Below, in pieces: positions 1 to 64,000 of a stretch of DNA of 64,000 nt. Position 1 is the stretch's first letter. Every line of letters begins with the position of its first letter. Below the pieces are notes generated by a model that did no database searches, had not been told where the DNA came from, and worked only from the letters and a program-made list of their open reading frames with translations. The translations under genes and the position numbers were made by a program. The DNA comes from Planococcus sp. PAMC 21323 (GTDB lineage Bacteria > Bacillota > Bacilli > Bacillales_A > Planococcaceae), in NCBI RefSeq assembly GCF_000785555.1, contig NZ_CP009129.1, positions 310,001 to 374,000 on the forward strand, in the 5' to 3' direction.

Positions 1-729
1 TACATGCGCGAATTAGCAATCGGCGGTACGGCAGTAGGAACAGGTATCAATGCTGATCCAACTTTCGGCCCTTCAGTTGCTGAATTCATAAGCGAAGCAG
101 TGGGAACTTCTTTCACTTCTGCAGAAAACAAATTCCATGCACTGACAAGCCATGATGAAATGGTTTACACGCATGGTGCGATTAAAGCTTTAGCAGCAGA
201 TGCGATGAAAATTGCCAACGACGTACGTTGGTTAGCTAGTGGACCTCGTAGCGGAATCGGTGAAATCACCATTCCAGCAAATGAACCAGGAAGCTCGATT
301 ATGCCAGGTAAAGTAAATCCAACGCAAAGCGAAGCATTGACGATGGTTGCGGCTCAAGTAATGGGTAATGATGCAACAATCGGCTTTTCTGCAAGCCAAG
401 GAAACTTTGAATTGAACGTTTTCAAACCGGTTATTGCCTATAACTTCTTGCAATCTGTACGTCTTATGACAGATAGCTTAAATAGCTTTAACGATCATTG
501 TGCAATTGGCATCGAGGCAAACCTTGATATTATCCAAAACCACGTAAGCAATTCATTGATGCTGGTTACAGCATTGAACCCGCATATTGGTTATGAAAAT
601 GCGGCGGCGATTGCGAAACAAGCTCATAAAGATGGTACAACCTTAAAAGAATCAGCTGTAAACAGCGGACATTTAACTGCTGATCAGTTTGATGAATGGG
701 TGAAACCAGAAAACATGGTAGGCAAATAA
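1..729 (+). CDS. fumC: Class II fumarate hydratase, C-terminal part (5' end outside window)
   Basis: The reading frame is already open at base 1, so only the last ~242 residues are present. It carries the fumarase/aspartase superfamily signature [11 protein letters not shown] (about residues 97-107 of the visible part), followed by the helical region and C-terminal small domain expected of FumC. Class II fumarase interconverts fumarate and malate in the TCA cycle as a cytoplasmic homotetramer. The '[10 protein letters not shown]' segment upstream fits FumC better than aspartase or argininosuccinate lyase. A strong terminator follows directly, so it is the last gene of its transcript. Aspartase is the main alternative and is less likely. 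Confidence 0.93.
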
Positions 730-738
730 TAGACGAAA

Positions 739-766
739 GCGGCCGGTATTTCCCGGTCGCTTTTTT
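739..766 (+). terminator. Intrinsic terminator of fumC
   Basis: GC-rich stem (GCGGCCGG pairing with CCGGTCGC, one G-U pair) followed by a run of six T, ten bases after the fumC stop codon. Confidence 0.85.
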
Positions 767-880
767 ATTTCAGAAAAAATTGATGCTAGCTCTAAACACC
801 GAAAATCATTATGTGCTAAAGGGTTTTACATAAGTCATGGCGAACTAGTTACAGTAATAGCAAAATTAAAGAGGTGTATT

Positions 881-1543
881 ATGCAAAAATCATTTGTGAT
901 GTCATGGAGTGGCGGGAAAGATTCAGCACTCGCTTATTACCGAGCGGTATTAGACGGGCATGTGCCGCTAGCGTTATTTACAATGTTCGAAGAAGACGGG
1001 ACTAAATCACGGTCACATGGGTTGCCCATTAAAGTAATGGAAGCGCAAGCTGAACGTATGGGTTTGCCTTTAATAATTGGCAAAGCTAGTTGGTCGGGAT
1101 ACGAAAAGGAATTTATCGAACAGCTAAAAATCTTTAAAGCACAAGAAATCGAGATGGCTGTTTATGGCGATATCGATTTGCAGGATCATTTAGATTGGGT
1201 AGTGAAAGTTAGCGCTGAAGCAGAGATGGGTGTTCTTCATCCACTTTGGCAAGAACCACGCAAATCATTATTGAAAGAGTTAATTGAAGAAGGCTTCAAA
1301 GCTATTATTACGGTTGTGGATACAAGCCGACTAGATGAGCGATTTTTAGGGCGTGAGTTTACGCATGAGTTAATCGATGAACTAGAAGCGGCAGGTGTTG
1401 ACGCATGTGGAGAAGAAGGCGAATTTCATACAATTATCGTTGATGGACCTATTTTTGTAGAACCTGTACCTATTCAATTTGGTGAAAAGATTCATGCTGG
1501 AAATTACGCGATATTGGAAGTAGAACTTCATTCAGAGGAGTGA
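881..1543 (+). CDS. Dph6/MJ0570-type ATP pyrophosphatase (PP-loop family)
   Basis: 220 aa. The N-terminus has the PP-loop motif SGGKDS (residues 10-15), which binds ATP in adenine-nucleotide alpha hydrolases. The body resembles the diphthine-ammonia ligase (Dph6)/MJ0570 family, with the conserved 'CGEEGEFHT' segment near residue 180. In eukaryotes and archaea the family amidates diphthine on EF2. Bacteria lack that pathway, so the bacterial substrate is unknown; amide or thioamide formation by AMP activation is an inference. GAGGTG precedes the ATG. The downstream GNAT gene starts 7 bases after the stop, so the two are probably co-transcribed. Confidence 0.8.
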   Translation: MQKSFVMSWSGGKDSALAYYRAVLDGHVPLALFTMFEEDGTKSRSHGLPIKVMEAQAERMGLPLIIGKASWSGYEKEFIEQLKIFKAQEIEMAVYGDIDLQDHLDWVVKVSAEAEMGVLHPLWQEPRKSLLKELIEEGFKAIITVVDTSRLDERFLGREFTHELIDELEAAGVDACGEEGEFHTIIVDGPIFVEPVPIQFGEKIHAGNYAILEVELHSEE

Positions 1544-1549
1544 TTGTGG

Positions 1550-2545
1550 ATGATTCGAATTATGGGGATGGAAGAAAAGCATATTCGGCAAATGTCTGTG
1601 TTGCTAGCAAAGCGGCACGAGCGAGAACGGAAAATTTTTAACTTTCTACCTGAAAGATTTGAAGAAATCGATGACACAGAAGAAGTATTGCGAAAATTAT
1701 TAGAACGCCCTTACATTAATGGCATTGTAGCGGTTAGAGAAATTGATGTCATTGGCTATTTACTTTACGAATTCAAAGAAGACGCCAGACACGGGCGCTA
1801 TGTATGGATGGACTATGAATCAATTGCCATCAGTGAACATGAACATCCACGGTTATTGAGACTGCTATATGCAAATGCAGGTGCGGAATGGATTAAGCAC
1901 GGCTATTTCCAACATATGTTAATGGCACCTCTTGGCGATGAGAAAGTTATCGATCAATGGCTAGACCAATCGTTTGCGTTTGACCAAAAATATGGAATTT
2001 TATCATTAGATAATTTCGAACCTAAAAACGGCACCGTTCCGAAATTAGAATTTCGTAAAGGCAGTAAAGAAGATTCGCCACTCTTAAAGAAAATGGCCAT
2101 GTGGAATAGCATACATCAATCTACAGCTCCTTCTTGGTTACCGATCACACGAGAAACGTTGGAAAATGTCAAAGAAAGTTATGAAGCTTTGGCAGAGGAC
2201 CAAGCTGCTTATTTGTGGTTAGCTAACCAAGGCGATCGAATTGCTGGATTCCATGTGTATTTCCGGAAAGAAGAGCGTTTAAGTTTAGTGATTCCGGAAA
2301 AGTGTGTAGTACTTCCAGCGGCTTCGACAAATCCAGAACTTCGTGGAAGAGGCGTAGGGCGTGCATTGGCAAATCATTGTTTTGAAGAAATGAAAAGTCA
2401 GGGTTTTGACTATATTTATGCAGACTGGCGTACAGCGAATCAGTTGGCTTCTTATTTCTGGCCGCGTATGGGCTTTCAACCAATTATGGTCCGAATGATA
2501 AGGCAAATTGACCCGCGCATTGCTTGGGCACACGGAGAAGAGTAA
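1550..2545 (+). CDS. GNAT-family N-acetyltransferase (two-domain size)
   Basis: 331 aa. The C-terminal half holds a GNAT core: 'NPELRGRGVGRALANHCFEE' matches acetyl-CoA-binding motif A (R/Q-x-x-G-x-G/A), followed by a motif-B-like 'ANQLASYFWPRMGFQP'. The N-terminal half looks like a degenerate second GNAT-type fold with no clear CoA loop. Substrate unknown. I chose ATG 1550 over the in-frame TTG at 1544 because AGGAG (1536-1540) is 9 bases from the ATG and only 3 from the TTG. It follows the PP-loop gene closely and is closed by a bidirectional terminator. Confidence 0.8.
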   Translation: MIRIMGMEEKHIRQMSVLLAKRHERERKIFNFLPERFEEIDDTEEVLRKLLERPYINGIVAVREIDVIGYLLYEFKEDARHGRYVWMDYESIAISEHEHPRLLRLLYANAGAEWIKHGYFQHMLMAPLGDEKVIDQWLDQSFAFDQKYGILSLDNFEPKNGTVPKLEFRKGSKEDSPLLKKMAMWNSIHQSTAPSWLPITRETLENVKESYEALAEDQAAYLWLANQGDRIAGFHVYFRKEERLSLVIPEKCVVLPAASTNPELRGRGVGRALANHCFEEMKSQGFDYIYADWRTANQLASYFWPRMGFQPIMVRMIRQIDPRIAWAHGEE

Positions 2546-2568
2546 AGAAAACAACTAAAATCGATAGC

Positions 2569-2612
2569 AAAAGCCGACGACTGCTCAAGACGGAGCAGTT
2601 GTCGGCTTTTTT
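2569..2612. terminator. Bidirectional terminator between convergent genes
   Basis: Long hairpin (AAAGCCGAC-GA-CTGCT / AGCAG-TT-GTCGGCTTT) with A-run before and T-run after. It overlaps the stop of the minus-strand lipoprotein gene and serves the GNAT gene as well. Confidence 0.85.
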
Positions 2613-3171
2613 AGTCGTTTACTTTAAAGTCAATTTGCGCAGTGATGTCGTAATCTATTTTAGAACCATCCAAATCCTGAGTGAAAAAATCTGCGTGTCC
2701 AGTCATTTTATAATAACCGAAAGGAAAGTTATTGTCTGAAATGCGCTGAACAAAATTAACGTAAGCTTGGTCGTCTTCTACGCTATAACTACCGATACCT
2801 ATATAAGCTTCTTTTAGAGGTTCTCCTTTTGTTAAGATAGTAACGAGCAAAGGCTCATTCATAGTGTAGCTTACAGAGAAGTCTCTTGTTTCTTCGTAAA
2901 TAAGGAAATAAAAAGGTGAAGCGGCATGGAAAATTTCAATACTGTCGGAATCGCCGGTATATTCCAATTCTGCATACACGTCTATACTTTCACCTTCTGT
3001 ATATTGTTCTTTTTCTGTAACTAAACGGTAAGTAAAGTCATCTTGTATTGTTTCAGCTTGAGGAGTCGTTACCTGAAAATCAGCTAAATCACCCTGTGTT
3101 GTTGGAGAGACTCCGCAGGCAGATAGCAATAAAGTAAAGCCAATACTTCCTACAATTGCAAAAGGTTTCAT
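2611..3171 (-). CDS. Secreted lipoprotein of unknown function
   Basis: 186 aa from the ATG at 3171, chosen because TAAAGGAGGT lies 9 bases upstream; a longer frame exists but has no such site. The N-terminus is a lipoprotein signal peptide with lipobox LLSAC at about residues 15-19, so it should be lipidated and anchored on the outer face of the membrane. The mature part is acidic and predicted beta-rich ('YTEGESIDVYAELEYTG'), reminiscent of immunoglobulin-like domains in Bacillus envelope proteins; I cannot assign a family. It lies downstream of the M15 peptidase gene on the same strand with a 60-base gap and probably shares its transcript. Confidence 0.7.
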   Translation of the reverse strand: MKPFAIVGSIGFTLLLSACGVSPTTQGDLADFQVTTPQAETIQDDFTYRLVTEKEQYTEGESIDVYAELEYTGDSDSIEIFHAASPFYFLIYEETRDFSVSYTMNEPLLVTILTKGEPLKEAYIGIGSYSVEDDQAYVNFVQRISDNNFPFGYYKMTGHADFFTQDLDGSKIDYDITAQIDFKVND

Positions 3172-3231
3172 AACGATACGACCTCCTTTACAAATCAGAC
3201 GAAATAGGGCGCACATCCGTTACAAAAAGGA

Positions 3232-3792
3232 CTACTTGATTTTATCTTCAGGGCGCCATCCTTGTTGCAAATCGCGAATCGACAAACCAAAAGTCATCTC
3301 GAGATGAGGATAATCTTTAAAGCGTTGCCAATCGCCTCCCCAGTCAAATCCAAGGCTTTTGCCAATCGCCGCAACTTCAAACCAGTCGCTTTTGCCGTTA
3401 CCATTGTCATCTCGCTCTATATCCCAAACTACAGAACCATCATCTAGTCGCAGCGCGTAGTCAATAGCTAGGCCGTAGTTATGGTAAGACTCGCCAGCTG
3501 CTGCATAAGTGACGATAGCGCCAGGCATATTGCGTCCTTGATTGTGCAGGCCTTGCTGTTCTTCGGGTGAACGATAACCATCTGTAATTATTAGATCAAT
3601 TCCGAGTTCAGCAGCTTTAGCTACAAGAAAATCGCGGTTTTCTTCTACAATAGGGTACAGTCCAGAAGGTGCCGGACGATTTTCTAACTCTTCACGGAAC
3701 GCTAATTCAGTTTCTATCCATATAAATAAAAAAACGCCAATAGTCAGTAGAAACAAAATGGAAAAAGCAGTTTTCAATTTTTTCAAAATCAT
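3232..3792 (-). CDS. M15-family peptidoglycan peptidase (VanY/CwlK-like)
   Basis: 186 aa. An N-terminal hydrophobic segment (about residues 8-26) is a signal anchor, placing the catalytic domain outside the cell. The domain has 'SYHNYGLAID' (H and D zinc ligands), an 'IITDGYRSPEEQ' segment and the terminal 'PHLEM', together the M15 D-Ala-D-Ala carboxypeptidase / L-Ala-D-Glu endopeptidase zinc site. It likely trims cell-wall peptides. Start is uncertain: the ATG at 3792 is only one base from the GAGGTG site, while a TTG two codons later (3786) has a better 7-base spacing. It is first of a two-gene unit with the lipoprotein. Confidence 0.8.
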   Translation of the reverse strand: MILKKLKTAFSILFLLTIGVFLFIWIETELAFREELENRPAPSGLYPIVEENRDFLVAKAAELGIDLIITDGYRSPEEQQGLHNQGRNMPGAIVTYAAAGESYHNYGLAIDYALRLDDGSVVWDIERDDNGNGKSDWFEVAAIGKSLGFDWGGDWQRFKDYPHLEMTFGLSIRDLQQGWRPEDKIK

Positions 3793-3891
3793 TCACCTCT
3801 ATCGATTCCATTGTAGCAAAAATCACTAAAAGAGTATCGTGGTGGAGAATTTGGTACGATAGGATAAACAAGCAGAGAGGGGATAAAATGA

Positions 3892-4623
3892 ATGGTAATC
3901 GAATTAATGAAAGCACACGCTTCTGTTCGTGATTATAAAGAAAAACAGTTAACGCGAGGAGAAGTCAGTGAACTAATAGAAGCAGCGCAACATGCAGCTT
4001 CCTCACATTTTGTTCAAGCGTATTCCATAGTTTGGGTAACAGACCCAGAAAAACGCAAAAAATTAGGGGAACTTTCGAAAAACGCAAAACAAATGGAAGG
4101 TGCAGGAGCGGTCTTCTTGTTATGTGCCGATTATAACCGGTTGCAGCACGCCGGGAAACTTCAGGGGCAAGACATCGTTTTTGATCAAGCAGAAAACTTA
4201 CTAGTAGCTGTGACAGACGTCGGACTGTTAGCGCAAAACTTGGTACTCGCAGCAGAATCTAAAGGCTACGGCATTTGTTATATCGGCGGTGTCCGTAATG
4301 ATATGGCAGCTATTAGTGAATTAGTTGGATTGCCTGAAGGCGTTTTTCCTGTCTACGGTTTAACGATCGGTGTTCCAAATGAAGCAAATGGAGTAAAGCC
4401 ACGTTTACCGGTCGAAGCCATATTGCATGAAAATGAATACGATGAAGCTAAATATGAAACGATCTTACCTGAATATGACCAAACGATTCAATCCTATTAT
4501 GAGAGCCGTGGCTCAAACCAAAAATCGGCTACATGGACACAGCAAATGGCTAGTTTCCTTAGCAAGCCGCATCGCAAAGACTTAAAAGATGTACTGGCGA
4601 AAAAAGGCTACCATTTTAAATAA
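3892..4623 (+). CDS. NADPH-dependent FMN nitroreductase/flavin reductase (NfsA/NfrA family)
   Basis: 243 aa, usual length for oxygen-insensitive NfsA/NfrA flavoproteins. N-terminal 'HASVRDYKEKQL' (FMN phosphate contacts), 'AASSHFVQAYSI' and central 'GYGICYIGGVRND' are family hallmarks. It reduces nitro compounds, quinones or free flavin with NADPH in the cytoplasm as a homodimer; the physiological substrate is not visible here. GAGAGGGG at 3875-3882 serves the ATG at 3892; another ATG at 3888 is out of frame and gives only a short peptide. An SDR gene follows after 36 bases. Confidence 0.88.
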   Translation: MVIELMKAHASVRDYKEKQLTRGEVSELIEAAQHAASSHFVQAYSIVWVTDPEKRKKLGELSKNAKQMEGAGAVFLLCADYNRLQHAGKLQGQDIVFDQAENLLVAVTDVGLLAQNLVLAAESKGYGICYIGGVRNDMAAISELVGLPEGVFPVYGLTIGVPNEANGVKPRLPVEAILHENEYDEAKYETILPEYDQTIQSYYESRGSNQKSATWTQQMASFLSKPHRKDLKDVLAKKGYHFK

Positions 4624-4659
4624 GTTAGACTTAGAGCCGAAATAACAGGAGGGAAGTCA

Positions 4660-5274
4660 ATGAAAATCGCACTATTTGGAGCAACTGGCCGCGTTGGAGG
4701 AGAAATCCTAAAACGGGCTTTAGCAGACGGTCATGAGGTAAAAGCATTGGTCCGTTCAGAAAAATTACAAGCACATCCGAACTTGGAAGTGATCATTGGC
4801 GATGTACGAAACGCAGAAGACATTGAAAGAACAATCACCGGAACGACAGCTGTTTTCAGTGCAATTGGCACTGACCGTACGACCACTTTGTCAGATGCTG
4901 CTCCTTTAATCGTCAACTCCATGAAAAAAAACGATGTTCAACGAATCATTTCCATTGGGACGGCGGGAATTTTAAATAGTCGGCTAAGTCCTGGACTCCT
5001 TCGCTATGAAGGCGGCGATTCAAAACGAAAAATGACATTTGCAGCTGAAGAGCATGAAGCAGTTTACCGCATGTTTGAAAAAACATCACTTTACTGGACG
5101 ATTGTTTGTCCTACCTATTTGCCAGACGGTGAAGCACGTGGCAACTACCGGACAGAAAAAGATTTTCTGCCTATGGAAGGGAAAGAAATTACAGTAGGTG
5201 ATACGGGAGCGTTTGCTTATCGACAATTAGAGTCACAAGAATTTCTACAAAGCCGCGTCGGATTGGCTTATTAA
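4660..5274 (+). CDS. Atypical SDR, NAD(P)H-binding protein
   Basis: 204 aa. It starts with a Rossmann fold glycine motif GATGRVGGE (residues 8-16) and continues as an atypical short-chain reductase of the NmrA/BLVRB/YwnB type ('VFSAIGTDRTT', 'IISIGTAGI'). Such proteins bind NAD(P)H and act as flavin/biliverdin-like reductases or redox sensors; which applies is not evident. It lacks the classical YxxxK pair. GGAGGG sits 8 bases before the ATG. It lies between a nitroreductase and a membrane hydrolase on the same strand, so a redox-defence role is a reasonable inference only. Confidence 0.75.
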   Translation: MKIALFGATGRVGGEILKRALADGHEVKALVRSEKLQAHPNLEVIIGDVRNAEDIERTITGTTAVFSAIGTDRTTTLSDAAPLIVNSMKKNDVQRIISIGTAGILNSRLSPGLLRYEGGDSKRKMTFAAEEHEAVYRMFEKTSLYWTIVCPTYLPDGEARGNYRTEKDFLPMEGKEITVGDTGAFAYRQLESQEFLQSRVGLAY

Positions 5275-5298
5275 TATGTCGAACGAGAAGGTGATTTG

Positions 5299-6021
5299 AT
5301 GAAGAAGTGGCTGCTCTGGATTGGTATAAGTATTTTGGCGTTACTAGTAATCCTTGTCGCAGGTTTTATCATCTACGCCCAATTTGATTATGAACCGAGT
5401 GCTTTGTTGAACGAAGAGGTAGATTTAACTGAGATTGAAAAAGACGATGCAGGATTAATCTTCCAACCGGAATCGCCAAATGGGAAAGGAATCATCCTTT
5501 ATCAAGGAGCTAAAGTTGAAAAAGAAGCATATGCCTATTTGGGTCAGTCGCTAAGTAAAAAAGGCTTTGTCGTATCGATTCCTCAGCTACCCTTGAATTT
5601 TGGGATTCTTGGTGCAGGAACTGCAGATGACGTGATTGACGAATATAAGGAAGTAGAAGAATGGTTTGTTGGAGGTCATTCCTTAGGAGGAGTCGCCGCT
5701 TCTTTTTATGCGGAAACGCCATCTCCAAAACTAAAAGGCTTGTATTTTTTAGGTTCCTATCCAGCCAGTGACTTTTCGCAAAGCGATTTAGCGATGTTAT
5801 CAATCTACGGAGAATTAGATGGCTTGTCGCAAGTTGAAGATATCGAAGACAATAAGAAATTATTTGTTGAAGACAGTGTTTTTGTGGAAATAGTAGGAGG
5901 CAATCATGCGCAATTTGGTTTATACGGTGAACAAAAAGGCGATAATTCAGCTGAAATTACACCCCTGGAACAACAAGATCAAGTGATAGAAGCAATAACG
6001 ACATGGATAAACAAAAACTGA
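5299..6021 (+). CDS. Membrane-anchored alpha/beta hydrolase
   Basis: 240 aa. Residues about 4-28 form one membrane segment; the rest is an alpha/beta hydrolase with nucleophile elbow GGHSLGGVAAS, an acid in 'YGELDGLS' and catalytic His in 'GGNHAQFG', giving a complete Ser-Asp-His triad. It is probably extracytoplasmic and tethered to the membrane; substrate unknown. I chose the ATG at 5299 over the TTG at 5296 because AAGGTG is 5 bases away from the former and 2 from the latter. A strong terminator follows. Confidence 0.78.
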   Translation: MKKWLLWIGISILALLVILVAGFIIYAQFDYEPSALLNEEVDLTEIEKDDAGLIFQPESPNGKGIILYQGAKVEKEAYAYLGQSLSKKGFVVSIPQLPLNFGILGAGTADDVIDEYKEVEEWFVGGHSLGGVAASFYAETPSPKLKGLYFLGSYPASDFSQSDLAMLSIYGELDGLSQVEDIEDNKKLFVEDSVFVEIVGGNHAQFGLYGEQKGDNSAEITPLEQQDQVIEAITTWINKN

Positions 6022-6049
6022 CTCGGAGATCCCGAGTCAGTTTTTTTTT
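6016..6049 (+). terminator. Intrinsic terminator of the hydrolase gene
   Basis: CTGACTCGG/CCGAGTCAG stem with short loop and nine T. It overlaps the hydrolase stop codon. A near copy of this hairpin stands at 6288-6319. Confidence 0.85.
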
Positions 6050-6150
6050 AGCTTGTAGACAAAAGAGGTATTGAAATAGTCTTGATCCGATACATCTTTG
6101 CTTACATATACATTTTGAAAGTCTGAGAAATGTCTTTCTATTATAGACGC
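6037..6150 (-). pseudogene. Possible C-terminal gene remnant (~37 codons)
   Basis: Read on the minus strand, about 37 codons before a stop at 6037 look protein-like ('IIERHFSDFQNVYVSKDV', 'DYFNTSFVYKLKKN'), similar in style to the tail of a soluble enzyme such as a methyltransferase. There is no start codon with a ribosome site; upstream the frame runs into the palindromic repeat 6153-6240, whose translation is low complexity. I read it as the end of a gene cut by the repeat. Family assignment is not possible from 37 residues, and it may be non-coding. Confidence 0.35.
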
Positions 6151-6152
6151 TA

Positions 6153-6240
6153 GCGCTGGCGCGTCCACGGGGTAGACGAAGCAAGAAGACAGGTGGTTTT
6201 CCTGGCTTCTTGCGGGAGTCATCCCCAAAGCGACCAGCGC
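6153..6240. repeat. Long imperfect hairpin, probable dispersed repeat
   Basis: Nested inverted repeat: outer arms GCGCTGG (6153-6159) and CCAGCGC (6234-6240), GGGG opposite CCCC inside, and inner arms GCAAGAAG (6181-6188) and CTTCTTGC (6206-6213). Composition and sequence style ('TTCTTGCGGGAGTC') resemble the palindromic repeats scattered through Bacillales genomes. It lies between two look-alike terminators and next to a gene remnant. Confidence 0.6.
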
Positions 6241-6287
6241 GGTTTTATTTTCTCACACTATGCAATTGGACTTTGTCTAAAGCCTTT

Positions 6288-6319
6288 ACTGACTCCGAGA
6301 TTCTGAGTCAGTTTTTTTA
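6288..6319 (+). terminator. Second, near-duplicate terminator hairpin
   Basis: ACTGACTC/GAGTCAGT arms and seven T in the plus direction, close in sequence to the terminator at 6016-6049 although no plus-strand gene ends here. Probably a duplicated end left by insertion of the intervening DNA. Confidence 0.65.
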
Positions 6320-6571
6320 TAGTTTAAATATAAAGAACGCCAGAAAGATAGAGACAATGACGAATGTGTTCACGATGTAAGAAGAGCGTTTACTAACAGG
6401 CTGATCAAGTGATGGAAACCGTTCGACAACGCGCATGGCTCCGTAAATAAGAGCGGCTAAAATTAAGAGCGTCACGATCAAGTTCATGTCGTAGATGCGA
6501 ACGTCAATAAAACGGATTAACACAACGGAAAAGGCTAGAATAATACCGTTAACTAAATTTTTTTGTTTCAT
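6317..6571 (-). CDS. Small membrane protein of unknown function
   Basis: 84 aa with three hydrophobic segments (about residues 7-24, 29-45 and 63-82), a basic N-terminus and a basic loop 'FPSLDQPVSKRSSY'. No enzyme motif. It overlaps the upstream methyltransferase gene by four bases (ATGA), so the two are translationally coupled and probably conserved as a pair. Function unknown. Confidence 0.65.
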   Translation of the reverse strand: MKQKNLVNGIILAFSVVLIRFIDVRIYDMNLIVTLLILAALIYGAMRVVERFPSLDQPVSKRSSYIVNTFVIVSIFLAFFIFKL

Positions 6572-7725
6572 AAGTACTCCTTTAATTCATTTTCTAAGAA
6601 AGGTTTCGCCGACAACAAAGAAGTAAATTGCTGATAGCGTTCAAATTGACCAGGGCCGGGTTTTTTACCCGTTTTATAAGCACGGATCAAAATGTTCTTA
6701 GGTGTATGTTCCATATCGATAAACTCCATTAATTGTGTTTCATAGCCAACAAGCGACAGTAGTTCCGCGCGAATCGAGTCAGTAGCAAGAGCGCTGAAAC
6801 GTTCTTTGATCAGCCCGTGTTGAAGCATAATGCCAAGTTCAGGTGCATCGATTTGGCTATTCAATTCATGCTGACAACAAGGAACGCTGAGGATGACTTT
6901 TGCATCCCACTTTACAGCGCGTGATAGCGCCATATCAGTAGCTACGTCGCAAGCATGTAAAGTGACCACCATGTCTACTGTAGATTCATCATTGTAGTCG
7001 TTAATGTCGCCAACTAGAAACTCAAGTTGTTCATAGCGCAGATCTTGCGCAATCTGCTGACATTCCTCGATGACTTCTTTTTTTAAATCGAGTCCAGTAA
7101 CGCGAAGGTTTAAGCCTTTTTCAATGCGTAAATAATGGTAAAGGGCAAAAGTTAAATATGATTTTCCAGAACCAAAATCAAGTATGCGAACAGTTCGATC
7201 TTGTGGTAAATAAGCAAGCGAATCGTCGATAAATTCAATAAAACGATTGATTTGACGGAATTTGTCGTATTTCTGCTTTTTAACTTTGCCATCTGGACTT
7301 TGAACACCTAGACGCACAAGGAATGGGTACGGAATCCCATCTTCTAATAAATACTGCTTTTTGCGATTATGTGAAAGTTCCACTTTTTGAGTGCCTGTTT
7401 GTTCAGTTTTCCAACTCACTTTGGATTTTTTGGATAACTGAATTTGAATTTTTTCTTCTGTGAATTGAAAAAGCGCTTGGCGAAAATCAATGAATAACGA
7501 GGCTAATTTCGTTACAGCTAATTCTATAGGCAAGTTTTCGTGTTTTAATACATGTTCATGTTGGTATTCAAATTGAATAAAATAATCCTTTTTTATTTCG
7601 ACGGGCTTTAACTTAATTCGTTTGATGTCATTTGACTTTAACCGCGGTTGACTGATTGTAGCTGAAACAAGTTGCTTTTGTAAAAATCGTTCTGCTAGTT
7701 GTTCGTTCATTGTTTGTAAGTCCAT
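6568..7725 (-). CDS. Class I SAM-dependent methyltransferase (rRNA/tRNA-type, CCQH motif)
   Basis: 385 aa. The middle has a SAM-binding Rossmann motif 'RILDFGSGKSYLTFALYHYL' (about residue 183), followed by 'GLDLKKEVIEEC' (acidic loop contacting the ribose), 'TLHACDVATDMAL' and 'VPCCQHELN'. The CCQH segment is seen in a conserved methyltransferase group related to METTL25. The N-terminal ~150 residues are basic and may bind RNA. Substrate unknown; RNA is an inference. GGAAGG stands before the ATG. The first gene of a two-gene minus-strand unit with the 84-aa membrane protein. Confidence 0.8.
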   Translation of the reverse strand: MDLQTMNEQLAERFLQKQLVSATISQPRLKSNDIKRIKLKPVEIKKDYFIQFEYQHEHVLKHENLPIELAVTKLASLFIDFRQALFQFTEEKIQIQLSKKSKVSWKTEQTGTQKVELSHNRKKQYLLEDGIPYPFLVRLGVQSPDGKVKKQKYDKFRQINRFIEFIDDSLAYLPQDRTVRILDFGSGKSYLTFALYHYLRIEKGLNLRVTGLDLKKEVIEECQQIAQDLRYEQLEFLVGDINDYNDESTVDMVVTLHACDVATDMALSRAVKWDAKVILSVPCCQHELNSQIDAPELGIMLQHGLIKERFSALATDSIRAELLSLVGYETQLMEFIDMEHTPKNILIRAYKTGKKPGPGQFERYQQFTSLLSAKPFLENELKEYL

Positions 7726-7856
7726 GGGTTGATTCCTTCCGTTCTGTGTAATGGTTTTAGTTTAGCACGCAGTGTACATGAAGCGCGAGCTGTCTGTTTT
7801 TTTAAAAATCGACTGAGTCCCATTAATTTGGAATTTTGTGATAATATAAAGTGGAT

Positions 7857-7870
7857 TGAAAACGTTTTCA
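7857..7870. promoter_or_regulatory. cre site (CcpA operator)
   Basis: TGAAAACGTTTTCA matches the cre consensus TGWNANCGNTNWCA at every fixed position and is fully palindromic. It lies 17-30 bases before the acyl-CoA ligase start, downstream of an AT-rich promoter region, a position that fits carbon catabolite repression by roadblock or promoter occlusion. Confidence 0.8.
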
Positions 7871-7886
7871 AATAGGGGGATGTATT

Positions 7887-9530
7887 ATGGAAATTTTACA
7901 TAAGACAGTCGGTCAAATCGTAAAAGAACAAGCGGCAAAAAATCCAGACACCGAGGCATACGTTTATCCAGAGCACGAGATCCGAAAAACCTACAAAGAA
8001 TTTGACGAGGAAACAGATCGCTTAGCAAAGGCTTTTATCGGCTTAGGGATTGAAAAAGGCGAACATATTGCCATTTGGTCAGATAATAAACGGGAATGGC
8101 TATTAAGTCAGTTTGCCACAGGTAAAATGGGTGGAGTATTGGTAACCGTTAATACGAGTTATCAATCGAGCGAACTTGAGTATCTGTTGAATCAGTCGGA
8201 CGCGACTACATTAATATTAGGCGAAGAGTTTAAAGGTACGAGTTATATAGATATTTTGAATGCGGTTTGTCCAGAATTGGCGACCGCTGAAAAAGGAGCA
8301 ATTAATAGTGCTAAGCTACCTCACTTTAAACGAGTAATTGTCATGAGTGATAACGATTATCCTGGAATTTACACGTGGCGAGAGTTTGAAGCTTTTGCTG
8401 AAAATGTTAGCGATACTGAGTTTGAGGAACGTTTTGCTTCGATGAACCCTGATGATGTCATCAACATTCAATATACATCCGGCACAACAGGATTTCCAAA
8501 AGGCGTCATGTTAACTCATTTGAATGTTGTCAATAATGGCAAACTAGTTGGCGATACGATGGCGTTAACGGAAAAAGATCGCTTGTGTATTCCGGTACCG
8601 TTTTTTCACTGTTTCGGATGTGTTCTTGGCACAATGGCTGCAGTCACACATGCCACGACAATGGTTATTGCCGAGCAATTTGAACCAAAGCGCATTTTGC
8701 AAATGGTACAGGATGAGAAATGTACAGCACTGCATGGAGTACCAACAATGTTCATCGCGGAGTTAAACCACCCCGAATTTTCTTCGTTTGATACGTCAAC
8801 GTTGCGAACAGGGATTATGGCAGGGTCTTCTTGTCCAATTGAAGTGATGAAAAAAGTCATCAATGATATGGGTGCGTCTGAGATTACTATTGCTTACGGA
8901 CAAACAGAATCATCTCCTGTTATTACTCAGACGCGAGCCGATGATGATATTGAAAAGCGAGTGTCAACAGTTGGTAAGCCACACACAGGTGTAGAAGTAA
9001 AAATTATTGACGCAGCAACTGGAAAAGAAGTAGAGCTAGGCTTGCCCGGAGAACTTTGTACAAGGGGATATCACGTAATGTCCGGCTATTATAAAAACGA
9101 AGATGCTACAAAAGAGGCAATCGATCCAGAAGGTTGGCTTCATACCGGGGACATCGCAGTTCAAGATAAAGAGGGCTATATCGACATCACAGGTCGGATA
9201 AAGGATATGGTAATCCGTGGAGGAGAAAATATTTATCCGCGTGAAATTGAGGAATTTCTTTATCAACATCCATCGATTCTAGATGTGCAGGTAATCGGTA
9301 TACCCGATCCGAAATACGGAGAAGAACTAATGGCATGGATTATCTTAAAAGAAGAAGAGCAACTCAATGCAGAAGAGTTGAGAGCTTACTGCAAAGGAAA
9401 GATTTCCCGCCACAAAATTCCGCGCTATATTGAATTTACAAAAGAATACCCAATGACAGCGTCCGGAAAAATACAAAAATTTAAGCTGCGTGAATTATCC
9501 ATCGAACAAAGTGAGAAAACTCGAGTTTAA
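7887..9530 (+). CDS. AMP-forming acyl-CoA synthetase (fatty acid-CoA ligase type)
   Basis: 547 aa, full length for the ANL superfamily. AMP-binding P-loop 'YTSGTTGFPKGVMLTH' (about residues 196-211), 'YGQTESSP' (A5), 'GWLHTGDIA' (A7), 'DITGRIKDMVIRGGENIYP' (A8 hinge) and the catalytic Lys in 'TASGKIQKF' near the C-terminus are all present. It activates a carboxylic acid to acyl-AMP and then acyl-CoA. Overall it resembles medium/long-chain acyl-CoA synthetases such as Bacillus YngI; the exact chain length cannot be read. GGGGGATG-type SD precedes the ATG. A perfect cre upstream suggests glucose repression, as for the operon at 35060. Confidence 0.88.
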   Translation: MEILHKTVGQIVKEQAAKNPDTEAYVYPEHEIRKTYKEFDEETDRLAKAFIGLGIEKGEHIAIWSDNKREWLLSQFATGKMGGVLVTVNTSYQSSELEYLLNQSDATTLILGEEFKGTSYIDILNAVCPELATAEKGAINSAKLPHFKRVIVMSDNDYPGIYTWREFEAFAENVSDTEFEERFASMNPDDVINIQYTSGTTGFPKGVMLTHLNVVNNGKLVGDTMALTEKDRLCIPVPFFHCFGCVLGTMAAVTHATTMVIAEQFEPKRILQMVQDEKCTALHGVPTMFIAELNHPEFSSFDTSTLRTGIMAGSSCPIEVMKKVINDMGASEITIAYGQTESSPVITQTRADDDIEKRVSTVGKPHTGVEVKIIDAATGKEVELGLPGELCTRGYHVMSGYYKNEDATKEAIDPEGWLHTGDIAVQDKEGYIDITGRIKDMVIRGGENIYPREIEEFLYQHPSILDVQVIGIPDPKYGEELMAWIILKEEEQLNAEELRAYCKGKISRHKIPRYIEFTKEYPMTASGKIQKFKLRELSIEQSEKTRV

Positions 9531-9540
9531 TAAACTAGCC

Positions 9541-9577
9541 AAAAAGGAAAGCGTATACTGTTACGCTTTCCTTTTTA
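9541..9577. terminator. Terminator of acyl-CoA ligase
   Basis: Nearly perfect 15-bp stem AAAAAGGAAAGCGTA / TACGCTTTCCTTTTT; symmetrical, may act in both directions. Confidence 0.85.
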
Positions 9578-9607
9578 ATGTAATTAATATAAATCGGAAA
9601 TATTTCA

Positions 9608-9637
9608 ATGACAAATCTAAGGTTCTTTTGATACAAT
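9608..9637 (+). promoter_or_regulatory. Candidate sigma-A promoter for the 56-aa ORF
   Basis: ATGACA (9608-9613), 18-base spacer, TACAAT (9632-9637), about 60 bases before the small ORF. Confidence 0.45.
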
Positions 9638-9699
9638 ATATTCACTAGAGTAGGTAATAAAGCACGTATTAAAACGGCTAACCTCAAAGGGTGTTTATA

Positions 9700-9870
9700 A
9701 TGATTGCTAAAGAAGAATTAGTTATTTTCGAATATGAATTGGCAAAGCTAATGGAAGAATACCAAAAATGCGTGGATCAGTCCTTAAAAAAGAAAATACA
9801 AGAAGATGTGAAGTGGTTGAAAACGTCCATTTTTTCAACAGGTACTTATGAACAAACAATAGAAAATTAA
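9700..9870 (+). CDS. Small hypothetical protein, 56 aa
   Basis: ATG at 9700 preceded by AAAGGGTG at a workable distance, stop at 9870. The protein begins MIAKEELVIFEYELAKLMEE and is charged and helical, with alternating acidic and basic residues suggesting a short helical hairpin. It has its own promoter-like sequence upstream and a terminator just behind (9882-9912), which together support a real mini-transcription unit. No family recognised. Confidence 0.6.
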   Translation: MIAKEELVIFEYELAKLMEEYQKCVDQSLKKKIQEDVKWLKTSIFSTGTYEQTIEN

Positions 9871-9881
9871 CGATGTTAAAT

Positions 9882-9912
9882 TCTGCGGCGTAGTATTGCT
9901 GCAGATTTTTTT
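9882..9912 (+). terminator. Terminator after the 56-aa ORF
   Basis: TCTGCGGC/GCTGCAGA stem (one G-U pair) with seven T, 11 bases after the small ORF. Confidence 0.75.
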
Positions 9913-10047
9913 GTGCGATGAAAAACTAAAATTGTGAACAGCGCTGTAACAAAGAAGCTTGGAAATCCTTTGAACGTGGGCAATCGACGGGGGTTTCACA
10001 AAAGGATGCTTTATAATAGAGGGAGATAAAGCGGAGGAGCGAATGGC

Positions 10048-11772
10048 ATGAAGGATTTAAAGCAATTGGCATTTCAACGGAAAAACACAATGACATTTTT
10101 ACTTGTGATGTCGATTTTAAAAGGTCTTGCCACAATTGGACAAGCCTTGTTTTTCGTGATGATCGCAGATCGTGTTTTTCTTCAAAATGCTAGTTTTGAA
10201 AGCTTAACGCCATTATTTGGAGGATTATTCATTTCGATTTTATTGAGAGCCGGATCAGGTTATGCGATAGGTAAAGCTGGAGTCAATTTGGCTGCCGACG
10301 TAAAAAGCGAATTGCGCAATACATTGATCCAATCATTTTCTAGAAATCCATTGCTCTCTGCCGCTAAAGGCCAATCAGGTCAAAAGGTCAGCCTGCTAAT
10401 GGATTCTGTAGATGAAATAGATGGTTTCTTTAGTAAATACATTCCTCAAATGATTCAAACTTATATTATTCCTGTGATTTTGCTAGGTGTAATTTTCTCG
10501 CAAAACTGGACAAGCGGGGTCATTATTTTAATAACGGCGCCATTTATTCCGGTGTTCATGGCATTGGTCGGAAAAGGAACAAAGAAAAAAGCTGATGAGA
10601 AAATGGAACAACTCAATCGCTTTTCAGGTACGTTTCTAGATATTTTACAAGGACTTTCGACACTTAAATTATTTGGTCAAGCTGAAAAACAACAACAAGC
10701 TATTAAGAAAAGTAGTTTAAATTTCCGAGACTCAACGATGGAAGTATTGAAGTCTGCCTTTCTTTCTTCTTTGATGCTTGAATATATTTCTATGTTAAGC
10801 ATCGGTATCGTCGCGCTAGAAATAGGGTTACGACTTGTTGTATTCGATAGTATTAGCTTTTTCACAGCGTTCTTCATCTTGATTTTAGTACCTGATTTCT
10901 TTAACTTACTAAAAGATTTCGGGAGTGCTTTTCATACGGCGCGAGGTAGTTTATCAGCCGCAAAACAAATAACGATGGAACTAGAAAAAACAAACGTTGA
11001 TCTAGTGTGGGGAAAAGAAAAAATGGCACAAGAACCGCCTCACTTATCACTAGAGCAACTCTCTTTTCAATACGAAGAAGGATTTTTGTTAGCCGAACTA
11101 AATGTGGAAATTCCGCCTTATAGTCAGGTGGCAGTTATCGGAAAAAGTGGGTCAGGAAAAACAACGTTGATGCATCTAGTTGCTGGGCTTCTTCCACAAA
11201 GTGAAGGCCGCTTTTATGTGAATGGGATTCCTCGGGAGAATATTAGTGAAACATCTTGGTTTGATCAATTGAGTTACATTTCACAACACCCGTATCTTTT
11301 TGCTGGGACCATTCGAGAGAATATAAAAATGGGTGTTACAGGGGATGTTCGTGATGAAGATGTTTTAGTAGCGGCTAAAAAAGCAGGTATTGCGGAAATG
11401 GTAGCGTATCTTGAAAAAGGATTTGAAACGCTGATTGGTGAAGCGGGTCGTGGATTATCTGGTGGAGAAAAACAGCGAATTGCGCTTGCACGGGCTTTTT
11501 TAAAAAAACCGTCTCTAATCCTATTTGATGAGCCAACAACAGGATTAGACTTACAAACAGAGAAAATTCTGCAAGAGTCCCTTCATGAATTGCAAAAAAC
11601 CTCGACCGTTATTACGGTTGCTCATCGACTGCATACGATTAAAGATGCTGACATTATCTTGTTTTTAGATGATGGCAAACTAGGTGCAACAGGAAGTCAC
11701 GAAAAACTATTGGAAACTTATATGCCTTATGAAGAAATGCTTGCAGCACAGCAAGGAGGTGGCTTTCAATGA
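10048..11772 (+). CDS. cydD: Thiol/haem ABC exporter subunit CydD
   Basis: 574 aa: six-helix ABC exporter membrane domain (to about residue 310) plus ATPase domain with Walker A 'GKSGSGKTT', signature 'LSGGEKQRIALARAF', Walker B 'LILFDEPTTGLD' and H-loop 'VAHR'. The membrane part ('KGLATIGQALFFVMIADRVF', 'RAGSGYAIGKAGVNLAADVK') matches CydD rather than CydC. CydDC is needed for assembly of cytochrome bd oxidase and exports cysteine/glutathione or handles haem. It overlaps cydC by four bases (ATGA). cydAB are not in the window, unlike the Bacillus subtilis cydABCD operon. Confidence 0.88.
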   Translation: MKDLKQLAFQRKNTMTFLLVMSILKGLATIGQALFFVMIADRVFLQNASFESLTPLFGGLFISILLRAGSGYAIGKAGVNLAADVKSELRNTLIQSFSRNPLLSAAKGQSGQKVSLLMDSVDEIDGFFSKYIPQMIQTYIIPVILLGVIFSQNWTSGVIILITAPFIPVFMALVGKGTKKKADEKMEQLNRFSGTFLDILQGLSTLKLFGQAEKQQQAIKKSSLNFRDSTMEVLKSAFLSSLMLEYISMLSIGIVALEIGLRLVVFDSISFFTAFFILILVPDFFNLLKDFGSAFHTARGSLSAAKQITMELEKTNVDLVWGKEKMAQEPPHLSLEQLSFQYEEGFLLAELNVEIPPYSQVAVIGKSGSGKTTLMHLVAGLLPQSEGRFYVNGIPRENISETSWFDQLSYISQHPYLFAGTIRENIKMGVTGDVRDEDVLVAAKKAGIAEMVAYLEKGFETLIGEAGRGLSGGEKQRIALARAFLKKPSLILFDEPTTGLDLQTEKILQESLHELQKTSTVITVAHRLHTIKDADIILFLDDGKLGATGSHEKLLETYMPYEEMLAAQQGGGFQ

Positions 11773-13475
11773 GTGAATTAAAACATATTTTGAAACTAAC
11801 GCTTCTTGAAAAGAAAGATGTGTTGATCGCTATCTTTTTCGGCTTTTTAGCAGGTATTGCAAGTGTTGCGTTAATGGGATCAAGTGGTTATTTGATTTCA
11901 AAAGCAGCCTTAACTTCTCAAATGACCACGCTCGTAGTCATGGCAGCTTGTTTGAAGTTATTTGGTTTTGCATCGGCATTAAGTCGGTATGGAGAGCGGT
12001 TGTATTCTCACCGAGCAACTTTCACCATGTTGAGTCATCTACGAGTATCATTTTTTGAACGATTGACACCACTTGCGCCAGGAATATTCAGCAAGTACCG
12101 AAGCGGTGATTTATTATCGCGAATTGTCGGGGATGTCGAAAGTTTACAAAACTTTTTACTACGAGTATTTTATCCGCCAGTGGTACTCGGCATTGTCTTT
12201 TTAAGTGCTGTATTCTTTACTTCATTTTTCTCATTGGGCATTGCGATTGTCATTTTTATCGGCATGTTGTTAACGGTAATTGTTATTCCGGCATTATTTG
12301 CTAGTAGAAAACGTCGTGTAGATGGACAAGTTAGAGCGCAACGAGGAAATTTAGCAATTGAATCGACAGAGTTTCTTTACGGATTTCGCGATTTGAAAAT
12401 TCATCAACAATTGGGTTCCAAAGAACAACAATTGAAAAGAGATGCAGCTCGATACAACGAAGGACAGCGACAAGAAGGATTAGAAGAAAACTTGGCCCAG
12501 TCCATTAATGCGTTTGTTGCTTTACTTGTTTCCTTTTTTGTTTTAGGTGTTGGTGCATATTTTGTTGCAGCTGGTGAACTCAATGGTTTGTATTTGGCTA
12601 TGCTTGTGATGATTTCTATCGCTGCATTTGAAAACGTAGCTCCCATGGCTGCTTTTCCGACCTATTTTGAAGAAAGTCGAAAAGCAGCTGTTCGTTTAGA
12701 AGAAATTGTAGCTGAACCTGTTTTACAGCAAGGAACAGAAGAATTGCCGAGTGGACCGCTTGATATTAAGTTAGAAGAGGTATCTTTTCAGTACCCAGGC
12801 GAAAATAACTTAGCGGTCGATCGCGTATCTCTCTACTTAAAAGCAGGGACGAAAACAGCGATTGTTGGACCAAGTGGTTCAGGTAAGTCGACACTGATGC
12901 AATTATTGCTGAATGTCTTTCCACTCAGTCAGGGACAATTATCAATCGGGGGGAAACCTGTCGAGACACTCAAGCAAGAAGAGGTCTGGCAACAAATGAA
13001 TATTGTTTTACAAGAAAATCATTTCTTTTATGGGACAATTCTTAGCAATTTATTGATTGCGAATCCCGTAGCAACCGACGAACAAATGATGGAAGTATTA
13101 GATAAAGTTCAACTAGGTATACTTTCCTTGAACATGACAGTAGAAGAAAAAGGCCAGAATTTATCTGGCGGTCAAAAACAGCGCCTAGCCATTGCGCGCG
13201 CCATGTTAAGAGGAAAGTCACTGTGGCTGCTGGATGAACCGGTGTCTTCTGTGGATAGTTTGACAGCACAAGCGATTTACCAGCATATGTTCCAACAAAA
13301 CAAAGACGATTTGTTTGTTGTCATTAGCCACGATTTAGCTGGACTTGAAAAAATGGATCAAATTGTGGTGATGGAAAAAGGGCGTATTGTAGAAAGTGGT
13401 TCGTATGAAGAGTTGATGAAGAGAAAAGCATACTTCTACCAACTTAAAGAAATTGAAAATAGTGTATTTGCTTAG
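11769..13475 (+). CDS. cydC: Thiol/haem ABC exporter subunit CydC
   Basis: 568 aa. The membrane domain carries the CydC-typical 'GSSGYLISKAAL' and 'SRYGERLYSHRATFTMLSHL', followed by an ATPase with Walker A 'GPSGSGKST', signature 'LSGGQKQRLAIARAM', Walker B 'LWLLDEPVSSVD' and H-loop 'ISHD'. It forms the heterodimeric inner-membrane exporter with CydD, translated from an overlapping start. A strong terminator follows, so cydDC is a closed two-gene unit. Assignment of C versus D is by similarity to the Escherichia coli pair; Bacillus gene naming is sometimes swapped. Confidence 0.88.
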   Translation: MSELKHILKLTLLEKKDVLIAIFFGFLAGIASVALMGSSGYLISKAALTSQMTTLVVMAACLKLFGFASALSRYGERLYSHRATFTMLSHLRVSFFERLTPLAPGIFSKYRSGDLLSRIVGDVESLQNFLLRVFYPPVVLGIVFLSAVFFTSFFSLGIAIVIFIGMLLTVIVIPALFASRKRRVDGQVRAQRGNLAIESTEFLYGFRDLKIHQQLGSKEQQLKRDAARYNEGQRQEGLEENLAQSINAFVALLVSFFVLGVGAYFVAAGELNGLYLAMLVMISIAAFENVAPMAAFPTYFEESRKAAVRLEEIVAEPVLQQGTEELPSGPLDIKLEEVSFQYPGENNLAVDRVSLYLKAGTKTAIVGPSGSGKSTLMQLLLNVFPLSQGQLSIGGKPVETLKQEEVWQQMNIVLQENHFFYGTILSNLLIANPVATDEQMMEVLDKVQLGILSLNMTVEEKGQNLSGGQKQRLAIARAMLRGKSLWLLDEPVSSVDSLTAQAIYQHMFQQNKDDLFVVISHDLAGLEKMDQIVVMEKGRIVESGSYEELMKRKAYFYQLKEIENSVFA

Positions 13476-13477
13476 CT

Positions 13478-13515
13478 AAAAATCCCCAGTACGCAATTGC
13501 GTGCTGGGGATTTTT
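13478..13515. terminator. Bidirectional terminator after cydDC
   Basis: Perfect-looking stem AAAAATCCCCAG-TACGC / GCGTG-CTGGGGATTTTT shared with the convergent small membrane protein gene. Confidence 0.88.
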
Positions 13516-13535
13516 AGTAACCTGACTAATCTCTA

Positions 13536-13772
13536 TTAACTTTTCTTCAAAAGTAGGTTTTCATCTTTTGTTCCATCTTCTAACTTCATTTGTTCAAGCT
13601 CAAGCCGCATTTTTTGTGTTTCAATGACAAAGTTGTCATGCTTTAGTTTTTCCAACTCCAACTCGCTTTCAATCATTTTACTTTTGAGCTTTGTTTGGCT
13701 CTGCAAATGTGCGGTGATAATACCTGCTAGTGGAATTGAAAAGACCATAATGACGGCGATCATACCGGTCAT
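13536..13772 (-). CDS. Small single-span membrane protein with coiled coil
   Basis: 78 aa from the ATG at 13772 (preceded by GGAGTGAGG); the frame extends 15 codons further but lacks a ribosome site there. Residues about 5-22 are a membrane helix, and the rest is a charged helix with heptad spacing of hydrophobics ('MIESELELEKLKHDNFVIE'), a predicted cytoplasmic coiled coil. The layout resembles small Bacillales membrane/PspB-like helical proteins, but no homology is claimed. It is divergent from des, so the 206-base gap to des holds both promoters. Confidence 0.6.
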   Translation of the reverse strand: MTGMIAVIMVFSIPLAGIITAHLQSQTKLKSKMIESELELEKLKHDNFVIETQKMRLELEQMKLEDGTKDENLLLKKS

Positions 13773-13858
13773 ACGCCTCACTCCGTTCTGATTTTTCTGT
13801 TTATTTCTATTATACACGTATCGCTTGTAATTTTAAAAGAATAGATTTTCAGAAATAC

Positions 13859-13899
13859 ATGACAACTGTCATATAGAAATATAGACGTTTGTGTCTTAT
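13859..13899. promoter_or_regulatory. Candidate DesR operator (two inverted repeats) upstream of des
   Basis: ATGACA-AC-TGTCAT (13859-13872) and ATAGAC-N6-GTCTTAT (13881-13899) are two successive inverted repeats 80-120 bases before des. Bacillus subtilis des is activated by phosphorylated DesR bound to two adjacent sites just upstream of the promoter; the arrangement here fits, with a TAAGAT/TATAAG -10-like element at 13917-13924 and no good -35. Confidence 0.5.
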
Positions 13900-13978
13900 G
13901 CGCCTCTATGTTTCCGTATAAGATTAGGTTAATAAGTTATTCGGACCGAAAAAGTCCGTCTAAGGAGGAAGACAAGAC

Positions 13979-14998
13979 ATGAGCAGAGAAAAAACAGCAC
14001 AATTACGCAAGTTTGTCGCCCCATTTGAAAAGGCAGATGTAAAATCAAGTGTTAGACAATTAGTAAATACAATACCACCTTTTATCTTGGCTTGGTTTTT
14101 AGCTTATCAAGCACTTGATGTTTCAATTTGGCTGACAATCGCATTATCGGTAGTAGCCGCAGCATTCGTGATCCGAACGTTCATCATTTTCCACGACTGT
14201 ACGCATGGTTCATTTTTCAAAAATAAAAAAGCAAACGCTATTGTTGGTACAATTACAGGAATTATGACGCTTTTCGCTTATGAAAAGTGGAAACGTGAAC
14301 ACTCGATTCACCATGCATCAAGCGGGAACTTAGATAAGCGCGGAGTTGGCGATATCTGGGTTATGACAATCGAAGAATATGTAGAAGCTTCAAAATGGGA
14401 ACGTTTCAAATACCGCATGTACCGTAATCCATTGGTGATGTTTGGATTTGGACCTTTGTTCCTTGTGTTGATCTCGAGCCGTTTTAATCGCAAAGATGCA
14501 CGTAAAAAGGAACGCAATAACACATATTTGATCAATATTTCTTTAGTTGTTATTTACACGCTATTAATTTTAGCAATTGGTTGGCAGGCATTCGTAATCG
14601 TACAAGGTACGACGATGTTTGTAGCTGGAGCTTTAGGTATTTGGTTGTTCTACGTACAACACACATTTGAAGATTCATACTTTGAAGATGAAAATGAGTG
14701 GGATTATGTAAAAGCAGCAGTAGACGGAAGTTCGTATTACCAGCTTCCAAAAGTATTGCAATGGGTAACAGGAAACATTGGTTTCCACCACGTGCATCAC
14801 TTGAGTCCACGTGTTCCAAATTACAATTTGGAAAAAGCACATGAATCGACACCACCTCTTCAACAAGCAACGACAATCAATCTTAAATCGAGTCTTAAAT
14901 CGTTACGTTACAAATTATACGATGCACAGAATAAAACATTCGTTACATTTGGTGACATTAAGCACTTGCTAAGTAATTCTAAAGCTGTTCAGCAATAA
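13979..14998 (+). CDS. des: Acyl-lipid fatty acid desaturase
   Basis: 339 aa integral membrane di-iron desaturase (Bacillus subtilis Des is 352 aa). Three histidine boxes are present: HDCTH (72-76), HSIHH (108-112) and HHVHH (270-274), which hold the two irons. Two hydrophobic hairpins flank them (about residues 32-70 and 180-222). It introduces a cis double bond into phospholipid acyl chains using oxygen and ferredoxin/flavodoxin electrons, restoring membrane fluidity in the cold. It is followed by desK and desR, exactly the known thermosensor arrangement. TAAGGAGG sits before the ATG. Confidence 0.93.
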   Translation: MSREKTAQLRKFVAPFEKADVKSSVRQLVNTIPPFILAWFLAYQALDVSIWLTIALSVVAAAFVIRTFIIFHDCTHGSFFKNKKANAIVGTITGIMTLFAYEKWKREHSIHHASSGNLDKRGVGDIWVMTIEEYVEASKWERFKYRMYRNPLVMFGFGPLFLVLISSRFNRKDARKKERNNTYLINISLVVIYTLLILAIGWQAFVIVQGTTMFVAGALGIWLFYVQHTFEDSYFEDENEWDYVKAAVDGSSYYQLPKVLQWVTGNIGFHHVHHLSPRVPNYNLEKAHESTPPLQQATTINLKSSLKSLRYKLYDAQNKTFVTFGDIKHLLSNSKAVQQ

Positions 14999-15011
14999 TA
15001 AAAGAAGAAAG

Positions 15012-15041
15012 GACCATTCTTAGCTGAATGGTTTTTTCTTT
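15012..15041 (+). terminator. Terminator (possibly partial) between des and desK
   Basis: CCATTC-N6-GAATGG stem followed by TTTTTTCTTTT. The stem is short, so some read-through into desKR is plausible. Confidence 0.65.
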
Positions 15042-15088
15042 TGTGTATTATTTGCTATGATTGAATCATTAAGACAGAGGAGGACCTT

Positions 15089-16225
15089 ATGCAAAGCTGG
15101 TATCAAATATTCCCTAAAAACCCATGGTTAAGTCTTTATGCCTGGGTCATTTTTTGTATTTTGCCGTTCTTTTTTATTTTTCGCTCTTCTTCGGTAACTG
15201 ATTTTATTGTCGGGATTTTGCTATTATTAATGTTTTTTATTGCTTATCGGCTTTCTTTTAATTCGAAAACTGGTTTTGTGTATGTCTGGGTGAGTTTTGA
15301 AATGGCCGTAAATATCGGAATGATTTTCCTTTTTGGCTATGTGTATCTTTCGATTTTTGTTGCATTTTTTATTGGGAATTTACGTAATAAAATCGGCTTT
15401 TTCATTATATATGGTCTCCACATTGGATTAACAATCACAGCTGTCGTATTTGGCTTTTTTGATCATAGTGAGCTATACATTTCCCAATTGCCATTTATTG
15501 TACTGAGTATATTAGGTGTCATCCTTTTGCCATTCAATACATATAATCGCAATAAGCGAGAAAAACTAGAAGGGCAGCTAGAAGATGCCAATAAACGCAT
15601 TTCTCAGCTAATTATCATTGAAGAACGTGAGCGAATTGCCCGTGACCTTCATGATACGTTGGGACAAAAATTATCGTTAATTGGCTTGAAAAGTGATTTA
15701 GCGGGAAAACTGATTACCCGCAATCCAGAATCTGCTTTAAACGAGATAAATGATGTGAGACAAACCGCTCGTACAGCTTTAAAGGAGGTACGCGAGCTTG
15801 TTTCAAACATGCGAGGAACCAAACTCGATGAAGAACTTTTGCGTGTACAACAGATTTTAAAAGCTGCTGAAATCGACTTTGTTTTTTACGGTTCAACACA
15901 ATTAACGAATACGCCACTTTTAGTAGAAAATGTTTTAAGTATGTGTTTAAAAGAAGCTGTAACAAATGTAGTGAAACATAGTGGAGCATCACGTTGCAGT
16001 ATCTTGATCAAACAAAACCCCGAAGAACTTCTTGTGCAAGTTCAAGATGACGGCAATGGATTCCCAGAAGGAAATACATCTCTGCAAGGGAATGGTTTGG
16101 TTGGAATGCGTGAACGTTTAGAATTTGTGAATGGATCGGTGGATATTAGCGTCATGGAAGGCACCACATTAAATATTCGGGTGCCAAACGTAATTCTCTA
16201 TAGTACAAAGGAGGATATTAAATGA
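15089..16225 (+). CDS. desK: Membrane thermosensor histidine kinase DesK
   Basis: 378 aa. Four to five membrane segments occupy residues 1-150, then a DHp helix with phosphoacceptor in 'RIARDLHDTLGQ' and a HATPase domain with N box 'CLKEAVTNVVKHS', 'VQDDGNGFP' and 'GNGLVGMRERLEF'. The His is residue 188 by codon count (15650-15652), the same number as the known H188 of Bacillus subtilis DesK. The kinase senses membrane thickness/order and phosphorylates DesR in the cold. It overlaps desR by four bases and follows des. Confidence 0.92.
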   Translation: MQSWYQIFPKNPWLSLYAWVIFCILPFFFIFRSSSVTDFIVGILLLLMFFIAYRLSFNSKTGFVYVWVSFEMAVNIGMIFLFGYVYLSIFVAFFIGNLRNKIGFFIIYGLHIGLTITAVVFGFFDHSELYISQLPFIVLSILGVILLPFNTYNRNKREKLEGQLEDANKRISQLIIIEERERIARDLHDTLGQKLSLIGLKSDLAGKLITRNPESALNEINDVRQTARTALKEVRELVSNMRGTKLDEELLRVQQILKAAEIDFVFYGSTQLTNTPLLVENVLSMCLKEAVTNVVKHSGASRCSILIKQNPEELLVQVQDDGNGFPEGNTSLQGNGLVGMRERLEFVNGSVDISVMEGTTLNIRVPNVILYSTKEDIK

Positions 16226-16821
16226 TTCGAATCGTATTAGCTGAAGACCAGCGAATGATGCTTGGAGCTTTAGGATCATTACTTGATTTAGAAGAAGATA
16301 TGGAAGTAGTAGGCAAGGCGGCTAACGGAGAAGAAGTAATCGAACTTGTTGAGAGTCTGCAGCCAGATATTTGCATTATGGATATTGAAATGCCACTGAA
16401 AAGTGGCTTAGATGCTGCGGAAATTTTGAAAGATCAGCCATGTAAGATTATTATTTTAACCACGTTCGCTCGCTCGGGTTATTTTGAACGTGCTAGAAAA
16501 GCAGGGGTCAGTGGCTATTTGTTGAAAGACAGTCCAAGTGAAGATTTGGCTACTTCAATTCGTACAATCATGTCGGGTCGACGGATTTATGCCCCAGAAT
16601 TAGTGGATTTAGCATATGCTGACGAAAACCCTTTGACCGATCGAGAAAAGCAAGTAATGGAACTAATAGCCGAAGGGCGAAGTACGAAAGAGATTGCTAA
16701 GGAATTGTTTATTACGACGGGTACAGTAAGAAACTACATTTCAACGATTTTGGATAAGCTCGAGGTTGGAAATCGAATTGAAGCCATTTCTCGTTTTAAA
16801 GAAAAAGGTTGGTTTAAGTAA
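16222..16821 (+). CDS. desR: Response regulator DesR (NarL/LuxR type)
   Basis: 199 aa. Receiver domain with phosphoacceptor Asp54 in 'DICIMDIEMP', acidic pair 'AEDQ' near the N-terminus, Thr and Lys switch residues ('LTTFAR', 'LLKDS'), and a C-terminal LuxR-type helix-turn-helix 'LTDREKQVMELIAEGRSTKE' (residues 133-152). It should activate des when phosphorylated by DesK and be reset by the kinase's phosphatase activity when membranes are fluid. Start ATG overlaps the desK stop; AAGGAGG lies inside the end of desK. A perfect terminator follows. Confidence 0.93.
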   Translation: MIRIVLAEDQRMMLGALGSLLDLEEDMEVVGKAANGEEVIELVESLQPDICIMDIEMPLKSGLDAAEILKDQPCKIIILTTFARSGYFERARKAGVSGYLLKDSPSEDLATSIRTIMSGRRIYAPELVDLAYADENPLTDREKQVMELIAEGRSTKEIAKELFITTGTVRNYISTILDKLEVGNRIEAISRFKEKGWFK

Positions 16822-16852
16822 AATGTCGCTGTCGACTGACAGCGACATTTTT
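16820..16852. terminator. Terminator of desKR
   Basis: 13-bp perfect stem AAATGTCGCTGTC/GACAGCGACATTT with a 4-base loop; T-run at the plus-strand end. Confidence 0.88.
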
Positions 16853-16862
16853 ATTATTCTAT

Positions 16863-17135
16863 TCATTCGTAAATCGTATCTAACAAAGAGTCGTCTTCGG
16901 TATATATATGAAGTTCACCGGGATTCTTATTGACATAACACTTTGCTTCTTTCATTAAAATTTCTTTCGTTTCTTCATTTCTAATTGTAGTTTCTTTGGC
17001 TTTTTCTAAGGAGATAGGAATGGCATGGCTTTCCCCATCACCAAGTAATACGATAGCAATTTCGATGGCTATATCTCGGACAATCAGATTCAGATTTTTG
17101 AACGAATCCGGGGGATTATTTTTACTCTATGGCAT
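16863..17135 (-). pseudogene. Small gene interrupted by an amber codon at position 3
   Basis: On the minus strand GGAGGGG precedes an ATG at 17135; codon 2 is CCA and codon 3 is TAG (17127-17129). The frame then runs open for 87 codons to the stop at 16863 and reads like a real soluble protein: starts SKNNPPDSFKNLNLIVRD, contains 'IAIEIAIVLLGDGESHAIPI' and ends 'DDSLLDTIYE'. No ATG/GTG/TTG is available in frame near the beginning. A single C-to-T change of CAG would explain it. Family unknown. It could be a recent pseudogene, a sequencing error, or suppressed. Confidence 0.6.
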
Positions 17136-17247
17136 CGAAAAACCCCTCCTTCTCGCTTTATTTCTCACTTAAATTTAAGACAAAACCAAAATGGGGACTT
17201 TTCATATGTGTCAAGAATGTTACACTGTTAAGTAAGGAGGGGATAAA

Positions 17248-18768
17248 ATGACAGATATAACCTATCAAATCATTGCTTTAACCGTTTATCTAGGTGCAAT
17301 GCTTTATATTGGCTGGTATGCTTATCGCAAAACCGCCGACTTATCTGACTATATGCTTGGTGGAAGGGGACTTGGACCAGCAGTAGCCGCACTAAGTGCA
17401 GGAGCATCAGATATGTCCGGATGGCTCTTACTAGGTTTACCGGGTGCGATTTACCTTGGAGGATTAGTTGAGGTATGGATCGCAATCGGATTAACAATCG
17501 GTGCATTTTTAAACTGGTTCTTCGTGGCGCCACGTTTACGTATTTACTCGTATATTACTAGTGACTCGATTACGATTCCGAGTTTCTTAGAAAACCGCTT
17601 GAAAGACAAATCGCGGTTATTGAGAATTGTATCGGGTATTATCATCTTAATCTTTTTCACATTTTATGTTTCATCCGGTATGGTCGCTTCTGGATTGTTC
17701 TTCCAAAGCTCATTCGGAATGGATTATCACTTAGGATTGATTTTAGGCTCCGTTGTTGTCGTAGCCTATACCTTATTCGGTGGATTCCTAGCTGTTAGTT
17801 ACACGGATTTTGTTCAAGGCGTGATGATGGTGCTAGCTTTGATCGCTGTACCAATTGTAGGGATTTTCGCTACAGGTGGATTTAGTGAAACGGCAGCAAG
17901 TATTCGCGAAGTCGATCCGAATATGTTGAGCTTAGTTTCAGGAGCTTCGACAATCGGCGTTATTTCTGCAGTCGCTTGGGGTCTTGGTTACTTTGGTCAA
18001 CCTCATATCATCGTCCGTTTTATGGCGATTAAAACATTAAAAGAAGTTCGTATTGCTCGTCGTATCGGTATGAGCTGGATGATCTTCAGTCTTATTGGAG
18101 CAACTGCAACAGCGCTTGTTGGTATTGCTTATTTCCAGCAAAATCCTTCAGCAACTTTAGTAGATCCAGAATCAGTGTTTCTTGATTTGAGTCAAATTTT
18201 GTTCCATCCACTAGTTGCTGGATTTGTACTAGCGGCTGTTTTAGCAGCTGTTATGAGTACGATTTCTTCTCAGCTTTTAGTAAGTTCTTCGGCGCTTATT
18301 GAGGATTTATACAAAATTGCATTCAAAAAAGAAGCATCAGCAAAAGGTTATGTAACGCTTGGACGACTAGCTGTAGCATTGATTGCTGTTATTGGAGCGT
18401 ACTTGGCTTGGGAACAAAACAACACGATCCTCGGATTAGTTGCATACGCATGGGCTGGATTTGGTGCTGCTTTTGGACCAATCATCCTGTTGTCGTTGTT
18501 CTGGCGAAAACTAACATCAAAAGGCGCATTGGCTGGTATGATTGTTGGTGCTGCAACGGTTATTCTCTGGGATTCAATGGGGACAGCAGCAGATGACCCT
18601 GGTGCAACTGAAATGACCAATTTCATGGGCAGTGTTTATGAAATTATTCCAGGCTTCTTCTTGTGTCTTCTTATTACATGGCTTGTGAGTCTTGTTACTT
18701 ACAAACCAGATGCACAGATCGAAAAAGAATTTGATGAAACAGTTCGTTTAATCAACGAAGACAAATAA
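17248..18768 (+). CDS. putP: Sodium/proline symporter
   Basis: 506 aa with about 13 membrane segments of the sodium:solute symporter (SSS) family. Typical PutP segments include 'SAGASDMSGWLLLGLPGAIY' (sodium/proline site), 'YTLFGGFLAVSYTDFVQGVM' and 'LGYFGQPHIIVRFMAI', plus 'AVMSTISSQLLVSSSALIED'. It brings in proline with sodium for catabolism or as a compatible solute; an OpuE-type osmotic role is possible because opuD lies next door. AAGGAGGGG precedes the ATG. Ends in a terminator shared with the convergent opuD. Confidence 0.93.
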   Translation: MTDITYQIIALTVYLGAMLYIGWYAYRKTADLSDYMLGGRGLGPAVAALSAGASDMSGWLLLGLPGAIYLGGLVEVWIAIGLTIGAFLNWFFVAPRLRIYSYITSDSITIPSFLENRLKDKSRLLRIVSGIIILIFFTFYVSSGMVASGLFFQSSFGMDYHLGLILGSVVVVAYTLFGGFLAVSYTDFVQGVMMVLALIAVPIVGIFATGGFSETAASIREVDPNMLSLVSGASTIGVISAVAWGLGYFGQPHIIVRFMAIKTLKEVRIARRIGMSWMIFSLIGATATALVGIAYFQQNPSATLVDPESVFLDLSQILFHPLVAGFVLAAVLAAVMSTISSQLLVSSSALIEDLYKIAFKKEASAKGYVTLGRLAVALIAVIGAYLAWEQNNTILGLVAYAWAGFGAAFGPIILLSLFWRKLTSKGALAGMIVGAATVILWDSMGTAADDPGATEMTNFMGSVYEIIPGFFLCLLITWLVSLVTYKPDAQIEKEFDETVRLINEDK

Positions 18769-18779
18769 ACCAGGTAATC

Positions 18780-18827
18780 AAAAAGGCGTGCAGTTCTTCT
18801 CGTGAGGAAGAACTGTACGCCTTTTTT
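18780..18827. terminator. Bidirectional terminator putP/opuD
   Basis: Long stem AAAAGGCGT-CAGTTCTTC / GAAGAACTG-ACGCCTTTT between two convergent transporter genes. Confidence 0.88.
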
Positions 18828-18830
18828 ATA

Positions 18831-20381
18831 TTATTTAGTGCGTTGTTTCTTCATTTCTTGCTCCATACGTTTAAACCGTTGCAATTCAGATTCTCGAATT
18901 GGAGGGGATTCTGTACGAATGATTTTAGTGAAAGCCCAAAGCATCAACACAAGCAATACGGTAAACGGTAAGGCGGATATGAGTGATGCCGTTTGTAAAG
19001 CTTGCAATCCGCCTGCATACAGGAGAACTGCGGCAATCGCAGACATTAACACACCCCAAACAATCTTAAAGGCTGTTGGGGGATTTAAACTGCCGAAACT
19101 CGTCATCGATGCCAAAATGTAAGTTGCTGAGTCAGCTGAAGTCACTAAGAAAGTGAAAATTAATAATATAGCTAAAACCGACATGATTGTCGTTAATGGC
19201 AGAACGCCGAATGTTTGGAATAAAGCCGATGTTAAATCGTTATTAACTGCTTCCGCAATACCTGAAGACTGATTTAAATCATACCAAAGAGCTGTACCAC
19301 CAAATACGGCAATCCAAAGACAAGCAATAGCAGGAGGGATGACTAGCACACCCATAACGAATTCGCGGATTGTGCGTCCTCTTGATACACGTGCTACAAA
19401 TGCCCCGACAAATGGAGACCAAGCAATTGCCCATGCCCAATAGAAAATAGTCCATCCTTGCACCCACTGTCCATCTGAATAGGGCTCTAGGCGTAAACTA
19501 TACGGTACAAAATTAGTAATATAATCGCCGAGTGCTAATGTGAAAGTTTCCATGATGAAAACAGTCGGTCCTGCAAAAAAGACGAAAACCATTAAAACCA
19601 ATGCCAGTCCAAGATTTAAATTACTTAAGTAGGCAATCCCTTTTTTAAGTCCTGTAGAAGATGACAATGTATATGCGGCAAACATCACCGCGATAATACC
19701 TAGTTGAACTGGGAAGGCATTTTCAATGCCGAACACCGCATTGAGTCCGCCGTTCATTTGCAATACGCCTAATCCAAGAGAAGTAGCGATTCCCATTACA
19801 GTAGCAATGACAGCTAAAGAATCGATGGAGTTCTTAACTAAAGGTTTATTACCTAATACCGGCTCTAAAGCGGTAGAAACCAAACCAGGTTTCTTTTTGC
19901 GGAATTGTAAAAAGCCGATGACAAGTCCGACGATGGCGAATACTGACCATTGACTAACTCCCCAATGGAAAAATGAATACCCCATCGCAATTCTTGCTGC
20001 TTCTGGAGTTAATGCTTCGTTGCCTACGGGCGAAGTGAAGAAATGACTCATTGGCTCAGCTACTCCCCAAAATACCAGGCCAGCTCCAAAACCGGCAGAG
20101 AATAACATACCAATCCATGTAAAGAAAGGGAATTCGGGACGATCGCTATCAGAACCTAATCGAATGCGTCCGAACTTGGATAATGCAATCCCTACAAGGA
20201 AAAGTGTGATAACAAAGACGGCAAGCAAGTAAAACCAGCCGAAATTCAAGGTAGTAAAACTAAACAAACGCCCCGCCACCTCACCAAATTTCACCGGTGT
20301 AACTGCACCTAAAATAACAAGCAGTAGAATGACTGCAGCGGATACTATAAATACAGGATTTTTCAATAATTCTTTATTCAT
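18831..20381 (-). CDS. opuD: BCCT-family glycine betaine transporter
   Basis: 516 aa, 12 membrane segments, BCCT family (OpuD/BetP). The family signature is visible as 'YWAWAIAWSPFVGAFVARVS' and 'RGRTIREFVMGVLVIP' in the TM8 region, with 'GVAEPMSHF' and 'FFHWGVSQWSVFAIVG' earlier; the tryptophan-rich box lines the betaine site. It takes up glycine betaine with sodium as an osmoprotectant. The C-terminus is basic ('RFKRMEQEMKKQRTK'), as in osmosensing BCCT carriers. GAGGAGG precedes the ATG. It lies convergent to putP, so the two solute carriers are controlled separately. Confidence 0.92.
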   Translation of the reverse strand: MNKELLKNPVFIVSAAVILLLVILGAVTPVKFGEVAGRLFSFTTLNFGWFYLLAVFVITLFLVGIALSKFGRIRLGSDSDRPEFPFFTWIGMLFSAGFGAGLVFWGVAEPMSHFFTSPVGNEALTPEAARIAMGYSFFHWGVSQWSVFAIVGLVIGFLQFRKKKPGLVSTALEPVLGNKPLVKNSIDSLAVIATVMGIATSLGLGVLQMNGGLNAVFGIENAFPVQLGIIAVMFAAYTLSSSTGLKKGIAYLSNLNLGLALVLMVFVFFAGPTVFIMETFTLALGDYITNFVPYSLRLEPYSDGQWVQGWTIFYWAWAIAWSPFVGAFVARVSRGRTIREFVMGVLVIPPAIACLWIAVFGGTALWYDLNQSSGIAEAVNNDLTSALFQTFGVLPLTTIMSVLAILLIFTFLVTSADSATYILASMTSFGSLNPPTAFKIVWGVLMSAIAAVLLYAGGLQALQTASLISALPFTVLLVLMLWAFTKIIRTESPPIRESELQRFKRMEQEMKKQRTK

Positions 20382-20660
20382 CGTAACCTCCTCAATATTT
20401 TTCTATACTTTAGCCTATCGAAAATAAGTGGGGAAAACCACCTTTTTAGTAATAAAACGTAATTTAAGGTAAAAAGTTTTTGAAATGAATTGATGATCTA
20501 AAAAGGTGTTTAAGAAATTTTAATCAATGTATTTTCGGGGGTGGGGGAAATAATATAGTTATATACCCATTCCCCGAGGAGTCCGTTTTAAACGCTTAAA
20601 GGATAGTAGAGGTAAGATGGCGAACGATATAACCAAGACGGAAATTTAGTGAGGTGCTTT
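20382..20660. other. Divergent intergenic region opuD/VOC gene
   Basis: 279 bases of AT-rich DNA with upstream signals of two diverging genes. Only one structure stands out: arms TCGGGG (20535-20540) and CCCCGA (20572-20577) around an AT-rich core. No confident promoter or operator could be assigned. Confidence 0.3.
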
Positions 20661-21389
20661 ATGGAATTAGATCACATTGTTCATTTTGTACAAAAAAATC
20701 CGAAAGAAACCGTAAGTCAGTGGCGAGCGCAAGGACTGCCTGCTTCACCTGGAGGTCAACATATCAATTGGGGAACACAAAATGTACTATTGTACTTAAA
20801 AAATTGTTATATTGAGTGGTTGTCAGTAGAGAGGCATGAAGTCGCAACGGATGTTGATCATCCTTTGACCCGCCTCCTAATGCACGATCAAGTAGGATTT
20901 GGGACAATCTGTTTAAGAACTAAAGCGATTGGGGAATTAAATCAGGATTTGCAAGAACGTGGAATTGAGACGACGGGTGTGTTAGATGCTGAACGCCGCA
21001 CGGAAGAGGGCGAACTGATCAAGTGGAAAATGCTGTTTATTAAAGAGCCTATTTCAACGAAATTACCGACTCCATTCTTTATCGAATGGCAGGAATCGGA
21101 TGAACAACGCTATCACAAACTGAGAGAAAAAGGTGTTGTGCAAGAAACGAACGAGGCGTTAACAATCGACCGTTGTGTGTTTGGTGTGTGGAACCCAACG
21201 GAAGCTGAAAGCGCTTGGCAAAAAATGTTAGGTGGCAGTCTGAAATTGGATAATTGTCGCATTGAATTCAGAAAAACAAACGCGGCACAAGAACGTCTAG
21301 AAGAAGTCCATTTTACAGATGGTACCCACAAGCTAGAATATGAACAAGGCCTTTATTGGTTGCCTTCTATACCGTTAGGTGAACGATAA
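20661..21389 (+). CDS. Glyoxalase-like VOC-superfamily protein
   Basis: 242 aa from the ATG at 20661 (GAGGTG four bases ahead); a GTG at 20649 is in frame but lacks a site. It starts MELDHIVHFV and has 'GGQHINWGTQNVLLYLKNCY' followed by 'IEWLSVE', the pattern of the Glyoxalase_3 branch of the VOC fold, with His and Glu as possible metal ligands. The second half ('LTIDRCVFGVWNPTEAESAW') repeats the fold. Enzymatic substrate unknown. It lies 63 bases before hflX on the same strand. Confidence 0.72.
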   Translation: MELDHIVHFVQKNPKETVSQWRAQGLPASPGGQHINWGTQNVLLYLKNCYIEWLSVERHEVATDVDHPLTRLLMHDQVGFGTICLRTKAIGELNQDLQERGIETTGVLDAERRTEEGELIKWKMLFIKEPISTKLPTPFFIEWQESDEQRYHKLREKGVVQETNEALTIDRCVFGVWNPTEAESAWQKMLGGSLKLDNCRIEFRKTNAAQERLEEVHFTDGTHKLEYEQGLYWLPSIPLGER

Positions 21390-21452
21390 ACTATGGTAAA
21401 ATAGATAGATTAGATGGGAATTTTCTTTTCCTGAAATAGGAGGACAAGATAA

Positions 21453-22724
21453 ATGGATGAATTACAAGAAAAAGCAGTCATAGTGGGTGTCCAACTTCAA
21501 AAAGATCTTCATTTCGATTACGGAATGGAAGAATTGCGTAATTTAGCAGAAGCATGCAATGTAGAGGTTGTTGGAGAAGTTACGCAGAACTTGGAACGGA
21601 TTAACCCTTCTCATTACGTTGGAAGCGGAAAAGTAGAAGAGATAAAAGCTTTCTACGAAGAATCCGATGCCAATTTAGTTATTTTCAATGATGAATTGTC
21701 TCCTTCGCAAATTCGTAATTTGGAAGAAGATTTAGAATGCAAAGTAATCGATCGAACCATGCTGATTTTAGATATTTTTTCACGACGTGCAAAAACGCGT
21801 GAAGCACAAGTGCAAGTAGAGTTAGCACAACTTCAATACATGTTGCCACGTTTGATCGGACTTAGAGCATCACTTGGCCGTCAAGGTGGTAGTAGTAGCG
21901 GCGGAGTTGCTAACCGTGGTGCTGGTGAGACTAAGCTAGAGCTAGATCGTCGTAAAATTGAAGATCAAATATCAAAACTTCATAAAGAACTTGAACATAT
22001 TAAAGACCAGCGCATCACGCAACGCAAACAGCGTACTAAAAAAGGAATGCCGGTTGTATCGTTAGTCGGCTATACAAATGCTGGGAAATCGACAGTAATG
22101 AACGGCTTGTTAACAAAAACGGGACAAAATGAAGAAAAGCAAGTGTTTGAAAAAGACATGTTGTTCGCTACATTGGAGACATCTGTCCGTCAAATTCGCT
22201 TAGAAGACAATAAGAGCTTCTTGCTGACCGATACAGTAGGTTTTGTCAGCAAACTGCCCCACCATCTTGTAAAAGCATTCCGCTCGACGCTTGAAGAAGC
22301 TCGAAATGCTGATTTACTCCTTCATGTTGTGGATGTTTCCAATGAAGAGCATCGTTATATGATGGATGTAACAAACCTTACGCTACAGGCTGTTGGAGTA
22401 GAAAATGTTCCAACTCTTTATATTTTCAATAAATCGGATTTAGCGGGAGTAAACTATCCAGCGATGAGCGGCGACGGGTTATGGATCGCAGCAAAAGAAG
22501 GTGTTGGCCTCGACGAATTATTAGAAGTTATCAAAAAGCAAATTTTCGCGGACTACGTCACGTGTCGGATGATTGTGCCATTCAATCGCGGAGATATTGT
22601 TGCGTATCTGAACGAATATGCAAGCATACATGAAACCGAATACGAAGAAGAAGGCACTTTGCTGAAAGTAGAACTGAGTCGTGCAGATTATGACCGTTAT
22701 GAGCAATTTGTCGTCGGAAGTTAG
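21453..22724 (+). CDS. hflX: Ribosome-associated GTPase HflX
   Basis: 423 aa. N-terminal HflX domain with 'NPSHYVGSGKVEEIKAF' and 'RRAKTREAQVQVELAQLQYM', glycine-rich linker 'LGRQGGSSSGGVANRGAGET', coiled helix, then a G domain: G1 'GYTNAGKST', G3 'DTVGF', G4 'NKSD'. HflX binds the ribosome at the E/P site, splits stalled 70S ribosomes after heat stress and may rescue hibernating ribosomes. Length is normal. AGGAGG precedes the ATG and a terminator follows. Confidence 0.95.
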   Translation: MDELQEKAVIVGVQLQKDLHFDYGMEELRNLAEACNVEVVGEVTQNLERINPSHYVGSGKVEEIKAFYEESDANLVIFNDELSPSQIRNLEEDLECKVIDRTMLILDIFSRRAKTREAQVQVELAQLQYMLPRLIGLRASLGRQGGSSSGGVANRGAGETKLELDRRKIEDQISKLHKELEHIKDQRITQRKQRTKKGMPVVSLVGYTNAGKSTVMNGLLTKTGQNEEKQVFEKDMLFATLETSVRQIRLEDNKSFLLTDTVGFVSKLPHHLVKAFRSTLEEARNADLLLHVVDVSNEEHRYMMDVTNLTLQAVGVENVPTLYIFNKSDLAGVNYPAMSGDGLWIAAKEGVGLDELLEVIKKQIFADYVTCRMIVPFNRGDIVAYLNEYASIHETEYEEEGTLLKVELSRADYDRYEQFVVGS

Positions 22725-22729
22725 CAAGT

Positions 22730-22767
22730 AAAAAAGGCACATCTCAGCTTTGAGGTGTGCCTTTTTT
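22730..22767. terminator. Bidirectional terminator after hflX
   Basis: AAAAAAGGCACA-CTCA / TGAG-TGTGCCTTTTTT stem between convergent hflX and the ABC exporter gene. Confidence 0.88.
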
Positions 22768-22794
22768 ATGTTCTTCTAGGAATCCAATAGGTTT

Positions 22795-24522
22795 TTATTG
22801 TTCAAACTGGATGCGGTGGAGATTAGCAAATACGCCGTCAGTTTCAAGAAGTTCACCATATCCACCTTGTTCGGCAATGCCTTCTTCAGTCACTACGACG
22901 ACGCGGTCAGCGTCGCGGATAGTAGCAAGACGATGGGCGATGATTAATGTTGTGCGGTTTTCTGCTAATTCTGCTAAAGCTTCTTGAATAACGCGCTCTG
23001 TTTGTGTATCAAGGGCAGACGTCGCTTCATCCAGAATTAGGATAGGTGGATTTTTTAAAAACATCCGTGCAATCGCAAGTCGTTGTTTTTGGCCGCCGGA
23101 CAATTTTAATCCGCGTTCGCCAATTTGTGTGTCATATCCTTGTGGTAGTTTCTGAACAAAATCTTCTAAGTGGGCCTTTTTTGCAGCTGCTAAAATTTCT
23201 TCGTCACTAGCGTGTCTTTTGCCGTAAGCAATATTTTCACGAATCGTTCCTGTAAATAAGAAGACATCTTGTTGAACAATGCCGATTTGTGATCGTAATG
23301 AATGCTTGGTCATATCCCGAATATCAATGCCATCAATCGAGATCGTACCTTTTTGGATATCGTAGAAGCGTGGAATCAACGAACAAATCGTCGTTTTCCC
23401 AGCGCCAGAAGGACCGACAAACGCGACGGTTTCGCCAGCTTGTAATTCTAAATCAATTCCGGATAATACTGTTTTGCTATCATCATAGCCAAAATAAACA
23501 TTCTCGAAGTTAATATCTCCATCTAACTTCTCTACGGTTACAGCACCTTTTCGATCATTGATATCGGGTGCTAATTCAATCAAATCACGAAAGCGACTAA
23601 AGCCAGCCATCCCTTTTGGATACAGTTCAAGCAATGCACTAATTTTATCAATAGGCTTGATCAAGACGTTTAGAAACAGAACAAAGCTGACAAGTTCGCC
23701 GTACGATAATTGACCTTGAAAGTTAAGCCATGCTCCATAAACTAGGACGACTAAAGTTAAAAGGCGAGTCATCATATAAATGCTGGAATGTGTTGCAGCC
23801 ATCACTTTATAAGCAACCATCTTGGCGAGACGAAAATGGTCGTTATCCGTTTTAAAACGTTCGATTTCAAATTCTTCATTTGTGAAAGATTGCACCACGC
23901 GTGCTCCTGAAACACTGTCCTCTACACGACTATTCACGTCCGCGATTTTTCCATACATATTGCTCCAAGCTTGGTTCATCTTAATATTGCAAAATGTAAT
24001 CAACCAAACAAGAAACGGAATGACGATTAATGTGACAAGTGCTAGTTTCGGATTGATCCAAAACATAATACCGAAAGCTCCGAAGAACGTCATGATTGCA
24101 ATAAAGAAATCTTCTGGTCCGTGATGAGCAAGTTCGCCTATATCAAATAAATCATTGGTGACACGGCTCATAATATGACCTGTTTTAATATTGTCGAAAA
24201 AGCGGAAAGATTGACGTTGGACATGAGTAAATAATTCTTCTCTCATATCCGTTTCAATATTGATCCCTAACTTATGTCCAAGATAGCTGACGATATACTG
24301 CAAAAATGTACTCAAAAGAAATATGAGGAGCAACAAAAAACTGACGGAAGTAATGGTACTCCAATTTCCGCTTGGCAGTAAATCGTCGATAAACCATTGA
24401 ACAGCCACTGGAAATGCTAGTTCAAGAATAGCTACAAAGACAGCACTGGAAAAGTCGATGATAAATAGCCGTTTATGCGGCTTATAGTAGTTGAAAAATT
24501 GTTTTAATCTCAAAACGCTCAC
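22795..24522 (-). CDS. ABC exporter (multidrug/lipid type, half transporter)
   Basis: 575 aa: six-helix type IV ABC membrane domain (to about 310) fused to an ATPase with Walker A 'GPSGAGKTT', Q-loop 'IGIVQQDVFLF', signature 'LSGGQKQRLAIARMF', Walker B 'ILILDEATSALD' and H-loop 'IIAHRLAT'. All catalytic residues are intact, so a homodimer would have two working sites. Closest in style to Bacillus YgaD/BmrA-type exporters. Substrate unknown; drug or lipid export is inferred from the family. It is a single-gene unit convergent with hflX and divergent from the lipoprotein gene. Confidence 0.85.
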   Translation of the reverse strand: MSVLRLKQFFNYYKPHKRLFIIDFSSAVFVAILELAFPVAVQWFIDDLLPSGNWSTITSVSFLLLLIFLLSTFLQYIVSYLGHKLGINIETDMREELFTHVQRQSFRFFDNIKTGHIMSRVTNDLFDIGELAHHGPEDFFIAIMTFFGAFGIMFWINPKLALVTLIVIPFLVWLITFCNIKMNQAWSNMYGKIADVNSRVEDSVSGARVVQSFTNEEFEIERFKTDNDHFRLAKMVAYKVMAATHSSIYMMTRLLTLVVLVYGAWLNFQGQLSYGELVSFVLFLNVLIKPIDKISALLELYPKGMAGFSRFRDLIELAPDINDRKGAVTVEKLDGDINFENVYFGYDDSKTVLSGIDLELQAGETVAFVGPSGAGKTTICSLIPRFYDIQKGTISIDGIDIRDMTKHSLRSQIGIVQQDVFLFTGTIRENIAYGKRHASDEEILAAAKKAHLEDFVQKLPQGYDTQIGERGLKLSGGQKQRLAIARMFLKNPPILILDEATSALDTQTERVIQEALAELAENRTTLIIAHRLATIRDADRVVVVTEEGIAEQGGYGELLETDGVFANLHRIQFEQ

Positions 24523-24669
24523 CTCATTGAAAAGTATAATCGAAGTTAATGAAATAAACGACTAGAATCGGGTAAACAAAGAATATGAAACTATTTTTGA
24601 GGTGGACCGTAAATATAGAGAAGCATTTCAAGGTTGACGTGGACTAACATCAAAAGGAGGATGGCTATT

Positions 24670-25533
24670 ATGAAGAAGTGGCTCTTATTTATAAGTGCAG
24701 CAACTTTATCGGTTGGACTTGCAGCTTGCAGTGAAACAGCAAAACCGGCGTCCGGCGATGAGTCGGCAAAAGGGGAAGACAGTGACTTGACGGTGCAAGA
24801 ATTATACGCAAAATCAGTAGAGGCATCTGAGTCGATTACGAGTCTACATGCTGATATCGTAACCGACCAAACCATGGAGATGCAGCCAGATGGCATGGTG
24901 ATTAATATGAAAATGGATTCGGTGATGGATATGGTCATCGACCCGCTAGCATTCCATCAAACAGCAGAAACATCTATTGTGTCAGAGGATATTGATAATA
25001 CCAATCCAATGAATATGGAAATGTATTTTACCGATCAAGGCATGTATATATATGAAAACACAATGGCAATGTGGTTGAAAATGCCGGATGAAGGTATTGA
25101 AGGTTTAAAAGAGCTAGCTGATCAACAAACTGCTGATCCTGCGCAGCAATTAGAAGAACTCGGTGAGTTTCAAAATGATTTTACTTTTGAGCAAACTGCG
25201 GATGACTATATTTTAACGCTGGATGCCTCTGGAGAGAAATTTCAAGAATTGATGAATCAGCAACTAGATAAAACTTTGGGTCAAATGGAAATCGAAGCTC
25301 AGAGGACCCTTGAAGACATGACTATCCATTCTGTAAACTACACAATTTATATCGATAAAGAAAGCTTCTTAACTAACAAAATGGATATGACAATGGACAT
25401 GGACTTGAATATTGACGGAGAAATCATGAACATTAAATCAGATGTACAAGCTGAATACAGCAATTTCAATGAAGTTGAAGCCATTACTATTCCTGCAGAA
25501 GTACTAGAAGAAGCGCAAAACATGGCAGAGTGA
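24670..25533 (+). CDS. Lipoprotein, DUF6612/LppX-LolA-like
   Basis: 287 aa from the ATG at 24670 (AAAAGGAGGA 8 bases ahead). A lipoprotein signal with lipobox 'GLAAC' (Cys about residue 19) anchors it outside the membrane, followed by an acidic low-complexity linker. The mature domain is methionine-rich ('MEMQPDGMVINMKMDSVMDM', 'MDMTMDMDLNIDGEIMNIKS') with the alternating pattern of a beta-sheet cup, as in DUF6612/LppX-like proteins that bind lipids in a hydrophobic cavity. Function unproven. It stands divergent to the ABC exporter and ends in a terminator. Confidence 0.75.
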   Translation: MKKWLLFISAATLSVGLAACSETAKPASGDESAKGEDSDLTVQELYAKSVEASESITSLHADIVTDQTMEMQPDGMVINMKMDSVMDMVIDPLAFHQTAETSIVSEDIDNTNPMNMEMYFTDQGMYIYENTMAMWLKMPDEGIEGLKELADQQTADPAQQLEELGEFQNDFTFEQTADDYILTLDASGEKFQELMNQQLDKTLGQMEIEAQRTLEDMTIHSVNYTIYIDKESFLTNKMDMTMDMDLNIDGEIMNIKSDVQAEYSNFNEVEAITIPAEVLEEAQNMAE

Positions 25534-25554
25534 ACAGTAGTTATAATAAAGGTG

Positions 25555-25593
25555 AAAAGAGGGTTCCTGATCCAGCTGAGGAACCCTCTTTTT
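25555..25593. terminator. Bidirectional terminator lipoprotein/amt
   Basis: AAAAGAGGGTTCCT / AGGAACCCTCTTTT stem between convergent genes. Confidence 0.88.
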
Positions 25594-25601
25594 GTTCTGA
25601 G

Positions 25602-26891
25602 TCAAGAAAGTGTTTTTTGGGGCGAAGGTACTTCGCCAAGCTGATTCAATCGGTGTGCAAATGAATTATTGTGTCCCGCAGGTGCCCCGTGCAAAACATC
25701 TTGCATTGAATAAGCTTGTGACCCATGTTCTGAAAAATCCAGTCCAGCTTCTTCGTCTTCAGCAGTAACTCGGAGTGGAACGATATTGCTAATAACCACT
25801 AACACCAATCCAGTTGCTACAGAAGCCCATGCAATAACGGCAAGAACACCTACAGCTTGAATGCCGAGAATTTCAGCTCCGCCACCGTAAAGTAATCCAC
25901 CAGTCGTATCAAATAATCCGATGGCAAGTGTTCCCCAAATACCGGCAATGCCGTGAACAGAAATAGCGCCGACTGGATCATCAATGCGAATTTTTGAATC
26001 GAGTAAACGAATTGCTTCTGTCATGATAACCCCGGCTAGTAAGCCGATAACAATCGCTCCAATAAATGACACGTTTGCAGCGCCTGCAGTAATCCCGACA
26101 AGACCGGCTAAAGCGCCGTTCATTGTTAAAGAAGCGTCAATACGACCATAGCGCAAGCGCGTATATCCCGCAGTAGCGATTATTCCGGCAGAAGCAGCTA
26201 ATAATGTGTTGGCAATAACGGGTGGTACGAGTGTGGGATCAGCAGCTAATGTGCTACCGCCATTAAATCCAAACCAACCAAGCCATAGGATGAAAACGCC
26301 TAAAGCGCCGAGTGGCAAGCTATGTCCTGGAATAGTATTAACAGATTTCCCGCTATACTTGCCGAGGCGCGGCCCGATTTTCCAAGCTGCAATTAGTGCA
26401 GCGACAGCTCCTGTTAAATGAACAACTGTCGATCCAGCAAAGTCGATAAAGCCAATTTGTGCTAACCAACCTCCGCCCCATACCCAGTGGCCGACTATTG
26501 GATAAATAACTGCTGTCATAGCGATAGTTAGCAAGATGTAAGCTGATAAGTTCATTCGTTCTGCTACAGCGCCTGAAATAATGGTGGCACAAGTAGCAGC
26601 AAAAACAGCTTGAAAGACAAAAAATCCAATATCTTCAACACCTGATAATGCAAATCCTTGTGTGCCGATTAACCCAAAAGAAGAAGGTCCGAACATTAAG
26701 GCGTAGCCAACGATAAAGTAAAGAATTGAGCCTAGTGAAACGGTAATCATATTTTTCATTAAAATATTTAATGTGTTTTTAGAACGGGTAAAACCTGATT
26801 CCACCATCGCAAATCCTGCGTGCATAAAAAATACCAACATAGCCCCGAGCATCACCCATATCATATCTACTGAACTTTGAACTGCTTCCAT
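25602..26891 (-). CDS. amt: Ammonium transporter (Amt/NrgA)
   Basis: 429 aa, 11 membrane segments. The Amt family signature region is visible as 'DFAGSTVVHLTGAVAALIAA' with the first pore His, and 'ISVHGIAGIWGTLAIGLF' with the second; 'FFMHAGFAMVESGFTRSKN' marks the N-terminus. It forms a trimer that moves ammonium into the cell. It is the second gene after glnK (12-base gap), so PII can bind and block it when nitrogen is ample. Gene order glnK-amt is the reverse of Bacillus subtilis nrgA-nrgB. Confidence 0.94.
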   Translation of the reverse strand: MEAVQSSVDMIWVMLGAMLVFFMHAGFAMVESGFTRSKNTLNILMKNMITVSLGSILYFIVGYALMFGPSSFGLIGTQGFALSGVEDIGFFVFQAVFAATCATIISGAVAERMNLSAYILLTIAMTAVIYPIVGHWVWGGGWLAQIGFIDFAGSTVVHLTGAVAALIAAWKIGPRLGKYSGKSVNTIPGHSLPLGALGVFILWLGWFGFNGGSTLAADPTLVPPVIANTLLAASAGIIATAGYTRLRYGRIDASLTMNGALAGLVGITAGAANVSFIGAIVIGLLAGVIMTEAIRLLDSKIRIDDPVGAISVHGIAGIWGTLAIGLFDTTGGLLYGGGAEILGIQAVGVLAVIAWASVATGLVLVVISNIVPLRVTAEDEEAGLDFSEHGSQAYSMQDVLHGAPAGHNNSFAHRLNQLGEVPSPQKTLS

Positions 26892-26903
26892 CCAATCTCC
26901 TCC

Positions 26904-27245
26904 TTATCCAATCGCGACTGTGCCGCGTTCTTTTGTTCTAATTCTGATTGCTTCTTCAACAGGAAAAATAAAAATTTTACCATCCCCAACTTGACCAGTT
27001 GAAGCATATTCTAGCAAAGCTTGAATGATATCTTCGACTTTATGGTCATCTACTACCATCTCTAATTTCAGTTTTGGAGAAAATTCCATTGTGTAGGCGT
27101 TTCCTCGAAATAGACCAACTCGTCCTTCTTGCTTTCCGATTCCCGCAATTTCCGTTACACTCAAACCGTCTATTCCCTCAAGTGCTAGAGCTTGTCGAAC
27201 GTCTGCGAAAACAGAAGGACGAATAATAGTTTCGATTTTTTTCAT
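26904..27245 (-). CDS. glnK: PII nitrogen regulatory protein GlnK
   Basis: 113 aa, normal PII length. It begins MKKIETIIRPSVFADVRQAL, has the T-loop 'GLFRGNAYTMEFSPKLKLE' with the conserved Tyr, B-loop 'TGQVGDGKIFIFPVE' (nucleotide site), and C-loop 'IRTKERG'. It senses ATP/ADP and 2-oxoglutarate and docks on the Amt trimer and, in Bacillus, on TnrA. CAGGAGGAG precedes the ATG. A good sigma-A promoter and two TnrA/GlnR-type boxes stand directly upstream. Confidence 0.94.
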   Translation of the reverse strand: MKKIETIIRPSVFADVRQALALEGIDGLSVTEIAGIGKQEGRVGLFRGNAYTMEFSPKLKLEMVVDDHKVEDIIQALLEYASTGQVGDGKIFIFPVEEAIRIRTKERGTVAIG

Positions 27246-27261
27246 CTTTTCTCCTCCTGTA

Positions 27262-27341
27262 TGTTAGGTTTGTTAACATAATAGTTTATATTTTCTGATA
27301 ATGCAAGAGTTTTTTTTATTTAAATGTTAGGTTTCCTTACA
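27262..27341 (-). promoter_or_regulatory. glnK-amt promoter with two TnrA/GlnR-type boxes
   Basis: On the minus strand: -35 TTGCAT (27306-27301), 17-base spacer, -10 TATTAT (27283-27278). Two boxes fit TGTNANAWWWTMTNACA with few mismatches: TGTTAGGTTTGTTAACA (27262-27278), covering the -10 edge and start site, and TGTTAGGTTTCCTTACA (27325-27341), upstream of -35. Centres are 63 bases apart, close to six helical turns. Confidence 0.7.
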
Positions 27342-27367
27342 TTATTGAAGATTAGGAGTGGATTTAT

Positions 27368-28012
27368 ATGTATAAAATTCCAGAAGAATTAGCCGCACTC
27401 GGAAAACGACGAATCGATGGATATCCGGTAGAAGGTTTTGTGTGGGGGAGTGGTCCTGAAAATCCTGCAATTATGTTAGTTGGAGAGGCACCAGGAGAAA
27501 ACGAATTAGAAACGGGAATTCCTTTTACAGGACGTGCAGGAAAAGAATTAATGGCTTCTTTGCAAAGTGTCGGTTTGGCGCGGGAAGATGTTTACATTAC
27601 AAGTGCGGTTCGCAGTAGACCTTATAAATGGGGAACTAAAAAGAAACGCAATGGCGAAGAGGTCGTACGGAAATACAACCGAGCTCCGACGAAAAAAGAA
27701 ATCATTGCTCATGCACCAATATTGGACACAGAGATTCGAGACATTCACCCACCACTAATTGTGACTTTAGGAAATGTGGGGTTACAAAGATTGATCGGGC
27801 CAAAAGCAAAAGTTACTGAACTTCATGGCGTATTGATCGAGACGCCGATTTTATACTGGGATGATGAAAACGACTGCTTTAAAGAAACAGATGAGATTTA
27901 TCACATTTTTCCTACCTTTCATCCAGCTAGTGTCTTTTATAATCCTCCTGTCCGTGTATTAAAAGACGAGGATTGGCGTAGATTAAAAGAACTTTTAGGA
28001 AAAGTGGAATGA
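27368..28012 (+). CDS. Family 4-like uracil-DNA glycosylase without Fe-S cysteines
   Basis: 214 aa. Motif 1 is GEAPGENE (about residues 38-45) with 'GIPFTGRAGKELMASL', and motif 2 is 'FHPASVFYNPPVR', both typical of family 4 uracil-DNA glycosylases, which excise uracil from DNA. Family 4 proteins normally hold a 4Fe-4S cluster on four Cys. Here only one Cys exists in the whole protein ('DCFK'), and the usual 'KCRP' segment reads 'VRSRP'. The cluster is therefore absent. The fold is likely kept. Divergent from glnK. Confidence 0.8.
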   Translation: MYKIPEELAALGKRRIDGYPVEGFVWGSGPENPAIMLVGEAPGENELETGIPFTGRAGKELMASLQSVGLAREDVYITSAVRSRPYKWGTKKKRNGEEVVRKYNRAPTKKEIIAHAPILDTEIRDIHPPLIVTLGNVGLQRLIGPKAKVTELHGVLIETPILYWDDENDCFKETDEIYHIFPTFHPASVFYNPPVRVLKDEDWRRLKELLGKVE

Positions 28013-28113
28013 GTGTGGAATAAGGTGTTTAAAAAATATAAGAGTAAGAGTTTTCATGGTGTATTTTGGCGTATAATATTTATATTCACTAGAGTTAGAA
28101 AAGAGGTTTATTG

Positions 28114-28923
28114 ATGGATAACACGGTTTTATTTGCGCTTGGATTGACACTTTTTGCTGGATTAGCTACGGGGATCGGCAGTTTGATTGCATTTTTTGCG
28201 TCACGTACAAATACGAAGTTTTTATCGGCTTCATTGGGCTTTTCAGCGGGAGTCATGATTTATGTTTCGATGATAGAAATTTTCTTTAAAGCAAAAGATG
28301 CTTTGACGAATGCGCAAGGAGAGGTTGTTGGTTATTGGCTTACTCTTGCGGGGTTTTTTGGTGGAATGGTTTTCATGGCGTTTGTTGATCGAATTCTTCC
28401 GAAATTAGGAAATCCGCACGAAGTTAAAATGGTAGAGGATATGGATGAAGGACCAACTAATGACGAATATGCTAGACTTCGAAAAATGGGTATTTTTACA
28501 GCATTAGCAATTGGTATTCATAATTTCCCTGAAGGTATTGCTACATTTATGTCAGCGATACAAGATCCGGCTCTTGGTATTGCGATCGCGATTGCAGTAG
28601 CGATCCATAATATCCCGGAAGGTATTGCTGTATCAGTTCCTATTTACTATGCAACAGGTAGTCGGTTAAAAGCATTGAAATATAGTTTTCTGTCAGGTAT
28701 TTCAGAACCGGTCGGAGCGATTGCTGCTTGGTTATTCTTAATGCCTTTCTTAAGTGATACCTTATTTGGTGTTATTTTTGCGGGTGTTGCAGGGATCATG
28801 GTCTTTATCTCGCTTGATGAATTATTGCCTGCTGCAAAACGTTACGATGAAGCACATTTATCTATTTATGGATTAGTAGCTGGTATGGCTGTTATGGCTG
28901 TCAGCCTAGTGTTGATTGTCTAG
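28114..28923 (+). CDS. zupT: ZIP-family zinc transporter ZupT
   Basis: 269 aa, eight membrane segments. Metal-binding motifs 'HNFPEGIATFMS' (TM4) and 'HNIPEGIAVSVP' (TM5) are the ZIP M1/M2 sites, with a histidine/acid-containing cytoplasmic loop between TM3 and TM4. It imports zinc and possibly iron, manganese or cobalt. I chose the ATG at 28114 (7 bases from AGAGG) over TTG 28111. A TATAAT lies about 40 bases upstream. No Zur box was recognised. Confidence 0.9.
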   Translation: MDNTVLFALGLTLFAGLATGIGSLIAFFASRTNTKFLSASLGFSAGVMIYVSMIEIFFKAKDALTNAQGEVVGYWLTLAGFFGGMVFMAFVDRILPKLGNPHEVKMVEDMDEGPTNDEYARLRKMGIFTALAIGIHNFPEGIATFMSAIQDPALGIAIAIAVAIHNIPEGIAVSVPIYYATGSRLKALKYSFLSGISEPVGAIAAWLFLMPFLSDTLFGVIFAGVAGIMVFISLDELLPAAKRYDEAHLSIYGLVAGMAVMAVSLVLIV

Positions 28924-28973
28924 TATTGAAACCGAATATTTCTTTTTAGTAAAGAGAAAAGAGGGTGTTTTTA

Positions 28974-29921
28974 ATGGATGTTAAACACATTGAACAAACT
29001 TTTTCAGAGGTATCAAAAACAACAGGTTGGGCAGTAGATAAGCAAATTGCATTGGCTGTTACAAATATCTATTTGGCACGGGGAAAACAATTTGATGCAG
29101 GTGCACACGAAAAAGCGGTTGACATCATAAAGAAAAATGAGGGATGGACTTCGCCATTACGCTCTCACTTGCTTCATAGTGCAGCTGCTTTTATGGTATT
29201 AAAAGAAGAAAGTGTAGAAAGTTCGTTAAAGTTGGTTAATCAAAACCAACAAGCGCTCAACGATGCAGGATTTTGGAAAACATCATATACCTATTTAGCT
29301 GCACTATTGATGAAAAACCCTGAAGAAGCAGAACGTATAAGAGCTTTATACGAAGAAATGAAAAAGCATCATAAGTTTCTTACGTCGAATGAAGATATTC
29401 CTTATGCGGCGTTACTAAGTAGCAGAGAAGGTTCAATTGAAGAGCGAGCTGCCACGATGAATATGTATTATAAAGATTTACGAGAGCATGGCTTTTCCAT
29501 GGGGAACGACCTTCAATGGTTATCCCAAATCATGACGTTTGAATCTCCCGATTACGATCCGGAAATCGTTGGAAAAGTATTGGCGATCCAACATTATTTC
29601 AAAGATGAAAAAATCAAAATCAAGTATGCGCAATATCCTACTCTTGGTTTTTTAGCGATAACTGGGATAGGTGGCAATGCGTTAAGTGAAATTGTATCCA
29701 ACATCCGTGAGCTCGAAAGCAACAAAATTTTTCGCTGGTATAAAGATATGGCATTCTCAACGGCTGTACAGCAAACAATGGCTGACAATATGGGAGCTAG
29801 AGACATAGCAGAAATGGCATTCTCGACTTCATTAGAAGCATTGATGCAAGCTCAACAAGCTGCTATGATGATTAGTTTTAATGCTGCAATCATTGCAGCC
29901 ACTAATAATTCGAGCAATTAA
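28974..29921 (+). CDS. DUF4003-family protein
   Basis: 315 aa from the ATG at 28974 (GAGGGTG ahead); a GTG at 28965 is also in frame. Soluble and helical, with the character of the DUF4003 family found in Bacillales: 'VTNIYLARGKQFDAGAHEKA', 'SREGSIEERAATMNMYYKDL' and a C-terminal Ala/Met-rich stretch 'EALMQAQQAAMMISFNAAII'. Function of the family is not known to me. It stands alone between zupT and niaP. Confidence 0.7.
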   Translation: MDVKHIEQTFSEVSKTTGWAVDKQIALAVTNIYLARGKQFDAGAHEKAVDIIKKNEGWTSPLRSHLLHSAAAFMVLKEESVESSLKLVNQNQQALNDAGFWKTSYTYLAALLMKNPEEAERIRALYEEMKKHHKFLTSNEDIPYAALLSSREGSIEERAATMNMYYKDLREHGFSMGNDLQWLSQIMTFESPDYDPEIVGKVLAIQHYFKDEKIKIKYAQYPTLGFLAITGIGGNALSEIVSNIRELESNKIFRWYKDMAFSTAVQQTMADNMGARDIAEMAFSTSLEALMQAQQAAMMISFNAAIIAATNNSSN

Positions 29922-29993
29922 TGTAAAATGTTTAGAGTTCTGATAAAGCATACCCACTTTAATTGTTTGAAAAAACAGATTTCATTTCGTGTC

Positions 29994-30022
29994 TTGTCAT
30001 CACTTTTTCATCGGCGTATAGT
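29994..30022 (+). promoter_or_regulatory. Sigma-A promoter of niaP
   Basis: TTGTCA (29994-29999), 17-base spacer, TATAGT (30017-30022); start expected near 30029. Confidence 0.7.
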
Positions 30023-30024
30023 GG

Positions 30025-30056
30025 TGTAAAGACAGTTATGTACATCTGTAAAGACA
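30025..30056. promoter_or_regulatory. Candidate NiaR operator
   Basis: Two direct copies of TGTAAAGACA (30025-30034 and 30047-30056), 22 bases apart, lie on the expected niaP start site; between them ACAG/CTGT arms flank ATGTACAT. Niacin transporter genes in Firmicutes are repressed by NiaR (YrxA). The site placement fits a repressor; identity as NiaR is inferred. Confidence 0.5.
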
Positions 30057-30068
30057 AGGGGAATGATG

Positions 30069-31286
30069 ATGTCAACTTCAGTTGAAAAAAAATCAAGTAC
30101 AATATCAAGAAATAAGTTGCTAGGAATTGCTGGGCTCGGGTGGCTTTTTGACGCGATGGATGTCGGCATCTTAGCGTTTGTAATAGCTGCATTAAATGTC
30201 GACTGGGGATTAACGACTAACCAAATGGGGTGGATCGGGAGTGTAAACTCTATTGGAATGGCAGTCGGCGCATTTGTATTCGGGATTTATGCAGATCGTG
30301 TAGGCAGAAAGAAAATATTCATCATTACACTTTTATTGTTTTCAATCGCAAGCGGTATTTCTGCTTTTGCTACAACACTAGCAGCATTTATGATCTTACG
30401 ATTTTTTGTGGGAATGGGCTTAGGTGGAGAACTCCCGGTAGCTTCTACTTTAGTGGCGGAAAGTGTTCCAGCAAGAGAACGTGGTCGTGTAATTGTTTTA
30501 TTAGAAAGTTTCTGGGCAGCAGGTTGGTTAGTGGCTGCGGTCATTTCGTACTTTATTATTCCGTCATTCGGATGGCGTGTAGCACTATTATTGACCGCTT
30601 TACCAGCATTTTATGCATTGTATTTGCGCATCAATTTACCGGATTCACCGCAGTTTACTGCCAAAAAAGATGTGATGCGATCGGTTTCTACAAATATTAA
30701 AGATGTATGGTCGAAAAAATACAGACGCCCTACGTTAATGTTGTGGATCGTTTGGTTTACCGTGGTTTTCTCATACTATGGAATGTTCTTGTGGTTGCCG
30801 AGTGTCATGGTGCTGAAAGGGTTCACGCTTATTAAAAGTTTTCAATATGTATTGATTATGACGCTTGCCCAGTTGCCGGGTTATTTTACAGCAGCTTGGT
30901 TGATCGAGCGTATTGGGCGGAAATTTGTTTTAGTTACTTATTTAATCGGAACAGCGGGAAGTGCTTTAGCTTTTGGTAATGCAGACACAATTACATTATT
31001 GATTGTCGCAGGTGCTTTCTTATCGTTCTTTAACTTAGGGGCTTGGGGTGCATTATATGCCTATTCTCCAGAACAGTATCCGACGATTATCCGTGGAACG
31101 GGAACGGGAATGGCTGCAGCGTTTGGTCGTGTCGGTGGGATTCTTGGACCGTTATTAGTTGGTTCGTTATTGACTGCTGGAATCGGCATTAATATAATTT
31201 TTGCGATCTTCTGTGCAGCAATCCTCATTGGAGCTATGGCTGTAGCATTTCTTGGGACGGAAACAAAACAAATGGAATTAGAATAA
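30069..31286 (+). CDS. niaP: MFS transporter, niacin permease NiaP
   Basis: 405 aa (three ATG codons in a row at 30063-30071; the third is best spaced, 7 bases from AAGGGG). Twelve membrane segments of the major facilitator family. 'GLGWLFDAMDVGILAFVIAA', 'GWIGSVNSIGMAVGAFVFG', 'FFVGMGLGGELPVASTLVAE' and 'SFFNLGAWGALYAYSPEQYP' correspond closely to Bacillus NiaP (YceI). It should import nicotinate/nicotinamide for NAD synthesis. A promoter with an overlapping direct-repeat operator stands upstream, and a terminator follows. Confidence 0.85.
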   Translation: MSTSVEKKSSTISRNKLLGIAGLGWLFDAMDVGILAFVIAALNVDWGLTTNQMGWIGSVNSIGMAVGAFVFGIYADRVGRKKIFIITLLLFSIASGISAFATTLAAFMILRFFVGMGLGGELPVASTLVAESVPARERGRVIVLLESFWAAGWLVAAVISYFIIPSFGWRVALLLTALPAFYALYLRINLPDSPQFTAKKDVMRSVSTNIKDVWSKKYRRPTLMLWIVWFTVVFSYYGMFLWLPSVMVLKGFTLIKSFQYVLIMTLAQLPGYFTAAWLIERIGRKFVLVTYLIGTAGSALAFGNADTITLLIVAGAFLSFFNLGAWGALYAYSPEQYPTIIRGTGTGMAAAFGRVGGILGPLLVGSLLTAGIGINIIFAIFCAAILIGAMAVAFLGTETKQMELE

Positions 31287-31290
31287 CGTA

Positions 31291-31333
31291 AAAAACAACG
31301 TCCAGAGTGTGAACTCAAAAGGCGTTGTTTTTT
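31291..31333. terminator. Terminator of niaP
   Basis: AAAACAACG / CGTTGTTTTTTT stem with an unpaired ~21-base loop. Confidence 0.75.
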
Positions 31334-31420
31334 TATCGGTACTAAAAAAGAGGAGATTTTCCATAATATAGCCAATACCTTTACGTAGAGATAAAACATG
31401 GTAGAAATGGACGTGGAGAT

Positions 31421-32269
31421 ATGGAATTGATCATTTACTCGGATTCAGCTGTTTTTTCGGAGCAAGTAGCGCCTTTGTTAAATCGAAACGAAGATAGTAA
31501 TAGCTTGTTTTTAGGGATACTTGGACAGATTCAAGCTAACCAATATGACGATTATTTTTTAGCGCTGGCAGAAAATGATGAAGAAATTGTTGCAGCATGC
31601 TTAATGACACCCCCGCACGCATTGCAATTAGTAGTGTTTCAACAATTACCTGAAATTGAAAAAGAAATAGCGGTTCACTTGCGAAATCTTGGCGTCAAAG
31701 TTAGTGGAATCGTAGGTGAGCAAGAAACGACTCGTCTATTCGCTAGAGCGTGGACTCAGCAAACTGGAGAACGTGTAAAAACATTAATGGACCAAGGTCT
31801 GTACCGTATTGATGCAATCAATAGGGGCTTGAAAAAAAGTGCGGGCTCTTGGCGGGTTGCAAGTAATAAAGATGCAAAAATTTTAATAGAATGGTATAAA
31901 TTGTTTGAAGAAGAAACAGGGCTAGGCCGGCAATCTACTCAAGAACAAGCTACGCAACGAATTGAAGAGTTTTTAGACAGGAAGGAAGTTTTTGTGTGGG
32001 AAGTGGACGGGTCGATTGTTTCTTGTATGAAAAAAGGTAGACCGTCAAAAAATGGAGTTACGGTTTCTTTTGTTTTTACACCCATGATTTTTAGAGCTAA
32101 TGGATACGCGCGGACCTTAGTTGCTGAAGTCACAGAAGAATTGTTGTTAGAGTATGATTTTGTCATGCTTTATACAGATCTTGCCAACCCAACATCTAAT
32201 AAAATATACAGAGAAATTGGTTACGAACAAATTACAAATCCGGTTCATCTTATATTTGAGCAAGAATAA
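31421..32269 (+). CDS. GNAT-family N-acetyltransferase
   Basis: 282 aa. The C-terminal part is a GNAT fold with motif 'FVFTPMIFRANGYARTLVAE' (CoA loop R-A-N-G-Y-A, close to the consensus) and 'YTDLANPTSNKIYREIGYEQ' (motif B). The N-terminal ~130 residues are typical of two-domain Bacillus GNAT proteins that resemble YjcK/ZmaR-like members. Substrate unknown. The gene stands alone between niaP and the osmoprotectant ABC operon, 87 bases upstream of the latter. Confidence 0.75.
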   Translation: MELIIYSDSAVFSEQVAPLLNRNEDSNSLFLGILGQIQANQYDDYFLALAENDEEIVAACLMTPPHALQLVVFQQLPEIEKEIAVHLRNLGVKVSGIVGEQETTRLFARAWTQQTGERVKTLMDQGLYRIDAINRGLKKSAGSWRVASNKDAKILIEWYKLFEEETGLGRQSTQEQATQRIEEFLDRKEVFVWEVDGSIVSCMKKGRPSKNGVTVSFVFTPMIFRANGYARTLVAEVTEELLLEYDFVMLYTDLANPTSNKIYREIGYEQITNPVHLIFEQE

Positions 32270-32355
32270 ATATCCTTAAGTCATTTTAAGGAGTAGCAAG
32301 GTGCTTTATAGGGTATAAAAAAGCTAGGCTGAAAGAAGCAGAAGGAGTGAAGTTT

Positions 32356-33324
32356 ATGATTCGTTTTGAAAATGTCACAAAACGATTTCCGGATGGTACG
32401 GAAGCATTAAAAGACATTTCGCTGGTTTTACCAACCCACCAATTGACTGCTATCATCGGACCCAGCGGTTGTGGGAAAACGACTCTAATGAAAATGATTA
32501 ACAAATTAGAAAAACCGACTGAAGGAAGTATCTATATTGACGAAAAACCTATCAATGGAATGGATGAAGTTCAGTTAAGGCGTTCAATTGGTTATGTTAT
32601 TCAACGAATTGGGCTATTCCCCCATATGACTATTTCAGATAATGTGGCGTTAGTACCAAAATTGCTTGAATGGTCTAAAGAAAAAAAGGAAGAACGAGTA
32701 CGTGAACTGCTTCAACTTGTTGGATTGGATCCTGAAGTTTATATGGAGCGTTACCCCCTCGAATTAAGTGGAGGGCAACAGCAACGTGTGGGCGTAGTCC
32801 GAGCGCTTGCTGGAGATCCTAACATTGTATTAATGGATGAACCCTTCTCAGCGCTTGACCCCATTAGCAGAGAACAACTGCAAGATGAACTTCGGAACCT
32901 GCAACAAACCATCAATAAAACCATTGTGTTTGTGACGCATGATATGGATGAAGCATTAAAAATTGCCGATACAATTATCGTAATGCGAGCTGGTAAAGTC
33001 GAGCAGGCTGGAACGCCTCAACAACTCATTGATAATCCGGCCAACGAATTTGTGCGGAACTTTATTGGAATAGAACGTATCAATCAAAAACGAACATTTG
33101 GTGAAAGAAAATTAGTTGAGTTCCTGAACTTGTTCACAACAAATTGGACGGGAGAGTTTGAAGAAATTTTGGCTGAAGCTACTTTTGAAAAAGCATTTGA
33201 AAGATTAGACAATAGTCCTCATGATTATTTAGCCATTATCGATAACGATAAAATTGTGGCATACGCAAATAACCGTGATTTATTAAAAGCAGCTCTTGTT
33301 AAAGAAACGGGGGTATTAGCATGA
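32356..33324 (+). CDS. Osmoprotectant ABC transporter, ATP-binding subunit
   Basis: 322 aa from ATG 32356 (AGAAGGAG 9 bases ahead; an in-frame GTG at 32347 touches the site). Walker A 'GPSGCGKTT', signature 'LSGGQQQRVGVVRAL', Walker B 'IVLMDEPFSALD', H-loop 'VTHD'. The length and C-terminal extension of about 90 residues match OpuCA/OpuBA/ProV ATPases, where CBS domains gate transport; the extension here is short and keeps only a CBS-like end ('DYLAIIDNDKIVAYANNRD'). It overlaps the permease gene by ATGA. Glycine betaine, choline or carnitine are likely substrates. Confidence 0.87.
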   Translation: MIRFENVTKRFPDGTEALKDISLVLPTHQLTAIIGPSGCGKTTLMKMINKLEKPTEGSIYIDEKPINGMDEVQLRRSIGYVIQRIGLFPHMTISDNVALVPKLLEWSKEKKEERVRELLQLVGLDPEVYMERYPLELSGGQQQRVGVVRALAGDPNIVLMDEPFSALDPISREQLQDELRNLQQTINKTIVFVTHDMDEALKIADTIIVMRAGKVEQAGTPQQLIDNPANEFVRNFIGIERINQKRTFGERKLVEFLNLFTTNWTGEFEEILAEATFEKAFERLDNSPHDYLAIIDNDKIVAYANNRDLLKAALVKETGVLA

Positions 33325-33959
33325 AGAATTTTTTTGACACACTCATTAGTCGTCAAGATATGATTGTTAGCGCTCTTATTGAACATATGTATTTGTCTTT
33401 TGTGGCAGTAGCTGTTGGTATAGCAATTGCATTGCCGCTAGGAATAGTGATAACCCGCTACCGTCGCTATGCTGAATCGATTATTGGAGTGACAGCTGTT
33501 TTCCAAACAATTCCGAGTCTCGCTTTATTCGGATTTTTAGTCCCTATACTAGGAATTGGTTCACCAACTGCATTAATTGCACTTATCATTTATGCTTTGC
33601 TACCAATTTTACGGAATACTTATGCAGGAATCGCAGGTGTGGATGGATCAACCATTGAAGCGGGACGTGGCATGGGCATGACTCGCACACAAATTCTTCG
33701 GCAAATCGAATTGCCGCTGGCGTTACCGTTTATTATGGCTGGCATACGTACAGCTACGGTATTAACTGTAGGTATCGCAACTCTAGCTACATTTGTTGGA
33801 GCAGGTGGTTTAGGTGATATTATTTACCGAGGATTGCAATCGTATAATAATTCGCTAGTATTGGCAGGGGCGCTTCCTGTTGCGCTGCTAGCTATCGGTT
33901 TTGACCAAATTTTAAAATGGATTGAAAAAAGAGCAACACCAAAAGGATTGAAAACTTAG
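33321..33959 (+). CDS. Osmoprotectant ABC transporter, permease subunit
   Basis: 212 aa, five to six membrane segments, with the binding-protein-dependent permease EAA loop 'EAGRGMGMTRTQILRQIELP' that docks on the ATPase. Length and sequence match OpuCB/OpuBB. The classical opuB/opuC operons have a second permease gene after the binding protein; none is present here, so this subunit probably forms a homodimer. ATG overlaps the ATPase stop, and the binding protein follows after 11 bases. Confidence 0.87.
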   Translation: MKNFFDTLISRQDMIVSALIEHMYLSFVAVAVGIAIALPLGIVITRYRRYAESIIGVTAVFQTIPSLALFGFLVPILGIGSPTALIALIIYALLPILRNTYAGIAGVDGSTIEAGRGMGMTRTQILRQIELPLALPFIMAGIRTATVLTVGIATLATFVGAGGLGDIIYRGLQSYNNSLVLAGALPVALLAIGFDQILKWIEKRATPKGLKT

Positions 33960-33970
33960 GAGGAAATAAG

Positions 33971-34873
33971 ATGAAAAAAACAACATTAGGAATTTTTTTG
34001 GCAGCAACAACGGTGATTGCAGGATGCGGGTCAGGTGGCGATGAGTTAGATCCACTAGTAATCGGTGGAAAACCGTGGACGGAGCAATACATTCTACCTT
34101 ATATTCTTGGTGAGTATATTGAAGCTAACTCAGATTACACTGTAGAATACGAAGATGGATTAGGAGAAGTATCGATTTTGACACCTGCTTTGGAGAAGGG
34201 TGATATCGATATGTATGTTGAATACACGGGTACTGGGATGAAAGACGTGTTAAAAGAAGAATCAGTTCCTGGTCAAACTTCCGAAGAGGTACTAGAAATT
34301 GTTCGTACGGGTTATGAAGAAAAAATAGGAGCAACTTGGTTAGAGCCGCTTGGTTTTGAAAACGGATATACGCTCGCTTATTCAAAAGACAGTGGTTTTG
34401 ATGCTGAAACTTATTCGGATTTGGCCGAAATTTCAAAATCAGAAGATATGAGTTTTGGAGCGCCGCATCCTTTTTACGAACGTAAAGGCGATGGCTTTGA
34501 TGATTTAGTGACGACGTATCCATTTGAATTTGCTGCGACAGATAGTTTTGATCCAGCTATTATGTATGAAGCTGTTAAAAATGGAGATGTAGATGTTATT
34601 CCGGCATTTACTACAGATAGCCGCATTGGGTTGTTTGATTTAGCAACAACTAAAGATGATCTTTCGTTTTTCCCGAAATACGATGCAGCACCTGTTGTGC
34701 GACTGGAAACGCTTGAAGAGTATCCGGAACTTGAAGATGTATTAAATGGGTTAGCCGGACAAATCTCTGAAGAAGAAATGTTAGCTATGAATTCTCGTGT
34801 GGATGTAGATCAAGACGTAGCTAGTGATGTAGCTCGTGAATTCTTAATAGAAAAAGGATTAATCGAAGAATAA
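33971..34873 (+). CDS. Osmoprotectant ABC transporter, lipid-anchored binding protein
   Basis: 300 aa. Lipobox 'VIAGC' (Cys about residue 17) anchors it outside the membrane. The domain is of the OpuAC/OpuCC type: 'VIGGKPWTEQYILPYILGEY', 'EKGDIDMYVEYTGTGMKDVL', 'GFENGYTLAYSKD' and 'VDVIPAFTTDSRIGLFDL'. It captures the trimethylammonium solute and delivers it to the permease. The separate, unfused arrangement distinguishes it from EgtU-type permease-binding-protein fusions. AGGAGG stands before the ATG; a terminator closes the operon. Confidence 0.87.
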   Translation: MKKTTLGIFLAATTVIAGCGSGGDELDPLVIGGKPWTEQYILPYILGEYIEANSDYTVEYEDGLGEVSILTPALEKGDIDMYVEYTGTGMKDVLKEESVPGQTSEEVLEIVRTGYEEKIGATWLEPLGFENGYTLAYSKDSGFDAETYSDLAEISKSEDMSFGAPHPFYERKGDGFDDLVTTYPFEFAATDSFDPAIMYEAVKNGDVDVIPAFTTDSRIGLFDLATTKDDLSFFPKYDAAPVVRLETLEEYPELEDVLNGLAGQISEEEMLAMNSRVDVDQDVASDVAREFLIEKGLIEE

Positions 34874-34877
34874 AGGT

Positions 34878-34909
34878 AAATTCCGTAGCTGTGGCTGCGG
34901 AATTTTTTT
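34878..34909 (+). terminator. Terminator of the osmoprotectant operon
   Basis: AATTCCGTAGC / GCTGCGGAATT stem (one G-U pair) with a TGTG loop and seven T. Confidence 0.85.
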
Positions 34910-34961
34910 GTGGAAATTTTATCAAGTGGAAACAAAGAATTCTGATTTCTTTTTGTAGCCA

Positions 34962-34989
34962 TTGGGAAAAGCTTATTGTACAATACAAT
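34962..34989 (+). promoter_or_regulatory. Sigma-A promoter of the beta-oxidation operon
   Basis: TTGGGA (34962-34967), 16-base spacer, TACAAT (34984-34989); start expected near 34996, inside the FadR-type palindrome. Confidence 0.6.
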
Positions 34990-34992
34990 AAA

Positions 34993-35010
34993 TGAGTGAA
35001 TAGTCATTCA
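34993..35010. promoter_or_regulatory. FadR-type operator
   Basis: TGAGTGAATAGTCATTCA is an 18-bp palindrome with one mismatch to the Bacillus FadR (TetR family) site TGAATGA-N4-TCATTCA. It covers the expected start site of the thiolase operon. FadR leaves DNA when bound by long-chain acyl-CoA. Confidence 0.75.
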
Positions 35011-35021
35011 ATTCCGCGAAA

Positions 35022-35035
35022 TGTAAACGTTATCA
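35022..35035. promoter_or_regulatory. cre site (CcpA operator)
   Basis: TGTAAACGTTATCA matches TGWNANCGNTNWCA fully. It lies between the FadR-type site and the thiolase start, a roadblock position for glucose repression. Confidence 0.75.
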
Positions 35036-35059
35036 ATAGATAAAGGATGGGATAGAGAA

Positions 35060-36208
35060 ATGAGAGAAGTTGTTATTGTTGAAGGAGTGCGGTCACCGGT
35101 AGGAAGAAGAAAAGGTCAATTTGCCAATGAGCGTCCAGATGAACTAGCGGCTGTTGTATTAGAAGAACTAGTATCTCGTGCGGGAGTAGAGAAAAGCAGG
35201 ATAGAAGATGTAATTTTAGGGTGTGTTTCACAAGCTGGTGAACAGGGAGGTAATATTGCGCGAACTGCAGCGTTGATTGCGGGATTCCCGGATTACGTAC
35301 CAGGTGTCACGATTGACCGTCAATGCGGCTCGAGCCAGCAAGCAGTTCATTTTGGTGCACAAGCAATTTTAGCAGGAGATATGGATATCGTAATTGCGGG
35401 TGGCGTAGAAAGTATGACTCGCGTTCCGATGTTTTCAAATATGCAAGACGCAAAACCGAGTAAAAAACTAACAGATCAATACGAGATCATTAACCAAGGA
35501 TTATCGGCAGAACGAATTGCGGAAAAATGGGGATTTACCCGAGAGCAACTTGACGCATTCTCAGTACAAAGTCATGAACGGGCGCAACATGCGATCAAAG
35601 AAGGGTATTACCAACGTGAAATTGTGCCGATCGATACACAAGGAGCAGACGGTGAAACTATACGCGTTTCTGAAGACGAAGGTCCACGTCCTGGAACTAC
35701 GCAAGAAGTATTAGGTGGTTTGAGAACGGTATTCGATGAAAACGGTGTAATTACAGCAGGAAATGCGAGTCAAATGAGTGATGGTGCATCTGCTGTTTTA
35801 TTAATGTCTGCTGACAAAGCTAAAGAACTTGGGTTAAAGCCTAAAGCACGAATCATCGCACGTTCAGTCGTCGGGTCAGATCCAACATTAATGTTGACAG
35901 GTCCTATTGCTGCAACAAAAAAAGTGCTTGAAAAAGCAGGTCTTACGATTGAAGAGATGGATCGTTACGAAGTGAATGAGGCATTTGCACCGGTACCGTT
36001 GGCGTGGTTACAGGATATTGGGGGAGACCCAGAAAAGTTGAATGTTAACGGAGGCGCTATCGCGTTAGGTCATCCGCTTGGTGCAACAGGCACAAAATTA
36101 TTGGTGTCGCTATTGCATGAACTTGAACGGACAGGTGGACGTTACGGATTGCTAGCAATTTGTGAAGGAATGGGAATGGCTAACGCAACCATCATTGAAA
36201 AACTATAA
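35060..36208 (+). CDS. Acetyl-CoA C-acyltransferase (thiolase)
   Basis: 382 aa. Active-site Cys in 'TIDRQCGSSQQAVHFG' (about residue 89), thiolase signature 'NVNGGAIALGHPLGATG' with the catalytic His, and a C-terminal 'CEGMGMANATI' with the second Cys. It cleaves 3-ketoacyl-CoA to acetyl-CoA (or propionyl-CoA) and a shortened acyl-CoA. Being first in an operon with an acyl-CoA dehydrogenase and a ligase behind a FadR-type operator argues for a degradative role rather than acetoacetyl-CoA synthesis. The SD is weak (GGATGGGA). Confidence 0.9.
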   Translation: MREVVIVEGVRSPVGRRKGQFANERPDELAAVVLEELVSRAGVEKSRIEDVILGCVSQAGEQGGNIARTAALIAGFPDYVPGVTIDRQCGSSQQAVHFGAQAILAGDMDIVIAGGVESMTRVPMFSNMQDAKPSKKLTDQYEIINQGLSAERIAEKWGFTREQLDAFSVQSHERAQHAIKEGYYQREIVPIDTQGADGETIRVSEDEGPRPGTTQEVLGGLRTVFDENGVITAGNASQMSDGASAVLLMSADKAKELGLKPKARIIARSVVGSDPTLMLTGPIAATKKVLEKAGLTIEEMDRYEVNEAFAPVPLAWLQDIGGDPEKLNVNGGAIALGHPLGATGTKLLVSLLHELERTGGRYGLLAICEGMGMANATIIEKL

Positions 36209-36227
36209 ATTTAAAGGGGGAGTTAGA

Positions 36228-36998
36228 ATGGGATTTTCGAAAGCGAAAGCAGTTGTAACGGGTGGTGCATCCGGACTTGGGGAAGCGACAGTACGTAGAA
36301 TTGTAAGGAGTGGAGGCAAAGCGGCTATTTTTGATTTGAATGCAGATCGCGCCAAAAAGTTAATAGATGAGTTGGGAGAAGAATCGGTAATATACAAAGA
36401 AACCGATGTTTCGGACGCTGCTCAAGTCGAGAAAAATATTGGTGAAACGGTAGAACAATTTGGCAAGATAAATTTGGTGGTCAATTGCGCAGGTATCGGG
36501 ACGCCTGGGAAAGTATTATCTAAAGGCACGCCTATTGCATTAGAGCAATTTGAAAAAGTCATCCAAGTCAATTTGGTTGGGAGTTTTAATGTCATTCGAG
36601 TAGCCGCGGCGGCGATGCAGAAAAATGAGCCAAATGAAGATGGTGAACGTGGTGTTATTGTTTCGACAGCATCTGTTGCAGCGTATGAAGGGCAAATTGG
36701 ACAAGCTGCTTATAGTGCGTCTAAAGGTGGTGTTGTATCCATGACGTTGCCGATTGCGAGAGAGCTAGCGAGAGATGGAATTCGTGTTATGGCTATCGCT
36801 CCTGGTTTAATGGAAACACCGATGGTTGAAGGCTTACCAGATGCGGCAATTGCATCATTATCGGCAGCTGTGCCATTTCCGCAGCGACTTGGGAAACCGG
36901 ATGAATACGCACAACTCGTAGAAAGCATTGTGGCAAATCCGATGCTAAATGGCGAAACCATTCGACTCGACGGAGCAATCCGGATGCAACCAAAATAA
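36228..36998 (+). CDS. SDR, 3-hydroxyacyl-CoA dehydrogenase type 2 (HSD10-like)
   Basis: 256 aa from ATG 36228 (AAAGGGGG ahead). Classical SDR: 'VVTGGASGLGEATVRRIV' cofactor loop, 'NCAGIG', catalytic 'YSASKGG' (YxxxK) and the Ser in 'VSTASVAAYEGQIGQAAY'. The 'PFPQRLGKPDEYAQLV' end is typical of the HSD17B10/type 2 3-hydroxyacyl-CoA dehydrogenases, which oxidise straight and 2-methyl-branched 3-hydroxyacyl-CoA with NAD. It replaces the FadB-type dehydrogenase in this operon. It lies 19 bases after the thiolase gene. Confidence 0.85.
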   Translation: MGFSKAKAVVTGGASGLGEATVRRIVRSGGKAAIFDLNADRAKKLIDELGEESVIYKETDVSDAAQVEKNIGETVEQFGKINLVVNCAGIGTPGKVLSKGTPIALEQFEKVIQVNLVGSFNVIRVAAAAMQKNEPNEDGERGVIVSTASVAAYEGQIGQAAYSASKGGVVSMTLPIARELARDGIRVMAIAPGLMETPMVEGLPDAAIASLSAAVPFPQRLGKPDEYAQLVESIVANPMLNGETIRLDGAIRMQPK

Positions 36999-37013
36999 GG
37001 AGGGGTAGAAGAG

Positions 37014-38162
37014 ATGGCAAAATACCGTTTTGAAGAAGAAGAACATGTGATGTTCCGCAAGTCATTACGCAAATTTCTAGAAAAAGAAGCGGTTCCTAAC
37101 TACGATCAATGGGAAAAAGATCGTCTCATTCCAAAGTCTTTCTGGAAAAAACTTGGAGACATGGGTTTTCTCTGCCCTCAAGTAGAAGAACAATATGATG
37201 GACTAGGATTGGATTTTCGTTATTCGCTTATTATTGGCGAAGAAATGGAACGAGTTGGCGCAAGTTTAACAGGTGTGGGATTACATAATGACATCACAGT
37301 TCCGTATATAGAAGCTTACGGCAATGAAGAACAAAAAAAGCGTTGGTTACCTGGATGTGTCTCGGGGGATCACATTACTGCGATTGCCATGACAGAGCCT
37401 GGAGCAGGATCTGATTTAGCGAATATATCAACAACCGCTATTCGAGATGGTGACAATTACATCGTTAATGGTCAAAAGACCTTTATCACCAATGGCATTA
37501 ACTCGACCTTAGTGGTAGTTGTGGTAAAAACCGATCCAAAATCAGAGCCTAAGCATCGTGGAATTTCGTTATTAATGGTAGAAGAAGGAACACCAGGTTT
37601 TGAGAAAGGGCGCAAGCTTGATAAAGTTGGTCTTCATGCGCAAGACACATCGGAATTGTATTTTGAGGATTGTATCGTTCCTGTAGCGAATTTAATTGGC
37701 GAGGAAAATAAAGGCTTTACTTATCTAATGGAGAAACTGCAGCAAGAACGCTTGGTGGTCGCAATGGCTGCTCAAATTGCTTCGGAAGATATGCTGGAAA
37801 TGACTTTAGAATATGTAAAATCAAGAACAGCCTTTGGAAAGCCGATTGGTTCGTTCCAAAATTCTCAATTTAAGTTAGTTGAGATGGCGACGGAAATTGA
37901 GTTGGGTCACTCATTTTTAGAGTCATTAATCGAAGATCATATGGCGGGTAAAGATATTGTTTCTAAAGTATCGATGGCAAAATATTGGCTGACAGATACA
38001 GCTAAGAAAATTTCGGGTGAATGTATGCAGCTGCATGGTGGATATGGCTATATGGAAGAGTACAAAATTGCACGCCGTTATCGAGACATTCCAGTTGCTG
38101 CGATTTATGCCGGTTCTAATGAAATAATGAAAACCATTGTCGCAAAACGAATGGGACTATAG
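37014..38162 (+). CDS. Acyl-CoA dehydrogenase
   Basis: 382 aa, normal FAD acyl-CoA dehydrogenase length. Signature 1 is 'AIAMTEPGAGSDLANISTTA' (about residue 120), signature 2 region 'QLHGGYGYMEEYKIARRYRD' near the C-terminus; the catalytic Glu is probably that of 'YAGSNEIMKTIVAKRMGL', as in the short/medium-chain group. It makes trans-2-enoyl-CoA, passing electrons to ETF. GGAGGGG precedes the ATG. The next gene starts at the base after its stop. Confidence 0.9.
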   Translation: MAKYRFEEEEHVMFRKSLRKFLEKEAVPNYDQWEKDRLIPKSFWKKLGDMGFLCPQVEEQYDGLGLDFRYSLIIGEEMERVGASLTGVGLHNDITVPYIEAYGNEEQKKRWLPGCVSGDHITAIAMTEPGAGSDLANISTTAIRDGDNYIVNGQKTFITNGINSTLVVVVVKTDPKSEPKHRGISLLMVEEGTPGFEKGRKLDKVGLHAQDTSELYFEDCIVPVANLIGEENKGFTYLMEKLQQERLVVAMAAQIASEDMLEMTLEYVKSRTAFGKPIGSFQNSQFKLVEMATEIELGHSFLESLIEDHMAGKDIVSKVSMAKYWLTDTAKKISGECMQLHGGYGYMEEYKIARRYRDIPVAAIYAGSNEIMKTIVAKRMGL

Positions 38163-39122
38163 ATGAAAAGGGCATTAAAAGGTGTCCGCATACTTGACGT
38201 GACTTATTATCTTCCTGGACCATATGCGGGAATGCGTTTAGCGGAATTGGGTGCAGAAGTCATTAAAGTTGAGCCTCCTGAAGGTGATCCCGCGCGTCAT
38301 ATGGGCGGTGGACATGTGCACGAAGCTAACAATCGAGGCAAAAAGATTATCCATATCGACTTTAAAACAGCAGAAGGTCGTTTGGAAATGTTGGAATTGG
38401 TAAAAAGTGCTGATGCGCTTATTGAGACATTCCGGCCGGGTGTGATGAAAAAACTAGGCTTAGATTATGAAAGTTTGAAAATAGTAAAACCTGACTTGGT
38501 TTATTGCTCGTTATCGGGGTACGGTCAATCTGGTGAAATGGCTCGTTTGGGAAGTCACGATATAAACTATATGGCGTTATCAGGAGCTTTAGAACAATTA
38601 AAAGATGCATCAGGCAGACCTATTCATCCAACCAATACATTTGCGGATTTTACGGGTGGAATGATGGCGTCAGAGCAAATAATGGCAGCTTTACTTAAAA
38701 AATTCCGGACAGGGCAAGGACAATACCTTGATATTGCATTGGTAAAAGTAATGGCAGAATTTCTTGGGAATCATGATATTTACCATGCAAAAGGTGTCTC
38801 TGAAAATGGGGTTCCAGAAATAGGTGGAGCGATCGTTAGTTATGGGATATATGAAACAAAAGATAGTCGCTATATGACGCTAGGTGCGCTTGAAGCGAAG
38901 TTTTGGAAAGCGTTTTGTGTATTGGCTGAGCGGCCAGAATGGCTTGGTTGGGCAGGGAAACCACAAGGAAGTCAAGAGCACCGACAAATTGCAGATTTTT
39001 TTAAGTCAAAAAACTGGCAAGAATGGTACCAACTATCGTTACAAGTAGATGCTTGTCTAGCTCCTGTTTTAAAAGCGCATGAGCGACACGAACACCCGGT
39101 TTTCATTGAAAAAATAGAATGA
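38163..39122 (+). CDS. CaiB/BaiF-family CoA-transferase or 2-methylacyl-CoA racemase
   Basis: 319 aa, short for class III CoA-transferases (about 400) but in the range of alpha-methylacyl-CoA racemases. N-terminus 'ILDVTYYLPGPYAGMRLAEL' with 'GAEVIKVEPPEGDPARHMGG', 'NNRGKKIIHIDFK' and 'LVYCSLSGYGQSGEMARLGS-HD' fit the family; the Asp in 'FADFTGGMMA' and the 'GSHDINYMALSG' segment match the racemase branch. It may epimerise 2-methylacyl-CoA so the dehydrogenase can act, or move CoA between acids. ATG 38163 directly abuts the previous stop. Confidence 0.75.
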   Translation: MKRALKGVRILDVTYYLPGPYAGMRLAELGAEVIKVEPPEGDPARHMGGGHVHEANNRGKKIIHIDFKTAEGRLEMLELVKSADALIETFRPGVMKKLGLDYESLKIVKPDLVYCSLSGYGQSGEMARLGSHDINYMALSGALEQLKDASGRPIHPTNTFADFTGGMMASEQIMAALLKKFRTGQGQYLDIALVKVMAEFLGNHDIYHAKGVSENGVPEIGGAIVSYGIYETKDSRYMTLGALEAKFWKAFCVLAERPEWLGWAGKPQGSQEHRQIADFFKSKNWQEWYQLSLQVDACLAPVLKAHERHEHPVFIEKIE

Positions 39123-39141
39123 AAAAGGAGTTGGATGTGAC

Positions 39142-40758
39142 ATGATGGATGCACCATTATTACTATCATCTTTCGTAAAAAGAGCCGAGCGTTATTTTCC
39201 TGAGAAATTAATTATTTCGCGGACTGGAGAAGATACTATTCATCGTATTCCTTATAAAGACTTTGCTGTGAGAACACGGCAACTTGCGGCTGCTTTAACG
39301 AGGTTAGATATGGGACGTGGAACGAAAGTTGGTAGTTTTGCGTGGAATCATCATCGCCACCTTGAGTTATACTTTGGTGTTCCAAGTGCTGGTGCGATTT
39401 TGCATATGATCAATATCCGTTTATCACATGAACACATTGCGTATGTGATTAATCACGCAGAAGACGAAATTTTATTGGTTGATCATGATTTATTTCCGTT
39501 GATTGAAAAGTTAGCTCCTCTATTAAAGACTGTAAAACATTTCATCATTATGAAAGATGGCGTAGATTTGCCTGAAACGACGCTTGAAAATGTTCATTCC
39601 TATGAAAAGCTTCTGGTAGTTGAAGATGGTAATTTTGAGTTTCCGGAAGATTTGGATGAAAACACACCTGCAGGCATGTGTTATACATCTGCAACGACTG
39701 GTAATCCGAAAGGTGTGGTGTATACTCATCGCGGACTAGTGCTCCACAGTTACGCATTAGGAATGTCCGATTCGATGGGGTTATCTGAACGTGACATTAC
39801 GCTATCGATTGTGCCAATGTTCCATGCGAATGCATGGGGCTTACCGTTTGCGGGTGTGTTATTTGGGACGACGCAAGTATTGCCTGGACCGGGCTTTGCT
39901 CCTGGTATGTTGTTAGACTTAATCGAATCAGAGAAAGTTACGTTAACTGCTGGTGTTCCGACGATTTGGATGGGTGTCTTAAAAGAGTTAGAAGCCAATC
40001 CACGCAATATCGACACACTGCGCATGATTATTTGTGGGGGCTCGGCTTCACCAAAAGGTTTGATTCGAGCGTTTGAAGAAAAATACAATGTGCCATTTGT
40101 GACAGGCTACGGCATGACGGAAACGGCTCCGCTTGTCAGTTTAGCGGTAACAACGTCTGCGATGTCTGACATGACGATGGATGAGCGTATAGAACGCCGC
40201 TCAATGGCAGGTTTACCGATGCCGGGACTAGAAGTGCGTATTGTCAATGAAAACGGTGAGGCACCATGGGACGGCGAAACGATGGGTGAACTAAACGTCA
40301 AAGGTGCATGGATCGCGGATGAATATTATAAAGATGAGCGAACAGAAGATGCGTTCAAAGATGGCTGGTTGTACACCGGGGACATTGCTGTAATCGAACC
40401 AGATGGCTATATTAAATTAACGGATCGTACGAAAGATTTAATCAAGAGTGGTGGGGAATGGATTTCGTCGGTAGATTTAGAGAACGCATTGATGACTCAC
40501 GAAGCGGTATTTGAAGCGGCAGTTGTCGCCATTCCTCATGAGAAATGGATGGAACGTCCACTTGCTTGCGTCGTTTTAAAAGAAAACCATGCTGAAGACG
40601 ACGCGATGAAAGCAGAATTGCTGACTTATCTTGAAAGCCAATTCGCCAAATGGTGGGTTCCGGATGATGTGGTCTTCTTGAAAGAAGTGCCGAAAACATC
40701 TGTCGGGAAGTTCTTGAAAGCGGCGTTGCGGAAAGAGTTGGATGGTTATTATCGGTAA
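39142..40758 (+). CDS. AMP-forming fatty acyl-CoA synthetase (AlkK/medium-chain type)
   Basis: 538 aa, full ANL set: 'CYTSATTGNPKGVVYTHRGL' (A3; note SATTG instead of the usual SGTTG), 'GYGMTETAPLVS', 'GWLYTGDIAVIEPDGYIKLT', 'DRTKDLIKSGGEWISSVDLE' and catalytic Lys in 'TSVGKFLKAALR'. The 'GEWISSVDLE' hinge is typical of AlkK-type medium/long-chain acyl-CoA synthetases. It supplies acyl-CoA to the pathway encoded upstream. Last gene of the operon; a terminator hairpin follows. Confidence 0.88.
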   Translation: MMDAPLLLSSFVKRAERYFPEKLIISRTGEDTIHRIPYKDFAVRTRQLAAALTRLDMGRGTKVGSFAWNHHRHLELYFGVPSAGAILHMINIRLSHEHIAYVINHAEDEILLVDHDLFPLIEKLAPLLKTVKHFIIMKDGVDLPETTLENVHSYEKLLVVEDGNFEFPEDLDENTPAGMCYTSATTGNPKGVVYTHRGLVLHSYALGMSDSMGLSERDITLSIVPMFHANAWGLPFAGVLFGTTQVLPGPGFAPGMLLDLIESEKVTLTAGVPTIWMGVLKELEANPRNIDTLRMIICGGSASPKGLIRAFEEKYNVPFVTGYGMTETAPLVSLAVTTSAMSDMTMDERIERRSMAGLPMPGLEVRIVNENGEAPWDGETMGELNVKGAWIADEYYKDERTEDAFKDGWLYTGDIAVIEPDGYIKLTDRTKDLIKSGGEWISSVDLENALMTHEAVFEAAVVAIPHEKWMERPLACVVLKENHAEDDAMKAELLTYLESQFAKWWVPDDVVFLKEVPKTSVGKFLKAALRKELDGYYR

Positions 40759-40770
40759 GATATAAAGTAA

Positions 40771-40817
40771 AGGTGTAAGTGTCCAAAATACTTCGGATAC
40801 TTACGCTTTTCTATGTC
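40771..40817 (+). terminator. Terminator of the beta-oxidation operon
   Basis: GTAAGTGTCC / GGATACTTAC stem followed by GCTTTTCT, directly before the hairpin repeats. Confidence 0.65.
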
Positions 40818-40932
40818 CAGGCTCCAGCAGCCAGCCCCTCGAGTCGCTTCAGCCTAGCCGCCAATGGCAAAGCCCGCCATTATCGTCTAGACTTCCAGCG
40901 CTTGTCGGGGCTAAGCGGCTGCTTACGCTTTT
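40811..40932. repeat. Long-hairpin repeat, copy 1
   Basis: Starts CTATGTCCAGGCTCCAGC and ends GCTTACGCTTTT. Arms GCAGCC...AGCCCC pair with GGGGCT...GGCTGC, and an inner ATGGC/GCCAT hairpin caps it. The style ('GTCCAGCTCCAGCG...GCGCTTTTCT') is that of palindromic repeats common in Bacillaceae genomes. Confidence 0.75.
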
Positions 40933-41055
40933 CTATGTCCAGACTCCAGCGGTCAGCTCCTAGGGTCATAAGTCAGCCCCGCTGTGTGGCAAAGAACGCC
41001 ACTTCGCAGGTCTGTCTTATGCCTGTCGGAGCTAGCCGACCGCTTACGCTTTTCT
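40933..41055. repeat. Long-hairpin repeat, copy 2
   Basis: Starts CTATGTCCAGACTCCAGC like copy 1 and ends CGCTTACGCTTTTCT. Nested arms AGCGGTC/GACCGCT, AGCTCC/GGAGCT and CATAAG/CTTATG form a long stem; GTGGC/GCCAC caps it. It abuts copy 1 head to tail; only the ends and the fold are shared, not the middle, indicating compensatory variation. Confidence 0.75.
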
Positions 41056-41061
41056 TTATAC

Positions 41062-41090
41062 TTGACAGAATATACGAAACCTTTTAGTAT
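41062..41090 (+). promoter_or_regulatory. Sigma-A promoter of the trp operon
   Basis: TTGACA (41062-41067), 17-base spacer, TAGTAT (41085-41090). It begins 7 bases after the second hairpin repeat; transcription should start near 41097. Confidence 0.8.
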
Positions 41091-41129
41091 AAGGGACAAC
41101 TTGTTGAACGGAAACGAGTCTGTTTGAGA

Positions 41130-41431
41130 GTAGAGCCTAGAGAAGACGAGAATAGAAGAGTGTATAAATCGAGGATTGAGACGAGTAGGCAGGGATATCT
41201 ATTTAGAGAGTCAGCGGCTGGTGAGAGTTGATTAGATAAACTGCGCGAATGGACTTAGGAGAGCTAACCTGAAAGCGGAAGCGAGTAAGGGAGACGTAAG
41301 CCCTGCGTTAAAGGGAAAGGCGAAGAGCCTGTTTAAGTGAATGCAGATAAATTCTGCATTAATGCGTGGTGGTACCGCGGTTTTAACCCGTCCCCGCAAT
41401 CAGATAGCTATCTGGTTGCGGGGATTTTTGT
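41130..41431 (+). ncRNA. Tryptophan T-box riboswitch leader
   Basis: The T-box core TGCGTGGTGGTACCGCGG lies at 41363-41380, followed by the conserved CCCGTCC. Stem I carries 'GGCTGGTGAGAG' and a specifier-loop pattern GAA-TGG-AC at 41247-41254, so the specifier codon is TGG (41250-41252), tryptophan. ATGCAG/CTGCAT forms stem III, and CCCCGCAA...TTGCGGGG + T-run (41392-41430) is the terminator. Uncharged tRNA-Trp should stabilise the antiterminator and allow transcription of trpD onward. The 5' limit is approximate. Confidence 0.93.
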
Positions 41432-41459
41432 ATTCAAAACAAGATGAGGAGAGATTAGC

Positions 41460-42452
41460 ATGAGCAGAGCAGAGAATATGAGTGAACGATTAATGTATGA
41501 GAAATCAATGGAAATCTTGAACGGCAATATAAATGAGCAGCAAGTAAAAAGCTTTTTATCGGACCTACACGAGAAAGGTGAAACAGCAGATGAACTAGTT
41601 GGTTTAGTTAAAGCGATGCGTGAAAAAGCTGTGAACCTTCCGAAAGTTGGAGGAGAACTTGTTGATGTTTGTGGAACGGGTGGCGATCGTTCTAATAGCT
41701 TTAACATCAGTACGTTAACGGCTTTTGTTTTAGCAGGATGTGGCTTAACTGTAGCGAAGCATGGCAATCGGAGTGTTTCGAGCAAAACGGGCAGTTCGGA
41801 TGTATTAGAAGCACTCGGAATTTCTACAGAAACGGATATTGCTTCGATTCCAGCAATGCTCGATCAAACGGGAATTGCCCTTCTTTTTGCACCAGCAATT
41901 CATCCAGCTCTTGGAGGTTTACGCAAAATCCGAAAAGAAATTGGAACACCCACTATCTTTAACTTAGTGGGACCGCTAGCTAATCCACTTCCAATCACCA
42001 TTCAAATGACCGGTGTTTACCGCCGCGATATGTTAGAACCAATGGCAGATGCTTTAATTCGACTGGGTCGTAAAAAAGGAGCTTTGGTTCATGGGGCAGG
42101 TGGATTAGATGAATTGTCTCTTGTGGGTACGAATGAACTGATTATATTTGATGAAAATGGCAAGCGCGAGATAACCATTCATCCGCACGAAGTTGGTTTG
42201 GAAGTTGCGCCAGTAGAGGCAATTCGTGGAGGCGATCCAAAACGCAACGCAGAAATTTTTATGGATGTATTATCAGGCGCTGACAGTCCTTATTTAGATA
42301 CAGTGGCATTAAATGCAGGTGTTGTATTGTACGTTAGTGGCAAAGCAGGAACAATAGCTGAAGGTGTAAAAAGAGCAAGAACTTCAATTCAATCAGGCGA
42401 AACCGCGCGTGTCTTTGACTTGCATCGGTTAGCTGCGGGGGTGTTTGTATGA
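41460..42452 (+). CDS. trpD: Anthranilate phosphoribosyltransferase
   Basis: 330 aa. 'DVCGTGGDRSNSFNISTLTA' (PRPP-binding loop, about residue 67), 'KHGNRSVSSKTGSSDVLEAL' and 'VHGAGGLDELSLVGTNEL' are diagnostic of TrpD. It joins anthranilate to PRPP. It is the first gene after the T-box, only 29 bases behind the terminator; trpE and trpG, which normally precede it in Bacillus, are absent from the window. The N-terminal ten codons up to 'NMSERLMYE' are slightly variable, and ATG 41460 has GAGGAGAG ahead. Confidence 0.94.
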   Translation: MSRAENMSERLMYEKSMEILNGNINEQQVKSFLSDLHEKGETADELVGLVKAMREKAVNLPKVGGELVDVCGTGGDRSNSFNISTLTAFVLAGCGLTVAKHGNRSVSSKTGSSDVLEALGISTETDIASIPAMLDQTGIALLFAPAIHPALGGLRKIRKEIGTPTIFNLVGPLANPLPITIQMTGVYRRDMLEPMADALIRLGRKKGALVHGAGGLDELSLVGTNELIIFDENGKREITIHPHEVGLEVAPVEAIRGGDPKRNAEIFMDVLSGADSPYLDTVALNAGVVLYVSGKAGTIAEGVKRARTSIQSGETARVFDLHRLAAGVFV

Positions 42453-43222
42453 CCATATTAGATAAAATCATTGCGACGAAACATGAAGAAATAAAAACAT
42501 ATAAACCGGTCACGCAAGATGATGGTCAATTTCCGGGAAAATCAAAGTTGCTACAGCGTCTATTAGATGGAAATGGTGTCATCTCAGAAATTAAACGCGC
42601 ATCTCCTTCTAAAGGGGACATCCAAACAGAAGTAGATATCGTAGCGCAAGCGAAAAAGTACGAAGACGCGGGAGCTGCTGCCATTTCCGTATTAACGGAT
42701 GAAACTTATTTTAAAGGATCGATTGACGATTTGCGCGAAGTGGCGCAAATTGTTTCGATTCCTGTTCTTTGTAAAGATTTTATGGTGAGCGAAATTCAAA
42801 TTGATCGTGCCAAACAAGCGGGAGCTACGATTATTTTATTGATTGTAGCGGCATTACAACAGCAACAGCTAAAAAGTCTAAATGACTATGCTCTCTCTAA
42901 AGGACTGGAAGTACTGGTTGAAGTTCATGTTGAAAAAGAGCTACATAGAGCATTAGAGTTAGATGCCAAATTAATCGGCGTTAATAATCGTAACTTAAAG
43001 ACTTTTGAAGTGTCGATTGAACGGACTGCACAATTAGCTAAACTGTTTCCGTTTGATGAAGGTCGTGTATTAATAAGTGAAAGTGGTATGCATACGAAAG
43101 AAGATGCGCAATTTGCTTATGCTAGTGGAGCTTCTGGAATTTTGGTGGGGGAAGCCTTAATGCGCTCTGAAGACCCTGGCAACTGGATACGAGAAGCGAC
43201 AAATGGGGAGGCGATAAAATGA
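42449..43222 (+). CDS. trpC: Indole-3-glycerol phosphate synthase
   Basis: 257 aa TIM barrel. '[15 protein letters not shown]' holds the catalytic Lys, '[20 protein letters not shown]', '[15 protein letters not shown]' and '[12 protein letters not shown]' are conserved IGPS motifs. It decarboxylates and closes CdRP to indole-3-glycerol phosphate. Its ATG overlaps the trpD stop and its stop overlaps the trpFB start, so translation is coupled throughout. Confidence 0.95.
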
Positions 43223-45015
43223 CCAAAGTGAAGATTTGCGGTTTAAAAGAAGAACAACATGTTCAAGCGGCAAGTCGCGCTGATGCGATTGGATTTGTCT
43301 TTGCCCCGAGTAGGCGTCAAGTGACTATTGAACAAGCAGCCAACCTAGCAAAACATGTTCCGGTCGGTGCCGATAAAATTGGCGTGTTTGTTAATGCCAC
43401 TTTGAAAGAAATTGAAGACACTATAGCGGGTGTTCCGCTAACGATGGTTCAACTTCACGGTGACGAACCTGATGAGCTAGTCAAGGCGATTCAAGTTCCG
43501 GTCATTCAAGCTTTCTCGATTCGTACAAAAGAAGATGTCGAAAAGTTAAAACAGTCATTAGCTGATTATGTGTTAGTAGATGCACCAGGTACGGATTACC
43601 GCGGAGGAAGTGGCAATGTATTCGATTGGTCATTGCTTGCTGGTGCGGATATTGATCCTGCTCGACTTATTGTAGCTGGTGGCTTGAATCCAGGAAACGT
43701 CCATGCAGCGATCGAACAAATAAAACCTTATATGGTAGACGTTTCGAGTGGTGTTGAAACAGAAAAACGTAAAGATACAGCAAAAATACAAGAATTTATT
43801 ACACAAGTGAAGGGTGATTCGATGAAACAGACAATGGAACAAGTTGGCTTTTTTGGAAAGTATGGCGGTCAGTTTGTGCCGGAGACATTAATGAAAGCCG
43901 TAAAAGAATTAGAAGACGCTTATAACGAAGTAAAAGTAGATCCTGAATTTCATCGAGAATATCACCATTACTTATCCGAGTATGTGGGACGTGAACAACC
44001 TCTTACGTTTGCAAAGCGTATGACAGAAGCATATGGTGGACCAAAAATCTATCTGAAACGAGAAGATTTAAATCACACTGGCGCTCACAAAGTAAATAAT
44101 GCTATTGGCCAAGCCTTACTCGCGATGCGCATGGGCAAACGTAAAATTGTGGCAGAAACGGGAGCGGGGCAACATGGTGTAGCTACGGCGACCATCTGTG
44201 CTCTTTTCGATTTAGACTGCGTTATTTTTATGGGAGAAGAAGATATTAAACGTCAGCAATTAAATGTTTTCCGTATGAAGTTATTAGGCGCGCGTGTTGA
44301 AAGTGTCACAAAAGGCAGTGCGACTTTAAAAGATGCGGTCAATGAAGCGCTGCGTTACTGGGTGGCAAATGTCGAAGATACGCATTACTTAATTGGTTCG
44401 GCACTTGGACCTCATCCGTTCCCGACAATGGTTCGGGATTTCCAAAGTGTCATTGGTGAAGAAACAAAGCGTCAAATTTTGGAGAAAGAAGGACGTTTAC
44501 CTGATGCGATTTTAGCTTGTGTTGGCGGCGGAAGTAACGCAATTGGTATGTTTTATCCCTTTATTCAAGACGAAGAAGTCGAGTTGATTGGTGTTGAAGC
44601 AGCTGGTCAAGGCGTGGATACAGATAAACATGCGGCAACATTAACAAAAGGGACTGATGGCGTTCTTCACGGTGCACTGATGAAATTATTGCAAGATGAT
44701 GCGGGTCAAGTGCAAGAAGCGCATTCGATTTCTGCGGGTCTTGACTACCCGGGAATTGGTCCAGAGCATGCGCATTTAGCAGATACGGGACGTGTAGAAT
44801 ATCGTTCAATTACAGACGATGAAGCGTTAGCTGCCGTTATTAGCATGTCGCGTCTTGAAGGAATTATTCCAGCGCTTGAATCAGCTCATGCGATTGCAGA
44901 AGCGGAAAAACAAGCTAAGAAAATGACAGCTGATCAAATTTTAGTGATTTGTGTATCTGGGCGTGGCGACAAAGATATGGCGACATATGCGGAAAAATTG
45001 GAGGGGCTGTCATGA
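43219..45015 (+). CDS. trpFB: Fused phosphoribosylanthranilate isomerase - tryptophan synthase beta chain
   Basis: 598 aa in one frame. Residues 1-201 are a complete TrpF (starts [15 protein letters not shown]; '[10 protein letters not shown]'; ends '[12 protein letters not shown]...FITQVKG'). Met202 (43822) begins a complete TrpB (starts [20 protein letters not shown]), with the PLP Lys in '[14 protein letters not shown]', '[13 protein letters not shown]' and the phosphate loop 'GGGSNAIG'. The junction 'VKGDSMKQ' has no linker, and AAGGGTG at 43810-43816 is well spaced for internal initiation at Met202. So only the trpF stop seems lost; free TrpB may still be made. Pathway order and coupling to trpC/trpA are retained. 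Confidence 0.93.
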
Positions 45016-45773
45016 ATCGATTAGAGCAACTGAAAAGTTCAGGGAATAAAGCATTTGTTGCTTATATTATGGCAGGGGATGGTGGACTTGATCGTTTAAA
45101 AGAGCAAGTTCAATATTTGCAAGGAGCGGGTGTGACAGCTATTGAAATTGGCATTCCTTTTTCGGACCCAGTAGCGGACGGTCCTACGATTGAAGCAGCA
45201 GGAAATCGTGCTTTAAAACAAGGTGTTACCCTGCAAAAAGTATTAGAAGAAATCGGGAGCTGGACGTTTGATATAAAAATTCCTTTGTTGGTCATGACCT
45301 ACTTAAATCCGGTGCTGAAATTTGGTGTAGGAAGATTTGCGACTGAATGTGGAAAAGCTGGCATTTCGGGTGTAATTATTCCAGACCTTCCGTATGAACA
45401 TAAACAATTGGTTCAGCCATATATGGATAAAGAGAATATTAAATTGATCCAATTAGTAACTTTGACGACAACGGATATTCGGTTAGATGATATTCTTCGC
45501 GAAGCACAAGGTTTTGTTTATGCGGTAACCATTAAAGGAATTACAGGATCGCGCGATGAATTATCACAAGATGTAAAAACATTCATGCAAAAAATTCGCA
45601 AGAAAAGCCCAGTTCCAGTGTATGCAGGATTCGGGATTTCAAAAAGCAGTCACGTTGAACTGCTGCGGGATGATGTCGATGGATTTATAGTAGGTAGTGC
45701 GATTGTGGAAGCTTTTAATGCTGGCAAAATCGAGGAAATTGAGCCTCTCATCCGTGCAGTAACTAGCGCTTAA
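45012..45773 (+). CDS. trpA: Tryptophan synthase alpha chain
   Basis: 253 aa from ATG 45012, which overlaps the trpFB stop (ATGA). '[20 protein letters not shown]' holds the catalytic acid region, with '[10 protein letters not shown]' and '[12 protein letters not shown]' as TrpA barrel motifs. It cleaves indole-3-glycerol phosphate and channels indole to the beta chain. If the beta chain is tethered to TrpF, the alpha-beta complex would also carry the isomerase. GAGGGG precedes the start. Last gene of the trp operon. Confidence 0.94.
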
Positions 45774-45802
45774 TCGGTATAATACCGATAGGAGGGGATT
45801 TG

Positions 45803-46393
45803 ATGTTTACACCAGTAACCGCGGACTTTTTTGATGCTCCGACATTGGAGTTGTCTCGCAATTTGCTTGGACAAATTCTTGTTCATGAGTTACCAGAGGG
45901 AATTGTCGCTGGCCGCATTGTAGAAACAGAAGCATATATGGGTGCAGAAGATCGGGCCGCTCATAGTTTCGGCAATCGTCGTACAAAGCGCACGGAAATT
46001 ATGTTCGGTAAACCAGGACTTGTTTATACGTACCAAATGCATACTCATACATTAATCAATGTGGTTGCTGAAGCCGAAGACACTCCACGAGCTATTTTGA
46101 TTCGTGCAGTTGAGCCGATAGCAGGCATTGATCTGATGGAGGAACTGCGAGGTAGTCATATGCCGATGCATCAATGGACTAGTGGACCGGGTAAGTTGAC
46201 CAAAGCAATGGCCATTACGATGGATTATTATGGTCATCATTTTACGGAAAAACCATTGTATATCGCTCGGGGGAATCGGGTGCAGAATGTATCTGTTGGA
46301 CCACGTGTAGGTATCAAAAATTCTTTAGAAGCGGTAGATTATCCTTATCGCTTTTGGGAAACGGAAAATCAATTTGTCTCGAAATTCCGCTAA
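45803..46393 (+). CDS. 3-methyladenine DNA glycosylase (Aag/Mpg family)
   Basis: 196 aa from ATG 45803 (AGGAGGGG ahead; TTG 45800 is in frame but too close). 'RIVETEAYMGAEDRAAHSF' contains the catalytic Glu and family signature, with 'GLVYTYQMHTHTLINVVAEA' and 'GPGKLTKAM'. It flips out and removes alkylated purines and hypoxanthine from DNA. Single domain, normal length. It follows trpA after 29 bases with no terminator between, so it may ride on the trp transcript. Confidence 0.92.
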   Translation: MFTPVTADFFDAPTLELSRNLLGQILVHELPEGIVAGRIVETEAYMGAEDRAAHSFGNRRTKRTEIMFGKPGLVYTYQMHTHTLINVVAEAEDTPRAILIRAVEPIAGIDLMEELRGSHMPMHQWTSGPGKLTKAMAITMDYYGHHFTEKPLYIARGNRVQNVSVGPRVGIKNSLEAVDYPYRFWETENQFVSKFR

Positions 46394-46462
46394 ATTCAGT
46401 TTATGTTTATGCTTTCGTGGAATACAGAAAGAGAATGAACAAAACAGAAGGAGTGGAAAATA

Positions 46463-46987
46463 GTGGCGAAAATTGCAACCTTAATTACAGATATGTTTGA
46501 AGATGTGGAATATATAGATCCCTCGAAAGCATTTAATGAGGCGGGTCACGAAGTTTTCACGATTGAAAAAGAAGCTGGCAAAGATGTAACGGGTAAACAA
46601 GGTGAAGCCGTTGTTACAATCGATAAAAGTATTGACGAAGTCAGCCCTGACGATTTTGATGCATTGTTTTTACCGGGAGGGTTTTCGCCAGACTTATTAC
46701 GTGAAGACGAGCGATTTGTTAAATTCGCAAAAGCGTTCATGGACGCAAAAAAACCAGTCTTCGCGATTTGTCATGGACCTCAATTATTGATTACAGCGAA
46801 AGCTTTAGAAGGTCGTAAAGCCACAGGTTATAAATCGATTCAAGTTGATATGGAATATGCAGGTGCTACGGTAGTCGATAAAGAAGTGGTCGTGTGCCAA
46901 GATCAACTAGTGACGAGTCGTCAACCAGATGATATTCCGGCGTTCAACAAAGAATCACTACGAATTCTTGAACAATTAACTAAATAA
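46463..46987 (+). CDS. DJ-1/PfpI family protein (YraA/YhbO-like)
   Basis: 174 aa starting with GTG (AGAAGGAG 9 bases ahead). 'LFLPGGFSPDLLREDERFV' and the nucleophile elbow 'PVFAICHGPQLL' with the catalytic Cys match the PfpI/YhbO class-I glutamine-amidotransferase-like fold, as do 'ATGYKSIQVDMEYAGATVVD' and 'LVTSRQPDDIPAFN'. Members protect proteins or nucleotides from glyoxal damage; older annotation says intracellular protease. A clear terminator follows. Confidence 0.88.
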   Translation: MAKIATLITDMFEDVEYIDPSKAFNEAGHEVFTIEKEAGKDVTGKQGEAVVTIDKSIDEVSPDDFDALFLPGGFSPDLLREDERFVKFAKAFMDAKKPVFAICHGPQLLITAKALEGRKATGYKSIQVDMEYAGATVVDKEVVVCQDQLVTSRQPDDIPAFNKESLRILEQLTK

Positions 46988-46999
46988 CTAGTTGAGCTC

Positions 47000-47031
47000 A
47001 ACCCCGAATCAGCAGCGCTGATTCGGGGTTT
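47000..47031 (+). terminator. Terminator after the DJ-1/PfpI gene
   Basis: ACCCCGAATCAGC / GCTGATTCGGGGT stem with a three-base loop and TTTTATT. Confidence 0.85.
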
Positions 47032-47067
47032 TATTGGGTATAGAAGTTAATGGATTTTGATTTTCTC

Positions 47068-47096
47068 TTGAATACATAAGTAACTGCTTATATAAT
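47068..47096 (+). promoter_or_regulatory. Sigma-A promoter of arsB, with a ~125-nt leader
   Basis: TTGAAT (47068-47073), 17-base spacer, TATAAT (47091-47096). The predicted leader (about 47103-47228) is long; GTGTT/AACAC forms a small hairpin near its start. No known riboswitch or ArsR box was recognised in it. Confidence 0.7.
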
Positions 47097-47228
47097 GGGT
47101 AAGTGTTACAGCGAAACACAGTATTTGGATCTGTTGTTTAGTTGAAAGATGTCGTTAAAAATATTGTGGATTTCAGCATAAACTTGGTTAACAAGTTATT
47201 GATTTGAAAAGGAAGAATAAGGAGTTGT

Positions 47229-48530
47229 GTGCAAGTGGATGTATGGTTAGCAAGTTTTATATTTATCGTGACATTAATATTTGTGATTTGGCAGCCAAAA
47301 GGCTTATCGATTGGCTGGTCTGCGATTGCTGGAGCAATCGTTGCACTTTTATTTGGAGTAGTTGATTTTGGTGATGTGTGGGACGTGACGGGGATCGTTT
47401 GGAATGCGACTTTAACGTTCGTTGCGTTAATTATTATTTCATTAATACTTGATGAAATTGGCTTTTTCGAATGGGCAGCATTACATATGGCGCGCTTCGC
47501 AAAAGGTAGCGGTTTGCGTATGTTCTTTCTCGTAACCATGTTAGGCGCGTTTGTTGCAGCTTTGTTTGCTAATGACGGAGCGGCGCTAATTTTAACACCA
47601 ATTGTATTGGCAATGGTTCGCGCATTGAAATTTAAAGAAGCGATGATTTTGCCGTTTATTATGGCTAGTGGATTTATTGCAGATACAGCTTCGCTTCCTT
47701 TTGTAGTAAGTAATTTGGTTAATATCGTGTCTGCTGACTTTTTTGGTATAGGCTTTACCGAATATGCGATTAAGATGGTAGTTCCGAACTTGTTTAGCAT
47801 TGCAGCGAGTATGCTAGTGCTGTATTTGTATTTCCGAAAAGATATTCCGAAACATTTTGATGACAGTACTTTAAAAACGCCGGCTTCCGCTATAAAAGAC
47901 ATTCGGATTTTCCGTATATCTTGGGTAGTGCTTGTGATTTTACTGATCGGCTATTTTAGCAGTGAAGCATTAGGAATTCCGGTGTCCTTTATCGCTGGGA
48001 CTGTCGCTATTATTTTCTTAGCCATTGCTCGGAATAGTAAATCAGTAGAAACAATGACTGTTTTAAAAAATGCGCCTTGGGCAGTTGTCTTTTTCTCTAT
48101 TGGTATGTATGTAGTTGTTTATGGTTTAAGAAATGTAGGACTTACGTCAGTATTAGCGACTGCAATTGAATGGACATCAAGTCATGGTTTATACGCTGCG
48201 ACTATTGGTATGGGTTTTATCGCAGCAATTCTTTCTTCTATTATGAACAATATGCCAACTGTTATGATTGATGCGCTAGCAATTGCTGAAACAAATACGA
48301 CAGGTGTTGTTAGAGAAGCATTAATCTATGCCAACGTAATTGGTTCGGATTTGGGTCCGAAAATCACGCCAATTGGTTCATTAGCGACATTATTATGGCT
48401 TCATGTTTTGAAAACTAAAGGGGTAGATATTTCGTGGGGCTATTACTTTAAAATCGGCATTATCCTAACAGTGCCTACTTTGTTTATTACTTTAACAGGA
48501 CTTTATTTGTGGTTAACTATTTTAAATTAA
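47229..48530 (+). CDS. arsB: ArsB-type arsenite efflux permease
   Basis: 433 aa, about 11-12 membrane segments of the ArsB/NhaD ion-transporter superfamily. '[20 protein letters not shown]', '[20 protein letters not shown]' and '[20 protein letters not shown]' are ArsB-type signature segments. It exports arsenite/antimonite using the proton gradient. No arsR or arsC lies beside it, so regulation is by another locus or constitutive. Start is a GTG; AAGGAG is four bases before 47229, and a second GTG at 47235 is equally possible. Confidence 0.88.
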
Positions 48531-48544
48531 GGCGATAAAAAAGG

Positions 48545-48581
48545 AGCAAAAGGAGCATGCCAGGGGCATGCTCCTTTTGCT
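48545..48581. terminator. Bidirectional terminator arsB/GNAT
   Basis: 17-bp stem AGCAAAAGGAGCATGCC / GGCATGCTCCTTTTGCT between convergent genes. Confidence 0.85.
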
Positions 48582-49384
48582 TAGTTTAAAAATTTAGCTA
48601 AGTACAATTCGTTATGTGGTTTATCATCAATCATCATAGATTTCTCGCGAATGCCCTCTGATTTGAAGCCTGCTTTTTCGTATAATTTACGAGCCGATTC
48701 ATTTTCTTCGACTACCGATGTTTCAAGTCGTGAAATGCCTTTTTCTTTAGACCATTCTTCTGCTTTCTTCAGAAGTGATTTAGCAATGCCTTTGCCTTGA
48801 GCTTCTTTTTGCAGTCCAAGCTCAATAGTAGCACGGTGTGCAGCACGTTTTGCATCATTGCCCATAATCATCAAAAATCCTACATGTTGGCCGTTTAAGA
48901 TGGCAATAATGATAGTTGAATAGCCACTTTGCTTCCATTCGATAATTTGCTTTCGTACTTTTTGTGTCGATTGCGTACGCTCATCTTTACCGTAGAGCAT
49001 ATAATCTGATTCAGACTCGACTGCTTTTTGCAAAGCGGCGAGAGAACGTGCATCTCCATGCTCTGCTGTTCGAATCAATAATATGTCTTGATCTTCTTCA
49101 TCCGTACCTGTGCCAGTTCCACCAGTGGAATCAATTCTTTCGAAAACAACAAAACGGTCAGGTTCGACCTCTGTGACAAAATAACCCGCATCTACCCAAG
49201 CGTGAAAATGCTTAGCAGGTGCTTTTACCTTTTTCCACCAGCTTTTGTTTAAGTAGGCGGCATTGGGCAAGTTTTGGCCCATAATTTGTTCGATTTCAGA
49301 AAATGTTAGTTTAATTGAGGCGTTAGTCGCTCCAGAAAAATAATTTGCTAAGGGAATGTATTTCTTTTCCAGTAAAATAGTCAC
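48581..49384 (-). CDS. DUF7662-like domain fused to GNAT acetyltransferase
   Basis: 267 aa from the GTG at 49384; GGAAGGAAGAG lies 7 bases before it, inside a longer frame that begins at an ATG (49405). Residues about 5-80 ('IPLANYFSGATNASIKLTFS', 'KSWWKKVKAPAKHFHAWVDA') look like the DUF7662/WW-rich domain seen on some restriction- and GNAT-linked proteins. The rest is a full GNAT with 'GLQKEAQGKGIAKSLLKKAE' (motif A) and 'NESARKLYEKAGFKSEG' (motif B). Substrate unknown. Confidence 0.75.
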   Translation of the reverse strand: MTILLEKKYIPLANYFSGATNASIKLTFSEIEQIMGQNLPNAAYLNKSWWKKVKAPAKHFHAWVDAGYFVTEVEPDRFVVFERIDSTGGTGTGTDEEDQDILLIRTAEHGDARSLAALQKAVESESDYMLYGKDERTQSTQKVRKQIIEWKQSGYSTIIIAILNGQHVGFLMIMGNDAKRAAHRATIELGLQKEAQGKGIAKSLLKKAEEWSKEKGISRLETSVVEENESARKLYEKAGFKSEGIREKSMMIDDKPHNELYLAKFLN

Positions 49385-49599
49385 AGATATCTCTTCCTTC
49401 CGCATAACTTAGAATTAGTTAGTCATATTATACCATTGGTCTATGCTAAAGTACACAATGAATTTTAAATATACAGATAATTCTATAAACTTAATGATTT
49501 TTTATATATGTTAATAATTTGGAGAGTCTAATTTTTTCAAATGCTATTATTATGATAGAATAAGCACAGAAACTAAGTATTTTCAGGAGGCTATTATTT

Positions 49600-50526
49600 A
49601 TGTCAAAGATTTTAGTATTAGGTCATAAAAATCCGGACACTGATTCAATTTGTTCGGCTATTTCGTACGCATATTTAAAAAATGAAGTAGGCATGGTTGC
49701 TGAGCCTATTCGTTTAGGTGAAATAAACAACGAAACTTTGTTTGCTCTAGAGACTTTTAAATTTGATCAGCCAAGACTTGTGACACAAGTTGCTAAAGAA
49801 ACAGACCGAGTAATCTTAGTTGATCACAACGAACGCCAACAAAGTGCCGACGATATTGATGAGGTTCAAGTAATTGAAGTGGTAGATCATCACCGTATTG
49901 CAAACTTCGAAACGACTGATCCATTGTACTTCCGCGCAGAGCCGGTTGGCTGTACAACAACAATTCTTCTTAAGCTTTTCAAAGAAAATGGTGTAGAAGT
50001 GCCTCCTAATATTGCAGGCTTAATGTTATCTGCTATTATTTCAGATTCCCTACTATTCAAATCGCCAACATGCACGCAACAAGATATCGATGCGGCAGCT
50101 GAACTAGCTAAAATTGCCAAAGTTGATGCAGAAAGCTATGGTCTTGATTTATTAAAGGCCGGAGCTGATTTAAGCAATAAAACTTTAGAAGATTTGATTT
50201 CTTTAGATGCTAAAGAGTTTGAAGCGGGTGACTGCCGGTTCGAAGTAGCTCAAGTTAATGCTATTGATGTCGAAGAAGTTATGGTCCGCCAAAAAGAGCT
50301 TGAAGTCTTAATGGATAATACAATTTCAACTAAAGGGTTAGGTCTCTTTATGTTTGTTGTAACAGATATCCTCAATAATAATTCTGTAGCTATCGTTCTT
50401 GGCGAAAAAGCACACGTAGTCGAAGCTGCTTTTAATTCGAGTGTGGTTGATCATCGCATTTTGCTACCAGGCGTTGTGTCACGCAAAAAACAAATCGTTC
50501 CTGTTATTACAGAAGCATTAAGCTGA
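49600..50526 (+). CDS. ppaC: Manganese-dependent inorganic pyrophosphatase
   Basis: 308 aa, family II pyrophosphatase of the DHH superfamily. '[19 protein letters not shown]' (metal ligands), 'VILVDHNE', '[10 protein letters not shown]' (DHH) and C-terminal '[13 protein letters not shown]' (the SRKKQ substrate-binding motif) are all present. It hydrolyses PPi from biosynthetic reactions in the cytosol with Mn or Co. AGGAGG precedes the ATG; a terminator follows. Confidence 0.95.
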
Positions 50527-50551
50527 TTCCCAAATGGGAGTCAGTTTTTTT
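50523..50551 (+). terminator. Terminator of ppaC
   Basis: CTGATTCCC / GGGAGTCAG stem (one G-U pair) with eight T. Confidence 0.8.
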
Positions 50552-50691
50552 GTGCGTGGGTATATAAGTGGAAAGTATAATATTCCCTTGGTCGTATTTT
50601 TTAAACCTGACGTGTAAAGAGCTTTTTTCTATAGGCAAAAAATTTGAGCACTATTGTTTTCGTTGCTATAGTTAATGGCGAGGTGGAATAT

Positions 50692-51399
50692 ATGAAAATT
50701 GAAGTTTGGTCAGATTATGTATGCCCATTCTGTTATATAGGCAAGCGAACATTAGAAAAAGCATTAATTCAATCAGGTTTTGACAGTCAGGCAGAAGTGT
50801 CTTATAAGGCTTATCAGTTAAATCCGAATACGCCGGTGGATTCGACTGTTCCAACATATGAAAGTTTAGCGAAAAAATTTGGACAAACTATTGATCAGGC
50901 AAAAGAAATGTCTAAAGGTGTAGCAGAGCATGCTCGCTCTGTTGGTTTAGAATATGATTTTGATAACATGGTAGAAGCGAATACGTTAGCAGCTCATCGT
51001 TTAGTAAAATGGGCTGAAACACATGGCAAAGACGGAGAACTCACGGAAAAGTTAATGGATGAGTATTTTATCCAGGCGCAAAACGTGGGTAATCACGATG
51101 TGTTAGTGTCGATTGCTGAATCGACTGGTTTACCAAAAGACGAAGCGATAAAAGTGCTTGAATCGGATCAGTTTATGGCGCAAGTTCAAGTAGACATTGC
51201 TGAAGCTGGCCAAATTGGTGTGCAAGGTGTGCCTTTCTTCGTGGTTAACCGTAAATACGCAATTTCAGGTGCTCAACCTGTAGAAGCTTTTGTGGAAGCG
51301 CTAGAACAAATCGCCGAAGAAGAAGGCATTCGTCCTAAGCTAAAGCCGATGGGTAAGAAAACAAGTTTTTGCACAGGCGATTCATGTGATGGAATTTAA
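50692..51399 (+). CDS. DsbA-family oxidoreductase (FrnE-like)
   Basis: 235 aa from ATG 50692 (CGAGGTGG ahead). Thioredoxin fold with 'WSDYVCPFCYIGKRTLEKAL' (CPFC active site, about residues 11-14), helical insertion, and cis-Pro segment 'GVQGVPFFVVNRKYAISGAQ', as in FrnE/DsbA proteins. The C-terminal 'TSFCTGDSCDG' holds two more Cys that may act as a redox relay. No signal peptide, so cytoplasmic. Probably part of disulphide or oxidative-stress handling; azoR follows but has its own ribosome site after a terminator. Confidence 0.85.
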   Translation: MKIEVWSDYVCPFCYIGKRTLEKALIQSGFDSQAEVSYKAYQLNPNTPVDSTVPTYESLAKKFGQTIDQAKEMSKGVAEHARSVGLEYDFDNMVEANTLAAHRLVKWAETHGKDGELTEKLMDEYFIQAQNVGNHDVLVSIAESTGLPKDEAIKVLESDQFMAQVQVDIAEAGQIGVQGVPFFVVNRKYAISGAQPVEAFVEALEQIAEEEGIRPKLKPMGKKTSFCTGDSCDGI

Positions 51400-51404
51400 T
51401 GATC

Positions 51405-51438
51405 AAAAGCAGAGTAATTGACTTTTACTCTGCTTTTT
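51405..51438 (+). terminator. Terminator of the FrnE-like gene
   Basis: AAAAGCAGAGTAA / TTACTCTGCTTTT stem with a T-run. Confidence 0.85.
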
Positions 51439-51510
51439 TATTAAGATGACAAAGTAGTTTTAAACTGAGATATATAATTTGAACATGATTACAAGAGGAG
51501 TTTTAAAGTA

Positions 51511-52149
51511 ATGACAAACGTTTTAGTAGTAAAAGCAAATAACCGCCCCGCTTCTGAAGGGGTTTCAAGTAAAATGTACGAAGTATTCATGGATACAATC
51601 GGTACAGGCACGGAGCTTAACATCAATACGTTTGATGTCTTTAAAGAAGATATGCCGTATTTTGGTCAAGATTTCTTTGATGCTATGCAAAAGTCAGCGC
51701 AAGCTGAACCGTTAAACGAACTTGAACAACGCATTTTGACTGCGGCGAACAAATCAATGGATGCTTTTATGGAAGCAGATGTAGTGGTTTTTGCATTCCC
51801 ATTATGGAATAAAACAATTCCAGCACCATTGCAAACTTTCATTGATTACGTTTACCGTGCAGGTGTAACATTCAAGTACACACCAGAAGGTCCAGTTGGC
51901 CTTGTGCCCGATAAAAAAGTGATCATTTTAAATGCACGCGGTGGAGTGTACTCGACACCAGAAATGGCTCCTGCTGAAATGAGCGTTAACTATGTTCGCT
52001 TAATTATGGATTTCTTCGGAATCACAGATATCGAAGAAGTAATCATTGAAGGACATAATATGTACCCAGATCGTGCGGAAGAAATTAAAGCTGATGGCAT
52101 GAAACGTGTAGAACAAGTAGCTAATTCACTAATTAAAGTGTACGCATAA
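51511..52149 (+). CDS. azoR: FMN-dependent NADH-azoreductase
   Basis: 212 aa flavodoxin-like fold. 'MTNVLVVKANNRPASEGVSS' (FMN phosphate loop), 'VVFAFPLWNKTIPAPLQTFI' and 'KKVIILNARGGVYSTPEMAP' match AzoR/azoreductase (YocJ/YvaB) proteins. It reduces azo compounds and quinones by two electrons, protecting against thiol-reactive quinones. It forms a homodimer in the cytosol. AAGAGGAG precedes the ATG and a terminator follows, making it a single-gene unit; an MhqR-like control is possible but no site was found at this gene. Confidence 0.9.
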   Translation: MTNVLVVKANNRPASEGVSSKMYEVFMDTIGTGTELNINTFDVFKEDMPYFGQDFFDAMQKSAQAEPLNELEQRILTAANKSMDAFMEADVVVFAFPLWNKTIPAPLQTFIDYVYRAGVTFKYTPEGPVGLVPDKKVIILNARGGVYSTPEMAPAEMSVNYVRLIMDFFGITDIEEVIIEGHNMYPDRAEEIKADGMKRVEQVANSLIKVYA

Positions 52150-52159
52150 TTTTGTGATA

Positions 52160-52190
52160 GAGGACAACCTTCATTGGTTGTCCTCTTTTT
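52160..52190 (+). terminator. Terminator of azoR
   Basis: GAGGACAACC / GGTTGTCCTC stem with five T. It ends six bases before the GACAGTA array. Confidence 0.85.
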
Positions 52191-52195
52191 ATTTG

Positions 52196-52672
52196 GACAG
52201 TAAATGTGGAGGAGTGGACAGTAAACTAGCTGAATCGGACAGTATTTCGGAGATTTGGACAGTATTCAACGGAAACTCGACAGTATATCCAATTTTCCCC
52301 TTTTCCAATCAACAACCCCTTGATACCCAAGCCCAGGAAAGCGCAAAGTCGCGCTTTCCGCTAAACCATATGAATTTTTGATTTCGACAGTAAGTGGTGT
52401 GAATTAGACAGTAAACTAGCTGAATCGGACAGTATTTCGGAGATTTGGACAGTATTCGACGGAAACTCGACAGTATATCCAATTTTCCCCTTTTCCAATC
52501 AACAACCCCTTGTTACCCAAGCCCAGGAAAGCGCAAAGTCGCGCTTTCCGCTAAACCATATGAATTTTTGATTTCGACAGTAAGTGATGTGATTTCGACA
52601 GTAAACTAGCTGAATCGGACAGTATTCTAAAGATTTGGACAGTATACAACGGGAACTCGACAGTATATCCAA
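52196..52672. repeat. GACAGTA array in 190-bp tandem units
   Basis: GACAGTA occurs 15 times, starting at 52196, 52217, 52238, 52258, 52279; 52386, 52407, 52428, 52448, 52469; 52576, 52597, 52618, 52638, 52659. Steps inside each group are exactly 21, 21, 20, 21, and groups repeat every 190 bases. Units 1 and 2 are nearly identical over their length; the third is cut off after its five motifs. Each full unit also holds a perfect 9-bp hairpin, GGAAAGCGC/GCGCTTTCC, at 52336-52359 and 52526-52549. No credible gene lies inside. Function unknown. Confidence 0.9.
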
Positions 52673-52690
52673 ATTACTGGAAAAATATTG

Positions 52691-52715
52691 GGTTAAGAAT
52701 TTCCATTAGGGGTAG
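52691..52715 (+). promoter_or_regulatory. Candidate sigma-B promoter of the Rieske/FAD gene
   Basis: GGTTAA (52691-52696), 13-base spacer, GGGTAG (52710-52715), each 5 of 6 to the sigma-B consensus GTTTAA / GGGTAT with the usual spacing. Start near 52722, 30 bases before the GTG. Confidence 0.5.
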
Positions 52716-52751
52716 ATAGGGAGTAAAAAGCTATCGAGGAGGAATGACGAG

Positions 52752-54299
52752 GTGCATAACGAACATGAGAGCCGAATTCCACATGAACAAAAGTCATTTT
52801 GGAGAGAGTACAAAGACATTCCAAGCTATCCTGCATTACAGGCAAATGAGTCGACCGATATCGCTGTCGTCGGTGGAGGAATGGTTGGCGTAATTAGTGC
52901 TTACTTATTAGCCAAAGCGGGACGGAAAGTAACATTAATCGAAGCTGGAAAATTGGTTGATGGGGTAACGGGGCGAACCACCGCAAAAATAACGGCGCAA
53001 CACGGATTGTATTATGATTCCTTAATTCAAGTGGCTGGAGAAGAACAGGCAAAACTGTACTATCAAGCGAATATGGACGGATTAAATTTTATTGAAAAAA
53101 CAGCAAAAGAACTGTCCATTGACTGTGATTTTTCGCATCATAATGCATTTGTGTATGCTAACACAGCTGCTGGAGCAAAAAAAATTGAAAAAGAAGCTGA
53201 AGCGTATATGAAGTTAGGCATTGACGGCGAGCTTGCAAAGGATGAAGTAGAATTGCCGTTTTCTGTAGAAGAAGCAATTGTCATGCGCAATCAAGCTCAA
53301 TTTCATCCTGTGAAATTTTTGGCTGGTTTGATCAAAGAAATTGAACGACTGGGTGGAAAAATTTACGAACAAACGCGGGCAATGAAAATATTGAGCAAAA
53401 ACGATCCAGTCATACAAACTGAAAACCTGTCTCATTTATCGTGCAACAAAGTCATTGTTGCCAGTCATTATCCTTTTAATGATTTTGATGGCATGTATTT
53501 CTCACGCTTAACAGTCAATCGCTCGTACGCTATTGCAGCTAAAATAAGTGGGAACGTTCCGAACGATATGTACATTAGTGGAGACATGCCTTCCCGCTCT
53601 TTGCGTTACGCAACCGGCGAGAATGGTGAAAAGCTATTATTGATAGGTGGCGATGGCCATGCAACGGGTAAAAGTTCGAGCGAAACAATCGAGCATTATT
53701 ACAATCTTGAAAAGTTTGGTGACGAACATTTCGGAATTGAAGAAGTTCCATATCGTTGGTCATCACAAGATATGACAACGCTTGATACAATCCCTTATAT
53801 CGGCACCATCACAGCAGGCTATGACAATATTCTAGTTGCTACTGGCTTTCATAAATGGGGAATGTCGAACGGCGCATTAGCCGGAATGTTGCTCAGCGAC
53901 CAAGTATTGGGCAAAGAAAATAGGTACGCAGCCGTTTTTGATCCAACGCGCACGAAAGTGAAATCTAAAGATGCGGTGAGCTTTGCAAAAGATAATGCAT
54001 CGGTAGCAAAAGCGTTAGTTACAGGCAAGTTACAACGAACCACTAAAACAGTTGACGACTTGAGCAAAGACGAAGGTTCGCTAGTCAAAGTTGGTAAAAA
54101 GAAAGCAGGAGGATACCGCGATGAGTACGGTCAAGTCCACCTTGTCGATACGGCGTGCACGCATATGGGTTGTGACGTTAAGTGGAACGATGCGGAACGT
54201 TCTTGGGACTGTCCGTGCCACGGATCACGTTTTTCGTATACCGGAGATGTACTGAATGGACCAGCTGTAAAACCTCTTAAAAAAATACAGGAGGAATAA
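52752..54299 (+). CDS. FAD-dependent oxidoreductase with C-terminal Rieske domain (YhfW-like)
   Basis: 515 aa starting with GTG (AGGAGG about 9 bases ahead). Residues about 30-400 form a DAO-type FAD domain ('DIAVVGGGMVGVISAYLLAK' dinucleotide fold). The last ~90 residues are a Rieske domain with cluster ligands C-T-H and C-P-C-H in 'DTACTHMGCDVKWND' and 'WDCPCHGSRF'. The two domains are joined by a basic linker. Substrate unknown; Bacillus YhfW has the same layout. Likely a general-stress redox enzyme if the upstream sigma-B-like promoter is real. The GACAGTA array lies immediately upstream. Confidence 0.85.
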   Translation: MHNEHESRIPHEQKSFWREYKDIPSYPALQANESTDIAVVGGGMVGVISAYLLAKAGRKVTLIEAGKLVDGVTGRTTAKITAQHGLYYDSLIQVAGEEQAKLYYQANMDGLNFIEKTAKELSIDCDFSHHNAFVYANTAAGAKKIEKEAEAYMKLGIDGELAKDEVELPFSVEEAIVMRNQAQFHPVKFLAGLIKEIERLGGKIYEQTRAMKILSKNDPVIQTENLSHLSCNKVIVASHYPFNDFDGMYFSRLTVNRSYAIAAKISGNVPNDMYISGDMPSRSLRYATGENGEKLLLIGGDGHATGKSSSETIEHYYNLEKFGDEHFGIEEVPYRWSSQDMTTLDTIPYIGTITAGYDNILVATGFHKWGMSNGALAGMLLSDQVLGKENRYAAVFDPTRTKVKSKDAVSFAKDNASVAKALVTGKLQRTTKTVDDLSKDEGSLVKVGKKKAGGYRDEYGQVHLVDTACTHMGCDVKWNDAERSWDCPCHGSRFSYTGDVLNGPAVKPLKKIQEE

Positions 54300-54333
54300 T
54301 GGACTTACAAACAACTAAACAATATTAAAACAG

Positions 54334-54367
54334 AAAAAAGCAGCGAGGAATTTTCCTCACTGCTTTT
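54334..54367. terminator. Bidirectional terminator Rieske gene/YceI
   Basis: AAAAGCAG-GAGGA / TCCTC-CTGCTTTT stem, convergent genes on both sides. Confidence 0.85.
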
Positions 54368-54375
54368 ATTCGAAT

Positions 54376-54900
54376 TTATTCAGCTGGGTTCGCTTGAATT
54401 TCCAAATGAATTTTAATGTCTTCGCCAACCATTACGCCGCCAGTTTCAAGTGCTTGGTTCCATGTGAGACCGAAATCTTTACGGTTTACTTTACCGTCTA
54501 CATTGTAAGCTACAACTTCAACGCCCCATGGGTTTGTGCCTTTACCGTTATATTCTACATCGAAAGTTGCTGGGCGTGTAATACCTTTCATCGTAAGGTC
54601 GCCAGTCATTGTGTATTCGTCACCTTTTTTGACAATTTCATTTGCTTTGAATGTAATGTGTGGGAACTGCTCAGCATCAAAGAAATCTGCAGAGCGCAAG
54701 TGAGCGTCGCGATCTTTATTTTTTGTGCTAATGCTGTCTACATCGATTTTGAAATCGATTAATGCACCTTGTAAATCTTCTTCGTTTGCTTCAATTGTTG
54801 CTTCATAAGAAGTAAAAGTACCTCTAACTTTTGAAATCATCATATGTTTTACTGAGAACCCGATTTCTGAGTGTGCTGCATCTACTGTCCATTTTTTCAT
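54376..54900 (-). CDS. YceI-family isoprenoid-binding protein
   Basis: 174 aa, whole-length YceI lipocalin-like barrel. 'WTVDAAHSEIGFSVKHMMIS' at the start, 'LRSADFFDAEQFPHITFKAN' and 'MTGDLTMKGITRPATFDVEY' are family hallmarks. Such proteins bind polyisoprenoid quinone or precursor molecules in the barrel; no signal peptide is present here, so it is cytoplasmic. TAGGAGG precedes the ATG. The upstream gap holds half-sites like those of the quinone sensor MhqR. Confidence 0.9.
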   Translation of the reverse strand: MKKWTVDAAHSEIGFSVKHMMISKVRGTFTSYEATIEANEEDLQGALIDFKIDVDSISTKNKDRDAHLRSADFFDAEQFPHITFKANEIVKKGDEYTMTGDLTMKGITRPATFDVEYNGKGTNPWGVEVVAYNVDGKVNRKDFGLTWNQALETGGVMVGEDIKIHLEIQANPAE

Positions 54901-54949
54901 GTTAAATTCCTCCTAAAAATATTTTCTAAAATAAATATAGCAGAATTAA

Positions 54950-54995
54950 ATCTCGAAGTCAATTGTCTTTAATTAAAAACTTTTTAATTCGAGAT
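54950..54995. promoter_or_regulatory. Inverted repeat with MhqR-like half-sites upstream of yceI
   Basis: ATCTCGAA (54950-54957) and TTCGAGAT (54988-54995) are exact reverse complements 30 bases apart. Each equals half of the MhqR operator reported for Bacillus (ATCTCGAA-N-TTCGAGAT). The adjoining halves are degenerate. Confidence 0.4.
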
Positions 54996-55101
54996 AAAAA
55001 TTAGTTAGACTTTTGTACCGAACTTTACTTTATTGCTTGTCAAATCAAGATGAAAATTAGATACTAATAGAAGCTATAAGTTAAGAAGGGATTTGCATTA
55101 A

Positions 55102-56013
55102 ATGACGAAACAACAATGGTTGACGGATTTACGCAGTTTTTTAACAGACGATCACGTCAAAGTGGATGAACCGCTCTATCTTCATACACTAACTAAAATG
55201 GGTGGACCTGCTGATATTTTCGTAGCACCAACAACTGAAGAAGAAATTGCTTTCACTGTAAAGTATGCATATAAAAATAATATACCTCTGTTGCTTCTTG
55301 GTAACGGTTCTAATATGGTTGTCCGAGACGGAGGGTTTCGTGGGATTGTCCTGACCTTTAAAGGGTTACGAGCAATTCGTATAGAAGGCACAAGAGTTTA
55401 CGCCCAGGGTGGAGCGAATATTAAAGAAGTCTCAAAAGCAGTAGCAGCAAAACAATTAACGGGATTTGAATTTGCTTGTGGCATTCCAGGATCGATTGGT
55501 GGAGCGATGGCGATGAACGCTGGCGCATATGGTGGAGAAATCAAAGATGTCATTAAACAAGCAACGGTTCTTTCGAGAGAAGGAGATTTGCTCGTTCTAT
55601 CTAAAGAGGACTTGGGTCTTGGCTATCGTAAAAGTATTATTACTAAAGAAGGTTATTATGTATTGTCGGCTGAATTTGATTTGGAAGTCGGCAATCCAAT
55701 GGTTATTGATGCTAAAATGAGTGAATTAACTTACCAACGAGAAACGAAACAGCCTTTAGAGTTTCCTTCTGCTGGCAGTGTATTTAAACGACCACCTGGC
55801 AATTTTGCAGGAAAGTTGATACAAGATAGTGGCTTGCAAGGAAAAGGATTTGGCGGTGCAGAAGTTTCTACAAAGCATGCTGGGTTTATTGTTAATAAAA
55901 ACAATGCAACTGCTAACGATTATATTAAGACAATTGAAATGGTCAAAGAAACGGTATTCAACAACTTCGGTATTGACTTAGAACTTGAAGTGAAGATTGT
56001 TGGAGAAGATTGA
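55102..56013 (+). CDS. murB: UDP-N-acetylenolpyruvoylglucosamine reductase
   Basis: 303 aa, type II MurB. FAD-binding 'PLLLLGNGSNMVVRDGGFRG' and 'ACGIPGSIGGAMAMNAGAYG', catalytic Ser in 'PSAGSVFKRPPGNFAGKLIQ', terminal 'VSTKHAGFIVNKNNATANDY'. It reduces enolpyruvyl-UDP-GlcNAc to UDP-MurNAc with NADPH, an essential step of peptidoglycan synthesis. It stands alone rather than in the mur/fts cluster, as in many Bacilli. GAAGGGA SD, terminator after. Confidence 0.95.
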   Translation: MTKQQWLTDLRSFLTDDHVKVDEPLYLHTLTKMGGPADIFVAPTTEEEIAFTVKYAYKNNIPLLLLGNGSNMVVRDGGFRGIVLTFKGLRAIRIEGTRVYAQGGANIKEVSKAVAAKQLTGFEFACGIPGSIGGAMAMNAGAYGGEIKDVIKQATVLSREGDLLVLSKEDLGLGYRKSIITKEGYYVLSAEFDLEVGNPMVIDAKMSELTYQRETKQPLEFPSAGSVFKRPPGNFAGKLIQDSGLQGKGFGGAEVSTKHAGFIVNKNNATANDYIKTIEMVKETVFNNFGIDLELEVKIVGED

Positions 56014-56023
56014 ATCTGATTTG

Positions 56024-56056
56024 AAAGGATGTTCCTTAATGGGACATCCTTTTTTT
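56024..56056 (+). terminator. Terminator of murB
   Basis: AAAGGATGT-CC / GG-ACATCCTTT stem with seven T. Confidence 0.85.
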
Positions 56057-56161
56057 GATGAGAAAAACAAGTCCTAGCCTATCGTTGCAAGAACGATCTT
56101 TATTAAAAGGTGTTTTTCCTTCGGTAGTCGAATAAAGAACTAAGGAAAAGGGGGGAGATTC

Positions 56162-58528
56162 ATGAAGGGGAAAGTGAAAAACAAAAGATGGTTAAAATGG
56201 CTACTCGGTGTTTTAGGTGTAATGGTAATACTAATTGTGGCATTGCTTATTTTTATAAATGTCTTCTTGAATAAATCTAAACCATTCATCGAAGGGGAAG
56301 TATCGGTAGAAATACTAGATAATGATGCGACTATAATCCGAGATGATATAGGAGTCCCGCACATAAAAGCAGAAACAGATGCTGATTTATACCGTGCACA
56401 AGGATATGTTCAAGCGCAAGATCGCATGTTCCAAATGGATCTATCCCGTAGGCAAGCAAGTGGTCAATTGGCAGAAGTGATTGGGGCAGATGCTGTTGAT
56501 ACAGATAAGTTTTTTAGAACTTTTAGTTTGCGTGACGCAGCAGAGAAGTCTTGGGGTGGATATGATGAGCAAGCTCAACAAGTACTAGAGTGGTATGCAG
56601 AGGGCGTTAATGCTTATATGAAAAGCGCGAAAGCGGACAACACTTTGAGCTTTGAATTTTCCATTCTTGGATACGAACCGACAGAGTGGACACCTATTGA
56701 CTCGCTGACGATTGGCAAGTTTATGGCCTATGACCTTGGTGGTCATTGGAATACACTTGCCGTTCGCCATTGGGCATTAAACGAATTTCCAGAAGACAAA
56801 GCGGCCGAACTTTTTATAAATTATCCTGAAAATGCACCGGCAATTTTAGCGGCTAATAAACAACAACAAGTTCAAGTAGCTGGTGAGTTTGATGCGTCAG
56901 TTATACCGCCAGAATTTAACGGCAGCAATAACTGGGTCGTATCGGGAGATAAAACAGCAAGTGGGAAGCCATTACTTGCCGACGATCCACATCTTGGACT
57001 GAGTACGCCATCCATTTGGTATCAAATGCATTTAGAGTCTCCTGAACAAAATGTGAGTGGCGTTATATTTGCAGGAGTGCCCGGAATTATTTTAGGTCAC
57101 AACGAAGAAATTGCATGGGGTGTAACGAATGTTGGTCCCGATGTTCAAGATCTCTATATTGAAACACCAAATCCAGAAGATCCGACTCAATTCGAATACG
57201 AGGGGGAATGGGAGCAAGCGGAAGTAAGAAAAGAACCAATAAAAATAAAAGGTGAAAAAACGGAAGATTTCGAAGTGTTAGTGACAAGGCATGGTCCTGT
57301 GGTGTCTAATATTCTTTACGAAGATGAAAAACCAGAAGCTGTATTTTCTATGCAATGGACTGCACTTGAGCCAACACTCGAACTGCAAGCGGTTTTGAAT
57401 TTCAACAAAGCTGCCAATTGGGAGGAGTTTGAACTGGCTCTCGAAGATTTTCAAGCACCTGCACAAAACTTTGTTTTTGCTTCGACTGATGGCACCATAG
57501 CCTATAAAGCCAATGGTCGCATTCCAATTCGAAAAACTGGAGATGGGCAATTACCGGTTCCAGGAAATTCAGCGGACTATGGGTGGGAAGGGTACGTGCC
57601 GTTTGATGAATTGCCAACGTCAGTAAACCCGGAAAGTGGATTTATTGCAACAGCTAATAATGAAGTCATCGACGATTCGTATCCATACCACATCACGAAT
57701 TTTTGGGCACAACCATATCGCTATGAACGGATTGCTGAAGTGTTGGAAGCATCAGATAAACTGACAGCAGAAGACATGATGGAATTACAAATGGACCAAA
57801 AGAATTTGTATGCGGCTGAATTTTTAGAAGATATGATTGCGACCGTACGCTCGAATACAGAAGAACACAATGAAGTGCTCACGTTGCTAGAGAAATGGGA
57901 TCAAGTGGATAGCAAAGACCAAGGAGCGCCATTAGTATTTCATAAGTGGATCAAGCAATTGCCTGAAACTTTACTAGCAGATGAATTTCCAGAAGACGTA
58001 TATAAAATGTTAGATGGAAAAAATCACATCACAGATGAAATGATGCGTGATGCTTTTGCTGGAAACGAAGGGGTTTGGGTAAGTGAATACGGCGGAGCAG
58101 AAAAGTGGCTTGTGGATTCATTAGAAACAGCTATCGCTGAAATTGAAGAAGAACAAGGGAGTGATGTAGCTGACTGGAGTTGGGGAGATCATCATCAATT
58201 AACTTTCCCACATCCACTGGCAGGGGCATCTCCAGTTTTTGCTGAATTTCTAAACCCAGATTCGGTGCCCATCGGTGGTTCGAACATCACCGTTCAAGCA
58301 GCGGCATCAACACCAGATGGCGATGTTGATCATGGCGCATCATGGCGATTTGTTGCAGACCTCGCGGATTTATCGAGTGCTTATCATATCGTAGGACCAG
58401 GATTGAGTGGTCATATGAAATCGGATTACTTCCATAACCAAGTAGATGATTGGGCACAAGGAGATTTTCATGAAACAGAGATAGAAGAGAGAGTTGAAGG
58501 TTCAACATTAATATTAAATGCCGAATAA
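56162..58528 (+). CDS. Penicillin acylase family Ntn-hydrolase
   Basis: 788 aa, typical precursor length for S45 acylases. Residues about 12-36 are a signal anchor. The short alpha part (to about residue 254) has 'DIGVPHIKAETDADLYRAQG' and 'QDRMFQMDLSRRQASGQLAE'; self-cleavage should occur before Ser255 in 'FNGSNNWVVSG', freeing the catalytic N-terminal Ser, with 'WGVTNVGPDVQDLYIE' and 'TANNEVIDDSYPYHITNFWA' in the beta chain. Members hydrolyse acyl-homoserine lactones, penicillins or N-acyl amides; which one cannot be told. GGGGGGAG precedes the ATG. Confidence 0.88.
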   Translation: MKGKVKNKRWLKWLLGVLGVMVILIVALLIFINVFLNKSKPFIEGEVSVEILDNDATIIRDDIGVPHIKAETDADLYRAQGYVQAQDRMFQMDLSRRQASGQLAEVIGADAVDTDKFFRTFSLRDAAEKSWGGYDEQAQQVLEWYAEGVNAYMKSAKADNTLSFEFSILGYEPTEWTPIDSLTIGKFMAYDLGGHWNTLAVRHWALNEFPEDKAAELFINYPENAPAILAANKQQQVQVAGEFDASVIPPEFNGSNNWVVSGDKTASGKPLLADDPHLGLSTPSIWYQMHLESPEQNVSGVIFAGVPGIILGHNEEIAWGVTNVGPDVQDLYIETPNPEDPTQFEYEGEWEQAEVRKEPIKIKGEKTEDFEVLVTRHGPVVSNILYEDEKPEAVFSMQWTALEPTLELQAVLNFNKAANWEEFELALEDFQAPAQNFVFASTDGTIAYKANGRIPIRKTGDGQLPVPGNSADYGWEGYVPFDELPTSVNPESGFIATANNEVIDDSYPYHITNFWAQPYRYERIAEVLEASDKLTAEDMMELQMDQKNLYAAEFLEDMIATVRSNTEEHNEVLTLLEKWDQVDSKDQGAPLVFHKWIKQLPETLLADEFPEDVYKMLDGKNHITDEMMRDAFAGNEGVWVSEYGGAEKWLVDSLETAIAEIEEEQGSDVADWSWGDHHQLTFPHPLAGASPVFAEFLNPDSVPIGGSNITVQAAASTPDGDVDHGASWRFVADLADLSSAYHIVGPGLSGHMKSDYFHNQVDDWAQGDFHETEIEERVEGSTLILNAE

Positions 58529-58564
58529 GTTATACTGGTGAAAAACGGATGCGAGGAATAATCT

Positions 58565-58918
58565 ATGAAACGGATACTAGCTGTCGGACTTGGTGGAATG
58601 ATTGGCGCACTTTTGCGTTATGGAATATACATGGTAGCTGCAGACGATCTGGGCCTTTGGCTTGTGAATCTAATCGGTAGCTTTTTAATCGGAGTGGCGG
58701 CCATTCGCTTATCTCACAAATCGGCTGAAATGCGGCTGTTCATTTCGACAGGTTTGCTAGGCTCTTTTACGACCTTTTCGGCATTCTCTTCTGCCTGGTT
58801 TTACCACCTCGAATCTTCTATTTGGCTAGGCATAGCGTTTGCTATCAGCATGACGATGGCATGTGTTGCGGCAGCGGGAGTAGGTTTATGGGTTGGTAGA
58901 AAAGAGGTGTCAGCATGA
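58565..58918 (+). CDS. crcB: Fluoride channel FluC, subunit 1
   Basis: 117 aa, four membrane segments. 'GGMIGALLRYGIYM' (GxxRY), 'GLWLVNLIGSFLIGV' (N of the pore) and 'GLLGSFTTFSAFS' (T/F box with Phe residues lining the pore) define Fluc. It lets fluoride leave the cell. It overlaps the second Fluc gene by four bases; Bacillales usually carry such pairs, forming heterodimers. No fluoride riboswitch could be seen: the gap to the acylase gene is only 36 bases. Confidence 0.9.
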   Translation: MKRILAVGLGGMIGALLRYGIYMVAADDLGLWLVNLIGSFLIGVAAIRLSHKSAEMRLFISTGLLGSFTTFSAFSSAWFYHLESSIWLGIAFAISMTMACVAAAGVGLWVGRKEVSA

Positions 58919-59247
58919 TCGGCATTGCAATTGGTGGATTTTTAGGAGCGATTACACGTTATTTATTTTATTTATTTGTTGAGAGTCGAACGTGGCAACC
59001 GAAAGTTGCGACTTGGTTAGTTAACAGTATCGGTTCATTTGTTTTAGGCTTATTGATTGGTGAAGAAAATATATCGCTTTTCTGGATCACTGGATTTTTA
59101 GGTGCATTTACAACGTTTTCAACAATGGCTTTAGATGCTGTAAAAGACATAGAAGATGGTAAATGGTTAACGGGTGGGCTCTATATTACGGCTACTTTAG
59201 CTTCTGGAATTGCGTTATTCAGTTTGGGTTATATGTTAATGCAATAA
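58915..59247 (+). CDS. crcB: Fluoride channel FluC, subunit 2
   Basis: 110 aa with the same Fluc motifs: 'GGFLGAITRYLFYLFV', 'ATWLVNSIGSFVLGLLIGEE' and 'GFLGAFTTFSTMALDAV'. It starts inside the end of the first subunit gene (ATGA). Expected to assemble antiparallel with subunit 1 as a fluoride-specific channel in the inner membrane. Normal length. Confidence 0.9.
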   Translation: MIGIAIGGFLGAITRYLFYLFVESRTWQPKVATWLVNSIGSFVLGLLIGEENISLFWITGFLGAFTTFSTMALDAVKDIEDGKWLTGGLYITATLASGIALFSLGYMLMQ

Positions 59248-59363
59248 AAAAACCTCATTATAATTGATGTGGGGGCTAGGTAAATACTTCACTAAACTAC
59301 TTATTCAATTTTGGTATTTGTAATGAAGCGAAATAGGAATTTGGATATTTCTTCAACAACTTT

Positions 59364-59400
59364 AAAAGAGCCCTTTGCGATTTTTCGCAAAGGGCTCTTC
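59364..59400. terminator. Bidirectional terminator FluC/USP
   Basis: 17-bp stem AAAGAGCCCTTTGCGA / TCGCAAAGGGCTCTT between convergent genes. Confidence 0.88.
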
Positions 59401-59406
59401 TATAGC

Positions 59407-59826
59407 TTATTTAACGATAATGACAGGTGACTGAACGCGTTTAGCTACTTTATGGCTAACGCTGCCGAGCACCATTTCTTGCAGTGAGTTTAATCCGCGG
59501 CTGCCGATTAGTACAACGTCGTAGCCAACTTCATTGGCGTGTTTAACGATAGTTGGTCCTGGAATGCCGTGAAGTGTTTTTGTTTCAAAATTAATACCAG
59601 CAGAACGAAAAATTTCTTCGAGCGGTACTAAATGCTTGCGACGTTCCAAGTGAACTTCGTCGCTACTTTGGCCATGAAGAATCTCAGTACGAGCTTTTTC
59701 ATAATCAATCACATAAAGCAAAGTGATAAATGCTTGTGGATTGGCTTTGGCCATTCTTACTGCTTCATGAGCAGCTCGTTTTGAATGGTCTGAGCCATCT
59801 GCTGCAACTAAAATTTTCTCATACAT
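59407..59826 (-). CDS. Universal stress protein (UspA type)
   Basis: 139 aa. 'KILVAADGSDHSKRAAHEAV' at the N-terminus and the ATP-binding G-x2-G-x9-G-S/T motif 'GSRGLNSLQEMVLGSVSHKV' at the C-terminus mark an ATP-binding Usp. It lies 12 bases after the sulphate-permease-type gene and is probably co-transcribed with it, as in other SulP-Usp pairs, where it may sense the energy state for the transporter. A terminator closes the pair. Confidence 0.9.
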   Translation of the reverse strand: MYEKILVAADGSDHSKRAAHEAVRMAKANPQAFITLLYVIDYEKARTEILHGQSSDEVHLERRKHLVPLEEIFRSAGINFETKTLHGIPGPTIVKHANEVGYDVVLIGSRGLNSLQEMVLGSVSHKVAKRVQSPVIIVK

Positions 59827-59838
59827 AGAGCATCCTCC

Positions 59839-61305
59839 TTATGGTGTACCTTTACCAGCATTGCTGTAGGTTGCTAACTTATCAACAAGCTTTTGGCTTG
59901 AAGAGTTTAGCCCAACAATTGTAACGGCTTGCCCTTGTGCTTGTAGTTTGTTCATAACTCGGTCGATGGCGCCAACTCCTGAGTCGTCCCAAACGGTAGC
60001 ATCTGTAAAGTCTAAAACAACTTCTTTTGAAACTTCTACGTTGTCGAATTCAGAGACAAAGTCTTGAGAAGAAGCAAAGAACAATTGTCCGTGTATCGTA
60101 TATCTATTCGACGCATTGCTTTCCAATCCTTCTTTACGCACTTCAACTTTGGAAATTTTAGCAGCAAATAGTACTGCACTCAAAATAACACCCGCGAATA
60201 CGCCTTTCGATAAATCGTGTGTATAAACGACTACAACTACCGTTAATAACATAACGATGGCATCAGCTTTTGGTGCGGTCGCTAAATATTTGAACGATCC
60301 CCAGTCAAAAGTACCGATACAAACCATTACCATAATACCGGCTAGCACAGGCATTGGAATTTGAATAACCCAGTTGCCTAATACGATAATTAAGAACATC
60401 AAAAATACACCAGCTACAAAACTCGATAATCGTCCGCGACCACCAGAACGAACGTTAATACCTGATTGTCCGATCATTGCACAACCGGCCATACCGCCGA
60501 AAAATCCAGTGATAATGTTTGCGATACCTTGACCACGTGCTTCTTGGTTTTTATCTGATCCGGTTTCTGTTGCATCATCGATAATTGACGCTGTTAATAA
60601 AGACTCTAATAAACCGATAACAGAAAGTGCCAATGCAGTTGGGAAAATGATTTGCAAAGTTTCAAAGTTGAACGGGACGCTTGGAATAAAGAAACTTGGC
60701 AAGGTTTGCGAAATTGTGCCAAGACTACCAACGTTTTGCATATCAATGCCCGTGTAGATAACAACACCTGTTAATACGAGGATCGCGATCAATGGAGCCG
60801 GAATAGCTGTGAAAAAACGAGGCAAAATATAAACGATTGCCAATGTAACACCAACAAAAACATAAGTGAGGGTATTGATGCCGAAAATAAATGGCACTTG
60901 TGCCATGAAAATCAAAATAGCTAATGAATTGACGAAGCCAATCATAACCGCTCTAGGGATAAATTTCATAAAACGTGCAACTTTTAAGAGACCAAAAATC
61001 AATTGCAGTACACCTGTTAATACAGTAGCAGCCAATAAATAATCCAATCCGTGATCACGAACCAATAGGACCATTGCAAGCGCCATAGCACCTGTTGCTG
61101 CAGAGATCATGCCCGGTCGTCCACCGACAAAGGCGATAATAACAGAGATAGAAAACGACGCATACAAGCCAACCATCGGGTCAACGCCAGCAATGATGGA
61201 GAAAGCAATCGCTTCCGGTATTAAAGCAAGTGCGACAACAATTCCGGCTAAAACATCTCCGCGAATATTACCAAACCATTGCTCTTTGTAAGATAAAGTA
61301 TTCAA
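59839..61305 (-). CDS. SulP-family anion transporter with STAS domain
   Basis: 488 aa: about 11-12 membrane segments with SulP landmarks '[20 protein letters not shown]' and '[20 protein letters not shown]', '[20 protein letters not shown]', then a STAS domain from about residue 395 ('[20 protein letters not shown]'). Sulphate or bicarbonate (BicA-like) are the likely ions; the 'AGCAMIGQS' segment is common in the bicarbonate/sulphate branch. First gene of a two-gene unit with the universal stress protein. GGAAGTGG stands before the ATG. Confidence 0.88.
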
Positions 61306-61463
61306 AAACTTCCACTTCCTTCTATATTAATTTGTATTGATACCATATCTCGTAAACTAGTAATAAGCTAATTGAAAATAGTTAGAAAGATGAATTCCTT
61401 GCTCTTTCAATTATAGGCTATAAAACTGTATCACCTTTTTTTTCATATGTAAATACAATTCAT

Positions 61464-61531
61464 TCAAACGCAGGTTTGACTGTAAAGGTTTGAGCGAATA
61501 TACTAAAGAAAACAATCAAACTCTTATTTGA
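61464..61531. promoter_or_regulatory. cadCA promoter with two CadC-type operators
   Basis: -35 TTGACT (61476-61481), 17-base spacer, -10 TATACT (61499-61504). TCAAAC-GCAG-GTTTGA (61464-61479) overlaps the -35; TCAAA-N6-TTTGA (61516-61531) lies just after the start site. Both have the TCAAA/TTTGA arms of the staphylococcal cad operator. Confidence 0.7.
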
Positions 61532-61547
61532 ATGAAAGAGGTGCCAT

Positions 61548-61904
61548 ATGAAAGAACTATGTGAAGTAACAAAAGTTCATCCGGAAGTTGTCGATCGTGT
61601 ACAACAAAATATGACTGACATGGGCGATGTAGCAAATTTATTTAAAGCATTAGCAGACGAGACAAGATTAAGGATTGCTTATGCTTTAACAATAGAAGAA
61701 GAAATGTGTGTTTGTGACATTGCGGCGGTTATTGGTTCTTCAACAGCAACCGCCTCTCATCATTTGAGGTATTTGAGAGAGCGAGCATTAGCGAAGTCTG
61801 AACGAAAAGGAAAACAAATCTATTATTCTTTATCAGACAACCATGTACGTCAATTAGTAAAAATCGCTCACGAACATACGAAAGAAGGTGTGGAAATTGG
61901 TTAA
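61548..61904 (+). CDS. cadC: ArsR-family metal sensor CadC
   Basis: 118 aa winged helix repressor. 'MKELCEVTKVHPEVVDRVQ' supplies an N-terminal Cys, 'EEMCVCDIAAVIGSSTATAS' carries the paired CVC of the alpha-3N metal site, and 'ERKGKQIYYSLSDNHV' is the wing. This combination is that of CadC, which releases the cad operator on binding Cd, Pb, Bi or Zn. It overlaps cadA by 8 bases. Its own promoter carries two TCAAA/TTTGA operators, so the pair is autoregulated. Confidence 0.92.
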   Translation: MKELCEVTKVHPEVVDRVQQNMTDMGDVANLFKALADETRLRIAYALTIEEEMCVCDIAAVIGSSTATASHHLRYLRERALAKSERKGKQIYYSLSDNHVRQLVKIAHEHTKEGVEIG

Positions 61905-63966
61905 AACTTATCGCTTAGAAAATTTATCTTGTACAAGTTGTGCTGCTAAATTTGAAAAAAACATACGAGGTTTGCCTAATATAAAAAACGTCGATTTAAA
62001 TTTTGGAGCTTCTAAGTTAACAATTGATGGAGATGTATCGATTAAAGCACTTGAAAAAGCTGGGGCCTTTGATCATATTCGAATTTATCCAGAAAAAGAA
62101 AAAATTAAAGTCGTTCCGTTTTATCAACGGAGACAGACAATAGAGACAGTCTTGTCGCTGTTATTATTGATTGCAGGTATTGTAGTATCGTTTCAAACCA
62201 CTGAAACAGCTCCTTGGGCAATCGCGTTATTTACGGGTTCTATGGCAATCGGTGGCTACCATATGTTCTGGACAGGCCTAAAAAACTTGAGTGCGTTCCA
62301 GTTTGATATGAAAACTTTAATGACGATCGCGATTATCGGGGCGGTCATTATTGGTGAGTGGCGTGAAGGGGCGGTTGTAGTTTTCCTTTTTGCTGTCAGT
62401 GAAGCATTAGAATCGTTTTCAATGAACAAAGCGCGTCAGTCGATTCGCAGTTTGATGGATTTGGCACCGGCACGAGCATTAATTCAACGAGCTGGTGAAT
62501 TGATCGAGTTGGATACAGAAGATATTCAGATCGGTGACATTTTAATCGTTAAACCTGGACAGAAAATTGCGATGGATGGCACAGTTCTTCGTGGAGAATC
62601 CGCTGTCAACCAAGCAGCAATTACTGGGGAATCGATTCCTGCAGTTAAAACTGTGGGAGATGATGTTTTTGCGGGCACTATGAATGAAGAAGGGGCATTA
62701 GAAGTTACCGTCACGAAACGTGTAGAAGATACGACAATCGCCAAGATTATTCATTTAGTAGAAGAAGCACAAGCTGAAAAAGCACCGACTCAGAAGTTTG
62801 TGGATCAGTTTGCAAAATACTACACACCAGCCATTATCGTTATTGCCTTTTTAGTAGCTATCGTACCAGGCTTTGTAACCGGTAACTGGGAACTGTGGGT
62901 TTATCAAGGTTTGGCAGTACTTGTTGTGGGGTGCCCATGTGCTTTAGTTGTATCAACGCCAGTAGCAATCGTAACTGCTATCGGTAATGCTGCGCGACAA
63001 GGTGTGCTCATTAAAGGCGGTATTCATTTAGAAGAAACCGGACAGATTAAAGCTGTCGCTTTTGATAAAACGGGAACATTAACAAAAGGCTACCCAGAAG
63101 TAACAGATGTAATTGTACAAGCTGCGATTACAGAAGAAGAGTTATTAAAGCTAGCCGCATCTGTAGAAACCATGTCACAGCATCCTTTAGCAAAAGCAAT
63201 TTCAAAAAAAGCATCAAGCACTTATCCTTCTGAAAACTTTAATTCAGTTACAGGAAAAGGCGCATACGCGATAGTTAATAGTGAAATCATTTACGTTGGT
63301 AGTTTAAACTGGGCAGAAGAAAAAGGCTTACGTATTCCTGGAAAAGCGCGTAAACTCCAAGAGAGTGGGAAATCTGTTACGGCTGTCTTTTCTGAAGCAG
63401 TATTATTCGGTATCATCGCAATCGCCGATGCCATACGCGAAGAAAGTCCGTCCATTATTAAGCAGTTAAAAGCGATGGGAATCGAGCAGACCATCATGCT
63501 TACAGGAGACCATCCGGCAACGGCATCTGCCATTGCTGCGGAAATTGGGATGACAGATGTTCGAGCTGGACTCATGCCAGAAGAAAAGTTATCGGCGATA
63601 AAAGATCTTCAAAAACAATATGGACGAGTAGCTATGGTAGGGGATGGTATCAACGACGCACCCGCGTTAGCCGCTTCAAGTATTGGTATTGCGATGGGCG
63701 GAGCAGGAACAGATGCTGCACTTGAAACAGCAGATATTGCGTTAATGGCTGATGATCTCGAAAAACTTCCATATACAATTCGACTCAGCCGGAAGACTTT
63801 GCGTATAATAAAAGAAAATATCGTCTTTGCATTAGGGCTAAAGGTAATGGCATTGCTATTAATAATTCCAGGTTGGTTAACTTTATGGATCGCAATTTTT
63901 GCGGATATGGGTGCCACATTATTAGTAATATTAAATGCGTTACGTCTTGTGAAAGTTCAGAAGTGA
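61897..63966 (+). CDS. cadA: Cadmium/zinc/lead-exporting P-type ATPase
   Basis: 689 aa from TTG 61897, six bases after GAAGGTG; an earlier in-frame GTG (61888) is inside that site. N-terminal HMA domain with metal motif CTSC, TM helices, 'GESIPA' actuator loop, 'VVGCPCALVVSTPVA' with the CPC metal site, phosphorylation site 'DKTGTLTKG', 'HPLAKAI' and 'MVGDGINDAPAL'. It pumps Cd, Zn or Pb out of the cell. Translation is coupled to cadC by overlap. Length fits CadA (about 700). Confidence 0.93.
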   Translation: MVKTYRLENLSCTSCAAKFEKNIRGLPNIKNVDLNFGASKLTIDGDVSIKALEKAGAFDHIRIYPEKEKIKVVPFYQRRQTIETVLSLLLLIAGIVVSFQTTETAPWAIALFTGSMAIGGYHMFWTGLKNLSAFQFDMKTLMTIAIIGAVIIGEWREGAVVVFLFAVSEALESFSMNKARQSIRSLMDLAPARALIQRAGELIELDTEDIQIGDILIVKPGQKIAMDGTVLRGESAVNQAAITGESIPAVKTVGDDVFAGTMNEEGALEVTVTKRVEDTTIAKIIHLVEEAQAEKAPTQKFVDQFAKYYTPAIIVIAFLVAIVPGFVTGNWELWVYQGLAVLVVGCPCALVVSTPVAIVTAIGNAARQGVLIKGGIHLEETGQIKAVAFDKTGTLTKGYPEVTDVIVQAAITEEELLKLAASVETMSQHPLAKAISKKASSTYPSENFNSVTGKGAYAIVNSEIIYVGSLNWAEEKGLRIPGKARKLQESGKSVTAVFSEAVLFGIIAIADAIREESPSIIKQLKAMGIEQTIMLTGDHPATASAIAAEIGMTDVRAGLMPEEKLSAIKDLQKQYGRVAMVGDGINDAPALAASSIGIAMGGAGTDAALETADIALMADDLEKLPYTIRLSRKTLRIIKENIVFALGLKVMALLLIIPGWLTLWIAIFADMGATLLVILNALRLVKVQK

Positions 63967-63987
63967 GGTACGTTTGGAGGTTATGTA

Positions 63988-64000
63988 TTGAAATTAACAG
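63988..64000 (+). CDS. Start of next gene (cut by window edge)
   Basis: TTG at 63988 with GGAGG seven bases ahead (63976-63980); the ATG at 63983 would give a two-codon peptide only. Only four codons are visible, so the product is unknown. In many cad loci an lspA-like gene follows, which is a guess. Confidence 0.35.

Follow-up and report, generated by a model that had tools for sequence, protein, structure and literature searches.

Helically phased GACAGTA arrays at fixed intergenic positions in Planococcus: putative binding sites of a sequence-specific protein

The window analysed here is a stretch of 64,000 nucleotides of Planococcus sp. PAMC 21323 (positions 310,001 to 374,000 of contig NZ_CP009129.1), and between the genes for an azoreductase-like flavodoxin-fold protein and a Rieske-type oxidoreductase it carries 15 exact copies of the heptamer GACAGTA, all on the + strand and arranged as three 190-bp units of five (52196-52665; Table 1). 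The series of unit 1 is repeated at +190 and +380, and every copy, together with its spacing and the 190-bp period, was found where a preliminary description of this DNA, made from the letters alone, had placed it. In the window as a whole GACAGTA occurs 22 times against 4.3 expected, a number reached by none of 100 shuffles, and TRF reports for the array a period of 190 with 2.4 copies and 95% matches. The last motif lies 86 bp before the start of the Rieske-type gene, and in the interval (52684-52716) there is a sequence like GGTTAA-N-GGTAGA, which we take to resemble a sigma-B promoter.

Table 1. Features of the array locus and its neighbours, in positions of the window.
Feature	Position	Strand	Remarks
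Upstream gene, Flavodoxin_2 fold (azoreductase-like)	51511..52149	+	context
Intrinsic terminator of the upstream gene	52159..52186	+	array starts 10 bp past the terminator
Unit 1, five GACAGTA sites at 52196, 52217, 52238, 52258 and 52279	52196..52285	+	steps 21, 21, 20, 21 bp
Linker hairpin GGAAAGCGC/GCGCTTTCC, between units 1 and 2	52336..52359	+	loop AAAGTC; expected number 0
Unit 2, five GACAGTA sites	52386..52475	+	steps as unit 1
Linker hairpin GGAAAGCGC-AAAGTC-GCGCTTTCC, between units 2 and 3	52526..52549	+	expected number 0
Unit 3, five GACAGTA sites	52576..52665	+	steps as unit 1
Terminal element TATCCAAATTACTGGAAAA, TCCA..TGGA inverted repeat	52666..52684	+	defined array end
Downstream gene, FAD-dependent oxidoreductase with C-terminal Rieske domain	52752..54299	+	context

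The hairpin that had been described about 50 bp past the fifth motif is present after units 1 and 2 but not after unit 3, which carries the tail TATCCAAATTACTGGAAA in its place. As the full TCCA..TGGA tail is found in the window on unit 3 only, the locus is best described as three copies of one unit, joined by linkers that bear the hairpin; the 190-bp period is merely a local triplication of what is normally a single five-site unit, and the hairpin lies outside the basic unit. Among the loci fetched, the exact hairpin was found at array loci only, mostly as the linker of tandem units. The view that the array is not a gene is borne out, as is the exclusion of CRISPR, for which repeats of about 23-47 nt with unique spacers are required: the constant core here is 7 bp, and the spacers are partly conserved, both by position and between species.

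Across the 3.2-Mb genome, a search allowing steps of 19-23 bp gave 69 GACAGTA pairs, every one of them at 20 or 21 bp, whilst the reversed control pattern gave no pair in this genome. The 69 pairs group into 16 loci. A looser search added almost no degenerate copies; with one mismatch allowed, 20 arrays are recognised, 17 of which consist of exactly five sites spaced 20 or 21 bp apart, and this strict spacing supports the earlier proposal of phasing by two helical turns. Most arrays end in the tail TATCCA-N4..6-TGGAAA (in two species, 28 of the 43 arrays have it; background 2.2%), this inverted repeat standing at one array end only. In a site model of the 21-bp units the information is held in AWWYS-GACAGTA-WWY, about 15 bp, with the middle six positions nearly free; in the 20-bp units the missing base falls in this unconstrained centre and not in the footprint. 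One five-site array (G000:C1:2537919-2538009) runs into an amidohydrolase ORF from its 3' end, so that the last codons of this ORF are array sequence. A second array family was also seen in this genome, G000, where GAGGTGCG recurs at 21-bp steps at G000:C1:2271848-2272231 (+), with further loci at 1241895, 2251850 and 2312319 (-); one locus of this family holds about 19 copies, the spacers of which hardly differ.

In a second species of the genus (G006) every one of the 16 loci is matched by an array at the orthologous site, in unchanged orientation, and the flanks of the two genomes are mostly 76-92% identical there. Comparison of 15 orthologous array pairs shows identity at 500 of 504 motif positions (99.2%) and at 544 of 781 spacer positions (69.7%); the former value is somewhat inflated, since arrays were recognised by the motif itself with one mismatch allowed, although none of the 16 loci was missed. 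At spacer positions 11-13 identity falls to 42%, against 57% at 4-fold degenerate sites in 55 gene pairs of the fetched regions. The motif is thus under strong purifying selection, whilst the centre of the spacer changes at roughly the neutral rate.

The genes that flank the 16 loci have no common function. Seven of the loci lie between convergent genes, compared with 20% of the intergenic gaps of the window as delimited by a simple gene caller (p=0.027), and four are divergent by reading of the flanking genes; the 36 classified loci of named relatives comprise 13 convergent, 22 tandem and 1 divergent. The arrays sit at fixed intergenic places, by preference beside the 3' ends of genes, and at two sites followed through the genus, downstream of hemQ and of pepF, they are always antisense to the 3' end of the neighbouring gene. 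Terminators or terminator-like hairpins flank several arrays besides that of the window. There is a weak origin-proximal bias (12 of 16, p=0.04), the origin being placed near the contig start by inference only, from the clpC and radA genes there.

GACAGTA arrays were found in 29 of 46 species of the genus, the named relatives being Planococcus and Planomicrobium, which disposes of the possibility, raised in the preliminary description, that the array is a one-off local duplication absent from relatives. Within the family (261 genomes) the three-copy pattern was found in this genus only; in other genera, arrays with degenerate spacers were found, among the matches listed, in Fictibacillus, Neobacillus, Siminovitchia, Metabacillus, Fredinandcohnia, Oceanobacillus and several Bacillus. 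More distant phyla also gave matches (Legionella, Bacteroidales, Polyangium etc.), but for the most part these look like near-perfect tandem or coding repeats and not like members of this family; a plasmid similarity search gave no match. One clade of the genus has no match to either genus-wide pattern and no array at the hemQ site, so that the function would be dispensable there or else served by an unrecognised motif. Ten viral contigs (L253-L262) match the three-copy pattern, which does not by itself imply membership of the family.

The preliminary description knew of no named family with this arrangement. However, a class of bacterial tandem repeats of 20-21 nt with a short constant signal does exist, found in Bacillus and others (Subirana and Messeguer, 2019, PMC6749651; 2021, PMC8161180). 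According to the later paper its members are of constant length, with a short constant signal, a variable remainder and many non-coding loci per genome; the authors noted the two helical turns and proposed nucleoid proteins. The GACAGTA arrays share this anatomy, having at least four repeats of a constant 20-21 nt (all 69 pairs; five copies in 17 of 20 arrays), a short constant sequence with a variable remainder, and several non-coding loci in one genome. They depart from the species-specificity of the class, reportedly a tendency with few exceptions and not its definition, being shared by much of the genus and with Fictibacillus, Neobacillus, Siminovitchia and others. New with respect to the main text of PMC8161180 are the five-site unit with its terminal inverted repeat, the sharing across species and genera, the conserved positions, the measured selection and the switching of the motif.

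This switching is most readily followed downstream of hemQ, where most array-bearing species have arrays, in one orientation. The motif there is GACAGTA in G000, G006, G008, G009, G011, G045 and others, and GAAAGTA in G002, G017, G031 and G034; these last four species and G037 have GAAAGTA in every, or almost every, copy at hemQ and pepF. Downstream of pepF the two groups of species are again split between GACAGTA and GAAAGTA, and in the pepF tree the GAAAGTA species form one group, sister to the GACAGTA clade, with weak support inside the group. G044 falls inside the GAAAGTA group of this tree, yet has GACAGTA at hemQ, and G010 has both motif types, with about 26 arrays of which about 23 are pure by our own count. 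At the hemQ site of other species there are arrays of GGTGCG, GTTGCG or TTCATGT, again with a 20-21-bp step and sometimes with two kinds in series; the 21-bp-step motifs GTTGCG and TTCATGT were seen there in G003, G010, G029 and in G026, G032. The change of motif is concerted, and co-evolution with a trans-acting reader would be expected to alter every copy of dispersed arrays at nearly the same time. The pattern points to trans-acting DNA-binding proteins which switch specificity and may load cooperatively on one face of the helix. Tandem repeats of 20-21 nt in bacteria have until now been without demonstrated function, and seen mainly as species-specific curiosities; the fixed positions, the conservation of the motif far above that of 4-fold sites and the concerted change speak directly for selection exerted by a factor that acts in trans.

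The main rival to a reader of DNA, in our estimation a rather unlikely one, is that the arrays act as RNA, being transcribed so that GACAGUA or its complement is read by an RNA-binding protein or a base-pairing partner. A role of this type was suggested for the TAACTGA repeats of Beggiatoaceae (PMC4679880), and it is among the options raised for Bacillus tandem repeats, transcription of the 52-nt class in B. coagulans being reported in PMC8161180; the constantly antisense arrays at hemQ and pepF would also fit. However, the array of the window comes after a terminator, with terminator-like hairpins flanking several others, promoter-like sites are not above shuffles, and the strict 20/21 step with its neutral spacer suits helical phasing better than RNA binding. 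Six of eight single-strand folds were no better than shuffles, z falling below -2 in two, of which the sense strand of one array (L170, -3.2) clearly beats its shuffles and that of unit 3 in the window gave -2.2. An Rfam scan of the region returned nothing above the gathering score. A selfish or non-autonomous repeat, in which the motif is kept for spread by a transposase or recombinase and has no function for the host, is likewise unlikely. The arrays are multi-copy and intergenic, several stand side by side at one site, and there is a lineage-specific gain in G006, G008 and G009, all of which such a repeat would explain; against it, the arrays are stable at orthologous places, with near-neutral spacers and an intact motif. 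The sole gain that could be dated is also of the wrong kind. Where the insert lies, only one terminator stands in the other species read, and the insert resembles the array locus at 457936 of the PAMC 21323 genome, upstream DNA included, carrying in G008 the 3' end of the gene neighbouring the 457936-type locus as well. This looks like segmental copying of an array with a fragment of the adjacent gene, without terminal repeats, and precise transposition was rejected for it. More generally, the inverted repeat at one end only does not agree with the terminal inverted repeats and precise empty site of a transposable element or MITE. In REP/BIME elements a palindromic unit goes with a RAYT transposase; here the 21-bp units do not each carry a hairpin.

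Very unlikely is local regulation, one of the roles considered in the preliminary description, in which the sites would serve a transcription factor acting on the Rieske oxidoreductase gene, and on analogous neighbours elsewhere. The array is well placed upstream of this gene and holds the same place in G006, but at the other 15 loci the neighbours are housekeeping genes unrelated to it, and the share of loci between convergent 3' ends and the near absence of divergent ones among the named relatives speak against it. As for chance or neutral tandem duplication, it may account for the triplication, a local event with 95% matches between copies, but as the origin of the arrays it is extremely improbable, and for the five-site unit it is refuted by the 16 loci, their conserved positions and the contrast of 99% motif with 42% free-spacer identity.

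On balance we think it probable, judging from sequence, that the array offers binding sites to a putative sequence-specific DNA-binding protein, whose likeliest role would be architectural, and the protein-loading array is the best of the options originally offered. One putative site would be the 15 bp or so of AWWYS-GACAGTA-WWY, and five of them at 20/21 bp, two turns of the helix, would set the protomers on one face of the duplex, touching one another and loading cooperatively; the TCCA..TGGA inverted repeat would close the array on one side, and about 16 such arrays would be distributed at fixed intergenic places round the chromosome. We infer both that the selecting agent is a DNA-binding and not an RNA-binding protein and that its binding is cooperative. 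An architectural role (nucleoid organisation, anchoring or domain marking) is favoured over control of single genes because the neighbours are unrelated, the positions fixed and the copy number modest, and we regard it as possible, if short of probable. Tentative, too, is a broader proposal, which we would doubt as it stands, of a hitherto undescribed chromosome-organising system built on dispersed, helically phased five-site arrays, with a cooperative protein whose specificity switches in concert from species to species, the GACAGTA, GAAAGTA, GGTGCG, GTTGCG and TTCATGT specificities sharing the same chromosomal places; it would be a bacterial parallel to fast-evolving centromeres or PRDM9-type sites. 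Intrinsic curvature as the shared property seems unlikely, as the GC-rich GGTGCG class has an equal step. A resemblance to SpoIIID and Spo0A boxes was considered and dropped, since neither the base beside the motif nor the GAAAGTA variant agrees with them. The two array types, GACAGTA and GAAAGTA, which may even occur together in a single species, are defined probes for isolating the factor, and make the question testable.

Several known systems share single traits with the arrays. Plasmid replication iterons are direct repeats, several in number and about two helical turns apart, with an inverted repeat nearby, both of which traits are also found here; however, iterons occupy a single locus with an adjacent rep gene, whereas the arrays form at least 16 dispersed chromosomal loci, and the flanking genes that were read include no rep. 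The plasmid centromeres to which ribbon-helix-helix proteins bind consist of short direct sites, bound cooperatively, in a single compact locus beside the par genes, and parC of pSK41, reportedly with 20-bp repeats, is one of them; the arrays are likewise short direct sites, but dispersed, and have no par genes nearby. The TAACTGA repeats of Beggiatoaceae are also intergenic heptamers in direct repeat, with 2-6 copies at many loci (PMC4679880), but they stand mostly just upstream of start codons with a proposed translational role, and no fixed two-turn step is reported in the sections of that paper considered here. TIGR arrays, which have two alternating repeats, short spacers and a tas gene that encodes a Nop domain (PMC12045711), are similar in the alternation of short repeats with short spacers. 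TIGR-Tas was rejected, as there is one motif per array, the spacers are not guide-like and the genome has no match to PF01798 (Nop), a model that matches archaeal controls only, so that a divergent Tas could be missed. In G174, G190 and G216, which belong to another genus of the family, the control with the reversed motif, ATGACAG at steps of 20-21 bp, gave 1, 7 and 17 matches, so that yet another motif seems to form arrays of this kind there.
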